Shown: positions 1-64,000 of the stretch, one piece after another | How positions within the stretch are numbered: position 1 is the first letter of the stretch | Layout of the letters: every line of letters starts with the position of its first letter | NCBI RefSeq assembly: GCF_007671685.1 | Contig: NZ_VCNL01000001.1 | Location: 124,001 to 188,000, forward strand | Length of the DNA: 64,000 bases | Reading direction: 5' to 3' | From: Halorubrum salsamenti | Lineage (GTDB): Archaea > Halobacteriota > Halobacteria > Halobacteriales > Haloferacaceae | Made by a program: the position numbers and the translations under genes | Notes under the pieces: generated by a model | What the model was told of the DNA's origin: nothing | What the model saw: the letters and a program-made list of their open reading frames with translations, nothing else | Database searches by the model: none

Positions 1-60
1 GCAAGAGCCTGAGCGACTGAGACGGAACTACTTTTAAACGGCTCGCCGAAGGGCGGAGAC

Positions 61-874
61 ATGACCGACAAGAGCGACAGGAGCGAGGACCCCAACGACG
101 AGGTGCAGTACCACGTCGAGGTCGGCGACGGCGACGTCGCGGACGCCGTGCTCCTCCCCGGCAACCCCGAGCGCGTGGACAAGGTCACGGCGCTGTGGGA
201 CGGCCACGAGGAGGTCGCGCACCACCGCGACCGGCACCTACGAGGACGCGCCGATCTCCGTGACCTCGACCGGGATCGGCTCGCCGTCGGCCGCCATCGC
301 TGTCGAGGAGCTCGCCAGGGTGGGCGTCGACACGTTCATTCGGGTCGGCTCCTGCGGCGCGATCCAGCCGGGGATGGACGTGGGCGATCTGGTGATCACG
401 ACCGGCGCGGTCCGACAGGAGGGGACGAGCGACGAGTACGTCCGCGAGGACTACCCGGCCGCCGCCGACGGCGAGGTCGTCTCCGCGCTCGTCGCCGCCG
501 CCGAGCGGCTCGGCCACGACTATCACACCGGCGTGACGATGAGCGCCGACTCCTTCTACGCCGGGCAGGGGCGCCCCGGATTCGAGGGGTTCGAGGCGGC
601 CGGCTCCGACGAACTGGTCGCGGAGCTGCGGGACGCGAACGTGAAGAACATCGAGATGGAGGCGTCGGCGATCCTCACGATCGCGAGCGTGTACGGGCTC
701 CGCGCGGGCGCGGTCTGCTCCGTCTACGCGAACCGGGTCACCGGCGAGTTCCGCACCGAGGGCGAGTCGCGGGCGGCCGAGACCGCGAGCCTCGCGGTGA
801 AGCTCCTCGCGCGGATGGACGAGGTCAAGCGCGAGGCGGGCGCCGACCGCTGGCACGCCGGCCTCTCGCTGTAG
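61..874 (+). pseudogene. udp: Uridine phosphorylase, frameshifted
   Basis: Nucleoside phosphorylase that would cleave uridine to uracil and ribose-1-phosphate in pyrimidine salvage. The first ~55 codons (from 61) give the family N-terminus with the phosphate-loop-like PGNPERVDK and the HHR element. Reading then leaves frame near 220-230, and the rest of the protein (SVTSTGIGSPSAAIAVEEL, RVGSCGAIQ, NIEMEASA) continues in the next frame to the stop at 874. Relatives have a few extra residues after HHR (an E-Y/F-R/T stretch), so a short deletion rather than a single-base slip is likely. A TATA-like TTTTAAA lies at 33-39, about 27 bases before the ATG, so transcription signals look intact. Either a recent pseudogene or an assembly error; the family call is firm. 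Confidence 0.85.
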
Positions 875-953
875 GCGGGCGGAGCGGACTCCGGCCGGTC
901 CGGATCGCGTGCGTTCCAAAGCGACTTTATTCGCGCGCTGTGGAACGACACAC

Positions 954-2135
954 ATGACTACACAGGTCGTCGTCGTCGGTTCCGGCTACGCCGGAGCGGG
1001 TGCGGTGAAGGCGTTCGAAGACGAGGTCGGCGATGGCGAGGCCGAGCTGACGTGGATCTCGGAGCACGACTACCACCTCGTTCTCCACGAGGTCCATCGC
1101 GCGATCCGCAACCCCGCGGTCGCCGAGAAGATCACCATCCCGGTCGACGAGATCAAATCGCCCGAGTCCGACTTCGTGCAGGGCCGCGTCGTCGACGTCG
1201 ACACCGACGACCGCGTCGTCGAGACCGACGACGGGACGACCGTCGACTACGACTACCTCCTGCTCGGCGTCGGCTCCACGACCGCCTTCTTCGGCATCGA
1301 GGGGCTCGAGGAGAACGCCCACCAGCTCAAGAGCCTCGACGACGCGAAGGCGATCCACGAGGAGGTCCGGTCGGCTGCCGCCGAGGCGACCCGGTCCGAC
1401 CCCGTCGAAGTCATCGTCGGCGGCGCCGGCCTCTCCGGTATCCAGACCGCGGGCGAGATCGCGGAGTACCGCGACAAACACCGCGCCCCCGTCGATATCA
1501 AGCTCGTCGAGGGACTCGACGAGGTCTTCCCCGGGAACGACCCGCAGGTCCAGGGCGCGCTCCGTCAGCGGCTCGAGGACGCCGACATCGAGATCCTCAC
1601 CGGCGACTTCATCTCGAAGGCCGACGAGGACGCGGTCTACCTCGGTGGCGGCGACGACGAGGAGCCCGAGGAACTCGAGTACGACGTGCTGATCTGGACC
1701 GGCGGCATCACGGGCCAGCCGGAACTGGAGAACGTCGAGGTCGAGAAGGACGAGCGCTCGAACCGCGTCCACGCCGCCTCCGACTTCACCACCAGCGACG
1801 ACCGCGTGTTCGCGATCGGCGACACCGCGCTGGTCGAGCAGGGCGACGACGACGTGGCGCCGCCGACCGCGCAGGCCGCCTGGCAGGCCGCGGAGATCGC
1901 CGGCGAGAACCTCGCGCGCGCCGCCCGCGGCGCGCCGCTTCAGTCGTGGGAGCACACGGACAAGGGGACCGTCATATCGGTCGGCGAGGACGCGGTCGCT
2001 CACGACGTGATGGGGATGCCGATCCAGACGTTCGGCGGCACCCCCGCGAAGCTGCTGAAGAAGTCCATCGCGGTGCGGTGGATCGCGAAGGTCTCTTCGA
2101 CCGGACGCGCCGCGAGCGCGTTCGGCGACATGTAA
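954..2135 (+). CDS. NAD(P)/FAD-dependent oxidoreductase (type II NADH dehydrogenase-like)
   Basis: A 393-residue flavoprotein of the NDH-2/pyridine nucleotide-disulfide family. It begins with an FAD-binding Rossmann motif (VVVGSGYAGAG, about residues 5-15), has a second nucleotide-binding motif (VIVGGAGLSGIQTAGEIAEY) near residue 155, and the late FAD motif VFAIGDTALV near 285. The probable role is NADH oxidation with transfer of electrons to quinone at the membrane surface; the acceptor is inferred. The ATG at 954 is preferred over the in-frame codon at 909 because a TATA-like TTTATTC sits at about 926, at the normal leaderless spacing. It converges with the regulator gene downstream. Confidence 0.85.
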   Translation: MTTQVVVVGSGYAGAGAVKAFEDEVGDGEAELTWISEHDYHLVLHEVHRAIRNPAVAEKITIPVDEIKSPESDFVQGRVVDVDTDDRVVETDDGTTVDYDYLLLGVGSTTAFFGIEGLEENAHQLKSLDDAKAIHEEVRSAAAEATRSDPVEVIVGGAGLSGIQTAGEIAEYRDKHRAPVDIKLVEGLDEVFPGNDPQVQGALRQRLEDADIEILTGDFISKADEDAVYLGGGDDEEPEELEYDVLIWTGGITGQPELENVEVEKDERSNRVHAASDFTTSDDRVFAIGDTALVEQGDDDVAPPTAQAAWQAAEIAGENLARAARGAPLQSWEHTDKGTVISVGEDAVAHDVMGMPIQTFGGTPAKLLKKSIAVRWIAKVSSTGRAASAFGDM

Positions 2136-2312
2136 CGTCGGCGAGATCGAGACTCGACGGTTTCTTTTTCGTTCAGCGGGACGGTTCTCGACCCCGAGAG
2201 CGACGGTTTCACCGACGGCGACGAAATCCGCGGCCGAGTTCGAGCGGCTGCGCTCGGGCTGTTGGCGGGGTCGCGAAGAGAGGTACGCAGAACGATACCG
2301 TCGACGAGACGG

Positions 2313-2846
2313 TCAGTGCTCGGCGGGCTCGTCCGGCGCGCGCATGTCGTCGATCCGCAGGATGAGAATGTTCGCGGTGTCGTCTTTGCCGTCGACGGTC
2401 CCGTCGATGACGAGCTTCGAGAGCGGGGTCGGGCCGACGGTGACGGAGTCGCCCTCGTGGAAGTCGCGGACGGAGCCCTGCACGTGGATCTCCGCGCGGC
2501 AGAGTTCGGGGTGGTGGACGCTGGAGAGGTCGATCCCGTCGACGTTGATCCCGGTCACTTCCTCGCCCTCGTGGTAGATGGGGACGTCCGCGGGCTCGTC
2601 CATCCGCTGGATGTCGAGCGCCTCGTACGCGTTCGAGGTGGGCTTGTACCCGCCTTTCGGTCCCGGTACGCCCTCGACCAACTGGAGGGCCTTCAGGCTC
2701 TGCATCTGGTTGCGGATCGTGCCCGGATTGCGGTCGACCTCCTCGGCGATCGCCTCGCCTTTGACGGCGTCCTCCTGTTCCCCGTACAGGTTGATGAGGG
2801 CCGTGAGGATGCTCTTCTGACTCGATGTGAGCTCGATCGATGACAT
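2313..2846 (-). CDS. Winged-helix transcriptional regulator (Rrf2-like annotation in haloarchaea)
   Basis: A 177-residue conserved haloarchaeal protein. Residues 1-75 form a winged helix (SSQKSILTALINLY, a DNA-recognition segment around NPGTIRNQMQSLKAL, and a GPKGGYKPT wing). The C-terminal ~100 residues form a small conserved domain with a VHHPELCRAEIHVQGSVRDF segment that could bind a ligand or another regulator. Relatives are often labelled Rrf2-family, but I see no Fe-S cysteine triad, only one Cys. Ligand and targets are unknown. A TATA-like TTTAAG at about 2869-2875 on the minus strand is about 25 bases before the start. Confidence 0.75.
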   Translation of the reverse strand: MSSIELTSSQKSILTALINLYGEQEDAVKGEAIAEEVDRNPGTIRNQMQSLKALQLVEGVPGPKGGYKPTSNAYEALDIQRMDEPADVPIYHEGEEVTGINVDGIDLSSVHHPELCRAEIHVQGSVRDFHEGDSVTVGPTPLSKLVIDGTVDGKDDTANILILRIDDMRAPDEPAEH

Positions 2847-2913
2847 AGACGAGAGTAGATGGCCGCCCCGCTTAAATGCGATGGAAGCCCGTTATAAACG
2901 ATCGTGTGGTTTC

Positions 2914-3129
2914 TCACGATCCGCGGAGCCGACGGAGCCGGACGTACGCGATCGGGCTGGAGAGCGCCACGACGACGCCGACCCCGATCAGCGCGAGACC
3001 GAGGTCACTGAGGAAAAAGGCGACTCCGGCACCGACGAGCCCGATCACGGCGCCGGTGAACGCGACGGCGATCATGGCGCCGATCGGCTCGATGTCGGCC
3101 GGAGCGAAGTCGCCTTCGGAGCCGCTCAT
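2914..3129 (-). CDS. Small two-helix membrane protein
   Basis: A 71-residue protein with a short acidic N-terminus (MSGSEGDFAPADIEPIG), two hydrophobic segments (about residues 17-38 and 43-62, the second GLALIGVGVVVALSSPIAYV) and a basic tail (RLRRLRGS). The orientation is probably both ends cytoplasmic, or a hairpin. The start at 3129 is chosen because the upstream in-frame codons up to 3249 overlap the rocF start region. Function unknown; it resembles short conserved haloarchaeal membrane proteins. It is divergent from arginase and lies 67 bases upstream of the regulator gene on the same strand. Confidence 0.65.
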   Translation of the reverse strand: MSGSEGDFAPADIEPIGAMIAVAFTGAVIGLVGAGVAFFLSDLGLALIGVGVVVALSSPIAYVRLRRLRGS

Positions 3130-3229
3130 ACCCCCCGTTGTCGGTGGGCCGTGAAAACCGTGTGCGATCGCGGTGCGACCGTGACGGGGACCCAAACCAT
3201 TCAAGCGTCGCCGGGGCGCTCTCTCGGAC

Positions 3230-4135
3230 ATGACCACCGTCAGGATCATCGGCGCGCCGACCGACTACGGGGCGAACCGACGCGGCGTGGACATGGGACC
3301 GTCGGCGATCCGCTACGCGGGACTGGCCGACCAGCTCGCTGGCGCGGGCGTCGAGACGGTCGACGCGGGCGACCTCGCGGTTCCCCGCGCCGAGGAGCGC
3401 GACCCGGACGCGGAGGCCCCGCGCGACGGGGACGCGAAGTTCCTCCGCGAGACGGCCGACGTCTGCCGCCGTCTCGCGGACGAGGTCGGCGGGACGCTCG
3501 CGGCGGGGGACGTGCCGCTCGCGCTCGGCGGGGACCACTCGATCGCCATCGGCTCGCTCGCCGGGTCCGCGCGCGACGCGGAGATCGGCGCCGTGTGGTT
3601 CGACGCCCACGCCGACCTCAACACGCCCGCGACGACGCCCTCCGGGAACGTCCACGGGATGCCGCTCGCGGCCGCGCTCGGACTCGGCGAGTTCGCGGAG
3701 TCGGACTGGGCGACCGCGCCCGGGCTCGACCCGGAGAACGTCGCGCTCGTCGGGCTCCGCTCCGTCGACGACGCGGAGGTCGAGGTGATCCGCGACAACG
3801 GGTTCGCGGCGTACACGATGTCAGACATCGACGAGCGCGGGATCACGGACGTCGCGGAGGAGGCGATGACGGAGGCGTCCGCCGGCGTCGACGGCGTCCA
3901 CGTCAGCCTCGACCTGGACTGGCTCGACCCCAAGGAGGCGCCCGGCGTCGGCACCCCAGTCCGGGGCGGCGCCACCTACCGGGAGGCCCACAGCGCGATG
4001 GAGGTCGTCGCCGAGAGCGACTCCCTCCGTTCGATGGAACTCGTCGAGGTGAATCCGACGCTGGATCAGCACAACGAGACCGCGGAGCTCGCGACGGAGT
4101 TGGCCGCGAGCGCGTTCGGGAAGCGGGTGCTGTGA
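3230..4135 (+). CDS. rocF: Arginase
   Basis: A 301-residue ureohydrolase that hydrolyses arginine to ornithine and urea. All binuclear manganese ligands are present: GGDHS (His103), the DAHAD block (Asp125, His127, Asp129), and SLDLD (Asp228, Asp230). The NTPATTPSGN segment carries the Asn131 and Ser138 positions that recognise the substrate amino acid, favouring arginase over agmatinase. The C-terminal VEVNPTLDQHNETAELA is typical. Arginase feeds arginine into ornithine/urea or glutamate metabolism. The start at 3230 leaves about 100 bases from the divergent membrane-protein gene, with a weak promoter (CAAACCATTCAAG) near 3192-3204. Confidence 0.93.
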   Translation: MTTVRIIGAPTDYGANRRGVDMGPSAIRYAGLADQLAGAGVETVDAGDLAVPRAEERDPDAEAPRDGDAKFLRETADVCRRLADEVGGTLAAGDVPLALGGDHSIAIGSLAGSARDAEIGAVWFDAHADLNTPATTPSGNVHGMPLAAALGLGEFAESDWATAPGLDPENVALVGLRSVDDAEVEVIRDNGFAAYTMSDIDERGITDVAEEAMTEASAGVDGVHVSLDLDWLDPKEAPGVGTPVRGGATYREAHSAMEVVAESDSLRSMELVEVNPTLDQHNETAELATELAASAFGKRVL

Positions 4136-4150
4136 GACTTCGGGTCCCAG

Positions 4151-4447
4151 TCAGGGGCTGCGGTCCAGCTGATCGACGACCTGCTGCAGGTCCGCCTCGC
4201 GCTCGATCTCCCGTTTGATCTCCTCGCGGCGGCGGACCGCCGCGGAGTCGGCGTCGTACGCGCGCACGAACTCGGCCCGAGTGTGCTCGTCGAACGCGTG
4301 TCGGATCGCGAAGTAGCCGTCCGGGACGATCGTGCCGCACACCTTGCACTCGTGGCGCTGGTGGCCGTTCGTCTGGTGGACGATGGCCGACTCCACGTCG
4401 TCGAAGCCGGCGTCGCAGCCGTCGATTCCGCACGTCCAGCGGGGCAT
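4151..4447 (-). CDS. Small C2H2-like zinc-finger protein
   Basis: A 98-residue protein with two metal-binding clusters: CGIDGCDAGFDDVESAIVHQTNGH (C-x4-C with a His pair, C2H2-like) and CKVCG...H...H (C-x2-C with later histidines in GYFAIRHAFDEH). The C-terminal third is charged and helical (EEIKREIEREADLQQVVDQL), probably a coiled coil. It may bind nucleic acid or protein; no enzymatic signature. The ATG at 4447 is chosen because the upstream in-frame part is arginine-rich translation of non-coding DNA. Convergent with rocF with a 15-base gap; divergent from the PHP protein gene. Confidence 0.7.
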   Translation of the reverse strand: MPRWTCGIDGCDAGFDDVESAIVHQTNGHQRHECKVCGTIVPDGYFAIRHAFDEHTRAEFVRAYDADSAAVRRREEIKREIEREADLQQVVDQLDRSP

Positions 4448-4591
4448 GTCATCCCGTCTCCGCCCCGAGGGATTAACGGTTTCCCCCGACTCCCGCGTCC
4501 CGGTCCGATCGCGTCGTCCCGCGACCGGTCGGGCCGGGCCGACTCGCCGTCGAACGATACGCCTTTGCTCGGCCACGAAGAACGCTCACCC

Positions 4592-5383
4592 GTGACTCGA
4601 TCGAGAACGCGCGTCGACGCCCACGTGAAGGTGCTCGACGACGACGTCGTGGCCCTCGCGAAGGAACGGGGGATCGACGCGCTCGTGTACGCCCCGCACT
4701 TCACTCGCCTGCCGACGATCCGGGAGCGCGCGACTCGGTTCTCCGACGACGACCTGACCGTGATTCCCGCGCGCGAGGTGTTCACCGGCGACTGGGGGAA
4801 CCGGCGGCACATCCTCGTTCTCGGCTTGGACGACCCCGTCCCCGACTACATCACCTTCGAGGCGGCGATGGCCGAGGCCGACCGGCAGGACGCGGCCGTC
4901 TTGGCGCCCCACCCGAGCTTCGCGACCATCTCGCTCACCCGTCCGGAGATCGCGGCCCATGACGCCCGGATCGACGCGGTGGAGACATACAACACGAAGC
5001 TCCTCCCGCACCAGAACGCTCGAACGCGACGGATCGCCGAGGCCACGGACCAGCCTGGGTTCGGCTCGTCGTACGCTCACCTTCCCGGCACCGTCGGCGA
5101 GGCGTGGACGGAGTTCGACGGCGCCCTCGACGGCGTCGACGCGGTCGTCGACGCCTTCCGCGAGGCGCGGCCCCGCACCGTGGTCCACCGCGGCGGGGCC
5201 GGCCACCAGCTCCGCGGGCTCGTGGAGTTCGCCCACCTCGCGTACGAGAACACGTGGGAGAAGCTCGACCGACAGTTCCTCTCGGGCGACGAGCCGACCC
5301 TCCCGAGCAACGTCGCCTACGAGGGGCGGTTCAACGACGTGAGCGTCTACTCCGGGACGCTCTCCGACTACCGGCCGAACTAG
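4592..5383 (+). CDS. PHP-domain metal-dependent phosphoesterase
   Basis: A 263-residue protein of the PHP (polymerase and histidinol phosphatase) family. N-terminal RTRVDAHVKVLDDDVVALAKERGIDALVYAPHF supplies the first metal-binding His/Asp positions; ILVLGLDD, LAPHPSFATIS and the conserved Glu in DAVETYNTKLL are further active-site segments. Haloarchaea carry this as a stand-alone hydrolase of unknown substrate. The start is a GTG at 4592; a TATA-like CTTTGC at 4563-4568 sits at the usual distance, and upstream in-frame codons cover the divergent promoter. Converges with the DUF457-like membrane protein. Confidence 0.8.
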   Translation: MTRSRTRVDAHVKVLDDDVVALAKERGIDALVYAPHFTRLPTIRERATRFSDDDLTVIPAREVFTGDWGNRRHILVLGLDDPVPDYITFEAAMAEADRQDAAVLAPHPSFATISLTRPEIAAHDARIDAVETYNTKLLPHQNARTRRIAEATDQPGFGSSYAHLPGTVGEAWTEFDGALDGVDAVVDAFREARPRTVVHRGGAGHQLRGLVEFAHLAYENTWEKLDRQFLSGDEPTLPSNVAYEGRFNDVSVYSGTLSDYRPN

Positions 5384-5427
5384 GTCGCGGTCGCGGTCTC
5401 AGCGGTTCCCCACGTCCCTCCGACGCC

Positions 5428-5931
5428 TCAGATCCCGATCCCGGCGGCCGCTTCCGAGGCGACCGCGGAGACGTCCAGATCGAGGGTCACGACGTAGGTG
5501 TGGAGCGCCCAGAAAACGGCGAGTTCGACGGCCGTGACGATCACGGTGACGAGATCCGCGTACTTGCTGCTCGTCGTCACGCCGGTCGGCATCCCGTACT
5601 CGGTGTCCGACAGCGGGTGGAACAGCGCGATCCCGCGGCGGCTCCCGACCACGTCGAGGACGTAGTGGGTCAACACGCCGATCCAGACGTACTGGAGGTT
5701 GCCGAACACGATCGGGTACGCGAGGAAGACCCCGAGCACCGGGAGGCTGTGGAGCGTCTTCCGGTGGCGGCCGAAGGCGGTGTCGACGTCGGGGAACAGC
5801 GCCCCCAACACGATCGGGACGGTGATCTCGGTGACGGTCCGCGCGGTGGCCGTGCTGAGGCCGGGCTCGATGACGAAGCCGAGCCCGAGCGCGAGCAGTA
5901 AGGCGTTGAGAACGTGACCCCGTTTGTTCAT
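5428..5931 (-). CDS. Membrane-bound metal-dependent hydrolase (YdjM/DUF457 family)
   Basis: A 167-residue polytopic membrane protein. It begins MNKRGHVLNALLLALGLG with a His in the first helix, then has GALFPDVDTAFGRHRKTLHSLPVLG, the family signature with PDxD and HRxxxHS metal-binding residues, and a later HYVLDVVG. These proteins are predicted membrane-bound zinc hydrolases; the substrate is unknown. About four transmembrane segments are visible. The start at 5931 matches the family N-terminus. The window holds two more related proteins (20244 and 20900). Confidence 0.75.
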   Translation of the reverse strand: MNKRGHVLNALLLALGLGFVIEPGLSTATARTVTEITVPIVLGALFPDVDTAFGRHRKTLHSLPVLGVFLAYPIVFGNLQYVWIGVLTHYVLDVVGSRRGIALFHPLSDTEYGMPTGVTTSSKYADLVTVIVTAVELAVFWALHTYVVTLDLDVSAVASEAAAGIGI

Positions 5932-6070
5932 ACCTCCGGGTGGCCGGGACCGTAGGTGAAACCACCGGATCGGGGTCGGAAACACGGTCGCCGTAACGCA
6001 CGCGGGCGGCCGGTCGAACACGCGGAGGGCCAGCCGAAAGAGCCACGGCGCACGACGCCGAGCGACCGGT

Positions 6071-7174
6071 ATGGAGTACGAGGAGCCGAAGTTCTTCCAC
6101 GTGATGCAGTACGCGGCCGCGGCCGACGGGGACGTCATCGACATGGTGAGCGGCAACCCCGACTGGGAGCCGCCGGTCGCGCTGCGGGAGGCGCTCCGCG
6201 AGTACGCCGACCTCCCGCCGGACGCCTTCCAGTACCCGCCGAGCGAGGGGCTGCTGGAACTCCGCGAGTCGATCGCCGAGCGCCGGAACGTCGACCCCGA
6301 CCGCGTGGTGGTGACGAACGGGACCGGCGAGGCGAACTACCTCGCGATGGCGCGCGCGTTCGAGCGCGGCGCGGGCGACGAGGCGCTGCTGATGGACCCG
6401 GTGTACCCGTACTACCCCGGCAAGGCGGAGATGCTCGGCGGGGAGTCGACGCTCGTCCCGACCGCGCGCGACGGGGGGCTCGACGTCGACGCGATCCGCG
6501 AGGCCGCGAGCGCGGACACCGCCCTGATCGTCCTGAACACGCCGAACAACCCGACCGGCGCCGTCTACGGTCTCGGCGCGATCCGCGAGACCGTCGCGGT
6601 CGCGGAGGCGGTCGACGCCCTCGTGATGGTCGACGAGGTGTACGACCACTTCGATCTGACCGGCGAGTTCGAGTCGGCGTTGACGCTTTCCTCCGACCGC
6701 GTGATCGTCACCGGCGGCTTCTCGAAGTCGATGGCGATCACGGGGTTCCGGGTCGGGTACGGGATCTTCCCGGAGGCGCACGTCGGCGACGCCAAGACGC
6801 GGCACATGCTCGTGAACGTCGCCGGCGCGCGCCCCTCGCAGTACGCGGTCCACCACGCGCTCGCGGAGACGCCCCCCGACTACTACGCGGAGGCACGCGA
6901 CGTACTCGCCGATCGCGCGGACGCCTTCGCCGCCGCGCTCGACGCGGCCGGCGCGGAGTACACCCGCCCGGAGGGGGCGTTCTACGTACTCGCGCGCTTC
7001 GAGGGGTTCCCAGGGACGATGGCGAACGTGAAGCGCCTCGTGGACGAGGCCGGCGTCGCAGGGATGCCGGGCGAGGCGTTCGGCACCGCGCGCGCCGAAT
7101 GGGTCCGGTTCGCCCTCGTGACGCCGCGGGCCGAGGAGGCCGCGGAGCGGCTGGTAGACTACTTCGGCGACTGA
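6071..7174 (+). CDS. PLP-dependent aminotransferase class I/II
   Basis: A 367-residue fold-type I aminotransferase. Cofactor residues: NPTG (Asn160), DEVYD (Asp188, Tyr191), the Schiff-base Lys219 in TGGFSKSMAITGFRVGY, and an Arg in WVRFAL that would hold the substrate alpha-carboxylate. It groups by appearance with aspartate/aromatic aminotransferases of archaea; the precise amino donor cannot be read from the sequence. Divergent from the DUF457 membrane protein (139-base gap). Downstream is a long intergenic stretch with repeat elements, so it is probably monocistronic. Confidence 0.87.
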   Translation: MEYEEPKFFHVMQYAAAADGDVIDMVSGNPDWEPPVALREALREYADLPPDAFQYPPSEGLLELRESIAERRNVDPDRVVVTNGTGEANYLAMARAFERGAGDEALLMDPVYPYYPGKAEMLGGESTLVPTARDGGLDVDAIREAASADTALIVLNTPNNPTGAVYGLGAIRETVAVAEAVDALVMVDEVYDHFDLTGEFESALTLSSDRVIVTGGFSKSMAITGFRVGYGIFPEAHVGDAKTRHMLVNVAGARPSQYAVHHALAETPPDYYAEARDVLADRADAFAAALDAAGAEYTRPEGAFYVLARFEGFPGTMANVKRLVDEAGVAGMPGEAFGTARAEWVRFALVTPRAEEAAERLVDYFGD

Positions 7175-7190
7175 TCCGAGACGGACCCGC

Positions 7191-7479
7191 GGTGGCGCGT
7201 GCCTCTGAGCGCGAGGGAGCCCGCGGCCGCCATCGGCGGCCGCGGCAGCGAGGCGCTTCGTGCCTCTGGCAGCCGGCGGCGAAGCCGCCGGCGACGAGGC
7301 TGGGGAGGCGTGAGGTGCGGTTACCGTGCGGGGCGGGACGCAAAGGGGCAGTCGCGAGTCCTCGCGGCTGGGGCTTTGGAGGTGACCACCGTCGATCCGG
7401 AATCAACTATTTATAAGCGAGCGGCTCGGGAATTGAGGGTGGTTCACCGTCAACTCCCAATCGACCATTTATAAACGGA
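7191..7479 (+). repeat. Dispersed intergenic repeat, copy 1 (compound)
   Basis: This fills the non-coding stretch 7175-7502. It opens with GGTGGCGCG (7191), then GC-rich inverted repeats (GCGGCCGCC/GGCGGCCGC near 7223-7245; GCCGGCGGC/GCCGCCGGC near 7272-7291), the core GACGAGGCTGGGG (7293-7305), a second core GGCTGGGGCTTTGGAGG (7366-7382), then TTATAAGCGA (7411-7420). A second half-copy (TTCACCGTC ... ATTTATAAACGG) follows at 7443-7478. The same blocks recur at 15.3, 22.6, 37.5, 53.4 and 54.3 kb. No convincing gene lies inside. The function is not known to me. Confidence 0.75.
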
Positions 7480-7502
7480 CAACCGAGTGTCACGAACCGC
7501 GT

Positions 7503-8147
7503 CTAGCCGAAGTTCTCGACCTTCGCGGCCTCGGCGTCGCCGCCGGCGGCTTCGACGGCCGCCTCGGCGTCGGCCACCAGATCGGCGAAGCCGTACACGA
7601 AGACGGTCTCGCCCTCGCTCCCGGTCAGCGCCTCGGCGACCGCGTCGTCGAGCGCCTCGTCCGCGTCGAGGAGGTGAACCGCGGCGCCGCGCGCTTCCAG
7701 CCGATCCAAGCGGTCCGCGTGCGACACGTCGTCGTCGCGGTAGACGACCGCGGCCTCGGCGCCGTCGTCGAGCGCGCGCTCCGCGATGGCGACCGCCGGG
7801 CCGACGCCGGGGCCGCCCGCGATCACGACCGCGCGCGGCTCGCCGTCGTAGTGCTGGTCACCGAACGGGCCGGAGAGGGTCATCTCGGTGCCCGCCTCGG
7901 CGTCGGCGAGGAACGCGGAGAACTCGCCGCCCTCCTCGGGATCGATGCCGACCGTGACCTCGAAGGTGTCGCCGACCGTCGGCGACGAGAGAGTATAAAA
8001 GCGGGCGACCGACTCGCCGTCGATCTCGGTGCCGAGCTTGACGAACTGCCCGGGCTCGGCGGCGAACCCGTCGGGTGCGTCGAACCGAAGCGCGTACGTG
8101 TCGCGGCCGACCGTCTCGACCGCGTTGACCGTCGCTGTCGTATCCAT
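7503..8147 (-). CDS. FAD/NAD(P)-binding reductase (ferredoxin-NADP reductase family)
   Basis: A 214-residue two-domain flavin reductase. Residues 1-95 form the FAD barrel, with the FAD motif ARFYTLSS (RxYS-like) and EPGQFVKL. Residues 100-214 form the NAD(P) domain, starting VVIAGGPGVGPAVAIAERAL and ending in FVYGFADLVADAEAAVEAAGG. There is no ferredoxin domain, so it works with a separate carrier. It lies divergent from korA, whose product reduces ferredoxin; a role in moving electrons between ferredoxin or flavodoxin and NAD(P)H is plausible but inferred. The start at 8147 gives the compact family length; the 334-base gap upstream holds both promoters. Confidence 0.78.
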   Translation of the reverse strand: MDTTATVNAVETVGRDTYALRFDAPDGFAAEPGQFVKLGTEIDGESVARFYTLSSPTVGDTFEVTVGIDPEEGGEFSAFLADAEAGTEMTLSGPFGDQHYDGEPRAVVIAGGPGVGPAVAIAERALDDGAEAAVVYRDDDVSHADRLDRLEARGAAVHLLDADEALDDAVAEALTGSEGETVFVYGFADLVADAEAAVEAAGGDAEAAKVENFG

Positions 8148-8481
8148 GGCTCCGATCCGACCGGGAGACACAAACGTGTTCCCGTCGGCGTCGGTGCTGC
8201 CCGTGTCGAAACCTTTGGGGACACTTGGGTCGCCAGATCGAACCGCGCGCGCCGTCCCGTCGGCCGGAGGCGTTCTGTTCGACGGCTGTCGAAACATCCG
8301 ACGACGATGAGGGTCGATCGTGATAGATCCGAGAAACGTTTGTCCACTATAATTGGTCTGTATCTGATTATAACGGTTTATTAGCGACAATATTCGCGAA
8401 AAATATAACGCACGTTCAGAAATGGGTCGATAGCTCCTTCCAGAAGTCTTTTGATGAGTCCGGCGAAAGCCCTCGTATAGC
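8148..8481. promoter_or_regulatory. Divergent promoter region with AT-rich island upstream of korA
   Basis: A 334-base gene-free stretch. Positions ~8320-8425 are much more AT-rich than the surroundings, with several TATA-like tracts (TATAATTGG, GATTATAACGG, AAAATATAACG) and a small palindrome TTCGCGAA at 8393-8400. The likely korA TATA is CTTTTGATG near 8447-8455, about 28 bases before the ATG at 8482. The palindrome sits about 50 bases further upstream and could be a regulator site. No ORF in it looks real. Confidence 0.5.
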
Positions 8482-10239
8482 ATGGCTGCGGACTTCAACT
8501 GGGCCGTCGGCGGAGAAGCCGGCGACGGCATCGACTCGACCGGGAAGATCTTCGCGCAAGCGCTCTCTCGGGCGGGTCGACACGTGTTCACGTCGAAGGA
8601 CTTCGCCTCGCGGATCCGAGGCGGCTACACCGCCTACAAGGTGCGAACCTCCGTCGACAAGGTACAGAGCGTCGTCGATCGCCTGGACGTCCTCATCGCG
8701 TTGACGCCCCGGACCATCGAGGAGAACCTCGAGGAGCTCCACGAGGGCTCGGTGATCATCTACGACGGCGAGCGGACCACGATGCAGGACGTGGAGATCC
8801 CCGACGGGATGATCGGGATCGACGTCCCGCTCAAGCGGCTCGCCGAGGAGGCGGGCGGGGCGATCATGCGGAACGTCGTCGCGCTCGGCGCGGCCTGCGA
8901 GGTCGCCGAGTTCCCGATCGAGAACCTCGACTCCGCGCTGGAGAAGCGCTTCGCGGACAAGGGCCAGAAGCTCGTCGACAACAACAAAGAGGCCGCCCGC
9001 GCGGGGCAGTCGTACGTCGACGAGGAGTACGACCACGAGTTCGACTACGACTTAGAGACCACCGACGAGGACTACGTCCTCCTCAACGGCGACGAGGCCA
9101 TCGGGATGGGCGCCATCGCGGCCGGCTGCCGCTTCTACGCCGGCTACCCGATCACGCCCGCGACCGACGTGATGACGTACCTCACCGGCCGGATCGAGCG
9201 CTACGGCGGCCACGTCGTGCAGGCGGAAGACGAGCTGTCCGCGATCAACATGGCGCTCGGCGCCGCCCGCGGGGGCGCGCGGTCGATGACCGCAACGTCC
9301 GGTCCGGGGATCGACCTGATGACGGAGACGTTCGGGCTCATCGCGACCTCGGAGACGCCGCTGGTCATCTGTAACGTGATGCGCTCCGGCCCGTCGACCG
9401 GGATGCCGACGAAACAGGAGCAGGGCGACCTGAATCAGATGCTGTACGGCGGCCACGGCGAGGTCCCCCGATTCGTGCTCGCGCCGACGACGATCTCGGA
9501 GTGCTTCTGGAAGACCGTCGAGGCGTTCAACCTCGCCGAGAAGTACCAGCTCCCGGTCTACCTCACCGCCGACCTCTCGATGGCGGTCACCGAGGAGACG
9601 TTCCCCCCGGAGGCCTTCGACATGGACGAGGTGGAGGTCGACCGCGGCAAAGTCGTCGACGAGGCCGACATCGACGACCACATGAGCGAGTCGGGCGGCT
9701 TCCAGCCCCACGAGATCACCGACGACGGGGTCTCGCCGCGGGCGTTCCCCGGCACCGCCGACGGCGCGCACATGTCCACCGGCCTCGAACACGACGAGCA
9801 GGGGCGCCGGACCGAGGACACGGAGATGCGCGTCGAGCAGGTCGACAAGCGCAACCGGAAGGTGGAGACCGCCCGCGAGCGCGAGGACTGGAGCCCGCGC
9901 GAGTTCGGCGACGAAGACGCCGACACGCTCGTGGTCACGTGGGGGTCGAACGAGGGCGCGCTCGCCGAGGCCGTCGAGTTCCTCGCGGACGACGGGCTCG
10001 ACGTGCGGGTGCTCTCGGTCCCGTACATCTTCCCGCGGCCGGACCTGTCCGAGGACGTCGAGGCGGCGGAGAACGTCATCGTCGTGGAGTGTAACGAGCA
10101 GGGGCAGTTCGCGGACCTGGTCGAACACGACGTGTTAGCGCGCGTCGATCGGATTAACAAGTACAACGGCGTGCGGTTCAAGGCGGACGAACTCGCAGAC
10201 GACATCAAGGCGACCCTCGCGGAGGGGGTGGAGGCGTAA
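8482..10239 (+). CDS. korA: 2-oxoglutarate:ferredoxin oxidoreductase, alpha (gamma-alpha fusion) subunit
   Basis: A 585-residue subunit of the ferredoxin-reducing 2-oxoacid dehydrogenase that haloarchaea use in place of the 2-oxoglutarate dehydrogenase complex. Residues 1-180 are the gamma domain (FNWAVGGEAGDGIDSTGKIF; RIRGGYTAYKVR). From about 195 follows the alpha domain (GMGAIAAGCRFYAGYPITPATDVM; PSTGMPTKQEQGDL), ending in the domain with TLVVTWGSNEGALAEAVEFL. The assignment as Kor rather than Por rests on length and on the distinct, longer porAB pair at 45.7 kb. It is followed by korB three bases later, clearly an operon. Confidence 0.85.
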   Translation: MAADFNWAVGGEAGDGIDSTGKIFAQALSRAGRHVFTSKDFASRIRGGYTAYKVRTSVDKVQSVVDRLDVLIALTPRTIEENLEELHEGSVIIYDGERTTMQDVEIPDGMIGIDVPLKRLAEEAGGAIMRNVVALGAACEVAEFPIENLDSALEKRFADKGQKLVDNNKEAARAGQSYVDEEYDHEFDYDLETTDEDYVLLNGDEAIGMGAIAAGCRFYAGYPITPATDVMTYLTGRIERYGGHVVQAEDELSAINMALGAARGGARSMTATSGPGIDLMTETFGLIATSETPLVICNVMRSGPSTGMPTKQEQGDLNQMLYGGHGEVPRFVLAPTTISECFWKTVEAFNLAEKYQLPVYLTADLSMAVTEETFPPEAFDMDEVEVDRGKVVDEADIDDHMSESGGFQPHEITDDGVSPRAFPGTADGAHMSTGLEHDEQGRRTEDTEMRVEQVDKRNRKVETAREREDWSPREFGDEDADTLVVTWGSNEGALAEAVEFLADDGLDVRVLSVPYIFPRPDLSEDVEAAENVIVVECNEQGQFADLVEHDVLARVDRINKYNGVRFKADELADDIKATLAEGVEA

Positions 10240-10242
10240 CCA

Positions 10243-11106
10243 ATGAGCTCAGACATTCGATTCACCGACTTCAAGTCCGACAAGCAGCCGACGTGGTGCC
10301 CGGGATGCGGCGACTTCGGCACCATGAACGGGATGATGAAGGCCCTCGCGGAGACGGGCAACGACCCCGACAACACCTTCGTCGTCGCCGGCATCGGCTG
10401 TTCCGGAAAGATCGGCACGTACATGCACAGCTACGCGCTCCACGGCGTCCACGGACGCGCGCTCCCGGTCGGAACCGGCGTCAAGATGGCCCGGCCCGAC
10501 ATCGAAGTGATGGTCGCCGGCGGCGACGGCGACGGCTACTCCATCGGCGCGGGCCACTTCGTCCACGCCGTCCGACGGAACGTCGACATGACGTACGTCG
10601 TGATGGACAACCGCATCTACGGGCTGACGAAGGGGCAGGCCTCGCCCACCTCGCGCGAGGACTTCGAGACCTCGACGAGCCCCGAGGGCCCGAAACAGCC
10701 CCCGGTCAACCCGCACGCGCTGGCGCTGGCGTCGGGCGCGACGTTCATCGCGCAGTCGTTCTCCTCGGACGCGCTCCGCCATCAGGAGATCATCCAGAAG
10801 GCGGTCGAACACGACGGGTTCGGCTTCGTGAACGTCTACTCGCCGTGCGTCACCTTCAACGACGTGGACACCTACGACTACTTCCGCGATTCGCTAGTCG
10901 ACCTGAAGGAAGAGGACCACGACCCCAGCGACAAGGAGGCCGCCAAGGACGTCATCTTCGACGACGAGACCGAGCACCAAGGTATCATCTACCAGGACGA
11001 GGAGTCGGTGCCGTACCACGAACGTCACGGCGTCGACGAGGATATGTCCGTCATTCCGGACGGCGCGCCCGAGGGCGCGACGGACCTCGTCCGCGAGTTC
11101 TACTGA
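10243..11106 (+). CDS. korB: 2-oxoglutarate:ferredoxin oxidoreductase, beta subunit
   Basis: A 287-residue thiamine-pyrophosphate-binding subunit. WCPGCGDFG (about residues 18-26) gives two of the cysteines that hold the single [4Fe-4S] cluster; GIGCSGKIGTYMHSYALHGVHGR adds another cluster Cys and the TPP pocket; GGDGDGYSIGAGHFVHAVRRN is the Mg/TPP-binding motif, followed by NRIYGLTKGQASPTS. It oxidatively decarboxylates 2-oxoglutarate to succinyl-CoA in the TCA cycle, passing electrons to ferredoxin. It begins three bases after korA stops, so the two are cotranscribed. Confidence 0.87.
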   Translation: MSSDIRFTDFKSDKQPTWCPGCGDFGTMNGMMKALAETGNDPDNTFVVAGIGCSGKIGTYMHSYALHGVHGRALPVGTGVKMARPDIEVMVAGGDGDGYSIGAGHFVHAVRRNVDMTYVVMDNRIYGLTKGQASPTSREDFETSTSPEGPKQPPVNPHALALASGATFIAQSFSSDALRHQEIIQKAVEHDGFGFVNVYSPCVTFNDVDTYDYFRDSLVDLKEEDHDPSDKEAAKDVIFDDETEHQGIIYQDEESVPYHERHGVDEDMSVIPDGAPEGATDLVREFY

Positions 11107-11301
11107 ACCGGCGCCGAGCGCGGGATGGGTTCCCCGTCCTGCGTTCTGATCCGCGGCCAGTTTTCCTGACGGCGGGAACCGTGGCCCCTGCCGTGATTCC
11201 GTCCTCGGAAGACGGCCAAAATCCGGCGACCGAGCCGGCTCACGCCCCCTTTGCGACCGGTTTCAGCAAGCCTAATTACGTGGGTCCGTATTCACGGGTA
11301 T

Positions 11302-12534
11302 ATGGTTGATCGCTACGACGTCGTGATCGCGGGTGCCGGACCGGCGGGCGCCCAGTGCGCTCGCGACCTGGCGACGCGAGGCTACGACGTCGTCGTTCTC
11401 GAAACGGAGCAGGAAGACGAGTTCCCCCGCCAGAGCAACAAGTCGACCGCCGGGACGTTCCCGTCGATGATGTCCTCCTTCGGGGTCCCCGACGACGTGG
11501 TGATGTCGTACACCGACGACGTGGTGTTGGAGTCGCCCAACAGCCACTACAAGAGCTACCAACCCGGCGCGGTGTTGGAGTTCGCCGACTTCAAGCGGTT
11601 CCTCGTTGCCGACGGTCGCGAGAACGGCGCCGAGTACCGGTTCGACTCGCGCGTCTCCCGGCCGATCCTCGACGACGACGGCGTCATCGAGGGAGTTCGG
11701 TACAACGGCGACGAGGAGGTGTACGCCGAGGTGGTCGTCGACGCCACCGGTCCCGCGGCGCCCATCGCGAGCGCGCTCGACGTGGTCGACCTCGAACGCG
11801 AGAACCAGGCGATCGGCATCGAGTACGAGATGGAGGGCGTCGAGATGAACCACCCGGAGTTCGCCGACCTGCGCCGGGCGATGATGCTCCGGCTCGACCA
11901 CGACATCGCACCCGGCGGCTACTCGTGGATCTTCGCCACCGGCGAGGACACCGCGAAGGTCGGGCTCTGTTACATCCAGAACGACCGGCACCGCGAGTTC
12001 GCAGAGGAGGGGCAGACCGTCGACGGCTACCTCGACGCGTGGGTCGACCGCGACCCGCGGTTCGACGGCGCCGAGAAGATCGACGGGAAAATCCACCGCG
12101 GCTCCGCGCACATCCAGATGCCCGACGAGATGCACACCGACCGCTTCCTCGCGATCGGGGACACGGTCCCCTCCATCGACCCGCTGTGGGGCGAGGGGAT
12201 CCACAAGGGGATGAAGTCGGCCCGCGCCGCCGCCGCCACCGTAGACCGGTGCCTCACCGACTCGGAGCGCCGCCTCGACGCCGACAGCCTCGCCGTCTAC
12301 GAGCGGCTCTGGCACCGCGACGTGGCCCCGCGGATGAAGTCGCGGCTGATGCTCACGCGGCTGCTGTACCTCGCGCCCAACGAGCGCTACGACCGGTTCA
12401 TGCGCGACCTCCGACGGGCGGACGAGAACACGCTCGAGAAGGCGAACCAGGGCGAGAAGGCGGCGATGGCGAAGCTGCTCCACCTCGACGACGTCCCGCT
12501 TCTGGCGAAGTTCGCGCGCGAGCAGCTGTCGTAG
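11302..12534 (+). CDS. Geranylgeranyl reductase family flavoprotein
   Basis: A 410-residue FAD-dependent reductase. The N-terminus is an FAD Rossmann fold (YDVVIAGAGPAGAQCARDLATRGYDVVVLE); DRFLAIGDTVPSIDPLWGEGIHKGMKSARAAA is the second FAD motif of the family. Relatives saturate geranylgeranyl chains of archaeal membrane lipids (digeranylgeranylglycerophospholipid reductase) or of other isoprenoids; which one cannot be settled here. The start at 11302 has a TATA-like CCTAATTACG at 11271-11280, 25-30 bases upstream. The preceding 195 bases hold no other gene. Confidence 0.8.
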   Translation: MVDRYDVVIAGAGPAGAQCARDLATRGYDVVVLETEQEDEFPRQSNKSTAGTFPSMMSSFGVPDDVVMSYTDDVVLESPNSHYKSYQPGAVLEFADFKRFLVADGRENGAEYRFDSRVSRPILDDDGVIEGVRYNGDEEVYAEVVVDATGPAAPIASALDVVDLERENQAIGIEYEMEGVEMNHPEFADLRRAMMLRLDHDIAPGGYSWIFATGEDTAKVGLCYIQNDRHREFAEEGQTVDGYLDAWVDRDPRFDGAEKIDGKIHRGSAHIQMPDEMHTDRFLAIGDTVPSIDPLWGEGIHKGMKSARAAAATVDRCLTDSERRLDADSLAVYERLWHRDVAPRMKSRLMLTRLLYLAPNERYDRFMRDLRRADENTLEKANQGEKAAMAKLLHLDDVPLLAKFAREQLS

Positions 12535-12615
12535 CGGCGACCACGTCGCGGCGACGACCGCTTCGGATTCTCACCCTCCAGAACCGTTTTGTCCGGCGGT
12601 TGCGCACTACCGATC

Positions 12616-13812
12616 ATGCTCGATTACGTGGGACTAGAGGCCGACCTCGGCGAAGAGGAGCGGCTGATCCGCGACGCGGCCCGGGAGTTCGTCGACGAGC
12701 GGGTGCGACCCGACATCGGCGACCACTTTCAGGCGGGGACGTTCCCGACGGAGCTGATCGAGGAGATGGGCGAGATGGGGTTTTACGCCCCGAACCTCGA
12801 CGGGTACGGGCTCCCGAACGTCTCCGAGACGGCGTACGGAATCCTGATGCAGGAGCTGGAGGCGTGCGACTCCGGGCTCCGGTCGATGGCGAGCGTGCAG
12901 GGCGCCTTGGTGATGTACCCGATCCACGCGTACGGCAGCGACGCCCAGAAGGAGCGGTGGCTGCCGGCGCTCGGCGAGGGCGAGGCGGTGGGCTGTTTCG
13001 GGCTGACGGAGCCGGACCACGGTTCGGACCCCGCCGGGATGGAGACCACGGCGCGGAGAGACGGCGACGCGTACGTCCTCGACGGCTCGAAGACGTGGAT
13101 CACGAACGCGCCGATCGCCGACGTGGCGGTGGTCTGGGCGCGCGACGTGTCCGGCGAAGTGGGTGACGGTGAAGGAGGCGGCGACGGGACCAAAGCCCCC
13201 GTCCGCGGGTTCCTCGTTGAGACGGACCGCGACGGCGTGACCACGAACGAGATCGACGACAAGCTCTCGCTGCGCGCGTCGATCACCGGGGAGATCAGTT
13301 TACAGGGCGCCCGCGTCCCCGAGGAGAACGTCCTCCCCGGCGTGTCGGGGATGAAGGGGCCGCTCTCGTGTCTCACGCAGGCCCGCTTCGGGATCGCGTG
13401 GGGCGCGGTGGGCGCGGCGCGGGACTGCTTCGAGCAGGCGCGCGAGTACGCCCTCGACCGCGACCAGTTCGGCGGGCCGATCGCCCGGTTCCAGCTCCAA
13501 CAGGAGAAGCTCGCGGAGATGGCCACCCAGATCACCACCGCCCAGCTGCTCGCGTACCGGCTCGCGGAGCTGAAGGAGCGCGGCGACCTCACGCCGCAGC
13601 ACGTCTCGATGGCGAAGCGGAACAACGTCCGCACGGCGCGCGACCAGTCGCGGATCGCCCGGGAGATGCTCGGCGGAAACGGGATCACGACCGACTACTC
13701 GCCGATGCGCCACATGGCGAACATGGAGACCGTGTACACTTACGAGGGGACCCACGACATCCACACGCTCGTGCTCGGCGAGGATCTGACCGGGATCGCG
13801 GCGTTCCAGTGA
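12616..13812 (+). CDS. Acyl-CoA dehydrogenase, probable glutaryl-CoA dehydrogenase
   Basis: A 398-residue FAD-dependent acyl-CoA dehydrogenase. CFGLTEPDHGSDPAGMETTA and KTWITNAPIADV are the FAD/substrate signatures; the catalytic base is Glu377 in TYEGTHDIH. Within the family it most resembles glutaryl-CoA dehydrogenase: GLRSMASVQ places an arginine (Arg89) where the human enzyme uses Arg94 to bind the distal carboxylate, and ARFGIAWGAVGAARDC and LGGNGITTDY match as well. The expected reaction is oxidative decarboxylation of glutaryl-CoA to crotonyl-CoA in lysine/tryptophan-type degradation. A Gly/Glu-rich loop (GEVGDGEGGGDGTK) is a haloarchaeal insertion. TATA-like CCGTTTTGTCC near 12587-12597. 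Confidence 0.82.
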   Translation: MLDYVGLEADLGEEERLIRDAAREFVDERVRPDIGDHFQAGTFPTELIEEMGEMGFYAPNLDGYGLPNVSETAYGILMQELEACDSGLRSMASVQGALVMYPIHAYGSDAQKERWLPALGEGEAVGCFGLTEPDHGSDPAGMETTARRDGDAYVLDGSKTWITNAPIADVAVVWARDVSGEVGDGEGGGDGTKAPVRGFLVETDRDGVTTNEIDDKLSLRASITGEISLQGARVPEENVLPGVSGMKGPLSCLTQARFGIAWGAVGAARDCFEQAREYALDRDQFGGPIARFQLQQEKLAEMATQITTAQLLAYRLAELKERGDLTPQHVSMAKRNNVRTARDQSRIAREMLGGNGITTDYSPMRHMANMETVYTYEGTHDIHTLVLGEDLTGIAAFQ

Positions 13813-13906
13813 GGAAGCGGTGCGCCCGGCCGAGACGGCGGCCGCCGAAACCCGCCGGTTTAATGCGACGTAGATCGTGGCACGCTACCAAGAGCCGTGA
13901 TACGCG

Positions 13907-15067
13907 ATGGATGACGTGGAACTGTCCGAGGGCGACGCCCTGCGCCGGATGTACCGGATCACCGCGGAGCAGGAGCGGTCGTTCGAGAGCAAGCTCCCGG
14001 ACCTCCTCGATCTGGGCTGTGTGTACCTCGGGGTCGAGACCGGCTTTCTCACCGAAATCGACGGCGATACCCAGCTGATCGTGGCCGCGAGCGGTGACCA
14101 CGAACTGCTCCAGTCCGGTCGGAGCTGTCCGCTGTCGAAGGCGTACTGCAGGAAGACGATCGATGTCGACGGCGCGTTGACCGTCCAAAACGCACGCGTT
14201 GAAGGGTGGGAAGGGGACGCCGCTTACGAGGAGTTCGGGCTGGAGACGTACATCGGCGCCAAGGTCGTCGTCAACCGCGAGGTGTACGGCACCTTCTGTT
14301 TCGCGGACACCGAGGCGCGCGACCGGCCCTTCTCCGAGGACGAGGAGACGTTCGTGGAGCTGATGGCCCAGTGGGTGAGCTACGAGCTCTTCCAGAAGCA
14401 GGCCACCGAACGGATGCAGAAACAGCGCGACCAGTTGGAGGAGTTCACCCGCGTCGTCTCCCACGACATCCGGAACCCGCTCGGCATCGTCGACGGCTAC
14501 CTCGACCTGGCCGAAGAGACCGGCGACCCCGAGCACTTCGAGCGGTGCCGCGACGCGATCGACCGGATGGAGTCGCTGATCGACGACCTGCTGTTCCTCA
14601 CCCGCGAGGGGCAGACGATCGGGGGCCGCGAGGAGATACGAGTCGACGAACTCTCCCGGGAGTGCTGGTCGTTCGTGAACGCGACCGACGCGACCCTCGA
14701 GGTCGACACCGACCGCGTCGTGTTGGGCGACTGGAGCCGACTCCAGCAGGTGTTCGAGAACCTGTTCCGAAATGCGCTCGAACACGGCGGCGAGGACGTG
14801 ACGATCCGCGTCGGCGACTTAGCGGACGGCGACGGCGTCCACGTCGAAGACGACGGCGCGGGGATCCCCGCGGACGAGCGCGATCAGGTGTTCGTCGACG
14901 GGTTCACCACCGGCGAGTCCGGCACCGGACTCGGACTGACGATCATCCAACAGGTCGTCTCGGCGCACGGCTGGGAGGTGTCGGTGACCGAGAGCGACGC
15001 GGGCGGCGCCCGGTTCGAGATCCGCGGGATGGAGTCGGTCGAGTCGGGTACGGACGGTGGCGAGTAG
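13907..15067 (+). CDS. GAF-domain sensor histidine kinase
   Basis: A 386-residue soluble two-component kinase. Residues ~15-165 form a GAF-type sensor (CVYLGVETGFLTEID ... TYIGAKVVVNREVYGTFCFAD). A HisKA dimerisation helix carries the phospho-acceptor His186 in VVSHDIRNPLG. A HATPase domain follows, with the N box FENLFRNALEHGG, the G1 box VEDDGAGIPADERD and the G2 box GTGLGLTIIQQVVSAHGW. No membrane segment and no fused receiver are seen, and there is no response regulator beside it, so its partner is elsewhere. Haloarchaea have many such orphan kinases. TATA-like GGTTTAATG at 13858-13866. Confidence 0.88.
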   Translation: MDDVELSEGDALRRMYRITAEQERSFESKLPDLLDLGCVYLGVETGFLTEIDGDTQLIVAASGDHELLQSGRSCPLSKAYCRKTIDVDGALTVQNARVEGWEGDAAYEEFGLETYIGAKVVVNREVYGTFCFADTEARDRPFSEDEETFVELMAQWVSYELFQKQATERMQKQRDQLEEFTRVVSHDIRNPLGIVDGYLDLAEETGDPEHFERCRDAIDRMESLIDDLLFLTREGQTIGGREEIRVDELSRECWSFVNATDATLEVDTDRVVLGDWSRLQQVFENLFRNALEHGGEDVTIRVGDLADGDGVHVEDDGAGIPADERDQVFVDGFTTGESGTGLGLTIIQQVVSAHGWEVSVTESDAGGARFEIRGMESVESGTDGGE

Positions 15068-15109
15068 CCGAAAGCCTCCGTTGCGATCCCCCTCGTGACG
15101 TTTCGTTCC

Positions 15110-15164
15110 GGTTACGGAGAATCGAGGAGAAAGCCTCGCGCTTCAGCGCGGGGAGGATGTCAAG
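15110..15164 (+). mobile_element. Orphan IS200/IS605 (IS1341/TnpB) right-end hairpin
   Basis: The segment GAGAAAGCCTCGCGC (15129-15143) and GCGCGGGGAGGATGTCAA (15148-15165) form a perfect 8-bp stem (CCTCGCGC with GCGCGGGG, one G-T pair) closed by TTCA. A stem of this kind, preceded by GAAAGCC and followed by GGATGTCAA, is how haloarchaeal TnpB-only transposons end; the same RNA segment acts as the TnpB guide scaffold. No tnpB or tnpA remnant is visible between the histidine kinase stop (15067) and this hairpin, so it looks like a solo end left after excision or decay. The identification is from memory of the family and was not searched. Confidence 0.55.
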
Positions 15165-15253
15165 GACGCCCCGGCGAACGATTTCGGGAATAGGTGTAGT
15201 ACGTGGTGAGAGTAGCCGTTTATAAGTCGGATCGTGGTGTTGCTGTCGGCTAT

Positions 15254-15407
15254 TTATAAGCGATCAACTTCGCTGCGGAGGCGACCTCCAAAGCCCCAGC
15301 CTCGTCGGCTGGCGGCTGGCGCCGCCAGCGACTCCCTCGCGCCGGCGGTTCGCGGCCCTCTGGGCCGCTCACCGGGGCGCGCCACCGCCGCGTTCATTTA
15401 TAAGCGA
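15254..15407 (-). repeat. Dispersed intergenic repeat, copy 2
   Basis: Read on the minus strand it has GGTGGCGCG (15386-15378), a CCGGTGAGCGG block, GCGCGAGGGAG, a GGCGGCGCCAGCCGCC palindromic region, and the core GACGAGGCTGGGGCTTTGGAGG (15306-15285). Plus-strand TTATAAGCGA motifs flank it on both sides (15254-15263 and 15398-15407). It matches the elements at 7.2 and 37.4 kb block by block. It lies in the 506-base gap between the histidine kinase and purNH, which otherwise holds the TnpB-type hairpin and a candidate small-RNA locus. Confidence 0.75.
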
Positions 15408-15426
15408 TTGTCGCCGTCGCTTCTGC

Positions 15427-15541
15427 TTATTTAAATACTGAATTTCCGCAACCCATCTGCAACACCCACTCCCGTAATCGATCGGGGAGTGGCCCTCAGC
15501 GATCGACTCTTTGGCAAACCCCGTCTGAAAAATGGGTGTTC
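15427..15541 (+). ncRNA. Candidate small RNA with alternative hairpins, 3' of purNH
   Basis: An AT-rich promoter-like tract TTATTTAAATAC (15428-15439) is followed about 25 bases later by AACACCCA (15461-15468), which is complementary to TGGGTGTT (15533-15540). The overlapping CCACTCCC (15466-15473) is complementary to GGGAGTGG (15485-15492). The two stems share three bases and are mutually exclusive. A transcript started here would run toward, and be antisense to, the 3' end of purNH. No ORF of note. It could equally be a purNH transcription terminator structure; expression is unproven. Confidence 0.35.
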
Positions 15542-15573
15542 AACGGCGTCGTCGCGGACGGAACGGCCGCCGC

Positions 15574-17178
15574 TCAGTCGTGGCGGAAGCAGCGCGACCC
15601 CGTGAACGCCATCGCCATGTCGTGTTCGTCGGCCGCGGCGATCACGTCCTCGTCGTTGACCGAGCCGCCCGGCTGGATCACGGCCTCGATGCCGGCCTCG
15701 GCCGCCTCCTCGATCGCGTCCGGGAACGGGAAGAAGGCGTCCGAGGCCATCACCGCGCCCTCGGCGGACTTCCCGTCGGCGTCCTTCTCCGACTTCATCG
15801 CCGCGAGCGTGACGGCGTCGACGCGGGACACCTGTCCCATCCCGACGCCGACCGTCTCAGTGCCGGTCGCGAACAGGATGCCGTTCGACTTCACGTGTTT
15901 GAGCGTCTTCCACGCGAACGCCATCGTTTCGAGCTGCTCGTCGGTGGGCTCGCGCTCGGTGACCACGTCGAGGTCCCCCGCGGTCGGCGACTGACGGTCC
16001 CGCTCTTGGACCAGCCGCCCGCCGACGATCGGCTTCTCGGTGAACCGCTCGGAGAAGCGCTCGCCGCCTTCGCCGAGGGGACCGACGTCGAGCACGCGGA
16101 GGTTCTTCTTCTCTCGGAGCACGTCGAGCGCGCTGTCGGTGTAGCCGGGGGCGACGACGACCTCCTTGAACGAGTCGACGACGGCGTCGGCGGTGTCGGC
16201 GTCGCACTCGCGGTTCAAGGCGACGATGCCGCCGAACGCGGACTTCGCGTCGGTGCGGAGCGCGCGGTCGTACGCGTCTGCGAGCGTGTCGCTCGTCGCG
16301 CAGCCGGCCGGGTTCGTGTGCTTGATCACGGCGGCGGCGGGCTCGTCGAACTCCTTGACGAGGTTCAAGGCGGCGTCGGCGTCGTTGTAGTTGTTGTATC
16401 CCATCCCCTTCGCGCCGGAGTTCAGCTGAGGCGCGTCGACGACGCTCGCCTCCTCGCAGCCGTCGTCGACGTAGAGCGCGGCGTCCTGGTGGGGGTTCTC
16501 GCCGTACCGCAGCGTGTCTGTGCGCTCCTCGGAGACGAACCGCCGCTCGGGGAAGTCGCCCCCGGTGTCGCCGTCGACGGTCACGTTGACGGGCGTGTCG
16601 TCGTCCTCACGCTCGACCGTCACTCGATCCTCCGCGAACCACCGCACCGCCCGCGGGTACGCCGTGAACTCGGCGTCGTGAAGCACGCGGTCCTTCAGCG
16701 CGTCGGCGTCGTCGCCCTCGTAGACGGGTACCGGCTCCTGCGTGACGATCGGCCCGGCGTCGACCTCCTCGGTGACGACGTGGACGGTGCAGCCGGTGGT
16801 GCGGACGCCGGCGTCGAGCACCTGCTCGTGGGCGTCCGTGCCGGGGAACGCCGGCAGCAGCGACGGGTGGACGTTCAGCGTCGTGGGAGTCGCACCGAGG
16901 AACTCGTCGGTGAGCACGCGCATGTACCCGTCCAGACAGACGAGATCGAAGTCGTACCCCGCCAACCGGTCTACGATCCGTCGCTCGTGCGACTCGCGCG
17001 ACTCGCCCTCCTCGCGCTCGACGACTTCGGTGGGGACGCGCCGCTCCGTGGCGGCCTCCAGCACGGGCGCCTGTTCGCGGTTGGTCAGGACGACCGACAG
17101 CTCGGCGCCTCCCGGCGCGGCGTCGGCGATGTGTCTGAGGTTCCGTCCCCGGTTGCTCGCGAGTCCGGCGATCTTCAT
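15574..17178 (-). CDS. purNH: Bifunctional GAR formyltransferase / AICAR formyltransferase (PurN-PurH fusion)
   Basis: A 534-residue fusion for two folate-dependent steps of purine synthesis. Residues 1-~190 are a PurN-type GAR transformylase ([48 protein letters not shown], with the catalytic Asn-His-Asp). Residues ~200-534 are the PurH AICAR transformylase domain ([13 protein letters not shown]; the KH pair in [11 protein letters not shown]; the C-terminal [10 protein letters not shown] and FTGSRCFRH). The usual PurH N-terminal IMP cyclohydrolase domain is absent, so IMP closure must be done by another protein. This arrangement is known in haloarchaea. Divergent from purB with 168 bases between; TATA-like ATATAC at about 17202-17207 on the minus strand. 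Confidence 0.92.
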
Positions 17179-17346
17179 ACCTGTGGGGTCCGACCGATCG
17201 CGTATATCGATTGCGGTCCGCCGCGGGTGTGTATTCACGTTCGCGGATATATGTCGCCTGAGAACCCGATAGAGATCGAAAACGGATCCACGTCCGTGCG
17301 ACTCCCCATCGACACGCTTTTGCTGGCTCCGGCGGCAGTCGCGGAC

Positions 17347-18807
17347 ATGACCGACGACTCCGAACCGGTGGGCCGTGACGCTATCGCAGGGTTGTCGCGC
17401 TCGGACCCCCTCGCGGCGGTGTCCCCGCTCGACGGTCGGTACGCCTCTCGGACCGCGCCGCTGTCGCCGTACGCGAGCGAGGCCGCGCTCATGCGCGCCC
17501 GGACCCGCGTCGAGGTCGAGTACCTGATCGACCTCGCCGCTCTCGACGCGACGCCGATCGCGCTCGACGACGACGCCGAGTCGGCCCTCCGCGCGGTCTC
17601 CGAGGACTTTTCCGCCGAGGACGCTCGCCTCATCAAGGCGCTGGAGGTCGAGGGCGCCGAGGGGTACGGCGCGACGAACCACGACGTGAAGGCGGTCGAG
17701 TACTTCCTTCGGGTCCGACTCGACGGACTGGAGGACTCCGGAGCGATCGCGGAGAGCGAGGCGCTGTATCCGTGGATCCACTTCGGACTCACGAGCGAGG
17801 ACGTGAACAACCTCGCGCACCGGCTCTTGGTGAAGCAGGCCGTGAGCGAGGCGATCGTGCCCGCGATCCGCGATGTGCGGGACGCGCTCGCCGACCTCGC
17901 GCGGGAGCACCGCGAGACGCCGATGCTCGCGCGCACCCACGGCCAGCCCGCGACGCCGACGACGTTCGGCAAGGAGATGGCCGTGTACGCCTCGCGACTC
18001 GGTCGCGCGCTCGGGCGGGTCGTCGTCGCGAACGGCGACCTCTCCGGGAAGCTCGCGGGGGCCTCCGGAACCTATGCGGCCCACGACGCCGCGTACCCCG
18101 ACGTCGACTGGCAGGCGTTCGCCGAGTCGTTCGTGCGCGGGCTCGATCTGGAGCACACGCCGCTCGCGACGCAGGTGAACCCCTGCGACGACCTCGCGGC
18201 GCTGTTCGACGCGCTGCGGGGCGTCAACAACGTCCTCCTCGACCTGGATCTCGACGCGTGGCTCTACGTCTCCGACCGCTACCTCGGCCAGCGGACCGTC
18301 GAGGGCGAGACCGGCTCCTCGACGATGCCGCACAAGGTGAACCCGATCGACTTCGAGAACAGCGAGGGGAACCTCTCGAAGGCGAACTCGGACCTCACGT
18401 TCCTCGCCGACTACGTGACGACTTCGCGGCTCCAGCGCGACCTCTCGGACTCCACCGTCAAGCGCAACGTGGGCGCCGCCCTCGCGCACTGCCTGATCGG
18501 CTACTCGAAGGCCGGCGACGGGCTCGCGACGGTGGTCCCGAACGAGACCGTCATGCGCGAGGAGCTGGCGGCGACGCCCGAGGTGATCGGCGAGGCCGTC
18601 CAGACGATCCTTCGGCGCGAGGGCGACACCGACGCCTACGAGCGCGTGAAAGAGCTCACCCGCGGGAAGCGCGTCACCCTCGACGACTTCCGCGACCTCT
18701 TCGACGACCTCGACGTCGACGCGGGCGTCCGCGAGGAGCTGAAGGCGCTGACCCCGGCCGGCTACGTCGGCGTCGCCGACGAGCTGGTGGACGAGATCGA
18801 CGAGTGA
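17347..18807 (+). CDS. purB: Adenylosuccinate lyase
   Basis: A 486-residue fumarase/aspartase superfamily enzyme that cleaves SAICAR to AICAR and adenylosuccinate to AMP, each releasing fumarate. Conserved segments: LDGRYASRTAPLSPY at the N-terminus, TNHDVKAVEYF, HFGLTSEDVNN, RTHGQPATPTTFGKEM and the signature loop GSSTMPHKVNPIDFEN with the catalytic serine. The product AICAR is the substrate of the second PurNH domain, encoded divergently next door. The ATG at 17347 is supported by a TATA-like CTTTTGC at 17319-17325. Confidence 0.95.
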   Translation: MTDDSEPVGRDAIAGLSRSDPLAAVSPLDGRYASRTAPLSPYASEAALMRARTRVEVEYLIDLAALDATPIALDDDAESALRAVSEDFSAEDARLIKALEVEGAEGYGATNHDVKAVEYFLRVRLDGLEDSGAIAESEALYPWIHFGLTSEDVNNLAHRLLVKQAVSEAIVPAIRDVRDALADLAREHRETPMLARTHGQPATPTTFGKEMAVYASRLGRALGRVVVANGDLSGKLAGASGTYAAHDAAYPDVDWQAFAESFVRGLDLEHTPLATQVNPCDDLAALFDALRGVNNVLLDLDLDAWLYVSDRYLGQRTVEGETGSSTMPHKVNPIDFENSEGNLSKANSDLTFLADYVTTSRLQRDLSDSTVKRNVGAALAHCLIGYSKAGDGLATVVPNETVMREELAATPEVIGEAVQTILRREGDTDAYERVKELTRGKRVTLDDFRDLFDDLDVDAGVREELKALTPAGYVGVADELVDEIDE

Positions 18808-18848
18808 CGCCGCAAGAGGTTTGTCGATCGCCCGAGCAGATCCGGCCG

Positions 18849-19187
18849 ATGCCCTCCGACAACGACGACGAGACGGAGTACTCCGTCTTCGGCAACGAAG
18901 CGAGCGACGAGTGGGACGACGCGGGAGACGACGGTCGCGCCGACCCCGACTCGGCTCGAACGAGAGACCGTCCCGAGTCGCTCGCGGCCGGGGACGACGA
19001 CGGCTGTCCGAAGTGCGGGCACGAGGAGACGGAGACCGACGAAATCGCGACGAGCGGCACCGGCCTCACGAAGATGTTCGACGTCCAGAACCGCAAGTTC
19101 GTCGTGGTCTCGTGTGCGAACTGCGGCTACTCGGAGCTGTACAAGGGACAGTCGAAGGGGAACGCCATCGACTTCTTCATCGGCTGA
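18849..19187 (+). CDS. Zinc-ribbon nucleic-acid-binding protein (COG3478-like)
   Basis: A 112-residue protein. The first ~55 residues are acidic and disordered. The C-terminal half is a zinc ribbon, CPKCGHEETETDEIATSGTG ... VVSCANCGYSELYKGQSKGNAIDFFIG, closely matching the small predicted nucleic-acid-binding family COG3478. Its partner and role are unknown. It starts 41 bases after the purB stop on the same strand, so it may be cotranscribed, although no functional link to purines is obvious. Confidence 0.8.
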   Translation: MPSDNDDETEYSVFGNEASDEWDDAGDDGRADPDSARTRDRPESLAAGDDDGCPKCGHEETETDEIATSGTGLTKMFDVQNRKFVVVSCANCGYSELYKGQSKGNAIDFFIG

Positions 19188-19299
19188 ACGAACCGCGGCG
19201 ACTGCGATCCGCGAGATCGCCCCGTAGCGACTCTCGGGCCGTCCTGCGCCCCGGAGAGCGACCGATTTATGTCGGCGGAGGGAACAGTTACGGCCGCGC

Positions 19300-20178
19300 A
19301 TGGCCTCCCTCCGTTCACCCTCCACCCTCCCGGTCGTCGGTGTCCTCGTCGACGGCCGGACGTACAGACACCTGTTGTACCTCCTGCTCGCGATTCCGCT
19401 CGGGTTCCTCTACTCGATGCTGTTCTCGTTCGGGTTCGTGTTCGGACTCGTCCTCTCCGTGGTACTCGTCGGGCTCGTCATCCTGTTCGCGACCCTTCTC
19501 GGCGCCCGGATCGCCGCCGGCTTCGAGCGCTGGCTCGCCAACCGGCTGTTGGGCACGGACCTCGACCGGTACGACGACGTGCCCGCCGACGCGGACGGCG
19601 CGGTCGCGGGCGTCAGGAAGTACGTCGACGCCGCGTCGACGTGGCGTGGCGTCGGTTTCCTCTCGCTGAAGTTCTTCGTCACCGCCCTCGCGTTCGTCCC
19701 CCTGGTCGCGCTCGCGAACGGGCTCTCGCTCATCTTCGCTCCGCTGCGGTACCCCTACGTGGCCGACTTCGGCGAGTCCAACGGGGAGCCGGTGACGTGG
19801 GCGATAGACGCGCTCCCCGAAGCGCTACTGGCGGCCGCCGTCGGCGTCGTCGCCGTTCTCGTGGCGCTCCACGTCACGAACCTCCTCGCGTACGTCTGCC
19901 GGCAGATGGCGACTGCGCTGCTCGGTGAGCCGAGGGCGGACGAAGGGTCGGGGGTCGAGGAATCGGTGGCTGACGACGAGGGCCCGGTGACGGTCGACGA
20001 TCCGGCGATTGACGATGAGCCGGCGGACGAGGGGTCGGCCGAGTCTGGGCCTGCCGATTCGCCGCCCGCCGAGTCCGCGCCTCCCGAGGCTGACGAGTTC
20101 ATCCCGGCGAACGCGGTCGAACCGGACTCGGACTCGGACTCGGACGAGGATCCGGTCAGAACGGAAGACGGCTCCTGA
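19300..20178 (+). CDS. Membrane protein with sensor-like domain and acidic tail
   Basis: A 292-residue protein. Residues 23-70 carry two close transmembrane helices (LLYLLLAIPLGFLYSMLFSFG; LVLSVVLVGLVILFATLLGA). Two more lie around 120-145 and 170-195, between them a cytoplasmic segment with RYDDVPADADGAVAGVRKYV. The last ~85 residues are a low-complexity Asp/Glu/Ser/Pro tail (DSDSDSDEDP). The helix pattern resembles the bacterial/archaeal 'putative sensor' family (PF13796), usually linked to kinases, but no kinase is fused here. TATA-like CGATTTATG at 19263-19271. Confidence 0.6.
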   Translation: MASLRSPSTLPVVGVLVDGRTYRHLLYLLLAIPLGFLYSMLFSFGFVFGLVLSVVLVGLVILFATLLGARIAAGFERWLANRLLGTDLDRYDDVPADADGAVAGVRKYVDAASTWRGVGFLSLKFFVTALAFVPLVALANGLSLIFAPLRYPYVADFGESNGEPVTWAIDALPEALLAAAVGVVAVLVALHVTNLLAYVCRQMATALLGEPRADEGSGVEESVADDEGPVTVDDPAIDDEPADEGSAESGPADSPPAESAPPEADEFIPANAVEPDSDSDSDEDPVRTEDGS

Positions 20179-20243
20179 TCCGCCGGAGCCGAATCGATCT
20201 CCTCCCCCGGTGCGCTTATCCTCGTGCGACCGTCAGGAGCGGT

Positions 20244-20900
20244 ATGGCTCCGACGCTCGTCGCCGCCGCCGTCGGCGCGTTGCTGGCGGCGGCCCTGCTC
20301 GGCGCCGCGTTCGACCGGCGCGCGGTCGCCGTCGTCGTCGCGGCCGCGGTCGCTCCCGACCTCGACGCGGTCGCGAGCCTCGTTCTCCCGGGCGCGACGA
20401 ACGCGCTTTTCCACGCGATCTGGCTCCCGCTGTTCGCGGCGGGCGCGCTCTACTGGGACACCGCTGTCAGCGAGGCGTCCCGGTTCCGCGCCCGGTTCGG
20501 GTGGCGCGGCGTGCGGATCGCGTGGGTCGCGCTCGCGGCGTTTCTCGTCGCCGGTGTCGGGGCGGACTTGTTCGGGTCGGCGGGGGCGAATCTGCTGTAC
20601 CCGATCCACGACGCCTACTACCGGATCGACGGGCGACTCGTGTTCTCGACACGGGAGGGGATCGTCCAGACGTTCGTCGCGCTCGGTGCGGAGGGGCCCG
20701 GAATCCTCCCGATCGCGAGCCCGGGGACGACCGCCTCGCACGCGATCCCGACGTTCGTGAACCCCGACGGACGACCGGGGCTCGCGCTCGACGCCGACCG
20801 CGAGCTGTCGCTCGTCCGGAGCGGGTGGCAGCTGGTCGTCGTCGCGGCCGCGGTCGCGACGCTCGCGGTCCGGTTCGGGCGACGGGAGGTGGCCGAGTAG
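20244..20900 (+). CDS. Membrane protein, diverged DUF457/YdjM-like hydrolase
   Basis: A 218-residue polytopic membrane protein with about four hydrophobic segments. VAPDLDAVASLVLPGATNALFHAIWLPLF occupies the place of the PDxD ... HRxxxHS metal motif: PDLD and the last His are kept, but the HR pair is replaced. YPIHDAYYRIDGRLVFSTREGIVQTFV is shared with the gene that follows. The two are clearly paralogues and are translationally coupled. Substrate unknown. The loss of some metal ligands suggests altered or lost catalysis. Confidence 0.65.
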   Translation: MAPTLVAAAVGALLAAALLGAAFDRRAVAVVVAAAVAPDLDAVASLVLPGATNALFHAIWLPLFAAGALYWDTAVSEASRFRARFGWRGVRIAWVALAAFLVAGVGADLFGSAGANLLYPIHDAYYRIDGRLVFSTREGIVQTFVALGAEGPGILPIASPGTTASHAIPTFVNPDGRPGLALDADRELSLVRSGWQLVVVAAAVATLAVRFGRREVAE

Positions 20901-21574
20901 TGCCCTCGACCGTCGTCCACGCCGGGTTCGCGCTGCTGCTCGCGGCCGCGCTGCTCGGCGACTACTACGACCGCCGGGCGCTCGCGGTCCTGCTCGTCGT
21001 GCTGGTGCTCCCCGAGACCGACAGCTTCCTCGGTCCGGTCATGCCCGGCGCCCACCGAACGGTCGGGCACAACCTCGTCTTTCCCGCGGTCGGCGCCCTG
21101 CTCATGTACTACGACACCCGCGTTCGGGACCGATCGCTGGTCCGCGACCGGCTCTCCGACCGATGGGTCGCGGTCGCGTGGGTGGCGATCTTCGCGCACG
21201 TCTTCGCGCACGTCGCGGTCGACTGGACCCACCTCGACGGGGTGAACCTCCTCTGGCCGCTTCGGGACCAGTTCCTCGCGCTCGACGGGGAGATCCTGCT
21301 CTCGACGGCCGACGGCGTCGTGCAGACCTTCGTCGACGTGCGGACCGACCCGGAGACGGGCGCCCGGAGCGTCGACGCCGGGACGACGGGATCGACGGAG
21401 ACGGTCCACGTCAACAATCCGGTCCAGCCGCGGGATCCGGCGGAGGTCACCGAGGAGCCGGTGGATCGGCGGTTTCCGATCGCCAACAGCGGCTGGCGGC
21501 TCTACCTGGTCGGGTTGGGGCTCTTCGCGCTCGCCGCGAGACGGATGCAGGGGTCGGGGGCGGAGTCGGCGTGA
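20900..21574 (+). CDS. Membrane-bound metal-dependent hydrolase (DUF457/YdjM-like)
   Basis: A 224-residue paralogue of the preceding gene. It keeps the fuller motif LPETDSFLGPVMPGAHRTVGHNLVFP, with His-Arg and a second His, plus HVFAHVAVDWTH. The shared segment is LLWPLRDQFLALDGEILLSTADGVVQTFV. The start is a GTG whose first base is the last base of the upstream TAG stop (20898-20900), so translation is coupled. The pair may form a heterodimer in the membrane (inference). Confidence 0.7.
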   Translation: MPSTVVHAGFALLLAAALLGDYYDRRALAVLLVVLVLPETDSFLGPVMPGAHRTVGHNLVFPAVGALLMYYDTRVRDRSLVRDRLSDRWVAVAWVAIFAHVFAHVAVDWTHLDGVNLLWPLRDQFLALDGEILLSTADGVVQTFVDVRTDPETGARSVDAGTTGSTETVHVNNPVQPRDPAEVTEEPVDRRFPIANSGWRLYLVGLGLFALAARRMQGSGAESA

Positions 21575-21660
21575 TCTCGTCGGACGCGGTACTTGAGGCG
21601 GCGAGAATCGCAGGTGTCGGTTACGAACGGGTCGCAGTGTCGCGCCGCTCGCAGTGTCGC

Positions 21661-21675
21661 TCGCGGCGCAAAAAC
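21661..21675 (-). terminator. T-rich terminator 3' of tRNA-Ala
   Basis: On the minus strand, downstream of tRNA-Ala, a TTTTT run (plus-strand A-run at 21670-21674) precedes a GC-rich stem (GCGCCGC at 21639-21645 with GCGGCGC at 21664-21670). Archaeal RNA polymerase stops at such T-tracts. The run is about 80 bases beyond the mature tRNA end. Confidence 0.4.
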
Positions 21676-21755
21676 ATGGACTCGCGGGGGTCCCGTGAGT
21701 GAAACGAACGGGACCAAGCGAGGGAGCCACTGAACGTACGAAGTGAGTGAAGAAG

Positions 21756-21827
21756 TGGACTCGCGGGGATTTGAACCCCGGGCCTTCCCCGTGCCAGGGG
21801 GATGATCTACCACTGATCTACGAGCCC
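21756..21827 (-). tRNA. tRNA-Ala (anticodon GGC)
   Basis: A complete 72-base cloverleaf on the minus strand. Acceptor GGGCTCG pairs with CGAGTCC and includes the G3-U70 wobble that marks alanine tRNAs; discriminator A; D arm GATC...GATC; anticodon arm TCCCC-CTGGCAC-GGGGA with anticodon GGC; T arm CGGGG-TTCAAAT-CCCCG. The CCA end is not encoded and there is no intron. It reads GCC/GCU alanine codons, which are abundant in these GC-rich genes. Confidence 0.96.
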
Positions 21828-21909
21828 TCGTACGCATCCATTCGTTCCCCGCTGGATATATTAAGGCCTTCGACTCGGGGACACCGTCGCCACCGACTCC
21901 CACACGCGC

Positions 21910-22494
21910 TCAGATCCGCGCGGAATCGACGTACACGTCGAGATCCACGTCGCGCGTCGAGTCCTCTAAGTCGCGGACGGCGCGCTCGACGACGCGTTCG
22001 GCCTCGCCTCTGATCAGGGGGATCGCCTTCTTCACTACCCAATCGAACGAGACGAGCGTCGGGAGATCGAGCGCGTCAGAGCTTGCCGAGCCGGGATCGA
22101 ACTCGACCTCGAGCGCGACCTCGCACGGGCGGTCGGTCGGGTCGGCGGCGGTGTCGTCTGTGTCGTCCGTGTCGTCCGTGGCGGTGGGGCCGGAACCGCC
22201 TCCTGCCTCCGGCGGCGTCACCCGCCAACACCCGCTGGCGTCGATGTCCTTCGTGATCTCCCAGTCGATCCGCTCGGGCGGCTCGACGCCGGTCACTCGC
22301 GAGTGGGCCGTGTAGGTGATCTTCCACCACGCGAACGTCAGGGCGTAGCGGGTGTTCGGTCCCCCTTCCCCTTCTAAGGTCCGGACCTCCCGGAGGTACT
22401 CCGAGTAGTTGGCGTACCGCGGGAAGTCGAGCAGGAACGCGTACACGTCCTCGGGAGCGGCGTACACATCCGTGCTCACGACGAGTTCGTCCAC
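21910..22494 (-). CDS. SRPBCC (START/coenzyme Q-binding-like) family protein
   Basis: A 194-residue protein with the N-terminal strand-helix pattern of the SRPBCC fold (VSTDVYAAPEDVYAFLLDFPRYANYSEYLREVRTL) and a C-terminal long helix (PLIRGEAERVVERAVRDLEDS). Such proteins form a hydrophobic pocket that binds lipids or quinones; the ligand is unknown. About residues 97-115 hold a low-complexity TDDTDDTDD insertion encoded by 9-base repeats (near 22151-22180). It lies head to tail with tRNA-Ala, 82 bases upstream of it in the same orientation's 3' direction. Confidence 0.7.
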   Translation of the reverse strand: MDELVVSTDVYAAPEDVYAFLLDFPRYANYSEYLREVRTLEGEGGPNTRYALTFAWWKITYTAHSRVTGVEPPERIDWEITKDIDASGCWRVTPPEAGGGSGPTATDDTDDTDDTAADPTDRPCEVALEVEFDPGSASSDALDLPTLVSFDWVVKKAIPLIRGEAERVVERAVRDLEDSTRDVDLDVYVDSARI

Positions 22495-22577
22495 GCAGGG
22501 AGGTTCGACCGGCGCCTAATAAGCAGTCCGACGATCGGACGTGGTGATCGTGTTTCTCGAGGCTCCGTCTACTCGAC

Positions 22578-22646
22578 GGTGAACACCTCCAAAGCCTCAC
22601 CCCCGGTGGCGCCCCTCGTCGCCGGCGACGCCGAGCGCACGTCGTT
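22578..22646 (-). repeat. Dispersed intergenic repeat, copy 6 (fragment)
   Basis: On the minus strand it reads GAGGCTTTGGAGGTGTTCACCGTCG (22598-22576), the end of the repeat core. The neighbouring GGTGGCGCC (22605-22613, plus strand) and inverted GTCGCCGGCGAC (22619-22630) resemble the GC-rich half. No TTATAAGCGA motif is present, only GTCGTTTATGACC at 22641-22653. It appears decayed or truncated and lies in the gap between the SRPBCC gene and the 3' end of gltB. Confidence 0.5.
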
Positions 22647-22748
22647 TATGACCGTCGGCGTTTCGATCACGCTCTCGTTCGGGACCTGGAAGGGGCCGCT
22701 GAAGGCGGTGAAACGGTTTGAAAAACGGGCCTCGTGAATCTCGTCGGA

Positions 22749-25700
22749 TCAGTCGTCGCTCGACGCCTGCTCGGTCGCGTCGGGCGCGGAGCCGGGGACG
22801 GCGGCGGCGGGTTCCGGCGGCTCCTCGCGCACGTCGGCGCCCGTGCCCTCGGCGATGACCTCGGCGTAGGCGTCGGGGAAGACGCGGACGAAGTCGTCGA
22901 GCGCGGCCGTCCAGTCGTCGAGCAGCTCGGCCGCGCGGTCGCTGTCGGTGTAGGCGTGGTGGTTCTCGACGAGCCGGCGGAGCATGCGCTCGTCGGACTC
23001 CGCTAAGGTCTCCGAGACCGATACCATCCCGCGGTTCACGCGGTCTGCGAGCCGGTCGTCCGGGTCGTACACGTACGCGACGCCGCCCGACATCCCGGCC
23101 GCGAAGTTCCGCCCGGTGTCGCCGAGCACGGCGACGACCCCACCGGTCATGTACTCGCAGCCGTGGTCGCCGACGCCTTCGACGACCGACTTCACGCCGG
23201 AGTTGCGGACGCCGAACCGCTCGCCGGCGACGCCGTTGACGTAGACCTCGCCCGCGGTGGCGCCGTACAGCCCGACGTTGCCGGCGACGACGTTCTCGGC
23301 GGGGTCGTAGCCGGCCTCCTCGGGCGTGTTGATCACGATCCGACCGCCGGAGAGCCCCTTGCCGAGGTAGTCGTTGGCGGCGCCGGACAGCTCCATCGTG
23401 ATCCCGGGCGCGAGGAACGCGCCGAAGCTCTGGCCCGCGTAGCCGTCGAACCGACAGGTGACGGTGTCGTCAGGAAGCCCGTCGCCGCCGTGCTCGGAGA
23501 CGACCCGGTTCGAGAGGGTCGCACCGATCGCGCGGTCGACGTTCTCCACGTCGCGGGTGAGCGCGACTGGCGCACCGTCCTCGATGGCCGGGCTCGCCTC
23601 CTCGATCAGGTCCCAGTCGAGCAGTTCGTCGATGCCCGGGTGGTCCTGCTCGCGGGTCTTCGTCCGGGCGTCGCCCGCGGGCTCGGCGATGACCGCCGAC
23701 AGGTCGAGGTGTTTCGCCTTCTCGTGGTCGGTCTCGCGCTGGGAGAGCAGTTCGGGCCGCCCGATGAACTCCTCGACCTCGCGGAACCCGAGCTCGGCCA
23801 TGAGCTCGCGGAGCTCCTGGGCGATGAACGTCATGTAGTTGATGACGTGGTCCGGCTGGCCGGGGAAGCGCTGGCGGAGGTCCTCCCGCTGGGTGGCGAC
23901 GCCGACCGGACAGGTGTTCTCGTGGCACTGACGGGCCATCACGCAGCCGGCGGTGACGAGCGAGGCGGTGCCGAACACGTACTCCTCGGCGCCGAGCGCG
24001 GCTGCGACAGCCACGTCGCGGCCGGTCTTCATCCCGCCGTCGGCCGTCACGCGGATGCGGTCACGCAGGCCGGTCGCGCGGAGCATCTGGTTCGTCTCGG
24101 CCAGTCCGAGTTCCCAGGGGAGCCCCGCGTTCTTGATCGACGTCTTCGGGGAGGCGCCCGTCCCGCCGTCGTGGCCGGAGACGTGGACCACGTCGGCGTT
24201 CGCCTTCGCGACGCCGGCCGCGATGGTGCCGATGCCGGCCTCGGAGACCAGCTTCACGTTGACGTCGGCGTCGGGACTCGCGGCCTTCAGGTCGAAGATC
24301 AGCTGCTTGAGGTCCTCGATCGAGTAGATGTCGTGTTGCGGCGGCGGCGAGATGAGCCCGACGCCGGGGGTGGAACACCGGACGTGCGCGATCATCTCGT
24401 TGACCTTCTTCCCGGGGAGGTGGCCGCCCTCCCCGGGCTTCGACCCCTGCGCCATCTTGATCTGGAGCTCGTCTGCGCTCGCGAGGTACTCGGAGGTGAC
24501 GCCGAACCGACCCGAGGCGACCTGCTTGACGTTACACTCCTTCTCGGTCCCGAACCGCTCCGGGGGCTCGCCGCCCTCGCCCGTGTTCGACTTCGCGCCG
24601 AGCCGGTTCATCGCGATCGCGTTGTTCTCGTGGGCCTCCGGCGAGATGCTCCCGAGGCTCATCGCAGCGGTCGAGAAGCGCTCGACGATCGACTCGACCG
24701 GCTCGACCTCCTCGATCGGCACGGGGTCGCGGTCGGACTCGAACTCTAAGAGCCCGCGCAGCGTCTGTAGCTCCTCGGACTGGTCGTTGACCAGCTCCGC
24801 GAACTCCCGGTACTGCTCGTAGTCGCCGCCGCGGACCGCCTGCTGGAGCGTCCCGACCGTCTGGGGGTTCCAGCCGTGTTTGACCCCCGACGAGCGGTGT
24901 TCGTACTCGCCCGTGGTCTCCAGTTCGGGGTCGGAGCCGAACGCCATCGCGTGGCGCGTCCGGAGGTCGCCCTCGATCTCCCCGATCCCGATCCCCTCGG
25001 TGCGGATCTCGGTCCCCTCGAAGTACTCGGCGACGAATTCGGAGGAGAGCCCGACGGCCTCGAAGATCTGGGCGCCCTGGTACGACTCCATCGTCGAGAT
25101 GCCCATCTTCGCCATCGTCTTGAGGAGGCCGTCCTCCAGCGCGTGCCGGTAGGCGGCCAGCGCCTCGTCCTCGTCGGCGCCGTCGGGGCCGGCGACGACG
25201 TCGGCGATGGAGGCGTACGCGAGGTACGGGTCGACCGCGTCGGCGCCGTAGCCGACCAGCGTCGCGAGGTGGTGGACCTCGTGCGGCTCGCCGGACTCGA
25301 CGACGAGCCCCGCGCGGTTGCGTAGCCCGTTGCGCACGAGGTGGTGATGGACCGCACCGGTCGCGAGCAGGCTCGGCACCGCGAGCCGGTCCGGCCCGAC
25401 CGCCCGGTCGGAGAGGACCACGGCGTCGGCGCCGTCCCGGATGGCTGTCGCGGCGTCCTCGCGGATCCGGGTTACGGCGTCGACGAGCGAGTCGTCGCGG
25501 TCGTACGTCACGTCGACAGTCACGGAGGTGAATGACGCGGCGTCCGGCTCGTCCCCGTCTCCGTCGGTCGGCGCGCGTTCGCCCGGGCCGGGGAGTTCGC
25601 GCATCGCTGTCGTCTCCGCGTCGGTGAGTACCGGGGTGTCGGAGACGATCTGCTCGGCGTGTTCGGGCGTCTCGTCCAGCAGGTTACGCTGGTTCCCGAT

Positions 25701-27458
25701 CCGGGTCTCCAGCGAGGTGACGAGCTCCTCGCGGATGTAGTCGATCGGCGGGTTCGACACCTGCGCGAACAGCTGCTTGAAGTAGGTGAACAGCGGTCTA
25801 TCGACGTCGGCGAGCACCGACAGCGGGGTGTCGTCGCCCATCGAGCCGACCGGGTCCTTCCCGTCCTTCGCCATCGGCTCGACGAGGTGGTTCAGCGAGT
25901 CGGTGGTGTAGCCGAACGCGGCCTGATGGGCGCGGACGGTCGGCTCGGTCTCGGCGTCGTCATCGTCCGGCACGACCTCGCTGCCGTCGGAGTCCGAACC
26001 GATCCCGGCGGCGATCCCGTCCTCCTCGACGAGCTCGTCGAGGTCGACCTGTCGCTCGTCCACCCACTCGCCGTACTTCTCGTCGGTGAGGTCGTCGAAC
26101 ACCTCGTCGTCGGGGACGATACGCCCCTGCTCGGGGTCGGCGACGAAAATCTCACCGGGCTGGAGCCGGCCGCGGCGCGTCACGTCCGCCGGCTCGGTCG
26201 GGAGCGCGCCGACCTCGCTGCCGACGACTAGCCGGTTCTCCTCGGTCACCTCGTACCGGCAGGGGCGGAGCCCGTTGCGGTCGAGGACGCCGGCGACGCG
26301 GTCGCCGTCGAAGCCGATGACGAGGGCGGGGCCGTCCCACGGCTCCACGAGCGAGGCGTGGTAGTCGTAGAAGTCCGCGCGGGCCCGATCCATCAGGTCG
26401 TCGTCGCGGAACGCCTCCGGGATCAGCATCCGGAGGGTGTGCGGGAGGTCGCGGCCGGCCTGAAGGAGGAGTTCGACCGCGTTGTCGACGCTCGCGGTGT
26501 CCGACTGGTTCGGGTCGTCGATCACCGGCTTGATCGTGTCGAGCTCCGCGCCGAACGCCGGGTGATCGAGGTCGTTCTCGCGGGCGCGCATCCAGTTGAC
26601 GTTCCCGCGGATCGTGTTGAACTCGCCGTTGTGGACGATGTTGCGGTACGGGTGTGCCAGATGCCACGCGCCCAGCGTGTTCGTCGAGAAGCGGGCGTGG
26701 ACTAAGGCGACGTGGCTCGCGAAGCGCTCGTCGGTCAGGTCGGGGAAGTAGCCGGCGAGCTGAGAGCCCTTCAACAGCCCCTTGTACACGACGCGCTGGC
26801 GGTCGAGCGAGCAGACGTAGAACCGGCCGGCGCCGTCGACCTCCGACACCGCGTTCTCGATCTCGCGGCGGGCGGCGTACAGCGCGCGGTCGAAGCCGAG
26901 CGTCTCCGGGTCGGCGTCGTCCGGGCGGGTCTCCTCGTTGGTGAACCGCTCGGCGAGGCCGGCGCCCTCGACGGGCGCGACGAACAGTTGGGCGACCTCC
27001 GGCTCGGAGTCGAGCGCGGTCGCGCCCAGGTCCGCGTTGTCCGTCGGGACGGAGCGCCACTCCAGGACCTCCAGCCCGTACACGGAGAACACCTCCGCGA
27101 TGACGTCGTGGATCTCGGCCTGCACGCTCGGTTCGGTCGGCATGAACACCGAGCCGACGGCGTACTCCTCGGGCAGGTCGGCGTCGACGACCTCGCGGAA
27201 GAAGCCGTCGGGGCGTGCGACCATGATGCCGGCGCCGTCGCCGGTGTCCTCCTCGGCGCCCGTCGTGCCCCGGTGTTCGAGGTTCTCGAGCAGTTCGACG
27301 GCGTCAGTGACCGTCTCGTGGCTCGGATCGTTGTCGAGGTCGACGATCCCGCCGATCCCGCAGTTCGAACGCTCGTCCGTTACCGTCGCAAGCCCCCCAC
27401 CGTGGCCCGAGAGATCTCGCTCCGATACCTCCCGGGTGTTACTACGTGGCTCGGTCAT
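22749..27458 (-). CDS. gltB: Glutamate synthase, large subunit
   Basis: A 1569-residue enzyme converting glutamine and 2-oxoglutarate to two glutamates. Cys33 in SNCGIGGIVDL is the N-terminal-nucleophile glutaminase cysteine, with GDGAGIM and ARFSTNT following; the 32 residues before it would be a cleaved propeptide. The central and FMN-binding domains (about 450-1200) include GHDGGTGASP and the [3Fe-4S] cysteines in GCVMARQCHENTCPVG near 1170. The C-terminal third is the GxGxG beta-helix (GTGxG-type repeats around VVAGNVGLYGATAGEVYVNG). No gltD small subunit is nearby, so it may use ferredoxin (inference). It ends in a short acidic tail. TATA-like CTTTAAC at 27480-27486 on the minus strand, 22-28 bases from the start. 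Confidence 0.95.
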   Translation of the reverse strand: MTEPRSNTREVSERDLSGHGGGLATVTDERSNCGIGGIVDLDNDPSHETVTDAVELLENLEHRGTTGAEEDTGDGAGIMVARPDGFFREVVDADLPEEYAVGSVFMPTEPSVQAEIHDVIAEVFSVYGLEVLEWRSVPTDNADLGATALDSEPEVAQLFVAPVEGAGLAERFTNEETRPDDADPETLGFDRALYAARREIENAVSEVDGAGRFYVCSLDRQRVVYKGLLKGSQLAGYFPDLTDERFASHVALVHARFSTNTLGAWHLAHPYRNIVHNGEFNTIRGNVNWMRARENDLDHPAFGAELDTIKPVIDDPNQSDTASVDNAVELLLQAGRDLPHTLRMLIPEAFRDDDLMDRARADFYDYHASLVEPWDGPALVIGFDGDRVAGVLDRNGLRPCRYEVTEENRLVVGSEVGALPTEPADVTRRGRLQPGEIFVADPEQGRIVPDDEVFDDLTDEKYGEWVDERQVDLDELVEEDGIAAGIGSDSDGSEVVPDDDDAETEPTVRAHQAAFGYTTDSLNHLVEPMAKDGKDPVGSMGDDTPLSVLADVDRPLFTYFKQLFAQVSNPPIDYIREELVTSLETRIGNQRNLLDETPEHAEQIVSDTPVLTDAETTAMRELPGPGERAPTDGDGDEPDAASFTSVTVDVTYDRDDSLVDAVTRIREDAATAIRDGADAVVLSDRAVGPDRLAVPSLLATGAVHHHLVRNGLRNRAGLVVESGEPHEVHHLATLVGYGADAVDPYLAYASIADVVAGPDGADEDEALAAYRHALEDGLLKTMAKMGISTMESYQGAQIFEAVGLSSEFVAEYFEGTEIRTEGIGIGEIEGDLRTRHAMAFGSDPELETTGEYEHRSSGVKHGWNPQTVGTLQQAVRGGDYEQYREFAELVNDQSEELQTLRGLLEFESDRDPVPIEEVEPVESIVERFSTAAMSLGSISPEAHENNAIAMNRLGAKSNTGEGGEPPERFGTEKECNVKQVASGRFGVTSEYLASADELQIKMAQGSKPGEGGHLPGKKVNEMIAHVRCSTPGVGLISPPPQHDIYSIEDLKQLIFDLKAASPDADVNVKLVSEAGIGTIAAGVAKANADVVHVSGHDGGTGASPKTSIKNAGLPWELGLAETNQMLRATGLRDRIRVTADGGMKTGRDVAVAAALGAEEYVFGTASLVTAGCVMARQCHENTCPVGVATQREDLRQRFPGQPDHVINYMTFIAQELRELMAELGFREVEEFIGRPELLSQRETDHEKAKHLDLSAVIAEPAGDARTKTREQDHPGIDELLDWDLIEEASPAIEDGAPVALTRDVENVDRAIGATLSNRVVSEHGGDGLPDDTVTCRFDGYAGQSFGAFLAPGITMELSGAANDYLGKGLSGGRIVINTPEEAGYDPAENVVAGNVGLYGATAGEVYVNGVAGERFGVRNSGVKSVVEGVGDHGCEYMTGGVVAVLGDTGRNFAAGMSGGVAYVYDPDDRLADRVNRGMVSVSETLAESDERMLRRLVENHHAYTDSDRAAELLDDWTAALDDFVRVFPDAYAEVIAEGTGADVREEPPEPAAAVPGSAPDATEQASSDD

Positions 27459-27789
27459 GCCACACACTCTGGATCCAGGAGTTAAAGGTATGACCCTGAT
27501 AGGGGTAGGATCCATAGTACACACATTAGGGAATATAAGGTAATTATTCATAAGGCGTGTGTTCCAATGACACAATTCGTGTTTGATCAGAGAATACCCG
27601 AAACTGAGTAAACAACCGGATCGTTATCTGGGATGTCCGAGACGTTAGTGGTCGAATTCGGAATACTACTGAGTGATCGTCAACCCGGCGGCTCGAGGTC
27701 ACGTCGAGAGGCACCAGCGCCGGAGACGGTAGCGGCGAGAATGGGGTGAGGAATACGCGCGCAAATGAGCGCCTCGCCCCGAACCTCGG
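27459..27789. promoter_or_regulatory. gltB upstream region, AT-rich with small palindrome
   Basis: A 331-base gene-free stretch. Next to the gltB TATA is CCCT-GAT-AGGG (27494-27504), directly upstream of the promoter in minus-strand sense, and GGATCC occurs on both sides of the promoter. Further out (27515-27570) are AT-rich tracts including a second TATA-like CTTATATTCCC and an ACACAC / GTGTGT inverted pair. This looks like a regulated promoter; the regulator is unknown. The remainder to 27789 shows nothing recognisable. Confidence 0.4.
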
Positions 27790-27957
27790 TCACTCGCTCA
27801 GCGGAGTGAACGTCCCGTTAATGTCCCACTCGTGGATGCAGTAGACGTTGCCGGGCTCGTCGTCGATCTGCCACCCGTCGGCGTCGTCGTCCCACCGCTC
27901 TTCGCGGCCGCACAGCTCGCACTTGCGCTCCCGTGGCGGGGTAATGGTGACGCTCAT
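27790..27957 (-). CDS. Short zinc-binding haloarchaeal protein
   Basis: A 55-residue protein: an N-terminal MSVTITPPRERK, CELCGREERWDDDADGWQ with a C-x2-C pair, and CIHEWDINGTFTPL with a further Cys and His, enough to bind one zinc. The CIHEWDINGTF ending recurs in small haloarchaeal proteins of unknown function. The ATG at 27957 is preferred over that at 27984 because a TATA-like CTTTTGC at 27981-27987 would then sit about 27 bases upstream. Confidence 0.65.
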   Translation of the reverse strand: MSVTITPPRERKCELCGREERWDDDADGWQIDDEPGNVYCIHEWDINGTFTPLSE

Positions 27958-28028
27958 ACGCTCACGATGGGCGCGGTCCAGCAAAAGGATACCGCCGACC
28001 CCGTACCGAATCCACGATCGATCGCAAA

Positions 28029-31000
28029 TCAGTGGCCCCGCTGTCTCCGGGTCGCAGCCAGAAGCGCCAGCGCGAGAGCCGCAAGCGACTCCAGCGGACC
28101 GAATCCGGGAACGTCTTCGGCGGTCACCCGGATCGGCGCGTTCTCGTAGGTCGGTGTCTCCCGATCTGAGTCGTCGGTCTCGTCGCTTGCGGTCTCCGAA
28201 CCGTCGTCTCCCGTGGCGGCAGCCTCGGCGTCGATCGACGGAGTGCCGTCCTCGGTTGCGTCGGTCGCGTCGGTCGCGTCGGTCGCGTCGGTTCCTCTGG
28301 ACACCCCGTACTCCTCGACCGCTGTCGGCGTCGACACGGCGATCGGTCCGTTCAAATGCGGAGTCCGGCGCTCGGCGTTCGGACGAGTTCCGAACCCGAC
28401 GCCCCGAGCGGACTCGGTCCGTTCGTCTCCCTCGCCGTTGCTCTCCGTGTCTCCCGTTGCACCTCCCGTAGAACCGCCTGTTCCGATGTTACCACCGCCG
28501 GTTCCGCCCCCGCCTCCACCACCGGTGATGGGATCTCCGGACGCGATCCGCTCGCGGCCGTCGCCCGACGAATCGCCCGACGAATCGTCCGACGAATCGC
28601 CTGCATCGGTGCCGTCGAACGCGACGGTTGCAGTCGCGCGGTGGCCGTCCGGGGAATCCGACGCGGCCTCCCGGAGGCGATCGTCGGTGACGCGGAATTC
28701 GGCGGTGAACTCCTCGCCGGGCTCCGGCTCTCCGTCGGTCGGGAGTGCGTCGTCGCCGTCGCTGACCACGTAGAGTCCGGTCTCGTCGACGTGGACCGTC
28801 GAGTTGCGCGGCGTCTCGCCGAGCGCGTCGCTTGTAGTTCGTCCGTCGTCGTCCGCCGTCGATCGAACGCCGAACTCGATCCCGTCGAGGCGGTCGAGGT
28901 CGCCGCCCGTCTCCGGCGTGGCGTTCCGCGCCGCGGGCAGCCCGGTCAGTCCGGACGCGTTCACAGCGTAGACCACGGTGTCGTTCGCGGCGATGCGTTC
29001 TGACCGCGAGAGAGCGTCGCCCTCGATGGCATCCCGTACTGCCGCCGCGCTCCCGAGATCGGACCGGTCCGCCCCTACCCCCGCGTAGGTGGCGAGTCCG
29101 TTCGTCGACCGTCGCACGAGCGTTACGGTCGCGTTGTCGCTCGTCGTTGCGATCCCGTGTTCCGACCGAACCGCGATCTCATAGGTCCCCGGTGAGAGCG
29201 TCCCGTTTCTCTCCGACGTGGTGACCGACTCGATCGACGCTCCCGGTCCAGTCACCGCGACGCTCTCGTTCAAAGACCCGTTTGCCGCCGTATACGTATT
29301 GAAGTTGAGCGTCGTCTGTCCCTTCTCTGGTGTTGCGAGTTCGACGGTGGCGGCTGTGGTGTTGGTGTTTGTATTGTTGAGGTATACATTAGTAGTATTA
29401 TATGTTGAGGAGATTTCAATAGGCAGAATATGTCCTGAGGATACTGATTCAGTTGATACTGGAAGGTTCGATACGACATCTTTCTCTTTTAATACAGTCG
29501 CTGTTTTGTTACTGGCTTTACTAGAACCGATATCTCTGAATTCTATTTTGTAGTTTCCACTCTCAGAAACATTTATTATTTTATTAGTCTTGTCAGTGGC
29601 ACCGATAGTAAATGTCTTCCTCTTCACTTCCGAACTTTTGTAAACTTTAGCGGTGATTTCCCGAGTTACTTGGTCTGATTCAAATTTGGAAACTATGCCA
29701 TTTTCGACTGACGTGGTTGGTATATTTGGTGATAAGGATGTATTGACGATCTGGACTTGTGTCTGATTGATTTTTGTCTCTGATTGAATTACGTACTCTC
29801 CTTCTGAAAGAATTGTTGTATTGATGATTCTGATATTCCCACTTTTATTGATCGGGATTTGTTGTGCATCTTGTTCTTCTGAAGATAGTGATATGGTAGC
29901 AGTCTCACTTGTATTTAGACCAATATACGAGCCCTGAGATGCAGTTATATTTGTCTTGTTTTCAATAGTATGGGTGATTCGGCGAGGAGAGTATTTCTTT
30001 TTAGCAAATGTGCTTTTGTAGTGTTTTGATTCAAGATTATCGATGGAAATCTCACTTATATGGGGAAATTCTCTACTAGTATTTGATTCTGTACCATTTA
30101 ATAAAACATCAACTCGCTTTCCATTCATATTGTACTGTTTAGTATCTTTACTGAGATTGATCGTTAATCTGGATTGATCAAAAAATAGTATAGATATATT
30201 TCCCTCCTCTGTGCTTATTTCTGTATTAAATGAAATTGATAGAATAGATCTAGTGTTGTTTTGTACTGAAGAGTTGTCAAAATAATGTATTGGCTTTTGA
30301 ACTGCTTCTATTAGGACTGGGAACCGCACAGATCGGTTATCAGCTGCATGGATAATATCTGTATTTGGTTCTGTTTTTCCTGGATGAACTGTTGCTGCGA
30401 GTTCGATTTCACCACTTACATTCTCACTGGTAACATTGATTTTCTTTTTGTTACCTTGTGAACTCCCAAGTTGTTTGACTAATTCTCCACTCTTAGATCT
30501 CTTCCAAATCACCACATAATCTGTGCTATTGATCAGTTTTAATTCTTCAAGAGAAATGTTTCCGTTCCTGTATGTGTCATTCTGGATACTAACCTCCGCA
30601 GGAGAAACTATGCTAAATTGAATATATTTTTCAGAAAACCCCTGCTCTAAACTATATTCAACTTCTTTGTCAGATTTAGATAATTTATTGTTGTATACAC
30701 TTACATTCCTCGTATCTATATTTGATATTTTTATATCAAATCCAGACCCATCTGGTATGGACTTGTTTACAATTATCGTAGCGTTCTCTTTATTTTCGTT
30801 TTTTATATACACATCTGAACCGGCCACATCTTCTCGATCAGGTACAGTATACGATGAATTTGCATCATCCAGTTTAGCACCTTTGTTAATCAGATCTCCC
30901 ACTCGAATTTTGACATCCTTATTTCCATCGCGTGTTTCAATCCCACTAATTATTTGTGTCTCATTAGTTCCTACTCTAATGTCATCTACCCCTCCTACAC

Positions 31001-31118
31001 TCCAAACTGCCCCATTCACGGTCACTACCCCAATAACGGAGAGAACACCGAAGGAGAGAACGAGGGTACAGATCAACACACACCGAATTGTTGTTCTCCG
31101 ATCCATTATCGTGTCCAC
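28029..31118 (-). CDS. Large PGF-CTERM surface glycoprotein, compositionally mosaic
   Basis: A 1029-residue exported protein. Residues 1-35 are a signal peptide (a second start at 31106 gives a shorter one). About residues 36-590 are a Ser/Thr/Asn-rich beta-type region with more than 20 N-glycosylation sequons (NVS, NGT, NKT and similar), encoded by AT-rich DNA. From about 595 the DNA returns to high G+C and the protein shows domains like haloarchaeal BGTF/DUF7827 surface proteins, a Gly-rich linker (~865-890), Thr/Asp/Ala repeats, and the tail VPGFGPLESLAALALALLAATRRQRGH: a PGF motif, hydrophobic helix and basic end. This is an archaeosortase A substrate; artA is at 41337. Probable role: cell-surface structure or adhesion. 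The abrupt composition change suggests a transferred or exchanged N-terminal segment. Confidence 0.82.
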   Translation of the reverse strand: MDTIMDRRTTIRCVLICTLVLSFGVLSVIGVVTVNGAVWSVGGVDDIRVGTNETQIISGIETRDGNKDVKIRVGDLINKGAKLDDANSSYTVPDREDVAGSDVYIKNENKENATIIVNKSIPDGSGFDIKISNIDTRNVSVYNNKLSKSDKEVEYSLEQGFSEKYIQFSIVSPAEVSIQNDTYRNGNISLEELKLINSTDYVVIWKRSKSGELVKQLGSSQGNKKKINVTSENVSGEIELAATVHPGKTEPNTDIIHAADNRSVRFPVLIEAVQKPIHYFDNSSVQNNTRSILSISFNTEISTEEGNISILFFDQSRLTINLSKDTKQYNMNGKRVDVLLNGTESNTSREFPHISEISIDNLESKHYKSTFAKKKYSPRRITHTIENKTNITASQGSYIGLNTSETATISLSSEEQDAQQIPINKSGNIRIINTTILSEGEYVIQSETKINQTQVQIVNTSLSPNIPTTSVENGIVSKFESDQVTREITAKVYKSSEVKRKTFTIGATDKTNKIINVSESGNYKIEFRDIGSSKASNKTATVLKEKDVVSNLPVSTESVSSGHILPIEISSTYNTTNVYLNNTNTNTTAATVELATPEKGQTTLNFNTYTAANGSLNESVAVTGPGASIESVTTSERNGTLSPGTYEIAVRSEHGIATTSDNATVTLVRRSTNGLATYAGVGADRSDLGSAAAVRDAIEGDALSRSERIAANDTVVYAVNASGLTGLPAARNATPETGGDLDRLDGIEFGVRSTADDDGRTTSDALGETPRNSTVHVDETGLYVVSDGDDALPTDGEPEPGEEFTAEFRVTDDRLREAASDSPDGHRATATVAFDGTDAGDSSDDSSGDSSGDGRERIASGDPITGGGGGGGTGGGNIGTGGSTGGATGDTESNGEGDERTESARGVGFGTRPNAERRTPHLNGPIAVSTPTAVEEYGVSRGTDATDATDATDATEDGTPSIDAEAAATGDDGSETASDETDDSDRETPTYENAPIRVTAEDVPGFGPLESLAALALALLAATRRQRGH
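28259..28293 (-). repeat. 9-bp tandem repeat (Asp-Ala-Thr codons)
   Basis: Four near-identical units of TCGGTCGCG encode a DATDATDAT stretch in the surface glycoprotein just before its sorting signal. Unit length is a multiple of three, so copy-number slippage would lengthen or shorten the linker without a frameshift. Confidence 0.8.
28560..28600 (-). repeat. 12-bp tandem repeat (Ser-Ser-Asp/Gly codons)
   Basis: Three units of TCGCCCGACGAA-type sequence encode the SSDDSSGDSSGD linker of the surface glycoprotein, ahead of its Gly-rich stretch. In-frame length variation is possible here too. Confidence 0.75.
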
Positions 31119-31369
31119 GGTTGCTAGAGCGGCGGCTATCGGACTCTCAGACCGCGGATCGCGGCGGCACGAGTCCGTACCGCAGTCTCACAACGCGAGG
31201 TGGTCGCATTCGGCGCGATTAGTTATAAATGGGTTGCGGACCGCGAAGCTTCCGTTCGCAGAAACGTCTTCGTTGAAGGCGATGCAGTCGTGCGATCTCG
31301 ACCGCCATCCTCAGCCCGGATCACAGGCTGTACGGGTGAAAACTGCCTTAAAAAGGCAAAAACGGTCGA

Positions 31370-32038
31370 CTAGTGTTCGACCTGTTCCATCAGGGACAGC
31401 AGTGAGTCGGAGGCGTCGACGGCGGTGGGATGGACGCCGACGAGTGCGATCACGTCCTCCTTGTGTTGGACCGTCCCGACGTACAGGAACACCGGAACGT
31501 CTTCGACCGACCCACTCTGCCCGTCGCCGGCGTCGACCTCCGCGTCGACGGTCGTTTCGAGCTTTGAGATCTCTACCTCCTCGCCGAGGATGGTGCGGGT
31601 CTTCGACCCTCGATCCTCGATGTCGCTCGTCTCGATATCGGTGCCTTCGCCGGTGATACCGCGCTGATCGATCTGCTCTAACAACCGCCGGATCAGCTCC
31701 GTGTCGTCCGCGCGGACGAGGGGGTTGACCGACTGCCCGCCCACCGACGCGTTGGGGGTGCTCGCCACGAACAGCGCCGACCCGTTCTCGGAGTTCTCGT
31801 ACCCGGCGGCCCACGTCGTCGCGGACAACTGCGCGTTCACGCCGGCCATTTCGAACTCCTCTTCGATGTTGAACGACTTCGGCTCCTCGCCCTCGTACCC
31901 TGCTTCGGAGGCTGCCGAAGACGGGACCCTAGCCGGGTCCGCGTCGAACTCGAAGTTGCCGTCCTCGCCGCCGGTACACCCGGCGATCGCGACGGATGTC
32001 GATGCGGCGATCGCCGCGAGCAGTCCGCGTCTATGCAT
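31370..32038 (-). CDS. Tat-exported lipoprotein (DUF6517-like)
   Basis: A 222-residue lipoprotein. The N-terminus MHRRGLLAAIAASTSVAIAGC combines a twin-arginine signal with a lipobox (IAGC, Cys21), so it is probably Tat-exported and anchored to the outer face of the membrane by a lipid. The rest (FEFDADPARVPSSAASEAGYEGEE; YENSENGSALFVASTP; VFLYVGTVQHKEDVIALVGVHP) matches a haloarchaeal lipoprotein family of unknown function that I associate with DUF6517. It lies 251 bases upstream of the surface glycoprotein on the same strand. Confidence 0.75.
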   Translation of the reverse strand: MHRRGLLAAIAASTSVAIAGCTGGEDGNFEFDADPARVPSSAASEAGYEGEEPKSFNIEEEFEMAGVNAQLSATTWAAGYENSENGSALFVASTPNASVGGQSVNPLVRADDTELIRRLLEQIDQRGITGEGTDIETSDIEDRGSKTRTILGEEVEISKLETTVDAEVDAGDGQSGSVEDVPVFLYVGTVQHKEDVIALVGVHPTAVDASDSLLSLMEQVEH

Positions 32039-32220
32039 ACGCCAGATAACGCCCGCTGGGACGGTTAAGCGTATCGCCGCGGGTACGGCGATCTGATAAT
32101 TTCTTCGTTCTGAGCCGTTAAGTCGGTGTTAACGGTTCCGAAACCCCGCGATCGCGAGCCCCCGGAGACGCGATCTCGGCGGAGCCGAAGGCACAAAGTT
32201 CACGGTGTGTCGCGCGCGAG

Positions 32221-32997
32221 GTGAGCCAAATGGAACGCCGAGGACAAACTGGACTGGCGGAAGCGCTCCTCCTTGACGTCGTCCGTCTCCACGAGACGTG
32301 GATGGAGGTCGTCTTCCCCAGACAGCTCGATCCGAGCGCGGTGTTGGGGAAGTGGAAACCGGAGACCGCCGTCGAGTCGGTCGGATACTACCTCTGGGCG
32401 GTCCTCGGGGCCCCGCTCGTGGCGGTGACGTACCCGCTCCTGCTCGTCGGGTTCGCCACTCGGTACTACGCCGCCAAGCTCGACTCCGCGGTCACGCGGT
32501 TCGGCGTGCTCGGCGCGGTGATCGTCGCGACGGTCGTCTGGGGCTCTTTGACCCTCCTCGCGCACTTCCAACTGCCGACCGAGGTGATGCTCGGGATCGG
32601 CGGCGCCAGCGTCGTCGCCGTGGCCGCCGCCGGACTCGCTGCCGGGTTCTCGAAGGCCGGCGGTCGGTTCGTCAGCGTCGCCCTCGCGTACCCGTTCGCG
32701 ATGACGGCGATCTTCCTGCCGCCGGTCGTCGCGGCCCTGCTGACACCCTCGATCTCGAACGTGATCCTCGACCCGAGCTACGAGCTCGCGCGCTGGATCC
32801 TCGACACGTTCCTCGCGGTCGGCGGGATAAACGAGACGCTCCGCGGCGCCTTCGATCTGGAGACGTTCGGACAGCAGTGGGGCGTCACCGGCCTCGGCTA
32901 CGTGCTGATGTGGGTCGGCATCTCCGTCCCGCTCGGCTGGTTCCTCGGACTACTCGTCGCGCTGGCGAACTTGATCCGTCCGAAGCCGGACGCCTGA
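32221..32997 (+). CDS. Conserved polytopic membrane protein
   Basis: A 258-residue protein with about five hydrophobic segments (roughly residues 58-80, 92-118, 122-145, 155-180, 220-250) after an amphipathic N-terminus (LLLDVVRLHETWMEVVFPRQLD). No catalytic motif recognised. The start is a GTG at 32221, placed about 27 bases after a TATA-like ACAAAGTTC (32191-32199); an ATG at 32230 is the alternative. It converges with the HNH-like gene. Confidence 0.6.
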   Translation: MSQMERRGQTGLAEALLLDVVRLHETWMEVVFPRQLDPSAVLGKWKPETAVESVGYYLWAVLGAPLVAVTYPLLLVGFATRYYAAKLDSAVTRFGVLGAVIVATVVWGSLTLLAHFQLPTEVMLGIGGASVVAVAAAGLAAGFSKAGGRFVSVALAYPFAMTAIFLPPVVAALLTPSISNVILDPSYELARWILDTFLAVGGINETLRGAFDLETFGQQWGVTGLGYVLMWVGISVPLGWFLGLLVALANLIRPKPDA

Positions 32998-33051
32998 CGC
33001 GCCGGTCGACACCTCCCCTTCGCACCACATTCCCCGGCACCGCGTTCTCTG

Positions 33052-33624
33052 TTACTCTCCTCGGTCGAACCGCTCGCTCGCGGTCTCGAACGCGGACTCC
33101 GACTGCTCCTTGCTCCGCCGGCGCTCCCGCGCCCCGATCGCCTCGGGATCGGGACTGGCGTCGTCGTCGATCCGGGCGAACGACTTGTGGACCTTCGTGT
33201 GACACCAGCGACACAGCGCGACGGTGATCTCGTGGGGGCCGGCGTCATCACGGTCGTGGATGTCGGGGGGGAGGGCGGGTGAGGAGGAATCGCCGTCAGG
33301 AGTAGCGTCGCCGTAGGAGAGGTGGTGTTCCTCCACCAGCGGGCGGGCGTCGTCGTGGGCCAGCCGGACCTCCGTCAGTCCGCATCGATAGCACTCTTTC
33401 CCCTCTGTCGTCGATCGGTAGTGCGGGCAGGCGCGCCACGCGTCGTCGGCGCCGACGTGGCAGGCGTAGCCGTCGCTGCGTCGCTCGGCGGCGAACTCGG
33501 GGTCGTCGCCCGACCGCGTCAGCGCGAATCGACAGCGACCGTCGTCGGTGAGGTGGTCGCAGACGCCGGCGACCGCGTACGGGTCGTCGACGCCGACCGG
33601 GGTTCCGTCGGGCGTGCGTTCCAC
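33052..33624 (-). CDS. HNH-like zinc protein, function unknown
   Basis: A 190-residue protein rich in Cys and His. CYRCGLTEVRLAHDDARPLVEEHHLSYG and, ~40 residues on, ITVALCRWCHTKVHKSFARID reproduce the CxxC ... HH ... CxxCH ... VH layout of HNH endonuclease folds. An N-terminal part with CDHLTDDGRCRF and CHVGADDAWRACPHY adds another cysteine set. It may be a DNA-binding or nuclease-like protein; the acidic loop DATPDGDSSSPALPPD splits the motif. It starts 12 bases after the phosphodiesterase-like gene stops, on the same strand, so the two are likely cotranscribed. Confidence 0.6.
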   Translation of the reverse strand: MERTPDGTPVGVDDPYAVAGVCDHLTDDGRCRFALTRSGDDPEFAAERRSDGYACHVGADDAWRACPHYRSTTEGKECYRCGLTEVRLAHDDARPLVEEHHLSYGDATPDGDSSSPALPPDIHDRDDAGPHEITVALCRWCHTKVHKSFARIDDDASPDPEAIGARERRRSKEQSESAFETASERFDRGE

Positions 33625-33636
33625 GTCGACGCCACC

Positions 33637-34986
33637 TCAGATGAGGCTCGCGCCGTCGAGGTCGGTCCGACCGTAGTCGACGTCGAGCAGGCGCAGGAGG
33701 GTCGGGGCGACGTCGAGTAAGTCCGCGTCCTCGACCTTCGCGTCCGGATGGTCGACGAACAGCGCGGCGTCCTCGAAGGTGTGCATCCCCGACCGGGGAC
33801 CGTCCGGGTCGAACACCGCGTCGTGGGAGCGGAATCCGGCCTTGAGGTCGAACCCCTCGTGCGGGATCACCACGAGGTCGGGCGCGATGGCGTCGTGGTC
33901 GCCGCGGAACACCGTCTCGCGCTCGACGACCCGCTTCGCGACCGGGTTTCCGTTCGGCCCCTCCCACGCCTCGAGATCGGCACGGAGCTCCTCGCGGACC
34001 GCCTCGTACTCCGACTCGGGGACGACGCCGTCGGGTTCGCGACCCTCCACGTTGAGGTAGAAGCGACCGGGCACGAGCGAGTACGCGCGGGCGTCGCCGG
34101 CGATGTCGGACAGCGATCCGTGGTCGTCGACGTCCTCGTACGAGAGCCATCCCTCGCGTTCGAGCCACTCGTTGCAGTACACGTCGTATCGGAGCCGCGT
34201 GAACCCGTGCGTGGAGCCGACGACGAGCCGCACGTCGTTCGGGAGCGCCGTCCGGATGGCGTCGATGTGCTCGTCGAGGGCGGCGTAGAACGCCAGCATG
34301 TCCTCGCGATACGGCCCGCCGTCCTCGTAGTCGCCCCACAGGAAGTGGTTGATCCGGTCCGGCGTGGAGAACACCCCCACGAACAGGTCCCAGTCGTCCA
34401 TCTCGACGTAGCGCGTGAGCGCCTCCGCGCGGGCGTCGAGGGTCTCGCGGGCCTGCTCGATGAACTCCGATTTGTCCTCCCGGTGGCCGAGCTTCGCGTT
34501 GACCGACAGCCTGTAGTCGCTCTCGGTGAGGTACTTCCGAAGCTCCTCCGGGTGGGCGGCCTTGTCGACGTCGGGCGAGAGGTAGCCGGAGACCATGCGC
34601 TGGACCGTTCGCTGCGGCGGGAACGTGACGGGGACGTTCATCACCGTCGCGTCGAGGCCGGCGTCGGTCGCGCGGTCCCACACCCGCGTCGCCTGCACGT
34701 CGCGGCCCATCGGGACGTAGGTGTCGTACGAGCCGATCTCGCGGTCCTGAAAGCCGTACACGCCGGTCTCCCCGGGATTCACGCCGCTCATAAGAACCGG
34801 CCAGCACGCGCTCGATTCCGGCGGCACGGCGCTGTCGATCGGTCCCCCGTCGCCCTCGTCGGCGATCGCCGACAGCGTCGGAAACGTGTCCGGATTGTCG
34901 GCGACGAGGCGGTGGGGAAGCCCGTCGATCCCGATGAACGCCACGCGGGGCGTGTCGTTCCCTCGCAGCCGGTCGAAGAGGCCCAT
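33637..34986 (-). CDS. Alkaline phosphatase superfamily phosphodiesterase-like protein
   Basis: A 449-residue member of the type I phosphodiesterase/nucleotide pyrophosphatase family. Asp21 in FIGIDGLPHRL, the nucleophile region PPESSACWP (Ser58/59), Asp210 and His214 in PDRINHFLWGDY, and a His in SGMHTFEDAALFV are present metal or catalytic positions. The usual SDHGF motif reads GSTHGF here, with Thr259 where a metal-binding Asp is expected. The C-terminus LDVAPTLLRLLDVDYGR is typical. Substrate unknown; relatives hydrolyse phosphodiesters or sugar-nucleotides. Start at 34986 (MGLFDRLRG) matches relatives. Confidence 0.82.
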   Translation of the reverse strand: MGLFDRLRGNDTPRVAFIGIDGLPHRLVADNPDTFPTLSAIADEGDGGPIDSAVPPESSACWPVLMSGVNPGETGVYGFQDREIGSYDTYVPMGRDVQATRVWDRATDAGLDATVMNVPVTFPPQRTVQRMVSGYLSPDVDKAAHPEELRKYLTESDYRLSVNAKLGHREDKSEFIEQARETLDARAEALTRYVEMDDWDLFVGVFSTPDRINHFLWGDYEDGGPYREDMLAFYAALDEHIDAIRTALPNDVRLVVGSTHGFTRLRYDVYCNEWLEREGWLSYEDVDDHGSLSDIAGDARAYSLVPGRFYLNVEGREPDGVVPESEYEAVREELRADLEAWEGPNGNPVAKRVVERETVFRGDHDAIAPDLVVIPHEGFDLKAGFRSHDAVFDPDGPRSGMHTFEDAALFVDHPDAKVEDADLLDVAPTLLRLLDVDYGRTDLDGASLI

Positions 34987-35105
34987 AGGGGTACATCCGC
35001 CGTCGAGGGCAAAAGGGTTGACATCGCTTCCCGGACGTATTGCGTCCGGACTCCGACTCCCCGAGGTCTCGGGACCCTTTTGAATGCGGGCCGTCACGGG
35101 GGCGC

Positions 35106-36038
35106 ATGGAGACGCGACGCACGCTTCTCGTCGACGCGTTCGCGGACGAGCCGCTGTCCGGGAACGTCGCCGGCGTCGTGCCGGACGCCGCGGGACTGAG
35201 CGACGACCGGATGGGACGGATCGCCGCGGAGATCGGCGCGTCCGAGACCGCGTTCCTGTTCGACGCCGCCGACGCCGACGACCGGCTCCGGTACTTCACC
35301 CCCTCGACCGAGGTCGATCTCTGCGGGCACGCCACGATCGCGACCTACGGCGCCCTGTTCGCCGAGGGCGCGATCGACGCCGGCGAGCGCACCCTCCGAA
35401 CCAACGTCGGCGACCTCGATATCACGGTCGACGACGACGGAACCGTCTGGATGCGGCAGAACCCGCCGACGGTCGACGTGATCGATCTCGACAGTGAGGG
35501 TGAGTCCGACCTCGACGCCGACCGCCTCGGCGACGCGCTCGGGATCGACCCGGCCGCCCTGCGCGACGTGGGCGCCGACCTCCCGGTCGCGGTCGCCTCC
35601 ACGGGGCTCCCGTGGCTCGTCGTCCCCGTGAACTTCCTCGAACGGCTCGGCGAGGCCGAGCCCGACATGGCGGCGATCGAGGCCATCTCAGAAGCGCACG
35701 ACGCCGCCGGCGTGTACGCGTTCACGTTCGACGCGATCGGCGCGGAGTCGACGCTTCACGGCCGGGCGTTCGCCCCGGCGCTCGGGATTCCCGAGGACCC
35801 CGTCACCGGGATGGCGAGCGGCGCGGTCGGGGCCTACCTCCGCGAGGTCGGCGCGTTCGACGGCGACTTCCCCGACGAGTTGCGCTTCGAGCAGGGCCAT
35901 TTCGTCGATCGACCCGGTCACGTCCGCGTCCGGATTGACGGCGACGCGGTGCGCGTCGGCGGGCGGACGGTCGTCTCGATGGACGGCGACCTGCGGGTGC
36001 CGGCGGACGACGACGACGACGAGATCATCGAGGCGTAG
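35106..36038 (+). CDS. PhzF family isomerase/epimerase
   Basis: A 310-residue protein with the two-fold repeated diaminopimelate-epimerase-like fold of the PhzF family. TLLVDAFADEPLSGNVAGVVPDA, the catalytic Glu47 in GASETAFLF, YFTPSTEVDLCGHATIATYGAL, and PEDPVTGMASGAVGAYL are the family signatures. The substrate is unknown for most members. An acidic stretch (DDDDDEIIEA) ends it. TATA-like CTTTTGAATG at 35077-35086, about 27 bases before the ATG at 35106; divergent from the phosphodiesterase-like gene. Confidence 0.87.
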   Translation: METRRTLLVDAFADEPLSGNVAGVVPDAAGLSDDRMGRIAAEIGASETAFLFDAADADDRLRYFTPSTEVDLCGHATIATYGALFAEGAIDAGERTLRTNVGDLDITVDDDGTVWMRQNPPTVDVIDLDSEGESDLDADRLGDALGIDPAALRDVGADLPVAVASTGLPWLVVPVNFLERLGEAEPDMAAIEAISEAHDAAGVYAFTFDAIGAESTLHGRAFAPALGIPEDPVTGMASGAVGAYLREVGAFDGDFPDELRFEQGHFVDRPGHVRVRIDGDAVRVGGRTVVSMDGDLRVPADDDDDEIIEA

Positions 36039-36131
36039 CGCTCCGGCGGATCGGGGGACACGCGGTTCGTCCGACGGAGACGGCGCTTCCGCGGGCCGAA
36101 CGCTTAGGGGATCGCGAGCCCTACCGCGACC

Positions 36132-36326
36132 ATGGAGTTCGACCTCCCGCGTGCGGTCGGCATCGTCGCGCTCATCGTCGTCCTCGGAACCGCCGGGGTC
36201 GCCTTCGGGTCGCCGATGGCGCTCCAGACGACGCTGATGATGGTGCTCCCCTCGATGGTCGTCTTCGGTGCCATCGCGTTCGTCGTCGGGATGAAACACG
36301 GCGAGTTCCGCGCGACGCGCGCCTGA
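36132..36326 (+). CDS. Small two-helix membrane protein
   Basis: A 64-residue protein: short N-terminus, a helix around VGIVALIVVLGTAGVAFG, a second around TTLMMVLPSMVVFGAIAFVVGM, and a His/basic end (KHGEFRATRA). It resembles short conserved haloarchaeal membrane proteins of unknown role. A weak TATA-like GCTTAGGGG lies ~27 bases upstream. It precedes the exchanger gene by 92 bases on the same strand. Confidence 0.6.
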   Translation: MEFDLPRAVGIVALIVVLGTAGVAFGSPMALQTTLMMVLPSMVVFGAIAFVVGMKHGEFRATRA

Positions 36327-36418
36327 GACGTCTCGCGTCTCGCCCGCTGTGACGCTCCGCGGGCCCGCGCCGCTCCGGAATCACGACGCTTTTTAAATGC
36401 CGACGACAACCCGGAGCC

Positions 36419-37369
36419 GTGCTACTCGGGTCGCCGCTCACGGAACTCCTGCTGCTCGCCGGCGGCGCCGCCCTCCTGTACGCCGGGGCCGAACTGCTCG
36501 TCAAGGGCGCCAGCGACCTCGCGCTCGCGGTCGGGCTGAAGGCGTCGACGGTCGGGGTCACGGTCGTCGCGTTCGCGACCACCGCCCCCGAGCTGTTCGT
36601 CTCCCTCCTCGGGGCGATCACGGTGTCGACCGACACCGGGCTTGGCGCGATCGTCGGATCGAACATCGCTAACATCGGGCTCGTGTTGGGGGTCTCTGCA
36701 CTGATCCGCCCGCTCGACATCTCGCAGACCGTCTTCGAGCGCCACGTCCCGTTCATGGTACTCGCCGCGCTGCTCCTCGTCGGTCTCGGGTGGGACGGCC
36801 GGATCGGGGCCGTTGACGGTGTCGTCCTGCTCGCCACTCTCGTCGCGTTCACCGTCGTCGTCATGCGGCGGGTCCAGCAGACCCAGTCCGGGATCTCCGC
36901 CGCCGAGCGCGCGGAGATGCCCGACGCGCGCCTCCGCGACGTGGCTCTCGTCGTCGGCGGGATCGTCGCGCTGATCCTCGGCTCCCGCTGGCTCATCGAC
37001 GGCGGACAGTCGCTGCTCTCGGCCGCCGGATTCTCCGACATCTTCATCGGGCTCACCGTGCTGGCGCTGGGGACCTCGCTGCCGGAACTGGCCGCGAGCG
37101 TCGTCGCCGCGATCCGCGGCGAGGCCGAGTTCAGCGTGGGCAACGTCGTGGGGTCGAACATCTACAACATCCTCGCGGTCATCGGTATCGTCGCGATCAT
37201 CACGCCGATCAGCGTAGCCCCCAGCGTGCGCGGCTTCGAGTTTCCCGCGCTCCTCGCGTTCACCGCCCTGCTGGTCGGGCTGATGTACCGCGGCGACCGC
37301 ATTTCCCGGATCGACGGCGGCGCTCTCGTCGTCGGTTACGTCGCGTTCATCTACCTGCTGCTACCGTGA
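36419..37369 (+). CDS. yrbG: Calcium/sodium antiporter (CaCA family, YrbG-like)
   Basis: A 316-residue, ~10-helix exchanger. The two inverted alpha repeats are plain: ATTAPELFVSLLGAI with GSNIANIGLVLGVSALIRPL in the first half, and GTSLPELAASVVAAI with GSNIYNILAVIGIVAIITPI in the second; the glutamates in APE and LPE bind the cation. It would extrude Ca2+ (or K+) in exchange for Na+ across the cell membrane. The start is GTG at 36419, with a strong TATA-like CTTTTTAAATG at 36389-36399. Confidence 0.88.
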   Translation: MLLGSPLTELLLLAGGAALLYAGAELLVKGASDLALAVGLKASTVGVTVVAFATTAPELFVSLLGAITVSTDTGLGAIVGSNIANIGLVLGVSALIRPLDISQTVFERHVPFMVLAALLLVGLGWDGRIGAVDGVVLLATLVAFTVVVMRRVQQTQSGISAAERAEMPDARLRDVALVVGGIVALILGSRWLIDGGQSLLSAAGFSDIFIGLTVLALGTSLPELAASVVAAIRGEAEFSVGNVVGSNIYNILAVIGIVAIITPISVAPSVRGFEFPALLAFTALLVGLMYRGDRISRIDGGALVVGYVAFIYLLLP

Positions 37370-37440
37370 GCGCTCGGCGGACGCACCGGATCGATGCGTC
37401 GACGACGGACGGTATCCATAAATAGAAACTCGGCAATCTC

Positions 37441-37625
37441 GGTGGCGCGCGCCTGTGAGCGGGCCGTCGGCCCGCGAGCAGCACGCGCGAGGGACGCCGC
37501 GAGCAGAGAGGGACCGGAGGTTCCTCATGCAACCGGCGCGCAGCGCCGGCGACGAAGCGAGCGACGAGGCTGGGGATTTGGGGATGTTCACCGCCGATTT
37601 GCCAGCAACCACTTATAAGCGATCG
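37441..37625 (+). repeat. Dispersed intergenic repeat, copy 3
   Basis: This occupies most of the 338-base gap between the exchanger and dtdA. It starts with GGTGGCGCG (37441), CTGTGAGCGGGCC with its inverted GGCCCGCGAGC, GCGCGAGGGACG, a GCGCGCAGCGCCGGCGACG block, the core GACGAGGCTGGGGATTTGGGG (37563-37583), TTCACCGCCGAT, and ends with TTATAAGCGATCG (37613-37625). This is the clearest full-length copy. No ORF within it appears real. Confidence 0.75.
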
Positions 37626-37707
37626 ACCGGACATTCAGGCGAGCTCGTCACCGCTCCATCGACGTCGTATCGACGGCTATTCGGCCGCCCGACTCCGATC
37701 GAAAGCC

Positions 37708-39129
37708 GTGATAGCGATCGTCGTCAGCCGGGCCGACAGCGCCTCGGAACACATCGGCGAGCACCTGCTCGACCTCGGCGACTGGGAGCGCCGCGACGAC
37801 CCGAGCCGCCCCGACGTCGCGGGGGGCGGGACGTACTACCGGACCGACGGATTCGAACTGCGGGAGTTCGACGACCTCCACATCGATCTGGAGGACCCCG
37901 CGGCCGCGTTCGGCGGCGGAGACGACGCGGCGGACGGGGAGGACGGCGACTCCCCCGAGTTCCTCGTGTTCGTCTCGCGACACTCCGGCGAGACGGGGGA
38001 GCTGCTCACGGCGCACGTCACCGGGAACTTCGGCCCCGCGCCGTACGGGGGCGAGCCGGAGACGCTGGCGCGGGCCGCTCCGGGGGCCGAGAAGCGCGTC
38101 GTCGAGGCGCTCGCGGCGCACGCCCCCGAGGGGTACGACACCGGGATCGAGTGCACCCACCACGGGCCGACCGACACCGCCGTCCCGTCGCTGTTCGTCG
38201 AACTCGGCTCCGACGAGCCGCAGTGGACCGACCCCGAGGCGGCTCGGGCGGTCGCGCGGGCGGTGCTCGACCTGCGGGGAACCGGCGCGGATCTGGTCGG
38301 CGGTGCAGGCGAGGCGACTGACGAGACCGCTGCCGGTCCGCACCTCCGCCACGTCGTCGGCTTCGGCGGCGGCCACTACGCCCCGCGGTTCACCCGGATC
38401 ATCCGCGAGACCGAGTGGGCCGTGGGGCATATCGGCGCCGACTGGTCGCTCGGGGAGATGGGCGCGCCCGACGCGAACCGGGACGTGATCGAGCAGGCGT
38501 TCGCGCGGAGCCGCGCGGATCTGGCCGTGATCGAGGGCGACAAACCCGACCTCGCGGCGACGGTCGAAGACCTCGGCCACCGCGTCGTGAGCGAGACGTG
38601 GGTGCGCGAGGTCGGGGAGCGTCCCCTGCCGCTGGTGGAGCGGCTGGAGTCCGAGGTCGCGACGGTCGACGAGGGGCTCCGGTTCGGCCAAGTCCTTCCG
38701 ACGGAGCCGACCGCGACCCACGTCCGAGCGCTCCCGGCAGACCTGCTCTCGCGGGCGCAGGGCGTGGATCCGGACGCGACCCGCGAGGCCGTGGAGACGA
38801 ACGCCGTCGCCTTCGACACCGAGCAGGCCGGGACGCGGGCGGCGGGACGAGCCGCCTTCGCGGACGAGGAGAGGGCGCCCGGGTACGACGACCTCGTCGC
38901 GGATCTCGCGGGCGTGTTGGAGCGCGGGTACGACGCGGTCGAAGTCGCCGACGATGCCGTGATCGCGCGCGAGACGGCGTTCGACCCGGGGCTCGCCGCC
39001 GAGCGAGGCGTCCCGGAAGGGCCGGCGTTCGGGCGGCTCGCCGACGGGGAGTCGGTCGAAGTCGACGGCGAGACCGTCGCGCCCGAGGATGTCTCGCGGG
39101 CGCGGACGGATCGGTTCGCGATCGAGTGA
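37708..39129 (+). CDS. dtdA: D-aminoacyl-tRNA deacylase (archaeal DtdA)
   Basis: A 473-residue metal-dependent deacylase that removes D-amino acids wrongly attached to tRNA. Archaeal-type signatures: IVVSRADSASEHIGEHLLDL at the N-terminus, FVSRHSGETGELLTAHVTGNFG, ECTHHGPTDTAVPSLFVELGS and HVVGFGGGHYAPRFT, with conserved His residues for zinc. The C-terminal ~130 residues form an extension typical of haloarchaeal members. An acidic insertion (GGGDDAADGEDGDS) lies near residue 75. The start is a GTG at 37708. Confidence 0.92.
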   Translation: MIAIVVSRADSASEHIGEHLLDLGDWERRDDPSRPDVAGGGTYYRTDGFELREFDDLHIDLEDPAAAFGGGDDAADGEDGDSPEFLVFVSRHSGETGELLTAHVTGNFGPAPYGGEPETLARAAPGAEKRVVEALAAHAPEGYDTGIECTHHGPTDTAVPSLFVELGSDEPQWTDPEAARAVARAVLDLRGTGADLVGGAGEATDETAAGPHLRHVVGFGGGHYAPRFTRIIRETEWAVGHIGADWSLGEMGAPDANRDVIEQAFARSRADLAVIEGDKPDLAATVEDLGHRVVSETWVREVGERPLPLVERLESEVATVDEGLRFGQVLPTEPTATHVRALPADLLSRAQGVDPDATREAVETNAVAFDTEQAGTRAAGRAAFADEERAPGYDDLVADLAGVLERGYDAVEVADDAVIARETAFDPGLAAERGVPEGPAFGRLADGESVEVDGETVAPEDVSRARTDRFAIE

Positions 39130-39150
39130 CGCCCCCGACAACGATGCGTC

Positions 39151-39183
39151 GTAGCGCGGCGGTAGCGCGACGGTAGCGCGATC
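39151..39183 (+). repeat. Three 11-bp direct repeats upstream of ftsZ1
   Basis: GTAGCGCGGCG, GTAGCGCGACG and GTAGCGCGATC follow one another without spacer. An 11-bp period puts each copy on the same face of the helix. They lie just after the dtdA stop and about 105-135 bases upstream of the ftsZ1 TATA box. Confidence 0.6.
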
Positions 39184-39258
39184 GCCGATCGGCCGTCCGA
39201 CATGTCGTTTTTGATCGGTGACACGCGGGTTTCGGCGGCTCTGGGGACCGTCTCCGGG

Positions 39259-39278
39259 CGTCTGACTCGCGTCAGACG
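39259..39278 (+). promoter_or_regulatory. Perfect inverted repeat operator candidate upstream of ftsZ1
   Basis: CGTCTGAC, four bases TCGC, then GTCAGACG: a perfect 8+8 bp palindrome. It ends about 10 bases before the AT-rich ftsZ1 core promoter (AAAAATAAATAC, 39286-39297). The placement, just upstream of where TFB binds, is typical of archaeal activator sites. The regulator cannot be named from the sequence; CdrS-type division regulators are a candidate. Confidence 0.6.
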
Positions 39279-39322
39279 ATCGGGCAAAAATAAATACGTC
39301 CGGGTCGCATCCACACCATATA

Positions 39323-40477
39323 ATGGACTCTATCGTAGAGGACGCCATCGACGAAGCCGAGGAATCCCCGGCGGACGACGCCGGGGAGGCCGGCGCCGGC
39401 GCGAACGACGCGGCCGCTGGTGCCCCGCCACAGACCGGGACAATGACCGACGAGGAGTTGCAGGACGTCCTCCAAGACCTCCAGACGAACATCACCGTCG
39501 TCGGCTGTGGGGGCGCCGGCGGTAACACGGTCAACCGAATGACACAAGAGGGGATCCACGGCGCGAAGCTGGTCGCCGCCAACACCGACGTCCAACACCT
39601 CGTCAACATCGAGGCCGACACGAAGATCCTCATGGGCCAGCAGAAGACGCAGGGGCGCGGCGCCGGCTCCCTCCCGCAGGTCGGGGAGGAGGCTGCCATC
39701 GAGTCCCAAGAGGAGATTCAGGACGCCATCGACGGCTCCGACATGGTGTTCGTCACCGCCGGGCTCGGCGGCGGCACGGGGACCGGGTCGGCGCCGGTCG
39801 TCGCGAAGGCCGCCCGCGAGTCGGGCGCGCTCACCATCGCCATCGTCACGACCCCCTTCACGGCCGAGGGCGAGGTTCGACGGACGAACGCCGAGGCCGG
39901 CTTAGAGCGGCTCCGAGACGTTTCCGACACCGTCATCGTCGTCCCCAACGACCGCCTGCTCGACGCGGTCGGGAAGCTCCCCGTCCGGCAGGCGTTCAAG
40001 GTGTCCGACGAGGTGCTGATGCGCTCGGTGAAGGGGATCACGGAGCTCATCACGATGCCCGGACTGGTGAACCTCGACTTCGCCGACGTTCGCACCGTCA
40101 TGGAGAAGGGCGGCGTCGCGATGATCGGGCTCGGCGAGTCCGACTCCGACTCGAAGGCGCAGGACTCCGTGAAGTCGGCGCTCCGCTCGCCGCTGCTCGA
40201 CGTCGATATCTCCGGTGCGAACTCCGCGCTGGTGAACGTCACCGGTGGCACCGACATGTCCATCGAGGAGGCCGAGGGCGTCGTCGAGGAGATCTACGAC
40301 CGGATCGACCCCGACGCGCGGATCATCTGGGGGACCTCCGTCGACGACGAGCTGGAAGGAGAGATGCGGACCATGATCGTGGTGACCGGCGTCGAGTCGC
40401 CGCAGATCTACGGCCGCAACGGCGAGACGCCCGAGGGGACGGAGCCCGAGATGGAAGACATCGACTACGTCGAGTAA
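39323..40477 (+). CDS. ftsZ1: Cell division protein FtsZ, type 1
   Basis: A 384-residue tubulin-like GTPase that assembles at midcell. After a disordered acidic N-terminus of ~50 residues come the GTP-binding segments [24 protein letters not shown], the tubulin signature [13 protein letters not shown] (~147-159), and NFADVRTVM-like [11 protein letters not shown]. The C-terminal tail is acidic with EDIDYVE. The sequence and its secE-spt5 neighbours identify it as the FtsZ1 paralogue, which in haloarchaea organises the division site alongside FtsZ2. It is preceded by a palindrome and phased repeats. Confidence 0.95.
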
Positions 40478-40505
40478 CCGAGCGTTTGGCAGCGAATCCG
40501 GGCCG

Positions 40506-40570
40506 TCCTCGCCTCTCTCACTCTCTCCCCCGCTTACGTCCGTTCTCGCTCTCTTCGTCCGTCCGTCTCG
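40506..40570 (+). other. Pyrimidine-rich tract between ftsZ1 and secE
   Basis: About 65 bases made almost only of C and T (CCTCGCCTCTCTCACTCTCT and on to CCGTCCGTCTCG). As RNA it would be a U/C-rich 3' tail, suitable for transcription termination of ftsZ1 ahead of the secE promoter (AAAAGGTAAAAACC, 40575-40588). No ORF. Confidence 0.45.
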
Positions 40571-40613
40571 CATCAAAAGGTAAAAACCGGATCGACTCGA
40601 ACCTCTTCGTAAC

Positions 40614-40790
40614 ATGGACGTTCCGTACGACCTCAACAGCTACATTCGGGTGCTGAAACTGGCGAGCACGCCGAGCACCGACGAGTTCCTCCAGGTGTCG
40701 AAGATCGCCGGTGCCGGGATCCTCCTCATCGGCTTCATCGGCTTCCTGATGTTCGCGATCATGAGCCTCCTGCCGGGGGTCGGCGCGTAA
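40614..40790 (+). CDS. secE: Preprotein translocase subunit SecE
   Basis: A 58-residue Sec61-gamma-type protein. It begins MDVPYDLNSYIRVLKLASTP, followed by TDEFLQVSKIAGAGILLIGF, a single transmembrane helix (~33-53), and a short tail. SecE clamps SecY in the protein-export channel. The family's amphipathic helix with the conserved basic and Pro residues is present. The stop TAA (40788-40790) shares its last A with the ATG of spt5, so translation is coupled. The gene order ftsZ1-secE-spt5 is common in haloarchaea. Confidence 0.92.
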   Translation: MDVPYDLNSYIRVLKLASTPSTDEFLQVSKIAGAGILLIGFIGFLMFAIMSLLPGVGA

Positions 40791-41242
40791 TGCCGATCTT
40801 CTCGGTCAAGACCACCGCGAGCCAGGAGCGGACCGTCGCCGACATGCTCGCGGAGAAGGAGATGCCGGAGATCCAGGCTGTCATCGCCCCCGATCAGCTG
40901 ACGAGCTACGTGATGGTCGAGGCGACCGACGGCAGCGTGTTCGCTCGGATCCTCGACGAGATCCCCCACGCTCGCGGCGTGATCCAAGGCTCGGATGGAC
41001 CGGCGAGAAGCCCCTTCTCCGAGGTCGAGCACTTCCTCTCGCCGACCCCCGACGTGGAGGGGATCGCCGAGGGCGACATCGTCGAGCTGATCGCCGGGCC
41101 GTTCAAGGGTGAGAAGGCCCGCGTCCAGCGGATCGACGAGGGGAAAGACCAGGTGACCGTCGAGCTGTACGAGGCGACCGTCCCCATTCCGGTGACGGTC
41201 CGCGGCGACCAGATCCGCGTGCTCGACTCGGACGAGCGCTGA
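40790..41242 (+). CDS. spt5: Transcription elongation factor Spt5
   Basis: A 150-residue archaeal Spt5/NusG. Residues 1-~85 form the NGN domain (MPIFSVKTTASQERTVADML; VIAPDQLTSYVMVEA; ILDEIPHARGVI), which binds the RNA polymerase clamp with Spt4. Residues ~90-145 form a KOW domain (GDIVELIAGPFKGEKARVQRID). It increases processivity of RNA polymerase. It overlaps the secE stop by one base, so the two are one operon. Confidence 0.94.
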   Translation: MPIFSVKTTASQERTVADMLAEKEMPEIQAVIAPDQLTSYVMVEATDGSVFARILDEIPHARGVIQGSDGPARSPFSEVEHFLSPTPDVEGIAEGDIVELIAGPFKGEKARVQRIDEGKDQVTVELYEATVPIPVTVRGDQIRVLDSDER

Positions 41243-41336
41243 GCGCTCCCGGCCACCGCCGCTATCCTGCGCGATTTACCCGACGGTTCGTCGGCAACGA
41301 CAAGGGCTTTATCCGCTGACGACTGACAATTCGGAC

Positions 41337-42299
41337 ATGTTCGGTTCCGGCGTGCCGGCGGTTCTGAGCCTGTTGCCGGACACGTTCACGTTCGCCTGGC
41401 TCGTAGCGATCCTCTTCGCCGTCGCGTGGCTGCTCGACAGCCGCGGGCTGGCGGCGGGTCGATCGCTCGCGGCCGGTACGTGGGCGCTGTTCGGCCTCTT
41501 CTGGCTGACGACGGTCCCGTACTTCGCGTTCGAACACCAGAGCTACGTCGAGTCGATCCTCGCGCTCGTCGGGGTGCCGGCCTGTCTGTACGCCGGGTAC
41601 CTCCTGTACAACGGGCGGGCGTCGCTGTTCACGCTCACGCGGGCGATCGCGATCATGCTGTTCATCTACCTCCCGTTCGAGACGATCCCGGCGTTCACGC
41701 TCGCCGGCGTCGCGTTCCCCGAGCCCCGCCGTGTCCTCATCGAGGTCGTCGCGACCCAGACCGGGATGCTCATCGACCTGCTCGGCTACGCTCCGGAGCG
41801 GGTGGCGAGCAGCGAGGGGTACGACGCGGCCTACTTGTGGACGCTCGACGACGGCCACACCTACCGGATCGACATCGTGCTCGCCTGCACGGGACTCGGG
41901 AGCATGGCGATCTTCGGCGGCCTCGTCGCGGCGGTCGAGGCGCCGCTACGACGGAAGATCCGCGGGCTCGCCGTCTCGGTCTCGCTCATCTATGTCCTCA
42001 ACATCCTCCGGACGACGTTCATCTCGATCGTCGCGGGCAACCAGTACATGCAGTGGTACCCCGACATCGTGTTGACGATGTTCGGCGCGAGCGACCCCTA
42101 TCGCGTGTCGTTCCTGATCTCCGACCGCATCATGAGCCAGCTGCTCGCGGTCGTCGCGCTGATCGGGATCACTTTCCTCGTCGTGCGAGAGCTGCCGGAG
42201 CTCGCGGTCATTCTCGAAGACGTGCTCTACCTGCTCACCGGCGAGGAGCACGACCTGACGGAGGCGCTCGATCTCCCCCGGGAGCCGACCAACCGCTGA
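41337..42299 (+). CDS. artA: Archaeosortase A
   Basis: A 320-residue, ~8-helix membrane transpeptidase that cuts the C-terminal PGF signal of surface proteins and allows their lipid attachment. The catalytic cysteine is Cys184 in DIVLACTGLGSM; Arg225 in NILRTTFIS and Arg264 in ISDRIMSQ complete the triad. The spacing (41 and 39 residues) equals that known for Haloferax ArtA (Cys173, Arg214, Arg253). Two likely substrates lie in this window: the surface glycoprotein (28029) and BtuF (59448). TATA-like GGCTTTATCC near 41305-41314. Confidence 0.93.
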   Translation: MFGSGVPAVLSLLPDTFTFAWLVAILFAVAWLLDSRGLAAGRSLAAGTWALFGLFWLTTVPYFAFEHQSYVESILALVGVPACLYAGYLLYNGRASLFTLTRAIAIMLFIYLPFETIPAFTLAGVAFPEPRRVLIEVVATQTGMLIDLLGYAPERVASSEGYDAAYLWTLDDGHTYRIDIVLACTGLGSMAIFGGLVAAVEAPLRRKIRGLAVSVSLIYVLNILRTTFISIVAGNQYMQWYPDIVLTMFGASDPYRVSFLISDRIMSQLLAVVALIGITFLVVRELPELAVILEDVLYLLTGEEHDLTEALDLPREPTNR

Positions 42300-42382
42300 C
42301 GCGGTGTCGCACGGACGCCCGCTTTCTGACTGAATGTTGACACACAGTAAGCTATAGGCGTCGCTGTCGACTGATTCGGCGT

Positions 42383-42487
42383 ATGAACGCGACGACTCGG
42401 TCGGTGCGAGCGGTGCGAGGTCGGCAGCGGATGCGGCGACGGTCGGTCCGACGCCGCCGCCGACGACGAGGTGACCCCCCGTGTTGA
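42383..42487 (+). CDS. Candidate Arg-rich leader ORF upstream of the MgtC-like gene
   Basis: A 34-codon ORF whose stop (TGA, 42485-42487) overlaps the GTG start of the next gene by 7 bases. A TATA-like GCTATAGG (42351-42358) lies 25-32 bases upstream of its ATG, so a transcript would begin at this ATG as in leaderless genes. The peptide has 15 arginines, seven in a row (codons 23-29, four of them the uncommon CGA), and ends GDPPC. Such features stall ribosomes, so it may regulate translation of the downstream gene. Chance ORFs with Arg codons are frequent in GC-rich DNA, hence the moderate confidence. Confidence 0.4.
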   Translation: MNATTRSVRAVRGRQRMRRRSVRRRRRRRGDPPC

Positions 42488-43728
42488 GCGCCGTCGACCC
42501 GCTGGTCTACCTCCAGACGAACGTCTCGAAGTTGGTCCTGGCGACCGCGTTGGGGATGTTCCTCGGACTGGAGCGGGAGTGGTCTCAGAAGTCCGCGGGG
42601 ATCCGAACGTTCGCGCTGATTAGCCTCGCGGCGGCCGTGTTTTCGCTGCTCGGCGACGACGGGCTCCTGATCGTCGGCGGCGTGCTGATCGTCGCCATCG
42701 CGGTGCTGCTCGCGGTCCGGAGCTTCGTCGAGGAGGAGGTCGACGGGCTCTCGCTGACGACGTCGGTGTCGATGCTCGTCACGTACGGGGTGGGCGCGCT
42801 CGTCGCCGAGGGTTTCTTCATCGAGGCGGTGACGGTGGCCATGCTCTCCTCGCTGCTGCTCGTGTTGAAGCGGGAGCTCCACCAGTTCGCGTGGGGGCTC
42901 TCCCGGGAGGAGGTCCGCAGCGCGGTCGAGTTCACGATCCTCGCGTTCGTCGTCTTCCCGCTGCTCCCGGCGGAGACTATCGACCCCTGGGGCGCGGTCC
43001 AGCCCCGGCTCATCTGGTCGCTGGTCGTCGCGGTCAGCGCCATCGGCTTCGTCAACTACGTGCTCGTGAAGCGGTACCAGGGACGCGGTTACGCGGTCAC
43101 CGGCTTCTTCGGCGGGCTGGTGAACTCCACCGCGGTCGTCGCGGAGATGGCGAAACGCGCGAAGGGGCGGGCGGACTTACTCGACATCGCGGTCGGGTCG
43201 ATCCTGCTTTCGAACGCCGCGATGGCCCTCCGGAACGCCGCGGTCGTCGCCGTCTTCGTGCCGGAGGCGGCTCTGATCGTCGGCGCGCCGCTGGGCGCGA
43301 TCACGGCCGCCGGCGTGGCGATCGCGGTGTGGCGCAGCGACTGGCGGACGTCGATGGAGGCGGAGCTCACCTCTCCGTTCAGCCTCCGGAACGCGCTGAC
43401 GTTCGGGGCGCTGTTCCTCCTCGTGCTGCTCGTCTCGGCGGGCGCCGAACGGACGTTCGGCGCGGGCGGGTTCGTCGCCACGGCGTTCCTCGCGGGGCTC
43501 GTCTCCTCCGGAACGGCGACGACCACGGCCGTCTCGCTTCTGGGAACCGGACAGATCACGGTCGACACCGCGGTCGCGGGGGTCGTTGCGGGAACGGTCG
43601 CGAGCGTCCTCGTCAAAACGGTGTTCGCCGCGACAATCACGCGAGACCTGGTCCGGCCGGTGCTGTTCTGGAACCTCGTGTTGATCGCGGTGGGGATCGC
43701 GGTCGGTGCGCCGCTTCTCTTCTTATAA
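42481..43728 (+). CDS. MgtC/SapB-type membrane protein with DUF4010
   Basis: A 415-residue polytopic protein with ~12 hydrophobic segments. The first ~140 residues are MgtC-like (LATALGMFLGLEREWSQKSAGIRTFALISLAAAVFSLLG), with the conserved Glu-Arg-Glu and Arg. The remainder is the DUF4010 region (GFFGGLVNSTAVVAEMAKRA; FLAGLVSSGTATTTAVSLLG). Role is unproven; relatives relate to Mg2+ or stress homeostasis. The GTG at 42481 is the furthest upstream start possible, as an in-frame TGA lies at 42472-42474. That leaves a ~100-base leader containing the Arg-rich ORF. Confidence 0.8.
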   Translation: MLSAVDPLVYLQTNVSKLVLATALGMFLGLEREWSQKSAGIRTFALISLAAAVFSLLGDDGLLIVGGVLIVAIAVLLAVRSFVEEEVDGLSLTTSVSMLVTYGVGALVAEGFFIEAVTVAMLSSLLLVLKRELHQFAWGLSREEVRSAVEFTILAFVVFPLLPAETIDPWGAVQPRLIWSLVVAVSAIGFVNYVLVKRYQGRGYAVTGFFGGLVNSTAVVAEMAKRAKGRADLLDIAVGSILLSNAAMALRNAAVVAVFVPEAALIVGAPLGAITAAGVAIAVWRSDWRTSMEAELTSPFSLRNALTFGALFLLVLLVSAGAERTFGAGGFVATAFLAGLVSSGTATTTAVSLLGTGQITVDTAVAGVVAGTVASVLVKTVFAATITRDLVRPVLFWNLVLIAVGIAVGAPLLFL

Positions 43729-43779
43729 CTGCCGCGAGCCGCCGACGGTCCCGGGCCGTTTACGGGCGGTCGAGGCGGT

Positions 43780-44154
43780 TCACGACAGGTGCTCGGCGAT
43801 GTCCGTCGAGGAGATCATCCCGACGTAGTCGTCGTCGACGACGGGGAGGTGTTTCACGCCGTACATCGTCATCATCGCCGCCACTTCCTCCATCAGCAGG
43901 TCCGGCGTCACGGTTTCGACGTTCCGGGTCATCACGTCCCGAACCGCCGTCTCTGCGATGTCTTTCCCCTCGGCGACGGCGCCGACGATGTCGCTTTGGG
44001 TGACGATACAGCCGCCGCCGGTCGTCACGACGAGCGCGCTGATGTCGCTGTCGCTCATTCGACGCGCCGCCTCTCGGAGCGGTTCGTCGGCCCCGATCGT
44101 CTCGAGCGGCGTCGACATGACCTCGCTGACGCGGGTCCGGTCGTCTAGATCCAT
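43780..44154 (-). CDS. CBS-domain pair protein
   Basis: A 124-residue stand-alone Bateman module: CBS1 VSEVMSTPLETIGADEPLREAARRMSDSDISALVVT, CBS2 VRDVMTRNVETVTPDLLMEEVAAMMTMYGVKHLPVVDDDYVGMISSTDI. Such pairs bind adenosine nucleotides and act as energy sensors for other proteins. Partner unknown. It lies 126 bases downstream of a second CBS protein on the same strand, and an inverted repeat sits just before its start. Confidence 0.85.
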   Translation of the reverse strand: MDLDDRTRVSEVMSTPLETIGADEPLREAARRMSDSDISALVVTTGGGCIVTQSDIVGAVAEGKDIAETAVRDVMTRNVETVTPDLLMEEVAAMMTMYGVKHLPVVDDDYVGMISSTDIAEHLS

Positions 44155-44162
44155 GACCTGTT

Positions 44163-44176
44163 GTGTGTTACCACAC
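44163..44176 (-). promoter_or_regulatory. Inverted repeat at the CBS gene promoter
   Basis: GTGTG-TTAC-CACAC, a 5+5 bp inverted repeat with 4-base centre, lies 9-22 bases before the start codon of the CBS gene, downstream of a weak TATA-like CATTAGG (44178-44184 on the minus strand). A site there could act as a repressor operator at the transcription start. Confidence 0.35.
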
Positions 44177-44280
44177 CTAATGTCTCTTCCGGCTGGCGCA
44201 ACGCGACGGGGGGTCGGTTTCGTCGCGGACGCGCCGTTTTCGCCTTCAGTCGTCGACGCGTCGCTCCCGGTTTCTGCCCG

Positions 44281-44667
44281 CTACCGCTTCCCCGAGACGT
44301 ACGCGGTGAGGTCGGTCGTCGACACCATTCCGACCAGCTCACCGCCTCCGTCGACGACGGGCAGGTGGGTGTAGCCGTGGGCGGTCGGCTCGGCCAGCTC
44401 CTCGATCGTGTCCTCGGGCCCGACCGTCACCACGTCGGTCGTCATGAACGCCTCGACCGGCGTCTCGTCTTCGGGGTCGTTCTCGCGGACGAGCGTGACG
44501 AAGTCGGTCGCGGTGATCAGCCCGTTCAGTCGGCGGTCGTCGTCGACGACGAGAATTGAGCTCACACCCGTTTCGAGCATGCGCTGTGCCGCGTCTGCGG
44601 CGGCGGCGCCCGGACGGATCGTGACGAGGTCGTTCGACATGATCCGCTCGACGGAGAGGTCAGTCAT
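44281..44667 (-). CDS. CBS-domain pair protein
   Basis: A 128-residue paralogue of the adjacent CBS gene, with two CBS motifs (VERIMSNDLVTIRPGAAAADAAQRMLETGVSSILVVDDDRR; VEAFMTTDVVTVGPEDTIEELAEPTAHGYTHLPVVDGGGELVGMVSTTDL). The pair probably arose by duplication and may form mixed dimers (inference). No fused catalytic domain. Confidence 0.85.
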   Translation of the reverse strand: MTDLSVERIMSNDLVTIRPGAAAADAAQRMLETGVSSILVVDDDRRLNGLITATDFVTLVRENDPEDETPVEAFMTTDVVTVGPEDTIEELAEPTAHGYTHLPVVDGGGELVGMVSTTDLTAYVSGKR

Positions 44668-44738
44668 GTGGCGTGATAACGCGGTCGGGGGTCATCAAAC
44701 GTGGGGTCATTCGCCGACGGCCTCGCCCGGGGTGGGTC

Positions 44739-45536
44739 TCACTCCTCGAGGAGTTCCGGCGGCGCGTCCGCCAGCCCGGCGAGCGCGTCGGCCTCGACGT
44801 GGTGGAGGTCGCCGGGAATCACGAGGAGATGAAGCGGGTCACCGAACTCACGCTCCGCGAGCGCGCTCAGTCGGTCGGCGGCGACGACGGCGTCGGGCGA
44901 CCCCGCGCGGGCGACGACAACGGCGAGCGCGTCTTCCCACCCGTCGGCGAGCAGACCGGCCGCGACGTCGGCGGTCATGTACTCCTCGTGGTCCGGGTCG
45001 GGGCCGGTCGGCCCGGTTCCGACCTTGATATCGAGGTAGACGACCGTGTGGAGCCCCCGATCGCGGTTGGCCTCGATCGTGTCGATCACGCTTCCGGGCA
45101 CGTCGTCACCGCCGTGGGCGTACGGGAACGGGAGGGTCGTCGCCTTGCCGAACCGGTAGTTCTGCAGGCCCGTCAGGCTCGACGCGGCCGACTGGGCGGT
45201 CACGCCGTGGATGACGCGAGTGTCGATCCCGCGCTCCTCGGCGCGCAGCCGGAGGTCGGTGTGGGTCGTCGAGATCATCGTGTCGCCGGCGGTGAGGAAC
45301 GCGGCGTGGTTCTCTTCCGCCGCCGCCAGGATCGCCTCCGGATCCCGTTCGACGCCCTCGCGCGCCCGGACCTCTATTTCCGTGTCGTGGTACGCCTCCA
45401 ACTCCTCGATGTCGGTACCGACCAACCGACTAGTGTAGAACTCCGCGAAGACCCTGTCCGCGGACCGGATCGCGTCGCGCCCTTCGACGGTGACCGACCG
45501 CTCGTCGTAGAGACCGAGACCGATGAACGTGAGCAT
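44739..45536 (-). CDS. dphB: Diphthine synthase
   Basis: A 265-residue SAM-dependent methyltransferase that methylates the modified histidine of elongation factor 2 in diphthamide synthesis. Signatures: MLTFIGLGLYDERSVTVEGRDAI, the tetrapyrrole-methylase-like VFLTAGDTMISTTHTDLRLRA (GDTMI), GVTAQSAASSLTGLQNYRFGKATTLPFPY. The start at 45536 has a TATA-like CTTTTACT at 45560-45567 on the minus strand, about 27 bases upstream. Divergent from porA. Confidence 0.94.
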   Translation of the reverse strand: MLTFIGLGLYDERSVTVEGRDAIRSADRVFAEFYTSRLVGTDIEELEAYHDTEIEVRAREGVERDPEAILAAAEENHAAFLTAGDTMISTTHTDLRLRAEERGIDTRVIHGVTAQSAASSLTGLQNYRFGKATTLPFPYAHGGDDVPGSVIDTIEANRDRGLHTVVYLDIKVGTGPTGPDPDHEEYMTADVAAGLLADGWEDALAVVVARAGSPDAVVAADRLSALAEREFGDPLHLLVIPGDLHHVEADALAGLADAPPELLEE

Positions 45537-45733
45537 ACGGCTCGTCGGGGGGCTGGCGAGTAAAAGGGCGCGGAACGCCACCGCTTCCGCGGCGGAGAAC
45601 GGTCAATCCTACCGGTCGGAGGTGGACGATCCGAAAGGTCCTTCACGATCGTCTCTTGTGAATCCATAGCAAGCCCTAAGAGGTAACCAACACAAAGTCG
45701 AACCACGAGACCCTTACGGGCTCACATACCACT

Positions 45734-47629
45734 ATGACTGACGACGAACTCATCTGGCGGATATCGGGGGGATCCGGCGACGGGATCGCTTCGACCAGTC
45801 AGAATTTCGCGAAGGCCTTGATGCGATCGGGGCTCAACGTCTTCACGCATCGCCACTACCCGTCGCGGATCCGCGGGGGCCACACCTACACCGAGATCCG
45901 GGCGTCTTCGGACCCGGTGAACTCCCGAGGAGACGGGTACAACTTCCTGCTCGCGCTCGGCGACTCGTTCGCCCGCAACCCGCAGGAGGAGGCCGTCTAC
46001 GGGAACGAGGAGATCAAGCCGCTCTCGGAGAACCTCGACGAGCTCCGCGAGGGCGGGGTCATCGTGTACGACGAGGGACTCCTCGACGCCTCCGAGATTC
46101 CGGACTTCGAGGAGCGCGCCGAGGAGAACGACTGGCACGTATACCCCCTCGACCTCCGCGGGCTCGCCCGCGATCAGGGCCGCGAGGTCATGCGCAACAC
46201 CGCCGGCGTCGGCGCGACCTGCGCGCTGACCGGCATGGACCTCGACCACGTCCAGGACCTCATGCGCGACGCGATGCCGGAGAAGATCCTCGAGCCGAAC
46301 CTCGAGATCCTCCAGATCGCGTACGACCAGGTCCGCGAGGAGTACGACGTGGACGCCTCGGACGTGTCGGTGCCGACCGGCGAGCACGACGAGACGCAAC
46401 TGCTCATGTCCGGTTCGGACGCCATCTCCTACGGCGCCATCGACGAGGGGTGCCGGTTCATCGCCGGCTACCCGATGACGCCGTGGACCGAGGTGTTCAC
46501 CATCATGACGAAGAACCTGCCGAAGCTCGGCGGGATCTCCGAGCAGGTCGAAGACGAGATCGCCGCGGCCGCGCTCGCGGTCGGGGCCTCGCACGCCGGC
46601 GTGAAGGCCATGTCCGGCTCCTCCGGCGGTGGGTTCGCGCTGATGTCGGAGCCGCTCGGGCTCGCGGAGATGACGGAGACACCCGTCGTCCTCGTCGAGG
46701 CCATGCGCGCCGGCCCGTCGACCGGGATGCCGACGAAGCCGGAGCAGTCCGACCTCGAACACGTCCTGTACACCTCGCAGGGCGACTCCCAGCGCGTCGT
46801 TCTGGCGCCGGGGACCGTCGAGGAGGCGTACGAGCAGTCGCGGATCGCCTTCCGGCTGGCCTACGAGTACCAGATCCCGTCGATCCTCCTGTACGACCAG
46901 AAGCTCGGCGGCGAGATGACGAACGTCTCGAAGAGCCACTTCGACCGCGAGCCGAACCCGACGCTCGGGAAGACGCTCTCGGAGGACGCGCTGGCCGACG
47001 AGCCGCACTCGCCCGACGGGAAGTTCCATCGGTTCCAACACGACGTCGAGGACGGCGTCTCCCCGCGGTCGATCCCCGGCCAGAAGGGCGGTCGCTTCCT
47101 CGCGACCGGCAACGAACACGACCCGACCGGGCACATCGCCGAATCGCCCGACAACCGCGTCGCGCAGATCGACCGCCGGACCCAGAAGTTGGAGGCGATC
47201 CGCGACGACCTCGACACCGTCGACACCGGCTCGTACGCCGGCCCCGATGACGCCCAGTACGGCATCCTCACGTTCGGGAGCCAGCAGGGAACCGTCGAAG
47301 AGGCGGTCGGTCGCCTCAACGACGCCGGCGTCTCGGTGAAGTCGTACGGCGTCTCCGACATGCTTCCCTTCCCGACCGAGCAGGTCGAGGCGTTCGTCGA
47401 GAGCGTCGACGAGGTCCTCGTCGTCGAGATGACGGCGTCCGGACAGTTCCGCGGGCTCGTCCAGAAGAACCTCGGCCGCTACGGCGAGAAGCTGTCGAGC
47501 CTGTTGAAGTACAACGGGAACCCGTTCGAGCCGGCGGAGATCGTCGACGGGTTCGAGGCCGCGATCATCGAGGGCGACGGCGATGCGTCCGGCCATCAGA
47601 CCACCTTCGTCCCAGCCGCAGGTGACTAA
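45734..47629 (+). CDS. porA: Pyruvate:ferredoxin oxidoreductase, alpha (gamma-alpha fusion) subunit
   Basis: A 631-residue subunit of the ferredoxin-reducing pyruvate dehydrogenase of haloarchaea. Gamma domain 1-~205 (LIWRISGGSGDGIASTSQNFAKALMRSG; HRHYPSRIRGGHTYTEIR); alpha domain from ~215 (DAISYGAIDEGCRFIAGYPMTPWTEVF; AGPSTGMPTKPEQSDLEHVL); C-terminal YGILTFGSQQGTVEEAVGRL domain. It shares architecture with korA but is longer and diverged. Assignment to pyruvate rests on length and on similarity to characterised Halobacterium Por as I recall it. porB follows after three bases. Confidence 0.86.
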   Translation: MTDDELIWRISGGSGDGIASTSQNFAKALMRSGLNVFTHRHYPSRIRGGHTYTEIRASSDPVNSRGDGYNFLLALGDSFARNPQEEAVYGNEEIKPLSENLDELREGGVIVYDEGLLDASEIPDFEERAEENDWHVYPLDLRGLARDQGREVMRNTAGVGATCALTGMDLDHVQDLMRDAMPEKILEPNLEILQIAYDQVREEYDVDASDVSVPTGEHDETQLLMSGSDAISYGAIDEGCRFIAGYPMTPWTEVFTIMTKNLPKLGGISEQVEDEIAAAALAVGASHAGVKAMSGSSGGGFALMSEPLGLAEMTETPVVLVEAMRAGPSTGMPTKPEQSDLEHVLYTSQGDSQRVVLAPGTVEEAYEQSRIAFRLAYEYQIPSILLYDQKLGGEMTNVSKSHFDREPNPTLGKTLSEDALADEPHSPDGKFHRFQHDVEDGVSPRSIPGQKGGRFLATGNEHDPTGHIAESPDNRVAQIDRRTQKLEAIRDDLDTVDTGSYAGPDDAQYGILTFGSQQGTVEEAVGRLNDAGVSVKSYGVSDMLPFPTEQVEAFVESVDEVLVVEMTASGQFRGLVQKNLGRYGEKLSSLLKYNGNPFEPAEIVDGFEAAIIEGDGDASGHQTTFVPAAGD

Positions 47630-47632
47630 CTC

Positions 47633-48571
47633 ATGAGCACGTTTTCAGCAATCGGAGAGGAACGAGAGATCGACCGCGACGAGTACACCCCCGGCGTCGA
47701 GCCCCAGCCGACCTGGTGTCCCGGCTGCGGTGACTTCAGCGTCCTGAAGGCGCTCAAGCAGGCGCTCCCCGAGGTCGGCCGCACGCCCGAGGAGACGCTT
47801 CTGTGTACCGGGATCGGCTGTTCCGGGAAGCTGAACAGCTACCTCGACACGTACGGGTTCCACACGATCCACGGGCGCTCGCTGCCCGTGGCCCGCGCCG
47901 CGAAGCTCGCGAACCCCGACCTCGAAGTGATCGCCGCCGGCGGTGACGGCGACGGCTACGGGATCGGCGGGAACCACTTCATCCACACGGCCCGGGAGAA
48001 CCACGACATGACGTACATCGTCTTCAACAACGAGATCTTCGGGCTCACGAAGGGACAGACTTCCCCGACCAGCCCGAAGGGCCACAAGTCGAAGACGCAG
48101 CCGTCCGGCAGCGCCAAGGAGCCGATCAAGCCGCTCTCGATGTCGCTGAACGCAGGCGCCTCGTACGTCGCTCGAACCGCCGCGGTCAACCCGAACCAGG
48201 CCAAGGAGATCCTGATCGAGGCGATCGAGCACGACGGCTTCGCGCACGTCGACTTCCTCACCCAGTGTCCGACCTGGAACAAGGACGCGCGCCAGTACGT
48301 CCCCTACATCGACGTCAACGAGTCCGACGACTACGACTTCGACAAGACGGACCGCGTCGAGGCCGCCGAGATGATGCGCGAGACCGAGGAGTCGCTGTAC
48401 GAGGGGGAGGTCCTCACCGGCCGCTTCTACGTCGACGAGGACCGCCCGTCCTACGGCTCGGAGAAGCAGGCGATCGGCGAGATGCCCGAGGAGCCGCTGG
48501 CCGAGCGCTACTGGGACGACGACTACGAGTGGGAGCGCTCCCACGACATGTTCCTCGACAAGCACGCGTGA
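47633..48571 (+). CDS. porB: Pyruvate:ferredoxin oxidoreductase, beta subunit
   Basis: A 312-residue TPP-binding subunit. WCPGCGDFSVLKALKQAL gives two cluster cysteines, GIGCSGKLNSYLDTYGFHTIHGR the third; GGDGDGYGIGGNHFIHTARENHD is the TPP/Mg motif; NNEIFGLTKGQTSPTSPKG follows; a later Cys in FLTQCPTWNK is also conserved. It converts pyruvate and CoA to acetyl-CoA, CO2 and reduced ferredoxin. Operon with porA; an Lrp-family regulator follows 107 bases later. Confidence 0.88.
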   Translation: MSTFSAIGEEREIDRDEYTPGVEPQPTWCPGCGDFSVLKALKQALPEVGRTPEETLLCTGIGCSGKLNSYLDTYGFHTIHGRSLPVARAAKLANPDLEVIAAGGDGDGYGIGGNHFIHTARENHDMTYIVFNNEIFGLTKGQTSPTSPKGHKSKTQPSGSAKEPIKPLSMSLNAGASYVARTAAVNPNQAKEILIEAIEHDGFAHVDFLTQCPTWNKDARQYVPYIDVNESDDYDFDKTDRVEAAEMMRETEESLYEGEVLTGRFYVDEDRPSYGSEKQAIGEMPEEPLAERYWDDDYEWERSHDMFLDKHA

Positions 48572-48678
48572 CGCGGCCGTAGCCCGGGATCGCCGGCCGG
48601 TCCCGTTGCAGTTCGTTGTCCGTTCGTCTCGTTTTTCGGTTCGCAAGGTATTTTTTCTGTGGTGACAAAGCAGTAGAC

Positions 48679-49107
48679 ATGAGTACGGTATCGACGGAGG
48701 AACGGATCCTGTCGGTGTTAGAGGAGGACGCGCAGGCCTCCTGTGCGGAGATCGCCGACCGGGCTGACGTCTCGAAGCCGACGGTGCGGAAGTACATCGA
48801 CCGCCTCGAAGAGAAGGGCGTGATCGTCGGCTACTCAGCGGAGATCGACCCGAAGAAGCTCTCCTCGCAGTCGATCGCGATGGTCGGGATGGACGTCGAC
48901 TCGGGACAGTACGTGGGCGCGACCCGGGAGCTGAAGGAGCTCGACGAGGTGCAGGCGCTGTACACCTCCTCCGGCGACCACATGTTGATGGCCGAGGTCC
49001 GCGCCGGCGACGGCGACGAGCTCGGCGACGTCATCTCCGAGAAGCTCCTCGGCGTGGACGGCGTCACCGCGGCTCACCCCTCGTTCCTGCAGGAGCGCCT
49101 GAAGTAA
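48679..49107 (+). CDS. Lrp/AsnC family transcriptional regulator
   Basis: A 142-residue regulator. Residues 1-55 form a helix-turn-helix (TEERILSVLEEDAQASCAEIADRADVSKPTVRKYIDRLEEKGVIVGY). The C-terminal RAM domain (SIAMVGMDVDSGQYVGATRELKELDEVQALYTSSGDHMLMAEVRAG) would bind amino acids and mediate assembly. Next to porAB, it may control that operon (inference from position). The ATG at 48679 is supported by the T-rich promoter GGTATTTTTTC at 48648-48658. Confidence 0.9.
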   Translation: MSTVSTEERILSVLEEDAQASCAEIADRADVSKPTVRKYIDRLEEKGVIVGYSAEIDPKKLSSQSIAMVGMDVDSGQYVGATRELKELDEVQALYTSSGDHMLMAEVRAGDGDELGDVISEKLLGVDGVTAAHPSFLQERLK

Positions 49108-49143
49108 GCTCGGGCCGGTCGGTTCGGCACCGACGGATCGCTT

Positions 49144-49437
49144 CTACCGGTAGGCGAACGCGATGAGGAGCCCCGCCGCCGCAGTGACGCCCAGCGCTGT
49201 GGCGGCCATCTCGGACTCGCTCGCTCCCGGCAGAACCCCCACGAGCGGGAGACAGAGCAGCGCCCCGGTCCACATCGCCGCGCCGCCGAGCCGGCGCGCC
49301 CGCTCGCGGCTCACGTCCGGCGTCGTCAGGAGTTCGCGACGGTCGCGGTAGCGGACGAGCCACCCGAGGGCGACCGTTCCGAAGGCGCTGGCCCCGAGCG
49401 CGACGAGGAGAGCCGCACCGAAGTCGACGACAACCAT
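49144..49437 (-). CDS. Small membrane protein
   Basis: A 97-residue protein with three hydrophobic helices (AALLVALGASAFGTVALGWLV; MWTGALLCLPLVGVLPG; MAATALGVTAAAGLLIAFAY) and a charged loop (RYRDRRELLTTPDVSRERARR). No family recognised. It converges with the Lrp gene and follows the GNAT gene on the same strand. Confidence 0.6.
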   Translation of the reverse strand: MVVVDFGAALLVALGASAFGTVALGWLVRYRDRRELLTTPDVSRERARRLGGAAMWTGALLCLPLVGVLPGASESEMAATALGVTAAAGLLIAFAYR

Positions 49438-49502
49438 GATCGGGCGGGTGGCGGTGGGGACGCCGGCTACTTAATTCCGCTTCGCCACGGATGCCGCGCG
49501 GG

Positions 49503-50009
49503 TCACTGAAGTGCGTCCACGTCGGTGACGACGATCGACTCGTCGCCGGCCGGGCCGCGACGGGTGCCGCGGTGGACGAACCCGTGCGCGCTGAAGAACT
49601 CGGTGGCGCCGGGACTGTCGGCGGGAACGCTCGCGCGCAGAGTGCCGATGCCGTGGTCGGCCACCGATGACGCGACGCGAGCGAGCAGTTCGCTTGCGAC
49701 GCCCTCGCCCGCGTGGTTCGGGTGGACCCACAGCGCGAGCAGTTCGGCCTCCCGGTCGCCTTCTCCCCTGTCTCTCGACGTGTCAGCCGCCTCTTCCGCG
49801 TCGGGGTGGGCGATAGCGACACCCACCGGTCCGTCCTCGCCCTCCATCAGGAACGACCACTCGGCCTCCGCGGCGGCCTCGCGGACGCCGGCGGCGGACA
49901 CGTCGAGAAGGGGGGCTCCGATGTCGTCGAAGACGGTCGCCTCGCGGGCTCGCGAGACGGCCGTTCGTAGCGCCTCCGCGTCGTCGGGCCGAGCCGCCCG
50001 GACATGCAT
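49503..50009 (-). CDS. GNAT family N-acetyltransferase
   Basis: A 168-residue acetyltransferase. MHVRAARPDDAEALRTAVSRA at the N-terminus, ELLALWVHPNHAGEGVASELLARVASSVADHG as motif A binding acetyl-CoA (the Q/R-x-x-G-x-G/A pattern appears as NHAGEGVA), and SPGATEFFSAHGFVHRG near the C-terminus. Substrate unknown. An acidic loop (EEAADTSRDRGEGDREA) separates the halves. TATA-like CTTTACCC at about 50020-50027 on the minus strand. Confidence 0.82.
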   Translation of the reverse strand: MHVRAARPDDAEALRTAVSRAREATVFDDIGAPLLDVSAAGVREAAAEAEWSFLMEGEDGPVGVAIAHPDAEEAADTSRDRGEGDREAELLALWVHPNHAGEGVASELLARVASSVADHGIGTLRASVPADSPGATEFFSAHGFVHRGTRRGPAGDESIVVTDVDALQ

Positions 50010-50179
50010 GTGTGACCGTGGGTAAAGAAGTCACCTATAGGTTTCGGGACGGCAACGTTTCGTACGGCGGCGACCGTCGGAACGGCCGTCCGATCAGTTG
50101 TGCGAGGGTTGGACGTGTGATCTCTGTCCGACTTCACGGATCGGTGTTCGCATCTCCGTGCGAAACGCCGGTCCGACCG

Positions 50180-53100
50180 TCACGCGACCGGTTCGATTCC
50201 GATCGTAACCCCGACGCCTTCGACCTCCCACTCCTCGACGAGGCCGCCGTCGGCGTCCGCGGCGTCGCTCGGGTCGTCGAGCCACGCGTCGGCGCGCACC
50301 TCGCCGGCGATCAGGTCGGCGTGCTCGTCGACGAAGTCGGCGATCCGGTCGTCGTCGACGGCGACGCCGACGCGGATCCGGGCCTCGACGTCGAGATCGA
50401 GCTCCTTGCGCATCTCCTGAATCCGACGGATCACGTCGCGGGCGTACCCCTCCGACTCGATCTCGGGAGTCAACGAGGTGTCGACGTAGACGGCGCCGCC
50501 GTCGAAGCCGGCGCCGGAGACGTGTTCCGGGGGCTCCGCGACGTACTCGACCATCTCGTCGTCGAGGTCGACGGGCTCACCGCCGACGGTCACCTCGCCG
50601 CCCTCGACCCCCGCGCGGGTCGCGCCCTGCACCGCGTTCATCACCTTTTGGGCGTCGGCGCCGAAGGCGGGACCGATCGCGCCCATCTGCGGCTCGGCGG
50701 TCTCGACGAGCTCGTCGAAGGCGTCCGTGACCGTCACCTCGCGGGCGTTGACGCGCTCGGCGATCAGCTCCGAGAGGCGCTCGACCGCGGCGGTCACGTC
50801 CTCGTCGTCGCTCTCGACCACCACGCGCGGCACGGGCCAGCGGAGCTTGCGACCGGCCTGCTGGCGGGCGTTCGCGGCGGCCTCTTCCACATTGCGGAGG
50901 ACGGTCACGTCGCGTTCGAGCTCGGGGTCTCGGAGGTCCTCGTCGGGCTCGGGGTAGTCGAGCTGGTGGACCGTCGTGACCTCGCCGTCGAGCGTCTGAT
51001 ACATGCGCTCGGTCATGTACGGCGCGATCGGCGCGAGCAGCCGGGTCGTCTCGTCGAGGACGGTCGCGAGCGTCGCGTAAGCGCCGCGCTTGGAGGCGGA
51101 GTCGGACTCCTCCCACATGCGGTCGCGGACCGCCTTCACGTAGAACCGCGAGACGTCCTGCGTGACGAACTCGATAACGGCGTTGACCGCGTCGCTGACG
51201 CGGTAGTCGGCCCAGGCCTCTTCGACTTCCGTCTCGACGGACTGGAGCCGCGAGAGCACCCACTCGTCGACGAGTTCGAGCTCGCCGTCGTCGAGGTCGG
51301 CCTCGGCGGGGTCGTAGCCGTCGAGGTCCATGTACTCCAGCGGGAATCGGAACACGTTCCAGAGGATGTTGAGCTTCCCCTGTAGCTCGCCGAGCCCGTC
51401 CCACTCGAACGCGAGGTCGACGCCCTGCTGGTCGTGGCTGAGCAGGTAGGTGCGCAGCGGGTCGCGACCGGCGCGCTCGATCGCCTCCTCGGGCGTGACG
51501 ATGTTGCCGACGGACTTGGACATCTTGCGGCCGTCCTCGTCGTTGGCGAACCCGTGCATGAGGACCTCTTCGTAGGGGATCTTCCCGACTGCGGCGGTTC
51601 CCATTCCGAGCTGGGACCAGAACCAGCCGCGGGTCTGGTCGTGCGCCTCGACGATGAGGTCGGCCGGCCACAGCTCGTCGTGGGCGGTCTCGTCGCTCGG
51701 GTATCCGAGCGTGCCCCACGAGGCGACAGAGGAGTCGAGCCACACGTCGAACACGTCCTCGACGCGGCGGTACGTGGTGCCGTCCTCGACGATAGTCAGG
51801 TCGTCGACGGCGGGACGGTGGAGGTCGATCGCCTCGGGGTCGACGTCCTCCTCGACGCGCTCGGCGAGCTCCTCGCGAGTGCCGATCACGATCATGTCCT
51901 CGTCGAGGTTCCCGTCCTCGGCGTCCTCGGGCACCCAGATCGGGATCGGGACGCCCCAGTAGCGCTGGCGGGAGACGTTCCAGTCGGGCGCGTCCTCGAT
52001 GAAGTCGCGGAACCGGTTGTCCCGCGCCCACTGCGGATGCCACTCCGACTCCTCCATGTTGTCGAGGAGGTCCTCCTTCACGTCCGTGATCGAGATGAAC
52101 CACTGGTCGGTGACCAGCTGGATGATCCCGGTGTCGCACCGCCAGCAGTGGCCGTAGCTGTGCTCGACGGTTCCGTGCGCGAGCATGTGCCCGTCGGCGA
52201 CCAGATCGTCGACGATGTCGTCGTTGGCGTCGCGCACGAACTGCCCGGCGTACTCGCCGGCGGCCTCGGTGAACTCGCCGTTGGGACCGACCGGACAGTA
52301 GATGTCGAGCCCGAGCTCGCTGCCGCGGTGGAAGTCCTCCTCACCGTGACCCGGCGCGGAGTGGACGAGCCCGGTGCGGTCGGCCTCCACGTAGTCGGCG
52401 GCGTACACCCGTCCGGCGCCCTCGAAGTCCGGGTACTCGGCGACGCGACTGGCGAGCGGGTGGTCGTACTCCCAGCCGACGAGCTCGTCGCCCGTCAGTT
52501 CGGCCTCGACCTCGTACTCCTCGTAGCGTCCTTCTTGGAGGACATCCTCAACGCACTCTTCGGCGACGTAGAACACCTCCTCCTCGCCGTCCTTCTCGGC
52601 TCGGACCGCGTTGTACGTGAGGTCCTCGTCGACGGCGACGAAGGTGTTCGCGGGGATGGTCCACGGCGTCGTCGTCCAGATGACGAGGCTTCCCTCCCGA
52701 TCCGCGAGCGGGAACTTCACGTAGACGGAGGGGTCCTCCACGTCCTCGTACTCGACCTCGTTGTTTGCGAGTCCGGTCTCACAGCGCGGGCACTGCGAGA
52801 TGGACCGTTTCCCCTGCTCGACGAGGCCGTTGTCGGCGACGTTCGAGAACGCCCACCACGCGGCCTCCATGTACTCGGGGTCGATCGTCTCGTAGGGGTC
52901 GTCCCAGTCCATCCACACGCCGATGGACTGGAAGTCCTCGTCCATCGCCGCGCGGTTGGTGACGGCGAACTCCTTGCACTTCTCGATGAACGCCTCCATC
53001 CCGTACTCCTCGATGTCCCGCTTGTTCTCGAAGCCGAGCTCCTCCTCGACTTTCACCTCGATCGGGAGCCCGTGCATGTCGTAGCCCGGGCGGTCGGTGA

Positions 53101-53332
53101 CGCGGTGGCCGGTCATCCGCTTGTGGCGGATGATCGCGTCCTTCAGCGTCTTGTTCCACGCCGTGCCGAGGTGCATCTGGCCGGAGGTGTACGGCGGCCC
53201 GTCCACGAAGAAGAAGGGCGGGTCGTCGGCGTGCGCCTCCTTCGCCGCCTCGTAGGCGTCCGTCTCGTCCCAGTACTCGTCGACCCCGGACTCGACGTCC
53301 GCGGGCGTGTACTGGTCGTCGATATCGTCCAT
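50180..53332 (-). CDS. ileS: Isoleucyl-tRNA synthetase
   Basis: A 1050-residue class I synthetase. The HIGH motif appears as HLGT in PPYTSGQMHLGTAWN (~55); RPGYDMHGLPIEVKVEEELG follows; the editing domain has SLVIWTTTPWTIPANTFVAV (~225); the KMSKS motif is intact in GRKMSKSVGNIV (~610). The anticodon-binding and C-terminal domains complete a full-length archaeal enzyme. Zinc-site cysteines occur in CPRCETGLANNEVEYE and CWRCDTGIIQL. It charges tRNA-Ile and edits valine. TATA-like TTCAAATATCC at 53350-53360 on the minus strand. Confidence 0.96.
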   Translation of the reverse strand: MDDIDDQYTPADVESGVDEYWDETDAYEAAKEAHADDPPFFFVDGPPYTSGQMHLGTAWNKTLKDAIIRHKRMTGHRVTDRPGYDMHGLPIEVKVEEELGFENKRDIEEYGMEAFIEKCKEFAVTNRAAMDEDFQSIGVWMDWDDPYETIDPEYMEAAWWAFSNVADNGLVEQGKRSISQCPRCETGLANNEVEYEDVEDPSVYVKFPLADREGSLVIWTTTPWTIPANTFVAVDEDLTYNAVRAEKDGEEEVFYVAEECVEDVLQEGRYEEYEVEAELTGDELVGWEYDHPLASRVAEYPDFEGAGRVYAADYVEADRTGLVHSAPGHGEEDFHRGSELGLDIYCPVGPNGEFTEAAGEYAGQFVRDANDDIVDDLVADGHMLAHGTVEHSYGHCWRCDTGIIQLVTDQWFISITDVKEDLLDNMEESEWHPQWARDNRFRDFIEDAPDWNVSRQRYWGVPIPIWVPEDAEDGNLDEDMIVIGTREELAERVEEDVDPEAIDLHRPAVDDLTIVEDGTTYRRVEDVFDVWLDSSVASWGTLGYPSDETAHDELWPADLIVEAHDQTRGWFWSQLGMGTAAVGKIPYEEVLMHGFANDEDGRKMSKSVGNIVTPEEAIERAGRDPLRTYLLSHDQQGVDLAFEWDGLGELQGKLNILWNVFRFPLEYMDLDGYDPAEADLDDGELELVDEWVLSRLQSVETEVEEAWADYRVSDAVNAVIEFVTQDVSRFYVKAVRDRMWEESDSASKRGAYATLATVLDETTRLLAPIAPYMTERMYQTLDGEVTTVHQLDYPEPDEDLRDPELERDVTVLRNVEEAAANARQQAGRKLRWPVPRVVVESDDEDVTAAVERLSELIAERVNAREVTVTDAFDELVETAEPQMGAIGPAFGADAQKVMNAVQGATRAGVEGGEVTVGGEPVDLDDEMVEYVAEPPEHVSGAGFDGGAVYVDTSLTPEIESEGYARDVIRRIQEMRKELDLDVEARIRVGVAVDDDRIADFVDEHADLIAGEVRADAWLDDPSDAADADGGLVEEWEVEGVGVTIGIEPVA

Positions 53333-53405
53333 ACGGATCGGTCTTGACGCGGATATTTGAATACGACGGAGTTACGTGGGTGTGTGGCACAGTTTGGCGG
53401 GGACG

Positions 53406-53479
53406 AGACGCGTCGCGGACGCGTCTTGACCACTTATAAGCGTCGCCCCGACGAGACCGGGGCTTTGGAGGCGTTCACC
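53406..53479 (+). repeat. Dispersed intergenic repeat, copy 4
   Basis: A hairpin AGACGCGTC-GCG-GACGCGTCT (53406-53426), TTATAAGCG (53434-53442), then the core GACGAGACCGGGGCTTTGGAGG followed by CGTTCACC (53450-53479). The core keeps the TTTGGAGG/TTCACC end seen at 7.4, 22.6 and 37.6 kb. It lies in the 368-base gap between ileS and the FKBP gene. The remainder of that gap (53480-53700) has one promoter-like ACTTAAAAAGCGG at 53619-53631 and nothing else I recognise. Confidence 0.65.
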
Positions 53480-53700
53480 CGGCGTCAACGACGCCCGAAC
53501 GGCCGCCAGCAACACCTCGTTCTCACCGCTAAACAACCACTCGGCCAACTCGACTCACGTACTCCCGCTCTCGATCAAGAGGCGGCTCTCGGCGAGCAGG
53601 TGTTCCATGCTGTATCGCACTTAAAAAGCGGTTTCGGCAGGGCAATCGAGATCTCCCCCGTGTCGCCCCCAACGGCCGCTCAAAATGCCTCCGTTCGAGC

Positions 53701-54171
53701 TCAGTTGACGTCGATGATCTCGACGTCGAACGTCAGCGTTTCGCCCGCGAGGCGCGGGTTGAAGTCCACCCGGACAACCTCCTCGTCGACGTGGACGACC
53801 TCGCCTTGGCTGCCGTTCTGGGCCTCAAGGTAGGCGCCCTCTTCGGGCGTCTGGCCGCCGAGCATCTCTCGGAGCTCCTCGGTTTCGAACTCCTGAATAT
53901 TGTCGTCGCTGGGCTCGCCGTAGGCCTTCTCCGGCGGGATCGTCAGCGTCTCCGTCTCCCCGGCCTCTAAGCCGATCAGGCCTTCCTCCATCCCTTCGAT
54001 GACCTGTTCGTCGCCGATTTCGACCGTCAGGGGCGCGTACTCTCGGTCGGGCTGGGCCTCGGCGAGGCCCGTCTCCTCGGCGACGGATCGCCGGGAGGTG
54101 TCGAACACAGTTTCATCGTCGAGCCGTCCCGTGTACTCGAGCGTCACAGAATCGCCGGTAGCTATCGTCAT
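53701..54171 (-). CDS. FKBP-type peptidyl-prolyl isomerase (SlyD-like)
   Basis: A 156-residue prolyl isomerase/chaperone. The FKBP core is split by an insert-in-flap domain: GDSVTLEYTGRLDDETVFDTS and QVIEGMEEGLIGLEAGETETLTIPPEKAYGEPSDDNIQEF, then the flap domain (~85-130), then DFNPRLAGETLTFDVEIIDV, where the core resumes. This is the SlyD/short archaeal FKBP layout. Unlike bacterial SlyD there is no His-rich tail. It aids protein folding in the cytoplasm. Confidence 0.9.
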   Translation of the reverse strand: MTIATGDSVTLEYTGRLDDETVFDTSRRSVAEETGLAEAQPDREYAPLTVEIGDEQVIEGMEEGLIGLEAGETETLTIPPEKAYGEPSDDNIQEFETEELREMLGGQTPEEGAYLEAQNGSQGEVVHVDEEVVRVDFNPRLAGETLTFDVEIIDVN

Positions 54172-54283
54172 ACGAGAACGAGGCGTGCCACACGGAAAGT
54201 CTATTGCATCGAGAGACGGCAGTCAGGCTTTCTTTGAGCGGATACGGGACCGGTGCCTTTCTCCGTGTTATCGACACTCCAGC

Positions 54284-54363
54284 CGATCGCTTATAACCGG
54301 TCGCTGATTGCGGGTCGACGGCGGGAACCTGCGCGCCACCGCCTCGTTCCTTATAAGCGATCG
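54284..54363. repeat. Dispersed repeat, copy 5: short form with 13-bp inverted ends
   Basis: CGATCGCTTATAA (54284-54296) and its exact reverse complement TTATAAGCGATCG (54351-54363) bound an 80-base unit that contains GGTGGCGCG on the minus strand (54340-54332). The ends equal the TTATAAGCGATCG that closes the copy at 37613-37625. The layout is that of a miniature inverted-repeat element. It lies between the divergent FKBP and aldo/keto reductase genes. Confidence 0.7.
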
Positions 54364-54441
54364 TCGCGGCCGCTCGGCCGACCTCCTCCGCCGACCGCCG
54401 CTGTCGCCACGCTTTATAAATCGCGGCCGAGACGTGCGAGC

Positions 54442-55467
54442 ATGGACTACCGACGGCTCGGCAACACGGGACTCCGCGTCTCCGAGCTCTGCTTCGGGAC
54501 GTGGCGCTTCGGGCGGGAGACGAACGGCGTCGTCGAGACGGGCCGCGAGGAGGCCCACGAACTCCTCGACGCGGCGGCGGATCACGGGATCAACTTCATC
54601 GACACCGCCAACGTGTACGGGACGCCGAACGGGAAAAGCGAGGAGTACGTCGGCGAGTGGCTCGCGGAGCGCGACCGCGAGGACTACGTGATCGCCTCGA
54701 AGGTGTACTTCCCGTTCGACGGGCGCGGCGAGCCCGGCCCCAACGACTCCGGGCTCGGGCGCAAGCACATTCGGGCGCAGGTCGAGGGGACCCTCGATCG
54801 GCTCGACACCGACTACCTCGATATCTACTACATCCACCGCTGGGACGAGGAGACGCCCATCGAGGAGACGATGCGCGTCCTCGACGAGCTGGTCTCGGAG
54901 GGGAAGGTCCACTATCTCGGCGCGTCCACGATGGCGGCGTGGCAGCTGACGAAGGCGCTGTGGACCGCCGACGCCAACGACTACGCGCGCTTCGACGTGG
55001 TCCAGCCGCTCCACCACGCCGGCTACTACGAGGACGTGAGCGAGTACCTCGACGTGTGCGCCGATCAGGATCTGGCCGTCTGCCCGTACTCCCCGCTAGC
55101 GGGCGGATTCCTCACCGGCAAGTACGAGCGCGCCGACCCCGACGACCCCGAGCAGGTGATCGCGCCGGACGGCTCGCGGGGGAGCTTCGACGACCGGTTC
55201 GAGCGCTTCTACCTCTCCGAGCGCGGCTGGGAGGTGCTCGACGCGGTCCGCGAGGTCGCCGACGAGCTCGACGCGACGCCCGCACAGACCGCGCTCGCGT
55301 GGCTCACGGAGTGGGACGAGTTCACCTGCGTCCCCATCGTCGGCGCGCGCACGACCGACCAGCTCGCGGAGAACGCCGCTGCGACCGACCTCGCGCTCTC
55401 CGACGAGCAGTGGGACCGGATCATGGACGCGCGGTACGACCCGGACGGGAACCTCTGGGGGCACTGA
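54442..55467 (+). CDS. Aldo/keto reductase
   Basis: A 341-residue TIM-barrel oxidoreductase using NADPH. The catalytic tetrad is Asp54 and Tyr59 (NFIDTANVYG), Lys87 (VIASKVYFP) and His132 (DIYYIHRWDEE). C-terminal FTCVPIVGARTTDQLAENAAA is the cofactor-binding part. It resembles the YghZ/Kv-beta-like group acting on aldehydes; substrate unknown. The ATG at 54442 has a strong TATA CTTTATAAAT at 54411-54420. Confidence 0.88.
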   Translation: MDYRRLGNTGLRVSELCFGTWRFGRETNGVVETGREEAHELLDAAADHGINFIDTANVYGTPNGKSEEYVGEWLAERDREDYVIASKVYFPFDGRGEPGPNDSGLGRKHIRAQVEGTLDRLDTDYLDIYYIHRWDEETPIEETMRVLDELVSEGKVHYLGASTMAAWQLTKALWTADANDYARFDVVQPLHHAGYYEDVSEYLDVCADQDLAVCPYSPLAGGFLTGKYERADPDDPEQVIAPDGSRGSFDDRFERFYLSERGWEVLDAVREVADELDATPAQTALAWLTEWDEFTCVPIVGARTTDQLAENAAATDLALSDEQWDRIMDARYDPDGNLWGH

Positions 55468-55524
55468 CGGGTCGGGAACCGGCGCGCGCGGCCGGCACCG
55501 CGGGCGTCGCGGGGGTCCAGCCCC

Positions 55525-55983
55525 CTACGCCTCGAAGTCGGGCAGGTCGTCGGGCGCCTCGAACTCCGCTTCCCAGTCGATGTACTCCTCCTTCAGCGTC
55601 TCGCAGACGATCTGGCCGAGCTCCGTGAGCCCCGCGTTGATCGCGGAGACGGTGCCCCACGAGTCGAGATCCGGATGAAGGTCTCGCTCCTTCCAGTCCT
55701 CGGGGAGGCCGGGCGCGTGGTACCCAACCCGGTCGGCGAAGTCGTCCCAGAAGAAGTCGAACCGGGAGACCAGATCGAGGTCGAGCGCGATCCGCCAGTC
55801 CGCTTCGTCCATGTCGCTGCCGGCGGCCCACTCCTCGAACGCCTCTTCCCACGCGCCCTCGCGCAGGAACGCCTCCAGCTCGTCGCGGCGGTACTCTCCG
55901 CCGGCGACCTCCGCGTCCTCGTACTCGTTCGGATCGACGGCGGCGAGTTCGGGCGGCTCCGGCGGGTCGACGTCGAGGCTCAT
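55525..55983 (-). CDS. Conserved haloarchaeal protein, function unknown
   Basis: A 152-residue acidic soluble protein. The N-terminus is Pro/Glu-rich (DVDPPEPPELAAVDPNEYED), the middle Trp-rich (GAWEEAFEEWAAGSDMDEADWRIALDLDLVSRFDFFWDDFADRVGYHAPGLPEDWKER), and the end DSWGTVSAINAGLTELGQIVCETLKEEYIDWEAEFEAPDDLP. No known motif. The start at 55983 is preferred over 56010, which would add a basic segment unlike the rest. Convergent with the aldo/keto reductase. Confidence 0.65.
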   Translation of the reverse strand: MSLDVDPPEPPELAAVDPNEYEDAEVAGGEYRRDELEAFLREGAWEEAFEEWAAGSDMDEADWRIALDLDLVSRFDFFWDDFADRVGYHAPGLPEDWKERDLHPDLDSWGTVSAINAGLTELGQIVCETLKEEYIDWEAEFEAPDDLPDFEA

Positions 55984-56093
55984 GTGCTCCCCTCCGCGCC
56001 GGCGACTCAAAACGCTACGGGAGCGTGCCGTTCCGCCGTCGGGTCCCGCCCCGATCCGGTCCTTTTACCGCCGTCCCTCACCGAGTCCCGGAC

Positions 56094-56507
56094 ATGGAGC
56101 TCCGCGACATCTCGCGTCGGGCGGGGATCGCCGCCGGCGTCGTCACCGTGCTCGCGCTCGCCGCGCCGTACGCGGTCGTGTCAGGCGGCGAGTACGCGAC
56201 CCAGCTCGCCGGGTACTACGCCTCGGGCCCGCTTGGCGGCGCCGGCGTTGCCCTGTTTGCGCTGCTCGGCGCCGTCGTCGTCGCCTCCGTCGAGCGCGGC
56301 AACCTCGATCCGGGGACGCTCGCCGGCGTCGCGGTGATGCTCGGCGTCGCGACGACGCTGAGCGCGGCGCTGTGGGCGACGGCGATCGAGCCCACCACGA
56401 TGTTCGCCGACCACCGTTGGCTGGAGTGGCACGCCCGCGCCGTAGTGGCCCTGTCGGTTACGATGCCGGTGTCCGCGGCGGTGTACGCTCGGGAGTTGCT
56501 GGCGTAG
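56094..56507 (+). CDS. Four-helix membrane protein, function unknown
   Basis: A 137-residue protein with four hydrophobic segments (~12-35, 45-62, 75-95, 112-133). GGEYATQLAGYYASGPLGGAGVALFALLGAVVVASVERGNLDPGTLAGVAV is the best-conserved-looking part. It resembles small haloarchaeal membrane proteins without assigned role. TATA-like CCTTTTACC at 56061-56069, ~27 bases before the ATG at 56094. Confidence 0.65.
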   Translation: MELRDISRRAGIAAGVVTVLALAAPYAVVSGGEYATQLAGYYASGPLGGAGVALFALLGAVVVASVERGNLDPGTLAGVAVMLGVATTLSAALWATAIEPTTMFADHRWLEWHARAVVALSVTMPVSAAVYARELLA

Positions 56508-56592
56508 CGACGCTCCGCGACGCCTCCGGACCGATCGGTTCTCCGCCGAACGAAAGGCCCTTAAGGTGGTGACGTGTACCTCGAAGTGGACT

Positions 56593-56890
56593 AGGTCGGG
56601 CGGTTAGGCCCCGCTCGTCACCCGTGAGGTAGTCTTTAGCGGGGACCGAACAGCGGGCGCGTCCGGTCTGACCGGCGCGGGCCCCGAGAGCCAACGTGGA
56701 AGCCTCGTCCGCCGGGGACAGCGGTCCGTGACGCCCGCTCGCAGGAGCGGTCCGTCGCGGTTCGTCGGCGACACTGGGTCAGGCGCGGAAGCGAGCAGCC
56801 CACCGCCGGACGCCAGTCGCTCGTCGGGTCGCGGGGTGGAGAAGGCAACCGGGATACCCCGCGCCGGAACGCCGGGCTACCCCGCCTGTC
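56593..56890 (+). ncRNA. ffs: 7S (signal recognition particle) RNA
   Basis: A ~300-base RNA gene with no ORF support. The diagnostic SRP helix 8 is present: GGGTCAGG (56776-56783), GGAAG, then AGCAGCCC (56795-56802), where SRP54 binds. The 5' part AGGTCGGGCGGTTAGGCCCCG and the 3' part CCGGGCTACCCCGCCT pair as the terminal stem. A strong promoter, CGAAAGGCCCTTAAGG (56561-56576), lies ~25 bases upstream. The RNA directs ribosomes making exported proteins to the Sec channel. Ends are approximate by a few bases. Confidence 0.93.
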
Positions 56891-56944
56891 CGCCATTCAT
56901 ACTCGTTTTCACGACCGGTAGCGACCGTACCGTCGTAGCCGGTC

Positions 56945-58246
56945 TCACCTGTTCGGCTCGTCGTTTCCGTCGATCTCGCGTACCGCGTCGAGCGGTTCAC
57001 CGTCGTCGAACCGATCGCCGACGCACGCGATCCGGTCACTGGCCGCCAACACCGCCGCGTTCGCTTCGGTTTCGCCGTCCGTCTCTACCCCTATCTCCTC
57101 CTGTCCCGCTTTCCCCGCCTCCCCGACCGCGACGGTCACGTCGGCCGCCCGCGCGAGAGCGACGGCCTCGGCCCGCCGCTCGGAAGGGACTGCCGCGAAC
57201 GGGGGCGCCGTCACGACCGCCGCGTCCGCGTCGGCCGCGACGCCGGCGGCCGCGTCGCCCTCGGGGACGACGCCGACGGAGACGGCGTGGCCCGCCGCGG
57301 CCAGCCGTGCGACGACCCGCCCCGCCGGTCGACCCGTTCCGACGACGTGAACGCGGCGCGGGTCGGGCGGGCCGGCGGACTCCGTCGGCTCCGCGGACTC
57401 GCTCCCGTCGGCCGCGTCGAACGCGGTGACCGTCGGTGTCCCCGTCGCCGGGTCCCTCCCGACGAACGCCTCGGCGTCGAACGCGTCTCGGAGCGCCGCC
57501 GCCGTCAACACCTCCTCGGGCGGGCCGGCGGCGCGGACGCCGCCGTTCGCGAGGACGACGATCTCGTCGCAGTACCGCGCGGCCACGTCGAGGTCGTGGA
57601 TCGCCGCGAGCGCGGCGCGCCCGTCGTCGACCAGGTCTCTGACGAGTTCGAGGGTTCGGACCGCGTGGTTCACGTCGAGGCTCGCCGTCGGCTCGTCGAG
57701 CAGCAGCGACGGGGTCTCCTGTGCCAGCGCCCGCGCCAGCAGGACCCGCTGACGCTCGCCGCCGGAGACCTCGGTGATCGCCCGGTCGGCGAAGCGCGCG
57801 ACGCCCGCCGCGTCCATGGCCTCGCGGACCGCGCGCTCGTCTTCGGGCCCGTGACCGTCGAACCGCCCGAGATGCGGCGTCCGTCCCATCTCGACGATCT
57901 GCCGCACTCGGAAGTCGAACGCGAGGCCCGTCTCCTGCGGGACGCTGGCGACCCGCCGTCCGGCCGCGCGCGCGGACAGCGATTCGGCTGGGTCGCCGTC
58001 GAGCCGAACCTCGCCCGCGTCGGGGGAGAGCGTTCCCTTGATCGCCCGGAGGACGGTCGTCTTCCCCGCGCCGTTCGGCCCGACGAGCCCCACGAGTGTC
58101 CCGCGCTCGACCCGGAGGTCGACCCCCGAGACGACCGGCACGTCGCCGAAGGCGACCGAGAGGTCGCTGACTTCGATCGGCGGGGTCTCGGCGTCGCTGG
58201 TCGAGGAGGACGCCGAACCCTCAGCGGCGGACGACTCGGCCGTCAC
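56945..58246 (-). CDS. btuD: Cobalamin ABC transporter ATP-binding protein, with C-terminal domain
   Basis: A 433-residue ATPase. Residues ~25-265 form the ABC domain: Walker [11 protein letters not shown]-loop region [10 protein letters not shown], signature VSGGERQRV, Walker [13 protein letters not shown] and H-loop AIHD. Beyond ~305 is an extra domain beginning [22 protein letters not shown], which looks like a Rossmann fold; its ligand is unknown. The GTG start overlaps the btuC stop (GTGA). With BtuC and BtuF it imports vitamin B12 or related corrinoids. It converges with 7S RNA. Confidence 0.85.
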
Positions 58247-59385
58247 AGCTCGTGCACCTCCCGGGTCACGAGCAGGTAGATAAAGAAGGGCGCGCCCACG
58301 GCGGCGGTGACGATTCCGACGGGGAGCTCCGTGCTCCCGGCGCGCGCGAGCGTGTCGGCGGCGACGAGGAACGATCCCCCCGCGAGCGCGGCGCTCGGGA
58401 GCAGGACGCGGTGGTCGGGGCCGACGACCAGCCGGAGCATGTGCGGGACGATCAGGCCGACGAAGCCGATGACCCCCGCGAAGGCGACGCCCGCGGCCGT
58501 GATCAGCGCCGAGGCGGCGAGCAGGACCCGCTTCGTGCGCTCGACCGCGATGCCGAGCCCCTGCGCCTCCTCCTCGCCGAGCAGCATGACGTTGAGGTCG
58601 CGAGCGTACGCCAACAGAACGACGAAAAGCGGCGGCACGACGACCGCGGTGACGGCGACGTCGCTCCACGCGGCCCCGGAGAGGTGCCCCATCAGCCACG
58701 CGACGATCCGGCGGAGCGACTCGCCGGCCTGTAGTTGGAGGTACGAGATGACCGCGCCGAGGAACGTCTGGATAGCGACGCCGGCGAGGAGGAGGGTCGC
58801 GACCGGGGTCCGACCGTGCCGCGTCGCGATGGCGTACACGCCGAAAGCGGCGGCGAGCGCCCCGACGAACGCGAACAGGCTCACGCCCGCGCCGTGCGAA
58901 AGCCCGATATCGACCGCGCCGACGACCGGGAGCGTCAGGGTCGCCGACAGCGCGACGGGGAAGACGATGAACGCGACCGCGCCGACGGCCGCGCCCGAGG
59001 ACACCCCGATGATCGACGGGTCCGCCATCGGGTTGCGGAAGAACCCCTGCATCACCGTGCCGGCGGCCGCGAGCGCGAACCCCACGAGCGCGCCCATGAA
59101 GATCCGCGGGAGCCGGACGCCGACGACGATCTGCTGGTGGACTTCGTCGACGGGGAACGCGAACGGAGACCGGTACGCGAGGTCGATGTTCGGAAGCGTG
59201 AGCAGCCCGACTCCCTGCGAGGTCGTCTCGACTCCAACCGGAACGACGAGCGCGTTTAACACCGCCATTACGACTTCAACGGGCGGAATTCGGACGGGAC
59301 CGATCGCGGCGCTCGTGACAATCACGGCGACCAACGCCGCCGCTAACGCCGCCGACCACCCCGCGGCCCGACCCCAAGCACTCAT
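58243..59385 (-). CDS. btuC: Cobalamin ABC transporter permease
   Basis: A 380-residue FecCD-family permease with ~10 helices. Signatures: [48 protein letters not shown] and the coupling helix region [18 protein letters not shown], then [26 protein letters not shown] periplasmic-side loop of ~35 residues ([22 protein letters not shown] and on) lies after helix 2. Corrinoid rather than iron specificity is inferred from the btuF neighbour and known haloarchaeal gene sets. It overlaps btuD. Confidence 0.85.
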
Positions 59386-59412
59386 TCGTTCTCCAACAAA
59401 ACTTGTAGTAGG

Positions 59413-59422
59413 TAAGTACTTA
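59413..59422. promoter_or_regulatory. Palindromic TATA element shared by divergent btuC and btuF promoters
   Basis: TAAGTACTTA is self-complementary and centred in the 62-base gap between btuC (start 59385) and btuF (start 59448). It lies 26-37 bases from both starts, the normal TATA distance in each direction. Only one AT-rich element exists in the gap, so it probably serves both directions. Confidence 0.55.
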
Positions 59423-59447
59423 TTGGACGAGCGTCGTCGTCGATGCG

Positions 59448-60626
59448 ATGCGAGACAGGTACGTCATCGCGATGGCCCTGCTCGTGGCGACCGCCCTCGT
59501 GGGCGGCGTCGCGGGCCCGGCCGCGGGTGCACAGCCGACGACGGAGGCGACCTCGGCGATCGAATCTCCGACCGACGGGCCGAGCGTCCACCAGACGGAC
59601 GACGCGTGCGGGTTCCCGCTCGAAGTCACGGACGCCACGGGGACGACGGTCACGCTCGACGAGCGGCCCGAGCGGATCACGACGACCAACCCGTCGGCCG
59701 CCCAGACGCTCTGGGAGATCGGCGCGCAGGACCGGGTCGTCGGCGTGACGCAGTACGCCGCGTACCTCGACGGGGCCAGCGAGCGGGCGAACGTCTCGGC
59801 CGAGGGTTTCGGCGTCAGCGTCGAGCGCGTCGTCGGCACCGAGCCGGACCTCGTGCTCGTCCCGAACGCGTCGTCGGCGAGCACGGCCGAGTCCCTCCGC
59901 GAGCAGAATCTCACGGTGTACCACTTCGCCGCGGCGACCTCGGTCGAAGACATCGCGGAGAAGACCGAGACCACCGGCCGCCTCGTCGGTAGCTGCGAGG
60001 CCGCCGCCGAGACGAACGCGGAGATGAACCAGGCGGTCGCCGACGCCGAGAACCGCACCGCGGGCCTCGACCGCCCGAACGCGCTGTACCCGCTCGGCGA
60101 CGGCTACGTGGCCGCGAACAACACCTTCATCAACTCGATCATGGAGATCGGCGGGGTGAACAACGTCGCCGCCTCGGAGGGCGACGGCTACCCGCAGCTG
60201 TCGAACGAGGTCATTCTCCAGACCGATCCCGAGATCGTCCTCGTCACCGACCCCGAGGCGCCGATCCTCGACGAGGAGCCGTACGCCAGCACGACCGCCG
60301 GGGTCGAGGACAACTACGTCGTGATGAACGTGAACTACCTCAACCAGCCGGCGCCGCGGAGCGTGATCGAGTCGACGACCACGCTCGCGACCGCGGTCGA
60401 GGAGCTGCAGACGGAGGGCGAAGAGACGACCGACGGAGAGGACGGGACGAGTGATGGAGAAGACGGAACGAGTGACGACGAGAACGGAACGACGGACGGC
60501 GACGACGGAACGACAGATGGAACGACGGACGGCGGCGACGGCTCGGAGAGCCAAGCGCCCGGGTTCGGCGTCGTGACCGCCCTGATCGCGGCGCTCGCGG
60601 CGGCGCTGATCGCGCGGCGACCGTAA
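59448..60626 (+). CDS. btuF: Cobalamin-binding ABC transporter protein with PGF-CTERM anchor
   Basis: A 392-residue substrate-binding protein. Residues 1-28 are a Sec signal peptide ([15 protein letters not shown]). The binding domain (~50-325) has the BtuF/FhuD class III fold pattern ([78 protein letters not shown]). Then a Thr/Asp/Gly repeat linker (~335-368) and the tail [23 protein letters not shown], a PGF signal for archaeosortase A. It would capture corrinoids outside the cell while tethered to the membrane. Divergent from btuC. Confidence 0.87.
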
Positions 60627-60692
60627 CTGGCGGCACCCGTCGCAGGCTGCGGTTTCTCGGCCTTCCAACCGTCGAGCTACTGGTTTACTGGT

Positions 60693-61427
60693 TCACTGAT
60701 TCGCCGAGCGCGCGTCGAGCGCGACGGGGATCGAGCGCGCGGCCACGTCGCCCGCGAACGCCTCGCCGTCCGCCTCCAACTGCTCGAAGGTGTCGTAGTG
60801 GATAGGGACGACCAGGTCCGGGTCCATCGCCTCGGCCAGCTCCGCCGCGGCCCGCCGGTCGGAAGCGAGCCCGCCGCCGGCGATGTTCGCGAGGTAGACC
60901 GAGACGTCGAGCTCCGCGAACCCGTCGAGCGCGTCGGAGTCGCCGGGCCAGAAGACGGTGCGGTCGCCGAGTCCGAGCAGGAACCCGCAGCCGAACCCCG
61001 GCGGGTGGATCACCGAGCCGTCCGGTCCGGCGTTGGGCCCTTCGGGGTCGTTGTGCGCGGCGACCGACCAGACCGCGACCTCGCCGACCGGGGTCGCTAC
61101 GTCGACGCGCGCCTCGTCGTCGACGCGGATCACGTCGTAGTCGTCGGCGAGCGACTCGATCGACTCCACGTCGCGGTCGATCCCCGCGGGGTCGACCGCC
61201 TCGTATATCACGAGCGTCGCGTCCTCGCGCGCGACCGACCGGATCCCCTCGGGGTCGTAGTGGTGATCGTGGGTGACGACGACGAGGTCGCCGTCTCGGG
61301 CCCAGTAGTCGTCGAGGACGCCGTATCGTCCCGGATCCGTGTAGGCGACGGGGCCGTCCTCGGGCTCCAGTCGCGCCGTCGCGTATCCGAGCCACTCCAC
61401 CGAGAAGTCGTCGTAGCGAACCGTCAT
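60693..61427 (-). CDS. Metallo-beta-lactamase-fold hydrolase (UlaG-like)
   Basis: A 244-residue MBL-fold protein. VEWLGYATARLE starts the fold; VVVTHDHHYDPEGI carries the HxHxxD-type metal motif in the form HDHHYD; VFWPGDSDALDGFAELDVSVYLANIAGG has the bridging Asp region; VVPIHYDTFEQL supplies the last His. Such UlaG-like enzymes cleave lactones, RNA or phosphoesters; the substrate is unknown. Convergent with btuF. Confidence 0.8.
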   Translation of the reverse strand: MTVRYDDFSVEWLGYATARLEPEDGPVAYTDPGRYGVLDDYWARDGDLVVVTHDHHYDPEGIRSVAREDATLVIYEAVDPAGIDRDVESIESLADDYDVIRVDDEARVDVATPVGEVAVWSVAAHNDPEGPNAGPDGSVIHPPGFGCGFLLGLGDRTVFWPGDSDALDGFAELDVSVYLANIAGGGLASDRRAAAELAEAMDPDLVVPIHYDTFEQLEADGEAFAGDVAARSIPVALDARSANQ

Positions 61428-61501
61428 ACGCGTGTATCTGCCGCAGCCGCCTTGAGCGTGGCTATGGATACCCGGTCACTCGGCGTCGCCGGCGAGAACG
61501 C

Positions 61502-63346
61502 TCACTCCTCTCCGTCCCCGGCGAGCCGCGCGACGCGTTCCAGCGAGTCGGCGTCGTCGACCGCTTTGTCCTCGCGCACGCCGACGAACCGCGGGAACCG
61601 CAGGGCGTAGCCCGACGAGTAGGTCGGCGAGGTCTGGATCTCCTCGTAGCCGACTTCGAGGACGACCTCGGGTCGGATCGTGATCTCGGTCCCCTCCTCG
61701 CTCACCACGTGAGGCTCCAGCCGCTCGGTGAGGCCGGCGAGCTCCTCGTCGGTGAGCCCGGTCGCGACCTTGCCGATGGTCGCGAACTCATCGCTCCCCG
61801 TCCGCACGCCGAGCAGGAAGGTTCCGAACAGCTCCGCGCGGCGCCCCTCGCCCCACTCCGCGCCGACCACGACGGCGTCGAGCGTCTCTACGTCGGGCTT
61901 GCGCTTCAGCCAGTCTCGGCCGCGGTCGCCGGGCGTGTACGCCGACTCGGGGTTCTTCAGCATCACGCCCTCGTGGCCCGCGTCGAGCGCGGCCGCCTCA
62001 GCCGCCTCGATCGCCGTCGGACCGTCAGCGAACTCGACGCTCGCGGCCGCACCGGGCAGAACTTCGACGAGCCGGCCGTGGCGGGCCCGGAGCGGCTCGT
62101 CGAGCAGATCGTCGCCGTCCGCGTGGAGGCAGTCGAACGCGTGAAGCCGGAGCCCGACCTCGTCGCGCATCCGTTCCACGTCGTGTTTCCGCCGGAAGCG
62201 CCGTAACACCTCCTGGAACGGGAGCGGGTCGCCGTCGTCGTCGATCGCGACGACTTCCCCGTCGAGGATGACCGGGTCGGAGACGTGTCCCTCCACGTAC
62301 TCGACGATCTCCGGGAGCGCGTCGGTTACGTCGTCCATGTTTCGCGAGTAAACTCGCGGACCGAGGCCGCCGTTTCCGGTGTGATCGGCGCCGGAACCGT
62401 TGTCGACGGCATCCTCTGGCACGTAATGGATCTGCACGCGCGCCCCGTCGAACTTGGTTTCGACGGCGACCTCGCCGAACGCCTCGACCGCGTCGGTCGC
62501 GGTTCCCGCCTGCGCGAGCATCGCCTGCACCGGTCGACCGACCGCCAGCCCCTCGGCGCGCAGGCCGGTGAGCCCTTCGTCGCGGGCGAGGACCGCGACG
62601 CGACCGTAGTCGTTGGTCACCTGGAGCGCGCGCTCGACCGCCGCGACCGCCTCGGTATCGGCGCGAAGGGTCGGACCGTCGCCGTCGTCGCTGTCGTCGC
62701 CGTCGACCGTCTCACTGCCGCCTTCCCTGTCCGCGAGAAACGCCTCCGCGATCGCGTCGCGGACGGCCCCCTCTCCGACGCCGAGCCGCATCTCGCCGAG
62801 GACGAGCCGGGCGAGCACCTTCGCCTCGGCGGGCTCGCACCGGTTGAACAGCCCGAACAGCGCGTCGCGCTTGCGGGACTCGCTGCCGTCGCCGGCGGCG
62901 GCCGCCAGCCCGCGCAGCTCCGCGTCGACCGCAGCGACGGTGAGCCGGTCGCGTCCCTCGCCGAAGGCGTCGAGCCCGCGCTGGCCGCCGAACTCGAAGC
63001 CGGCGGCGACCGCGCCGATCTCGCCCGCCTCGGCCAGCCGCTCCTCCACGTCGGCGGCGGTCACGTTCGGGCCGGCGGCGCGGGCGATCGCCTCGCGACA
63101 GCGGGCCGGTCCCACGTCGAGCGTCCGGGTGTCGTGCGCCGGGAAGACGCGACCGAGCAGGAACCGAGTGACCGTCGCGAGATCGTCGTCCCCGGGGCCT
63201 CCGTCGTCGGTCCCGCCGTCGCCGTCGTCGCTTCCGTCGGTCCCCTCGGCGACCGCGAGCAGGTCGGCAACGAGTCGGGTCGTCTCGATGTCGGCGGGCT
63301 CGGCCGCCAGCCGCTCCGCCCGGTCGGCGAACGCTGCGAACTCCAT
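61502..63346 (-). CDS. ligA: ATP-dependent DNA ligase
   Basis: A 614-residue replicative-type archaeal ligase. Residues 1-~260 are the N-terminal DNA-binding domain (VLARLVLGEMRLGVGEGAVRDAIAEAF). The nucleotidyltransferase domain has the adenylated Lys298 in ETKFDGARVQIHY, RNMDDVTDALPEIVEYV, ILDGEVVAIDDDG, GVMLKNPESAYTPGDRGRDWLKRKPD. The OB-fold ends with RPEVVLEVGYEEIQTSPTYSSGYALRFPRFVGVREDK. Acidic insertions (TDGSDDGDGGTDDGG; VDGDDSDDGDG) reflect halophily. It seals nicks in replication and repair. TATA-like CTTTTGCC at 63368-63375 on the minus strand. Confidence 0.95.
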   Translation of the reverse strand: MEFAAFADRAERLAAEPADIETTRLVADLLAVAEGTDGSDDGDGGTDDGGPGDDDLATVTRFLLGRVFPAHDTRTLDVGPARCREAIARAAGPNVTAADVEERLAEAGEIGAVAAGFEFGGQRGLDAFGEGRDRLTVAAVDAELRGLAAAAGDGSESRKRDALFGLFNRCEPAEAKVLARLVLGEMRLGVGEGAVRDAIAEAFLADREGGSETVDGDDSDDGDGPTLRADTEAVAAVERALQVTNDYGRVAVLARDEGLTGLRAEGLAVGRPVQAMLAQAGTATDAVEAFGEVAVETKFDGARVQIHYVPEDAVDNGSGADHTGNGGLGPRVYSRNMDDVTDALPEIVEYVEGHVSDPVILDGEVVAIDDDGDPLPFQEVLRRFRRKHDVERMRDEVGLRLHAFDCLHADGDDLLDEPLRARHGRLVEVLPGAAASVEFADGPTAIEAAEAAALDAGHEGVMLKNPESAYTPGDRGRDWLKRKPDVETLDAVVVGAEWGEGRRAELFGTFLLGVRTGSDEFATIGKVATGLTDEELAGLTERLEPHVVSEEGTEITIRPEVVLEVGYEEIQTSPTYSSGYALRFPRFVGVREDKAVDDADSLERVARLAGDGEE

Positions 63347-63526
63347 GCGCGGAGTCGGCGATCGCTCGGCAAAAGCGCCCCGATACGGGCAGCGCCACGG
63401 TGTCGGTCGGTCTCGACGGGACAACATCTCCGAGCGCCCGCGCGGGCCTCCAGGCCGCGTGTCGACCGGTCCCACGCAGCCGATCGGGCGTAGGCCTTTT
63501 TAGTTGGCGGGGTCGTCGACCGTCCC

Positions 63527-64000
63527 ATGAGCACCGAGTCCGCGCTCGCCGATGGGGTCCGTGAGGCGCTCGCGGTCGACCCGGAGGAATTCGATGCCCG
63601 CGCCGAGGAGGAGGCGGAGGTCGTCAAGCAGGCGCTCCGCGACGGCGCCTTCGACAACCACCAGTCGATCGTCGGCTTCGAGTACGAGTTCTACGCGGTC
63701 GCCGACGGGCGGTGGAGCGAGGAGTCGCGTGCGGGCGAGTACGCCCTGATGCGGGTCCCTCGTCGACTGCTGGAGCTGATGGGGTTCGAGAAGGAACTCG
63801 GGCTCCACAACGCCGAGATGTCGACGAGTCCGCAGCCGCTCTCCGACCACGGGCTCCGGGCGCAGCTCGCGGAGGTCAGGGCGCGGCTGGAGGCCGCAGA
63901 GAACACCGCGGGCGTCGAGGGGATGCGGCTCGTCTCGGACGGCCTCTGGACCATCCCGCCGGCGGGGGAGACGGCCCGCGGGTACCTCACCGACAGCGTC
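63527..64000 (+). CDS. Partial: glutamate-cysteine ligase-like family protein
   Basis: The first 158 residues of a gene that runs past the window end. After an acidic helical start comes SIVGFEYEFYAVADGRW, a G-x-E-x-E-F motif as in the ATP-grasp-like glutamate-cysteine ligase family, then YALMRVPRRLLELMGFEKELGLHNAEMSTSPQPLSDHGLRAQLAEV, matching that family's layout in a haloarchaeal group. The exact reaction is uncertain. TATA-like CCTTTTTAGTT at 63495-63505, about 27 bases before the ATG. Confidence 0.55.
   Translation, partial: MSTESALADGVREALAVDPEEFDARAEEEAEVVKQALRDGAFDNHQSIVGFEYEFYAVADGRWSEESRAGEYALMRVPRRLLELMGFEKELGLHNAEMSTSPQPLSDHGLRAQLAEVRARLEAAENTAGVEGMRLVSDGLWTIPPAGETARGYLTDSV

Follow-up and report, generated by a model that had tools for sequence, protein, structure and literature searches.

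Long-lived balanced polymorphisms that persist across species are classic in eukaryotes, where they are known for the MHC, mating types and self-incompatibility. Fungal mating-type idiomorphs and Plasmodium MSP1 each have two ancient non-recombining alternatives per locus, which are shared among species. In archaea, no two-type case of similar, genus-wide extent is known to us, and a literature search for one found none.

Haloarchaeal S-layer glycoproteins (Haloferax csg, PDB 7ptp; Hlac_0412 and Hlac_2976, which were implicated as S-layer genes in H. lacusprofundi, PMC10544981) have a signal peptide, tandem beta domains, sequons, a Thr/Ser-rich stalk and PGF-CTERM. In Halorubrum ezzemoulense, homeoalleles or homeocassettes (PMC11078007) are exclusive divergent variants that occupy one position between near-identical core flanks and are exchanged via flanking homology. 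They are multi-gene islands of 35-70% identical homologues within one species, with an average G+C of 51-70%. In Haloquadratum walsbyi, the variability of surface-gene islands is ascribed to virus pressure and recombination (PMC4535781).

Here we describe a Halorubrum surface glycoprotein gene, the exposed half of which is an AT-rich cassette that exists as two alternatives, A and B. The encoded protein has all the listed parts of an S-layer glycoprotein, but the gene is a paralogue distinct from theirs and lies at the gltB locus, and true S-layer genes have no sharp composition break. The locus resembles the homeocassettes of the same genus in exclusivity, position, flanks and mode of exchange. 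On the other hand, its cassette is half of one gene, is found genus-wide, has its own AT-rich composition and comes in two types without demonstrable homology. The H. walsbyi islands are alike in surface-gene variability, but they comprise many genes with many alleles, and no conserved intragenic composition boundary is reported for them. As with idiomorphs and MSP1, two ancient alternatives extend across species, whereas the present case is archaeal and lies inside one ORF, and a link to mating or immunity would be speculative.

The gene was found in a window of 64,000 nucleotides of Halorubrum salsamenti DNA, the whole stretch that was analysed. Its parts and neighbours are as follows.

22749..27575, minus strand: gltB, glutamate synthase large subunit, the linked phylogenetic marker (synteny)
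27790..27957, minus strand: 55-aa Cys-containing protein, conserved downstream neighbour (synteny)
28029..31118, minus strand: PGF-CTERM surface glycoprotein ORF, S-layer glycoprotein paralogue (translation, profile search, orthologues, synteny)
28041..28124, minus strand: PGF-CTERM sorting/anchor motif (TIGR04126, 22.4 bits against a cut-off of 24.5)
28125..28823, minus strand: stalk, Gly/Ser/Thr/Asp-rich, length-variable, high G+C
28824..29384, minus strand: C1 beta domain of the resident anchor, conserved and GC-rich (divergence tracks gltB)
29303..29369, minus strand: 3' cassette boundary, residues ~583-605 (GC3 and A-B homology shift together, in both types)
29335..31035, minus strand: AT-rich exchangeable cassette of type A, exposed and sequon-rich, with predicted tandem Ig-like beta domains, GC4 27%
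31016..31106, minus strand: signal peptide segment, GC3 ~66% (A-B identity falls to background at residues ~22-34)
31223..31229, minus strand: putative TATA-box-like TTTATAA upstream of the glycoprotein gene (read by eye)
31370..32038, minus strand: DUF6517 protein, conserved upstream neighbour (synteny)

Because orthologues begin at the ATG at 31106 (MARRTTIRC...), this is likely the true start rather than the GTG at 31118, giving a protein of 1025 aa instead of 1029 aa. The protein is laid out as a signal peptide, a beta-rich ectodomain, a Gly/Ser/Thr/Asp stalk and a PGF-CTERM anchor. The TIGR04126 match (E 7e-5, 22.4 bits) is slightly below the formal cut-off, but the PGF motif, transmembrane helix, basic tail and signal peptide of a PGF-CTERM archaeosortase substrate are all present, and the motif is retained in most orthologues. 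A Pfam search gave zero domains above cut-off, and a sequence search against solved structures gave no meaningful match. AlphaFold models of A and B contain tandem beta domains at low to moderate confidence (mean pLDDT 72.6 and 71.3), and the cassette ends near a low-confidence linker ahead of the C1 domain.

Homologues at E<=0.001 occur in 50 of 52 Halorubrum genomes, and the order of DUF6517, glycoprotein gene, small protein and gltB is retained across the genus. In one genome (G005, 99% complete), gltB and the small gene are present, but the glycoprotein gene and its DUF6517 neighbour are missing beside gltB, and thus the glycoprotein is dispensable in at least one lineage. In H. californiense (G006) and H. 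ezzemoulense DSM 17463 (G011), the orthologue frame stops before any PGF-CTERM tail. The cause is apparently a frameshift within the GC-rich stalk, either a sequencing error or a real loss. The frame is interrupted by TAG in H. yunnanense (G051). Draft contigs unusually often stop in or at the gene (G003, G013, G014, G021, G030, G034, G039, G040, G043, G044), and the gene may be under-reported or split in annotations.

Base composition changes sharply inside the ORF, with G+C going from ~70% to ~35%. By sliding window, G+C is 67-72% at 28050-29250 and 30-43% from ~29400 to ~31000, and it is 57-66% upstream of the low-GC tract. A maximum-likelihood two-segment fit of third positions placed the break at codon 578 (~29385), with a log-likelihood gain of 123. 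From codons 36-578 to the codons beyond, GC3 rises from 28% to 78% and GC4 from 27% to 75%; GC1 and GC2 are likewise low in the cassette. A second composition boundary lies at residues ~22-34 (31052-31016), immediately past the signal peptide. An earlier note on this DNA, made from the sequence alone, had described the sharp break, the minus-strand ORF, its acidic C-terminal half and the PGF-CTERM tail, and all of these were confirmed. The break position that it gave, near 29335, is central within the genus-average transition at residues ~583-605 (29369-29303). Its sequon-rich N-terminal part was also borne out, with 27 sequons in the 543 residues of the low-GC tract; type A orthologues have 4.1 sequons per 100 aa, where their composition would predict 1.9. 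The composition break is not chance. In a ~0.87 Mb sample of this genome, only two other tracts longer than 1 kb have a G+C of about <=40%. They lie at G000:C12:338.2-340 kb, an island with a gene of possibly defence-related role, and at G000:C15:201.5-203.2 kb, a glycosyltransferase island adjoined by a transposase-like gene.

The break is shared by the genus. It falls at the same codons in 37 of 37 near-full-length Halorubrum orthologues, with GC4 at about 21-39% before it and 67-93% after it, and partial orthologue sequences are consistent with the same break. In G041 and G049 the gene is located away from gltB and the break is still present, indicating that the break is a property of the gene, not of the place. 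The earlier note took the low G+C as a mark of recent foreign DNA, and named orthologues across the genus with the same low-GC N-terminus as the observation that would refute this. Such an N-terminus was found at the same position in every orthologue, and the claim was dropped. No full-length cassette was found outside Halorubrum among ~390 genomes of the order. Searches by tblastn gave no relatives in plasmids (full A and B proteins) or in phages (A cassette only). Pattern scans of IMG/VR with A1 and A2 also gave none, with a single peptide pattern per type, which can miss weak relatives.

The low-GC half is of two types. Among 48 typed Halorubrum genomes, one per species, A is carried by 21, including that of this window, and B by 27 (p 0.47 against 1:1). 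Full-length copies of both types were found together in 0 of the 48, so that exclusive variants occupy an equivalent position, as homeoalleles do. Wherever position could be checked, the gltB locus is shared by both types, except in G041 and G049. Identity between A and B is ~12%, equal to background, and a profile comparison (hhalign, with models from 11-15 sequences) gave a probability of 15%. With two such alternatives, trans-species and about equally frequent, the locus is idiomorph-like. Downstream of the cassette, the C1 domain of G000, which carries type A, is 76% (G036) and 74% (G024) identical to B-type domains and 73% (G027) and 71% (G016) identical to A-type ones. These comparisons indicate a GC-rich anchor that is common to both types. 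The divergence of its C1 domain follows gltB, and the anchor is vertically inherited.

A swap is seen directly in G046 (A) and G015 (B), the nearest pair of unlike type. Their flanking DNA is mostly 93-99% identical; identity drops to 32-50%, around a background of 35-45%, from about +100 to +1750 and then returns to 90-96%. At each end of the cassette, and in both types, composition changes where A/B homology does. The earlier note had proposed exchange of the exposed domains onto a resident anchor. The proposal holds in a changed sense: exchange as a unit, with its boundary at the composition break, is seen in this pair, whereas recent foreign import was not supported.

Type follows neither species tree examined. 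On the gltB tree the type label changes 12 times (9 forced by well-supported branches) against 12.8 for shuffled labels, and on the unlinked rpoB' tree 15 times (7 forced) against 15.6. Because these changes match random labels, type is uncoupled from species phylogeny. In G022 and G038, rpoB' is one base short and matched in two frames at the same model position, by either sequencing error or a real frameshift. On the other hand, 100%-supported clades matching deep gltB clades occur in the tree of A as well as in that of B, and therefore both types predate the major Halorubrum clades and have been carried in parallel, with type switching mostly inside clades. Between Atlit-26R and H. distributum, the block from DUF6517 to the cassette is mostly 94-100% identical, with 82-92% in the stalk and lower identity upstream of the block, which suggests recent exchange. 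Divergence correlates with that of gltB at 0.76 for cassette A, 0.51 for cassette B and 0.87-0.89 for the anchor, and the cassette diverges faster than the anchor. These results show a trans-species dimorphism of ancient date, the types of which are swapped inside clades.

The gene appears to be a paralogue of S-layer genes and not an S-layer gene itself. Its NF041335 (S-layer glycoprotein) score is 33.4 bits, far from the curated cut-off of 1100 bits, which is passed by no Halorubrum gene, known S-layer genes included. In H. lacusprofundi (G017), Hlac_0412 and Hlac_2976 correspond to C2:431 kb and C1:235 kb, as inferred from locus tags, and the glycoprotein gene is at C2:901 kb. Identity with the S-layer gene, initially taken from the NF041335 match, was rejected since these genes lie elsewhere with normal G+C. 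In their counterparts and in other S-layer-like genes, G+C is likewise normal and GC3 dips mildly at the 5' end. A tandem pair of S-layer-like PGF-CTERM genes of normal G+C at G000:C15:216-226 kb probably represents the true S-layer genes of G000. The 54% identity between the S-layer proteins of H. lacusprofundi ACAM34 and R1S1 (PMC6011602) was considered as an A/B swap and set aside, as it more likely concerns Hlac_0412. By Foldseek, the Haloferax S-layer structure 7ptp ranks first among the PDB matches of B (E 8e-13) and 24th among those of A (E 8e-10), at low TM-scores that indicate likeness of domain type only.

Synonymous sites in the cassette are close to stationary in composition. Cassette fourfold sites are saturated, at median p of 0.65 and 0.67 against a saturation value of 0.71, and they show strand symmetry in base frequency (A.36, T.34, G.15, C.16). 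In every amino-acid box, the fraction of codons ending in G or C is 0.20-0.43 and near-equal in A and B, and cassette GC4 has no dependence on host GC. Parsimony-polarised changes imply equilibria of 44% and 48%. In simulation, a stationary 30% GC appears as ~41% at this divergence, whereas drift toward a genome-like 90% appears as about 0.66-0.75. The cassette is thus near its own equilibrium of ~30% GC, with no amelioration toward the genome. Slow upward drift is possible, as 44% and 48% are slightly above the stationary simulation.

We consider it probable, with moderate confidence, that A and B are ancient exclusive cassettes kept by balancing selection and swapped through their flanks, and that the force raising GC has been lost locally. 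A and B would coexist within species; the genomes compared were one per species. Negative frequency-dependent selection on surface recognition would maintain both, the agent being most likely viruses and less likely competitors or mating partners. S-layer proteins are virus receptors in Halorubrum (PMC10544981; PMC8875312), and surface glycosylation influences haloarchaeal mating (PMC5496957). By analogy, the virus or competitor pressure on this protein that the earlier note suggested is plausible. Homologous recombination in the signal-peptide/upstream and C1 flanks would replace the whole cassette, and recombination within it would be blocked because the types lack homology with each other and members of one type are highly divergent. 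The GC-raising force, biased gene conversion or another recombination-linked process, would then be absent in the cassette, leaving it to drift near the AT-rich equilibrium set by mutation in haloarchaea. In mutation accumulation, equilibrium GC is ~20% in Hbt. salinarum, and Hfx. volcanii is AT-biased too (PMC9997560). The case for a recombination-linked force is that the two halves of the gene share expression, translation and location and differ only in the alignability of alleles.

Several points count against the compositional part of this mechanism. Same-type recombination and conversion among polyploid copies are expected to persist. With a 4:1 AT mutation bias and GC4 of 0.94 outside, halving the force of biased conversion would bring GC4 only to ~0.66, and the observed 0.29 needs a force ~8-fold weaker by the same arithmetic. 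In one experiment, the direction of gene conversion in Hfx. volcanii had no GC effect (PMC8223754). True S-layer genes are hypervariable too, yet they have only the mild dip.

The main rival, which we regard as unlikely but worth serious weight, is selection that directly favours AT-rich DNA or codons ending in A or T, independent of recombination and acting through DNA shape, chromatin binding, mRNA structure or slow co-translational export. It would account for a low GC that is stationary, equal in A and B and maintained at the other locus in G041 and G049. However, the bias is uniform over codon boxes, with A~T and G~C, which is not the pattern of selection on particular codons or on one strand, and its boundary follows A/B homology rather than a functional signal. 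Moreover, where relatives of the cassette domains occur in other genes and genera, their G+C resembles that of the host (61-68% in GC-rich hosts), and the fold therefore does not demand AT-rich DNA.

A more speculative and rather improbable idea is that the locus is an archaeal compatibility locus, at which A and B would govern self/non-self recognition in fusion-based mating (or mate, vesicle or virus fusion) and the AT-rich tract would be a scar of suppressed recombination between the types, comparable to what is found in eukaryotic mating-type regions that do not recombine.

Local hypermutation, such as transcription-linked cytosine deamination, could diversify the cassette and lower its GC, consistent with its faster divergence than the anchor's. 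We find this very improbable, as deamination of one strand predicts asymmetry whereas fourfold frequencies are symmetric, and both boundaries fall at homology breaks.

Recent import of the exposed domains from a low-GC organism, virus or plasmid would explain the extreme composition contrast and altered codon usage, and surface genes are known exchange hotspots (PMC6011602). It is nevertheless rejected as a recent event and given hardly any credence, because the break is genus-wide, cassette trees track host clades and synonymous sites are saturated and near stationary; full-length relatives are also absent from the collections searched outside the genus. A distribution both genus-wide and genus-restricted, with a near-stationary composition, is not that of a recently acquired island. 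An ancient low-GC origin of both cassettes from a remote donor outside the collections compared is possible.

That a sequon-rich, Asn/Ile/Lys/Ser/Thr-rich ectodomain makes its DNA AT-rich through the amino acids it requires is suggested by the near-identical amino-acid composition of A and B, their sequons at twice expectation and their low GC1 and GC2, but as a sole cause it is refuted by fourfold-degenerate sites equally AT-rich and by GC-rich relatives, leaving it next to no probability beyond a contribution that it could make at positions 1 and 2.

Under the reading of ancient exclusive cassettes exchanged through their flanks, this gene is a natural experiment, within one ORF, on the forces that hold haloarchaeal DNA at high GC. 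Two composition regimes share a single transcript, translation and genomic place and are split exactly where the alleles cease to align, which bears on whether biased gene conversion or selection determines prokaryotic G+C. A practical warning follows that an intragenic GC break is no evidence of recent transfer. In this gene, the break in the DNA marks a long-lived two-way polymorphism of the cell surface, not recently acquired foreign DNA.

Follow-up and report, generated by a model that had tools for sequence, protein, structure and literature searches.

The window analysed here is a 64,000-nt stretch of DNA from Halorubrum salsamenti. Within it, ftsZ, a 58-aa ORF, nusG and artA are followed by a gap, an MgtC/DUF4010 gene and then two CBS-domain genes on the opposite strand. 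The gap between artA and the MgtC-like gene measures 181 nt and holds a TATA element and the start of a short leader ORF (the mini-ORF). The features are:

41337..42299, + strand: archaeosortase A gene (artA), the upstream neighbour; TIGR04125 at 352.7 bits.
42353..42356, + strand: TATA of the promoter, 30 nt ahead of the leader ATG.
42383..42487, + strand: leader mini-ORF of 34 codons, probably leaderless; frame and end kept in 50/50 Halorubrum loci.
42468..42474, + strand: Shine-Dalgarno (SD) match GAGGTGA within the mini-ORF, complementary to the anti-SD and conserved in relatives.
42481..42487, + strand: stretch shared by the two ORFs, from the main start GTG to the mini-ORF stop TGA, whose last base is base 7 of the main ORF.
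42481..43728, + strand: MgtC/DUF4010 membrane-protein gene with a GTG start, 415 aa and domain matches.

The box GCTATAGG (42351-42358) contains the TATA, and the mini-ORF runs from the ATG at 42383 to the TGA at 42485-42487, encoding 34 residues of which 15 are Arg, seven of them in succession. The main frame is closed upstream by a TGA at 42472-42474, which excludes a longer main ORF and is itself part of GAGGTGA. This 7-nt match to the anti-SD, taken from the 3′ end of the 16S gene of the same genome (...GGATCACCTCC), lies six bases ahead of the main GTG. The original prediction had described the box, the leader with its coordinates and arginines, the stop 7 bases inside the GTG start and the in-frame stop at 42472, and the sequence agrees on each point; the SD match had escaped it. 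The main protein scores 76.6 bits against MgtC PF02308 (cutoff 31.4) and 173.8 bits against DUF4010 PF13194 (cutoff 30). It belongs to the MgtC family through PF02308 but is a two-domain protein with DUF4010, and against the NCBIfam MgtC equivalog it reaches 34.4, short of the cutoff of 255. No paper naming both DUF4010 and MgtC was found in the open literature. Further upstream, the 58-aa ORF (40614-40790) ahead of nusG, which we take to be secE from its position, shares one base with nusG (40790-41242) in a TGATG, a usual coupled pair.

Orthologues were collected from the named genomes (80 loci) and from further genomes of the genus and family. The Halorubrum group comprises 50 distinct loci of 72-100% identity, from which duplicates, the divergent second copies L152 (genome G010) and L272 (G000) and three genomes of the genus without the gene were excluded; main starts were curated in eight of the 50 for an N-terminal offset. 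All 50 have a mini-ORF in one and the same frame, with its end at +1, +4 or +7 relative to the main start. Frame-disrupting indels in close relatives, which the original prediction had named as evidence against the leader, were absent from the 50 loci. A mechanical rule, taking the last TATA[AGT] within 230 nt and then the first ATG at least 18 nt behind it, yields a leader in 42 of the 50, and in 41 of these the ATG lies in frame 2 mod 3 and its ORF ends at +1, +4 or +7. The exception is L009, where the rule picks an ATG 20 nt behind the box and the next ATG, about 30 nt behind, conforms. The eight loci in which the rule fails all carry a mini-ORF too, unchanged in frame and end; in one of them, L017, inspection by eye shows TATAGG 30 nt ahead of the ATG, the rule having taken a later AT-rich match. 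Leader starts were curated in these eight and in L009, and the choice of in-frame start leaves the frame relation unaffected. The spacing from box to ATG is 29-30 nt in nearly all boxed loci.

The length of the leader, from its start codon to the main start, takes 20 values between 41 and 170 nt, and every one of the 50 is 2 mod 3. Mapped onto a quickly built maximum-likelihood tree of the main genes, in which support falls below 80 on 12 of the 47 inner branches, this length changes at least 27 times over the 50 rows and 26 times over the 48 rows with artA, and the frame class does not change once. The spacer between the artA stop and the mini-ORF start, used as a control, undergoes 32 changes, 19 of them of class, and its three classes are populated 18/16/14. 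At the rate of the spacer, zero class changes in 26 would have a probability of about 7e-11 if changes were independent; some of the leader changes are repeats growing by multiples of three, so that the frame statistic is weaker and the true figure not as extreme.

A dolichyl-phosphate-type glycosyltransferase gene (G000:C1:84030; L212-L241) served as a control gene. It is preceded in 30/30 loci by ATGAGCGTRTGGGT, 76-200 nt upstream, with a conserved ATG whose frame is not conserved: the ATG stands at 19 distances, falls into classes of 16/9/5 and opens frames with stops from -91 to far within the gene. Perhaps ATGAGCGTRTGGGT is part of a neighbouring gene or of the promoter. A loose criterion that accepts any ATG up to 200 nt away, provided its frame stops at +1 to +10, is satisfied by 22 of the 30 control loci and is therefore not discriminating alone; the argument relies instead on conservation of the frame of a fixed ATG. 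The relatives of a further candidate control gene proved too distant for use.

In seven loci (L013, L114, L015, L115, L014, L043 and L020), a single clade of the gene tree with SH-aLRT 91, the promoter is lost and artA, the mini-ORF and the mgtC-like gene are arranged as an operon. Here 14-18 nt separate the artA stop from the mini-ORF, whose start is preceded by an SD-like sequence matching at 6, 6, 6, 7, 7, 8 and 8 of 8 positions; in L013 and L114 a perfect GGAGGTGA stands six bases ahead of its ATG. Judging from this layout, artA would be the cotranscription partner in the clade. Since the mini-ORF is present there, it has outlasted the loss of the promoter.

Within a single genome, the arrangement does not stand out. 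A scan of 464 kb of the same genome covered 212 genes with an upstream gap of 70-400 nt. In 4 of them, an ATG mini-ORF with a box-like motif 22-34 nt before it ends at +1 to +10, one of the four mini-ORFs being secE before nusG, against a mean of 4.6 when gene starts were exchanged; on these rough gene calls there is no genome-wide excess in the 464 kb scanned, and no claim is made that the arrangement is common genome-wide. Composition alone keeps 83% of shuffled leaders open. Because the arrangement is at chance level in one genome, the evidence has to be comparative.

When GGAGGTGA is compared with the sequence up to 22 nt from the main start, the highest agreement is 7/8 in 12 of the 50 loci, 6/8 in 24 and 5/8 in 14. 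A match of 6/8 or better is thus found in 36 loci, against 11% of random main-gene windows, and in 31 of the 36 it sits at -14. In the minimum free energy (MFE) fold of the window leader, the SD is paired with GGUCUACCUC of the main gene (predicted pairing of GAGGUGACC with GGUCUACCUC across 42468-42518). This fold is not unusual relative to shuffles (z +1.3), and over the 50 loci the accessibility of SD and start resembles that of within-gene controls. A Salmonella-type stem-loop attenuator was considered as a candidate and finds no support in the z score of this MFE fold or in the ordinary accessibility.

The encoded peptides differ widely. The mini-ORFs span 15-57 codons, and their products range from MNATTRS... 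to the Gly/Asp/Phe repeat MRPARDDFGDFDGFGDFGDLGDSDGFDRGDRP of L114 and the MNRTTRPFAAAIVD...GGGEVAG of L033. Arg makes up 9-50% of residues over the 50 loci, with a mean of 0.32 against 0.23 in shuffles, and the excess reaches at least 3 standard deviations only in the window locus L081 (z 3.1), in L039 (5.0) and in L001 (3.8). L013, L114, L027 and L033 have no Arg run, and their anatomy is unchanged. Of the features the leaders have in common, a C-terminal RRGD.PC comes largely from translating the SD and start codon in the leader frame, and an N-terminal [AT]TR[SD] recurs. Diversity at the three codon positions of 13 leaders of equal length is 0.24/0.19/0.35 (p=0.017), compared with 0.06/0.02/0.20 in the main gene, a pattern of weak constraint on the peptide.

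Outside Halorubrum the arrangement is patchy. All three loci of the genus coded g44 have an overlapping mini-ORF (ends at +4, +4 and +10), and in the genus coded g6 a mini-ORF ends between -3 and +4 in 10 of 11 loci, the exception being L139 (ends at -2 and -3 were identified by eye). Of the more diverged copy in Haloferax (L191-L200), 9 of 10 loci carry an ORF of 11-21 codons ending in TGATG or TAATG at the main ATG, and L196 differs; in the other Haloferax type, L136 has TGATG and L137 a stop 4 nt before the ATG. L151 (g52) has ATGA. Under the +1 to +10 rule, no mini-ORF was found in L054 and L131 (68-71% identity), in L135 and L149, or in any of the 16 loci L153-L168 from other genera. Many such loci look leaderless at the main ATG. 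Part of the loci L202-L210 was not counted, and no mini-ORF was seen at the second, distant MgtC-like copy of the window genome. Loose-criterion matches with a GTG start in Natrialbaceae look like chance and were left uncounted. Eight further Natrialbaceae loci (L028, L030-L035 and L038) were left out because, by eye, the overlap (ATGA) seems to involve a full-length upstream gene; there too, the MgtC-like gene would stand second in a coupled pair, behind a different first partner. At another gene, a 24-codon ORF (MLRTTPRRRDRSESEYGSHAYPPI; L178, G000:C17:28527-28601) begins just downstream of the preceding gene's stop, and its end forms ATGA with the start of an amidohydrolase-like gene; most of the relatives found are only about 50% identical.

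When the locus data are set beside the H. volcanii literature on leaderless transcripts and coupling, the simplest mechanism combines a leaderless start, termination on the GTG and SD-aided re-initiation. Judging from the box spacing, transcription would begin at or next to the mini-ORF ATG, and the ribosome would initiate there on the leaderless end. It would translate 15-57 codons, the peptide itself being of little importance, terminate on the MgtC-like start codon and re-initiate there, aided by the SD motif inside the mini-ORF. We consider it highly probable that the ORF is a leaderless coupling mini-cistron delivering ribosomes to the MgtC-like gene by termination-reinitiation, with selection acting on its frame, openness and end position. 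The start of transcription, the translation of the mini-ORF and the dependence of the main gene on it are features that we infer from sequence. Of the leader with re-initiation that was originally proposed, the re-initiation part gains from the conservation of frame and overlap, and the leaderless start is probable from the spacing of the box. Against the coupling reading stand the 14 loci with an SD match of 5/8 at best, the genera without a mini-ORF, which seem to manage via a leaderless main start, and the chance-level frequency in a single genome together with the open frames of most shuffled leaders. The last two points would favour a chance ORF in G+C-rich DNA, yet a frame kept in 50/50 loci through 26 length changes, next to a spacer and a control gene that vary freely, refutes this explanation unless the tree or the alignments are grossly wrong, and it is scarcely credible. 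A programmed frameshift fusing the leader to the main protein could make use of the C6 run ahead of the GTG in the window; the run is missing in relatives (10 shown), where the start codon and its preceding SD are conserved instead, leaving this proposal with next to no likelihood.

The original prediction gave weight to arginine: a shortage of Arg-tRNA would stall the ribosome on the Arg run and so control re-initiation at the MgtC-like gene. The Arg content of the window leader, the excess over shuffles in three loci and the use of CGA for 7 of its 15 Arg codons, compared with 12% in eight window genes, speak for such an attenuator. The run, however, is not conserved. Acidic or Gly/Ala-rich leaders (L013, L114 and L033) are anatomically alike, the RRGD end results from translation of the SD in the leader frame, and we know of no link between the main protein and arginine. 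An Arg-responsive attenuator is accordingly very unlikely. The poly-Cys attenuators, a sub-class of the mycobacterial coupled ORFs that Canestrari reportedly described in 2020, are said to sense an amino acid; the Halorubrum leader offers no support for such sensing. A small peptide acting in trans would account for the weak third-position excess among the 13 leaders and for the recurrent [AT]TR[SD], but the ORF varies greatly in length and composition, changes much faster than the main gene and is always tied to the start of this one gene, so that a trans-acting product seems even more remote. A conditional control element of another kind, responding to initiation mode or the general state of translation beyond ribosome loading, would fit long-term conservation at one gene without genome-wide enrichment; a signal, a structure and a peptide motif were looked for and none was found, and we regard it as unlikely. 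Rather doubtful, though somewhat easier to entertain, is an archaeal control valve, in which the efficiency of initiation at a 5′-terminal AUG and, in the window's clade, a slow Arg/CGA-rich stretch would set the number of ribosomes reaching the MgtC-like protein. If true, archaea would have their own version of the bacterial mgtC leader ORFs, one that needs no RNA structure and persists despite a change of promoter and initiation mode.

The coupling reading has precedents for each of its parts. Most H. volcanii transcripts are leaderless and an SD in the 5′-UTR does not drive initiation (PMC3986360); haloarchaea in general begin most of their transcripts at the AUG, and SDs are not used by them for de novo initiation in 5′-UTRs (PMC3986360, PMC6728339). 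Coupling was strict in 9/9 close or overlapping H. volcanii pairs tested, and the haloarchaeal SD is used at overlaps (Huber et al. 2019, PMC6728339). The Halorubrum locus shares with these pairs the stop/start overlap, the SD inside the upstream ORF and the haloarchaeal setting, and overlap with an SD of 6/8 or better in the upstream ORF is found in 36 of the 50 loci. It differs in its upstream partner, which is an annotated gene in the H. volcanii pairs, whereas in Halorubrum the message opens with a mini-ORF that looks dispensable. The locus suggests how an SD-preceded GTG gene could be translated from a leaderless message, via a throw-away mini-gene, and the pair offers a simple system in which to test ribosome hand-over in archaea.

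The parallel to the mgtC leader of Salmonella, drawn in the original prediction, fares less well. In Salmonella, the leader attenuates transcription, and its stem-loops contain an ORF rich in proline (PMC3641672). Short ORFs ahead of an MgtC-domain gene, one of them rich in a single amino acid, are common to both; the mgtM/mgtP leader has alternative stem-loops and, in the available part of that account, no such start overlap, whereas the Halorubrum leader overlaps the start codon, folds in an ordinary manner and precedes a protein of another family subtype. A statistical study of leader genes that lie close to structural genes in bacteria (Korolev 2016, PMC4833913) and 16 uORFs with low isoelectric points, listed for H. 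volcanii leaders of 150-250 nt (Babski 2016, PMC4983044), also concern short ORFs that precede a main gene or are thought to supply it with ribosomes. The former is confined to bacteria and to statistics, and the accessible portion of the latter contains no analysis of overlap or conservation.

A close likeness is that to mycobacteria, where leaderless small ORFs are coupled by RTGA to the next gene and the linkage, not the sequence, is sometimes conserved (Shell et al. 2015, PMC4633059). A small ORF, in this case probably leaderless, a TGA overlapping an RTG main start and conservation of linkage rather than peptide recur in Halorubrum, where a stop overlapping the main start is found in 50/50 loci and the +7 form extends the type. 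Unlike the ribosome-profiled mycobacterial cases, the present one is archaeal, includes overlaps at +7 and is supported by genus-wide conservation of frame. Such conservation, set against a free-running adjacent spacer, provides a comparative signature for archaeal coupling mini-cistrons missed by annotation. In the open literature, as far as its accessible texts go and with closed journals outside the scope, no report of an archaeal leaderless coupled mini-ORF was found. A conserved coupling mini-cistron is well supported by the comparative sequence data; its archaeal leaderless form would be new, whereas the coupled small ORFs of mycobacteria and the full-size overlaps of haloarchaea are known.
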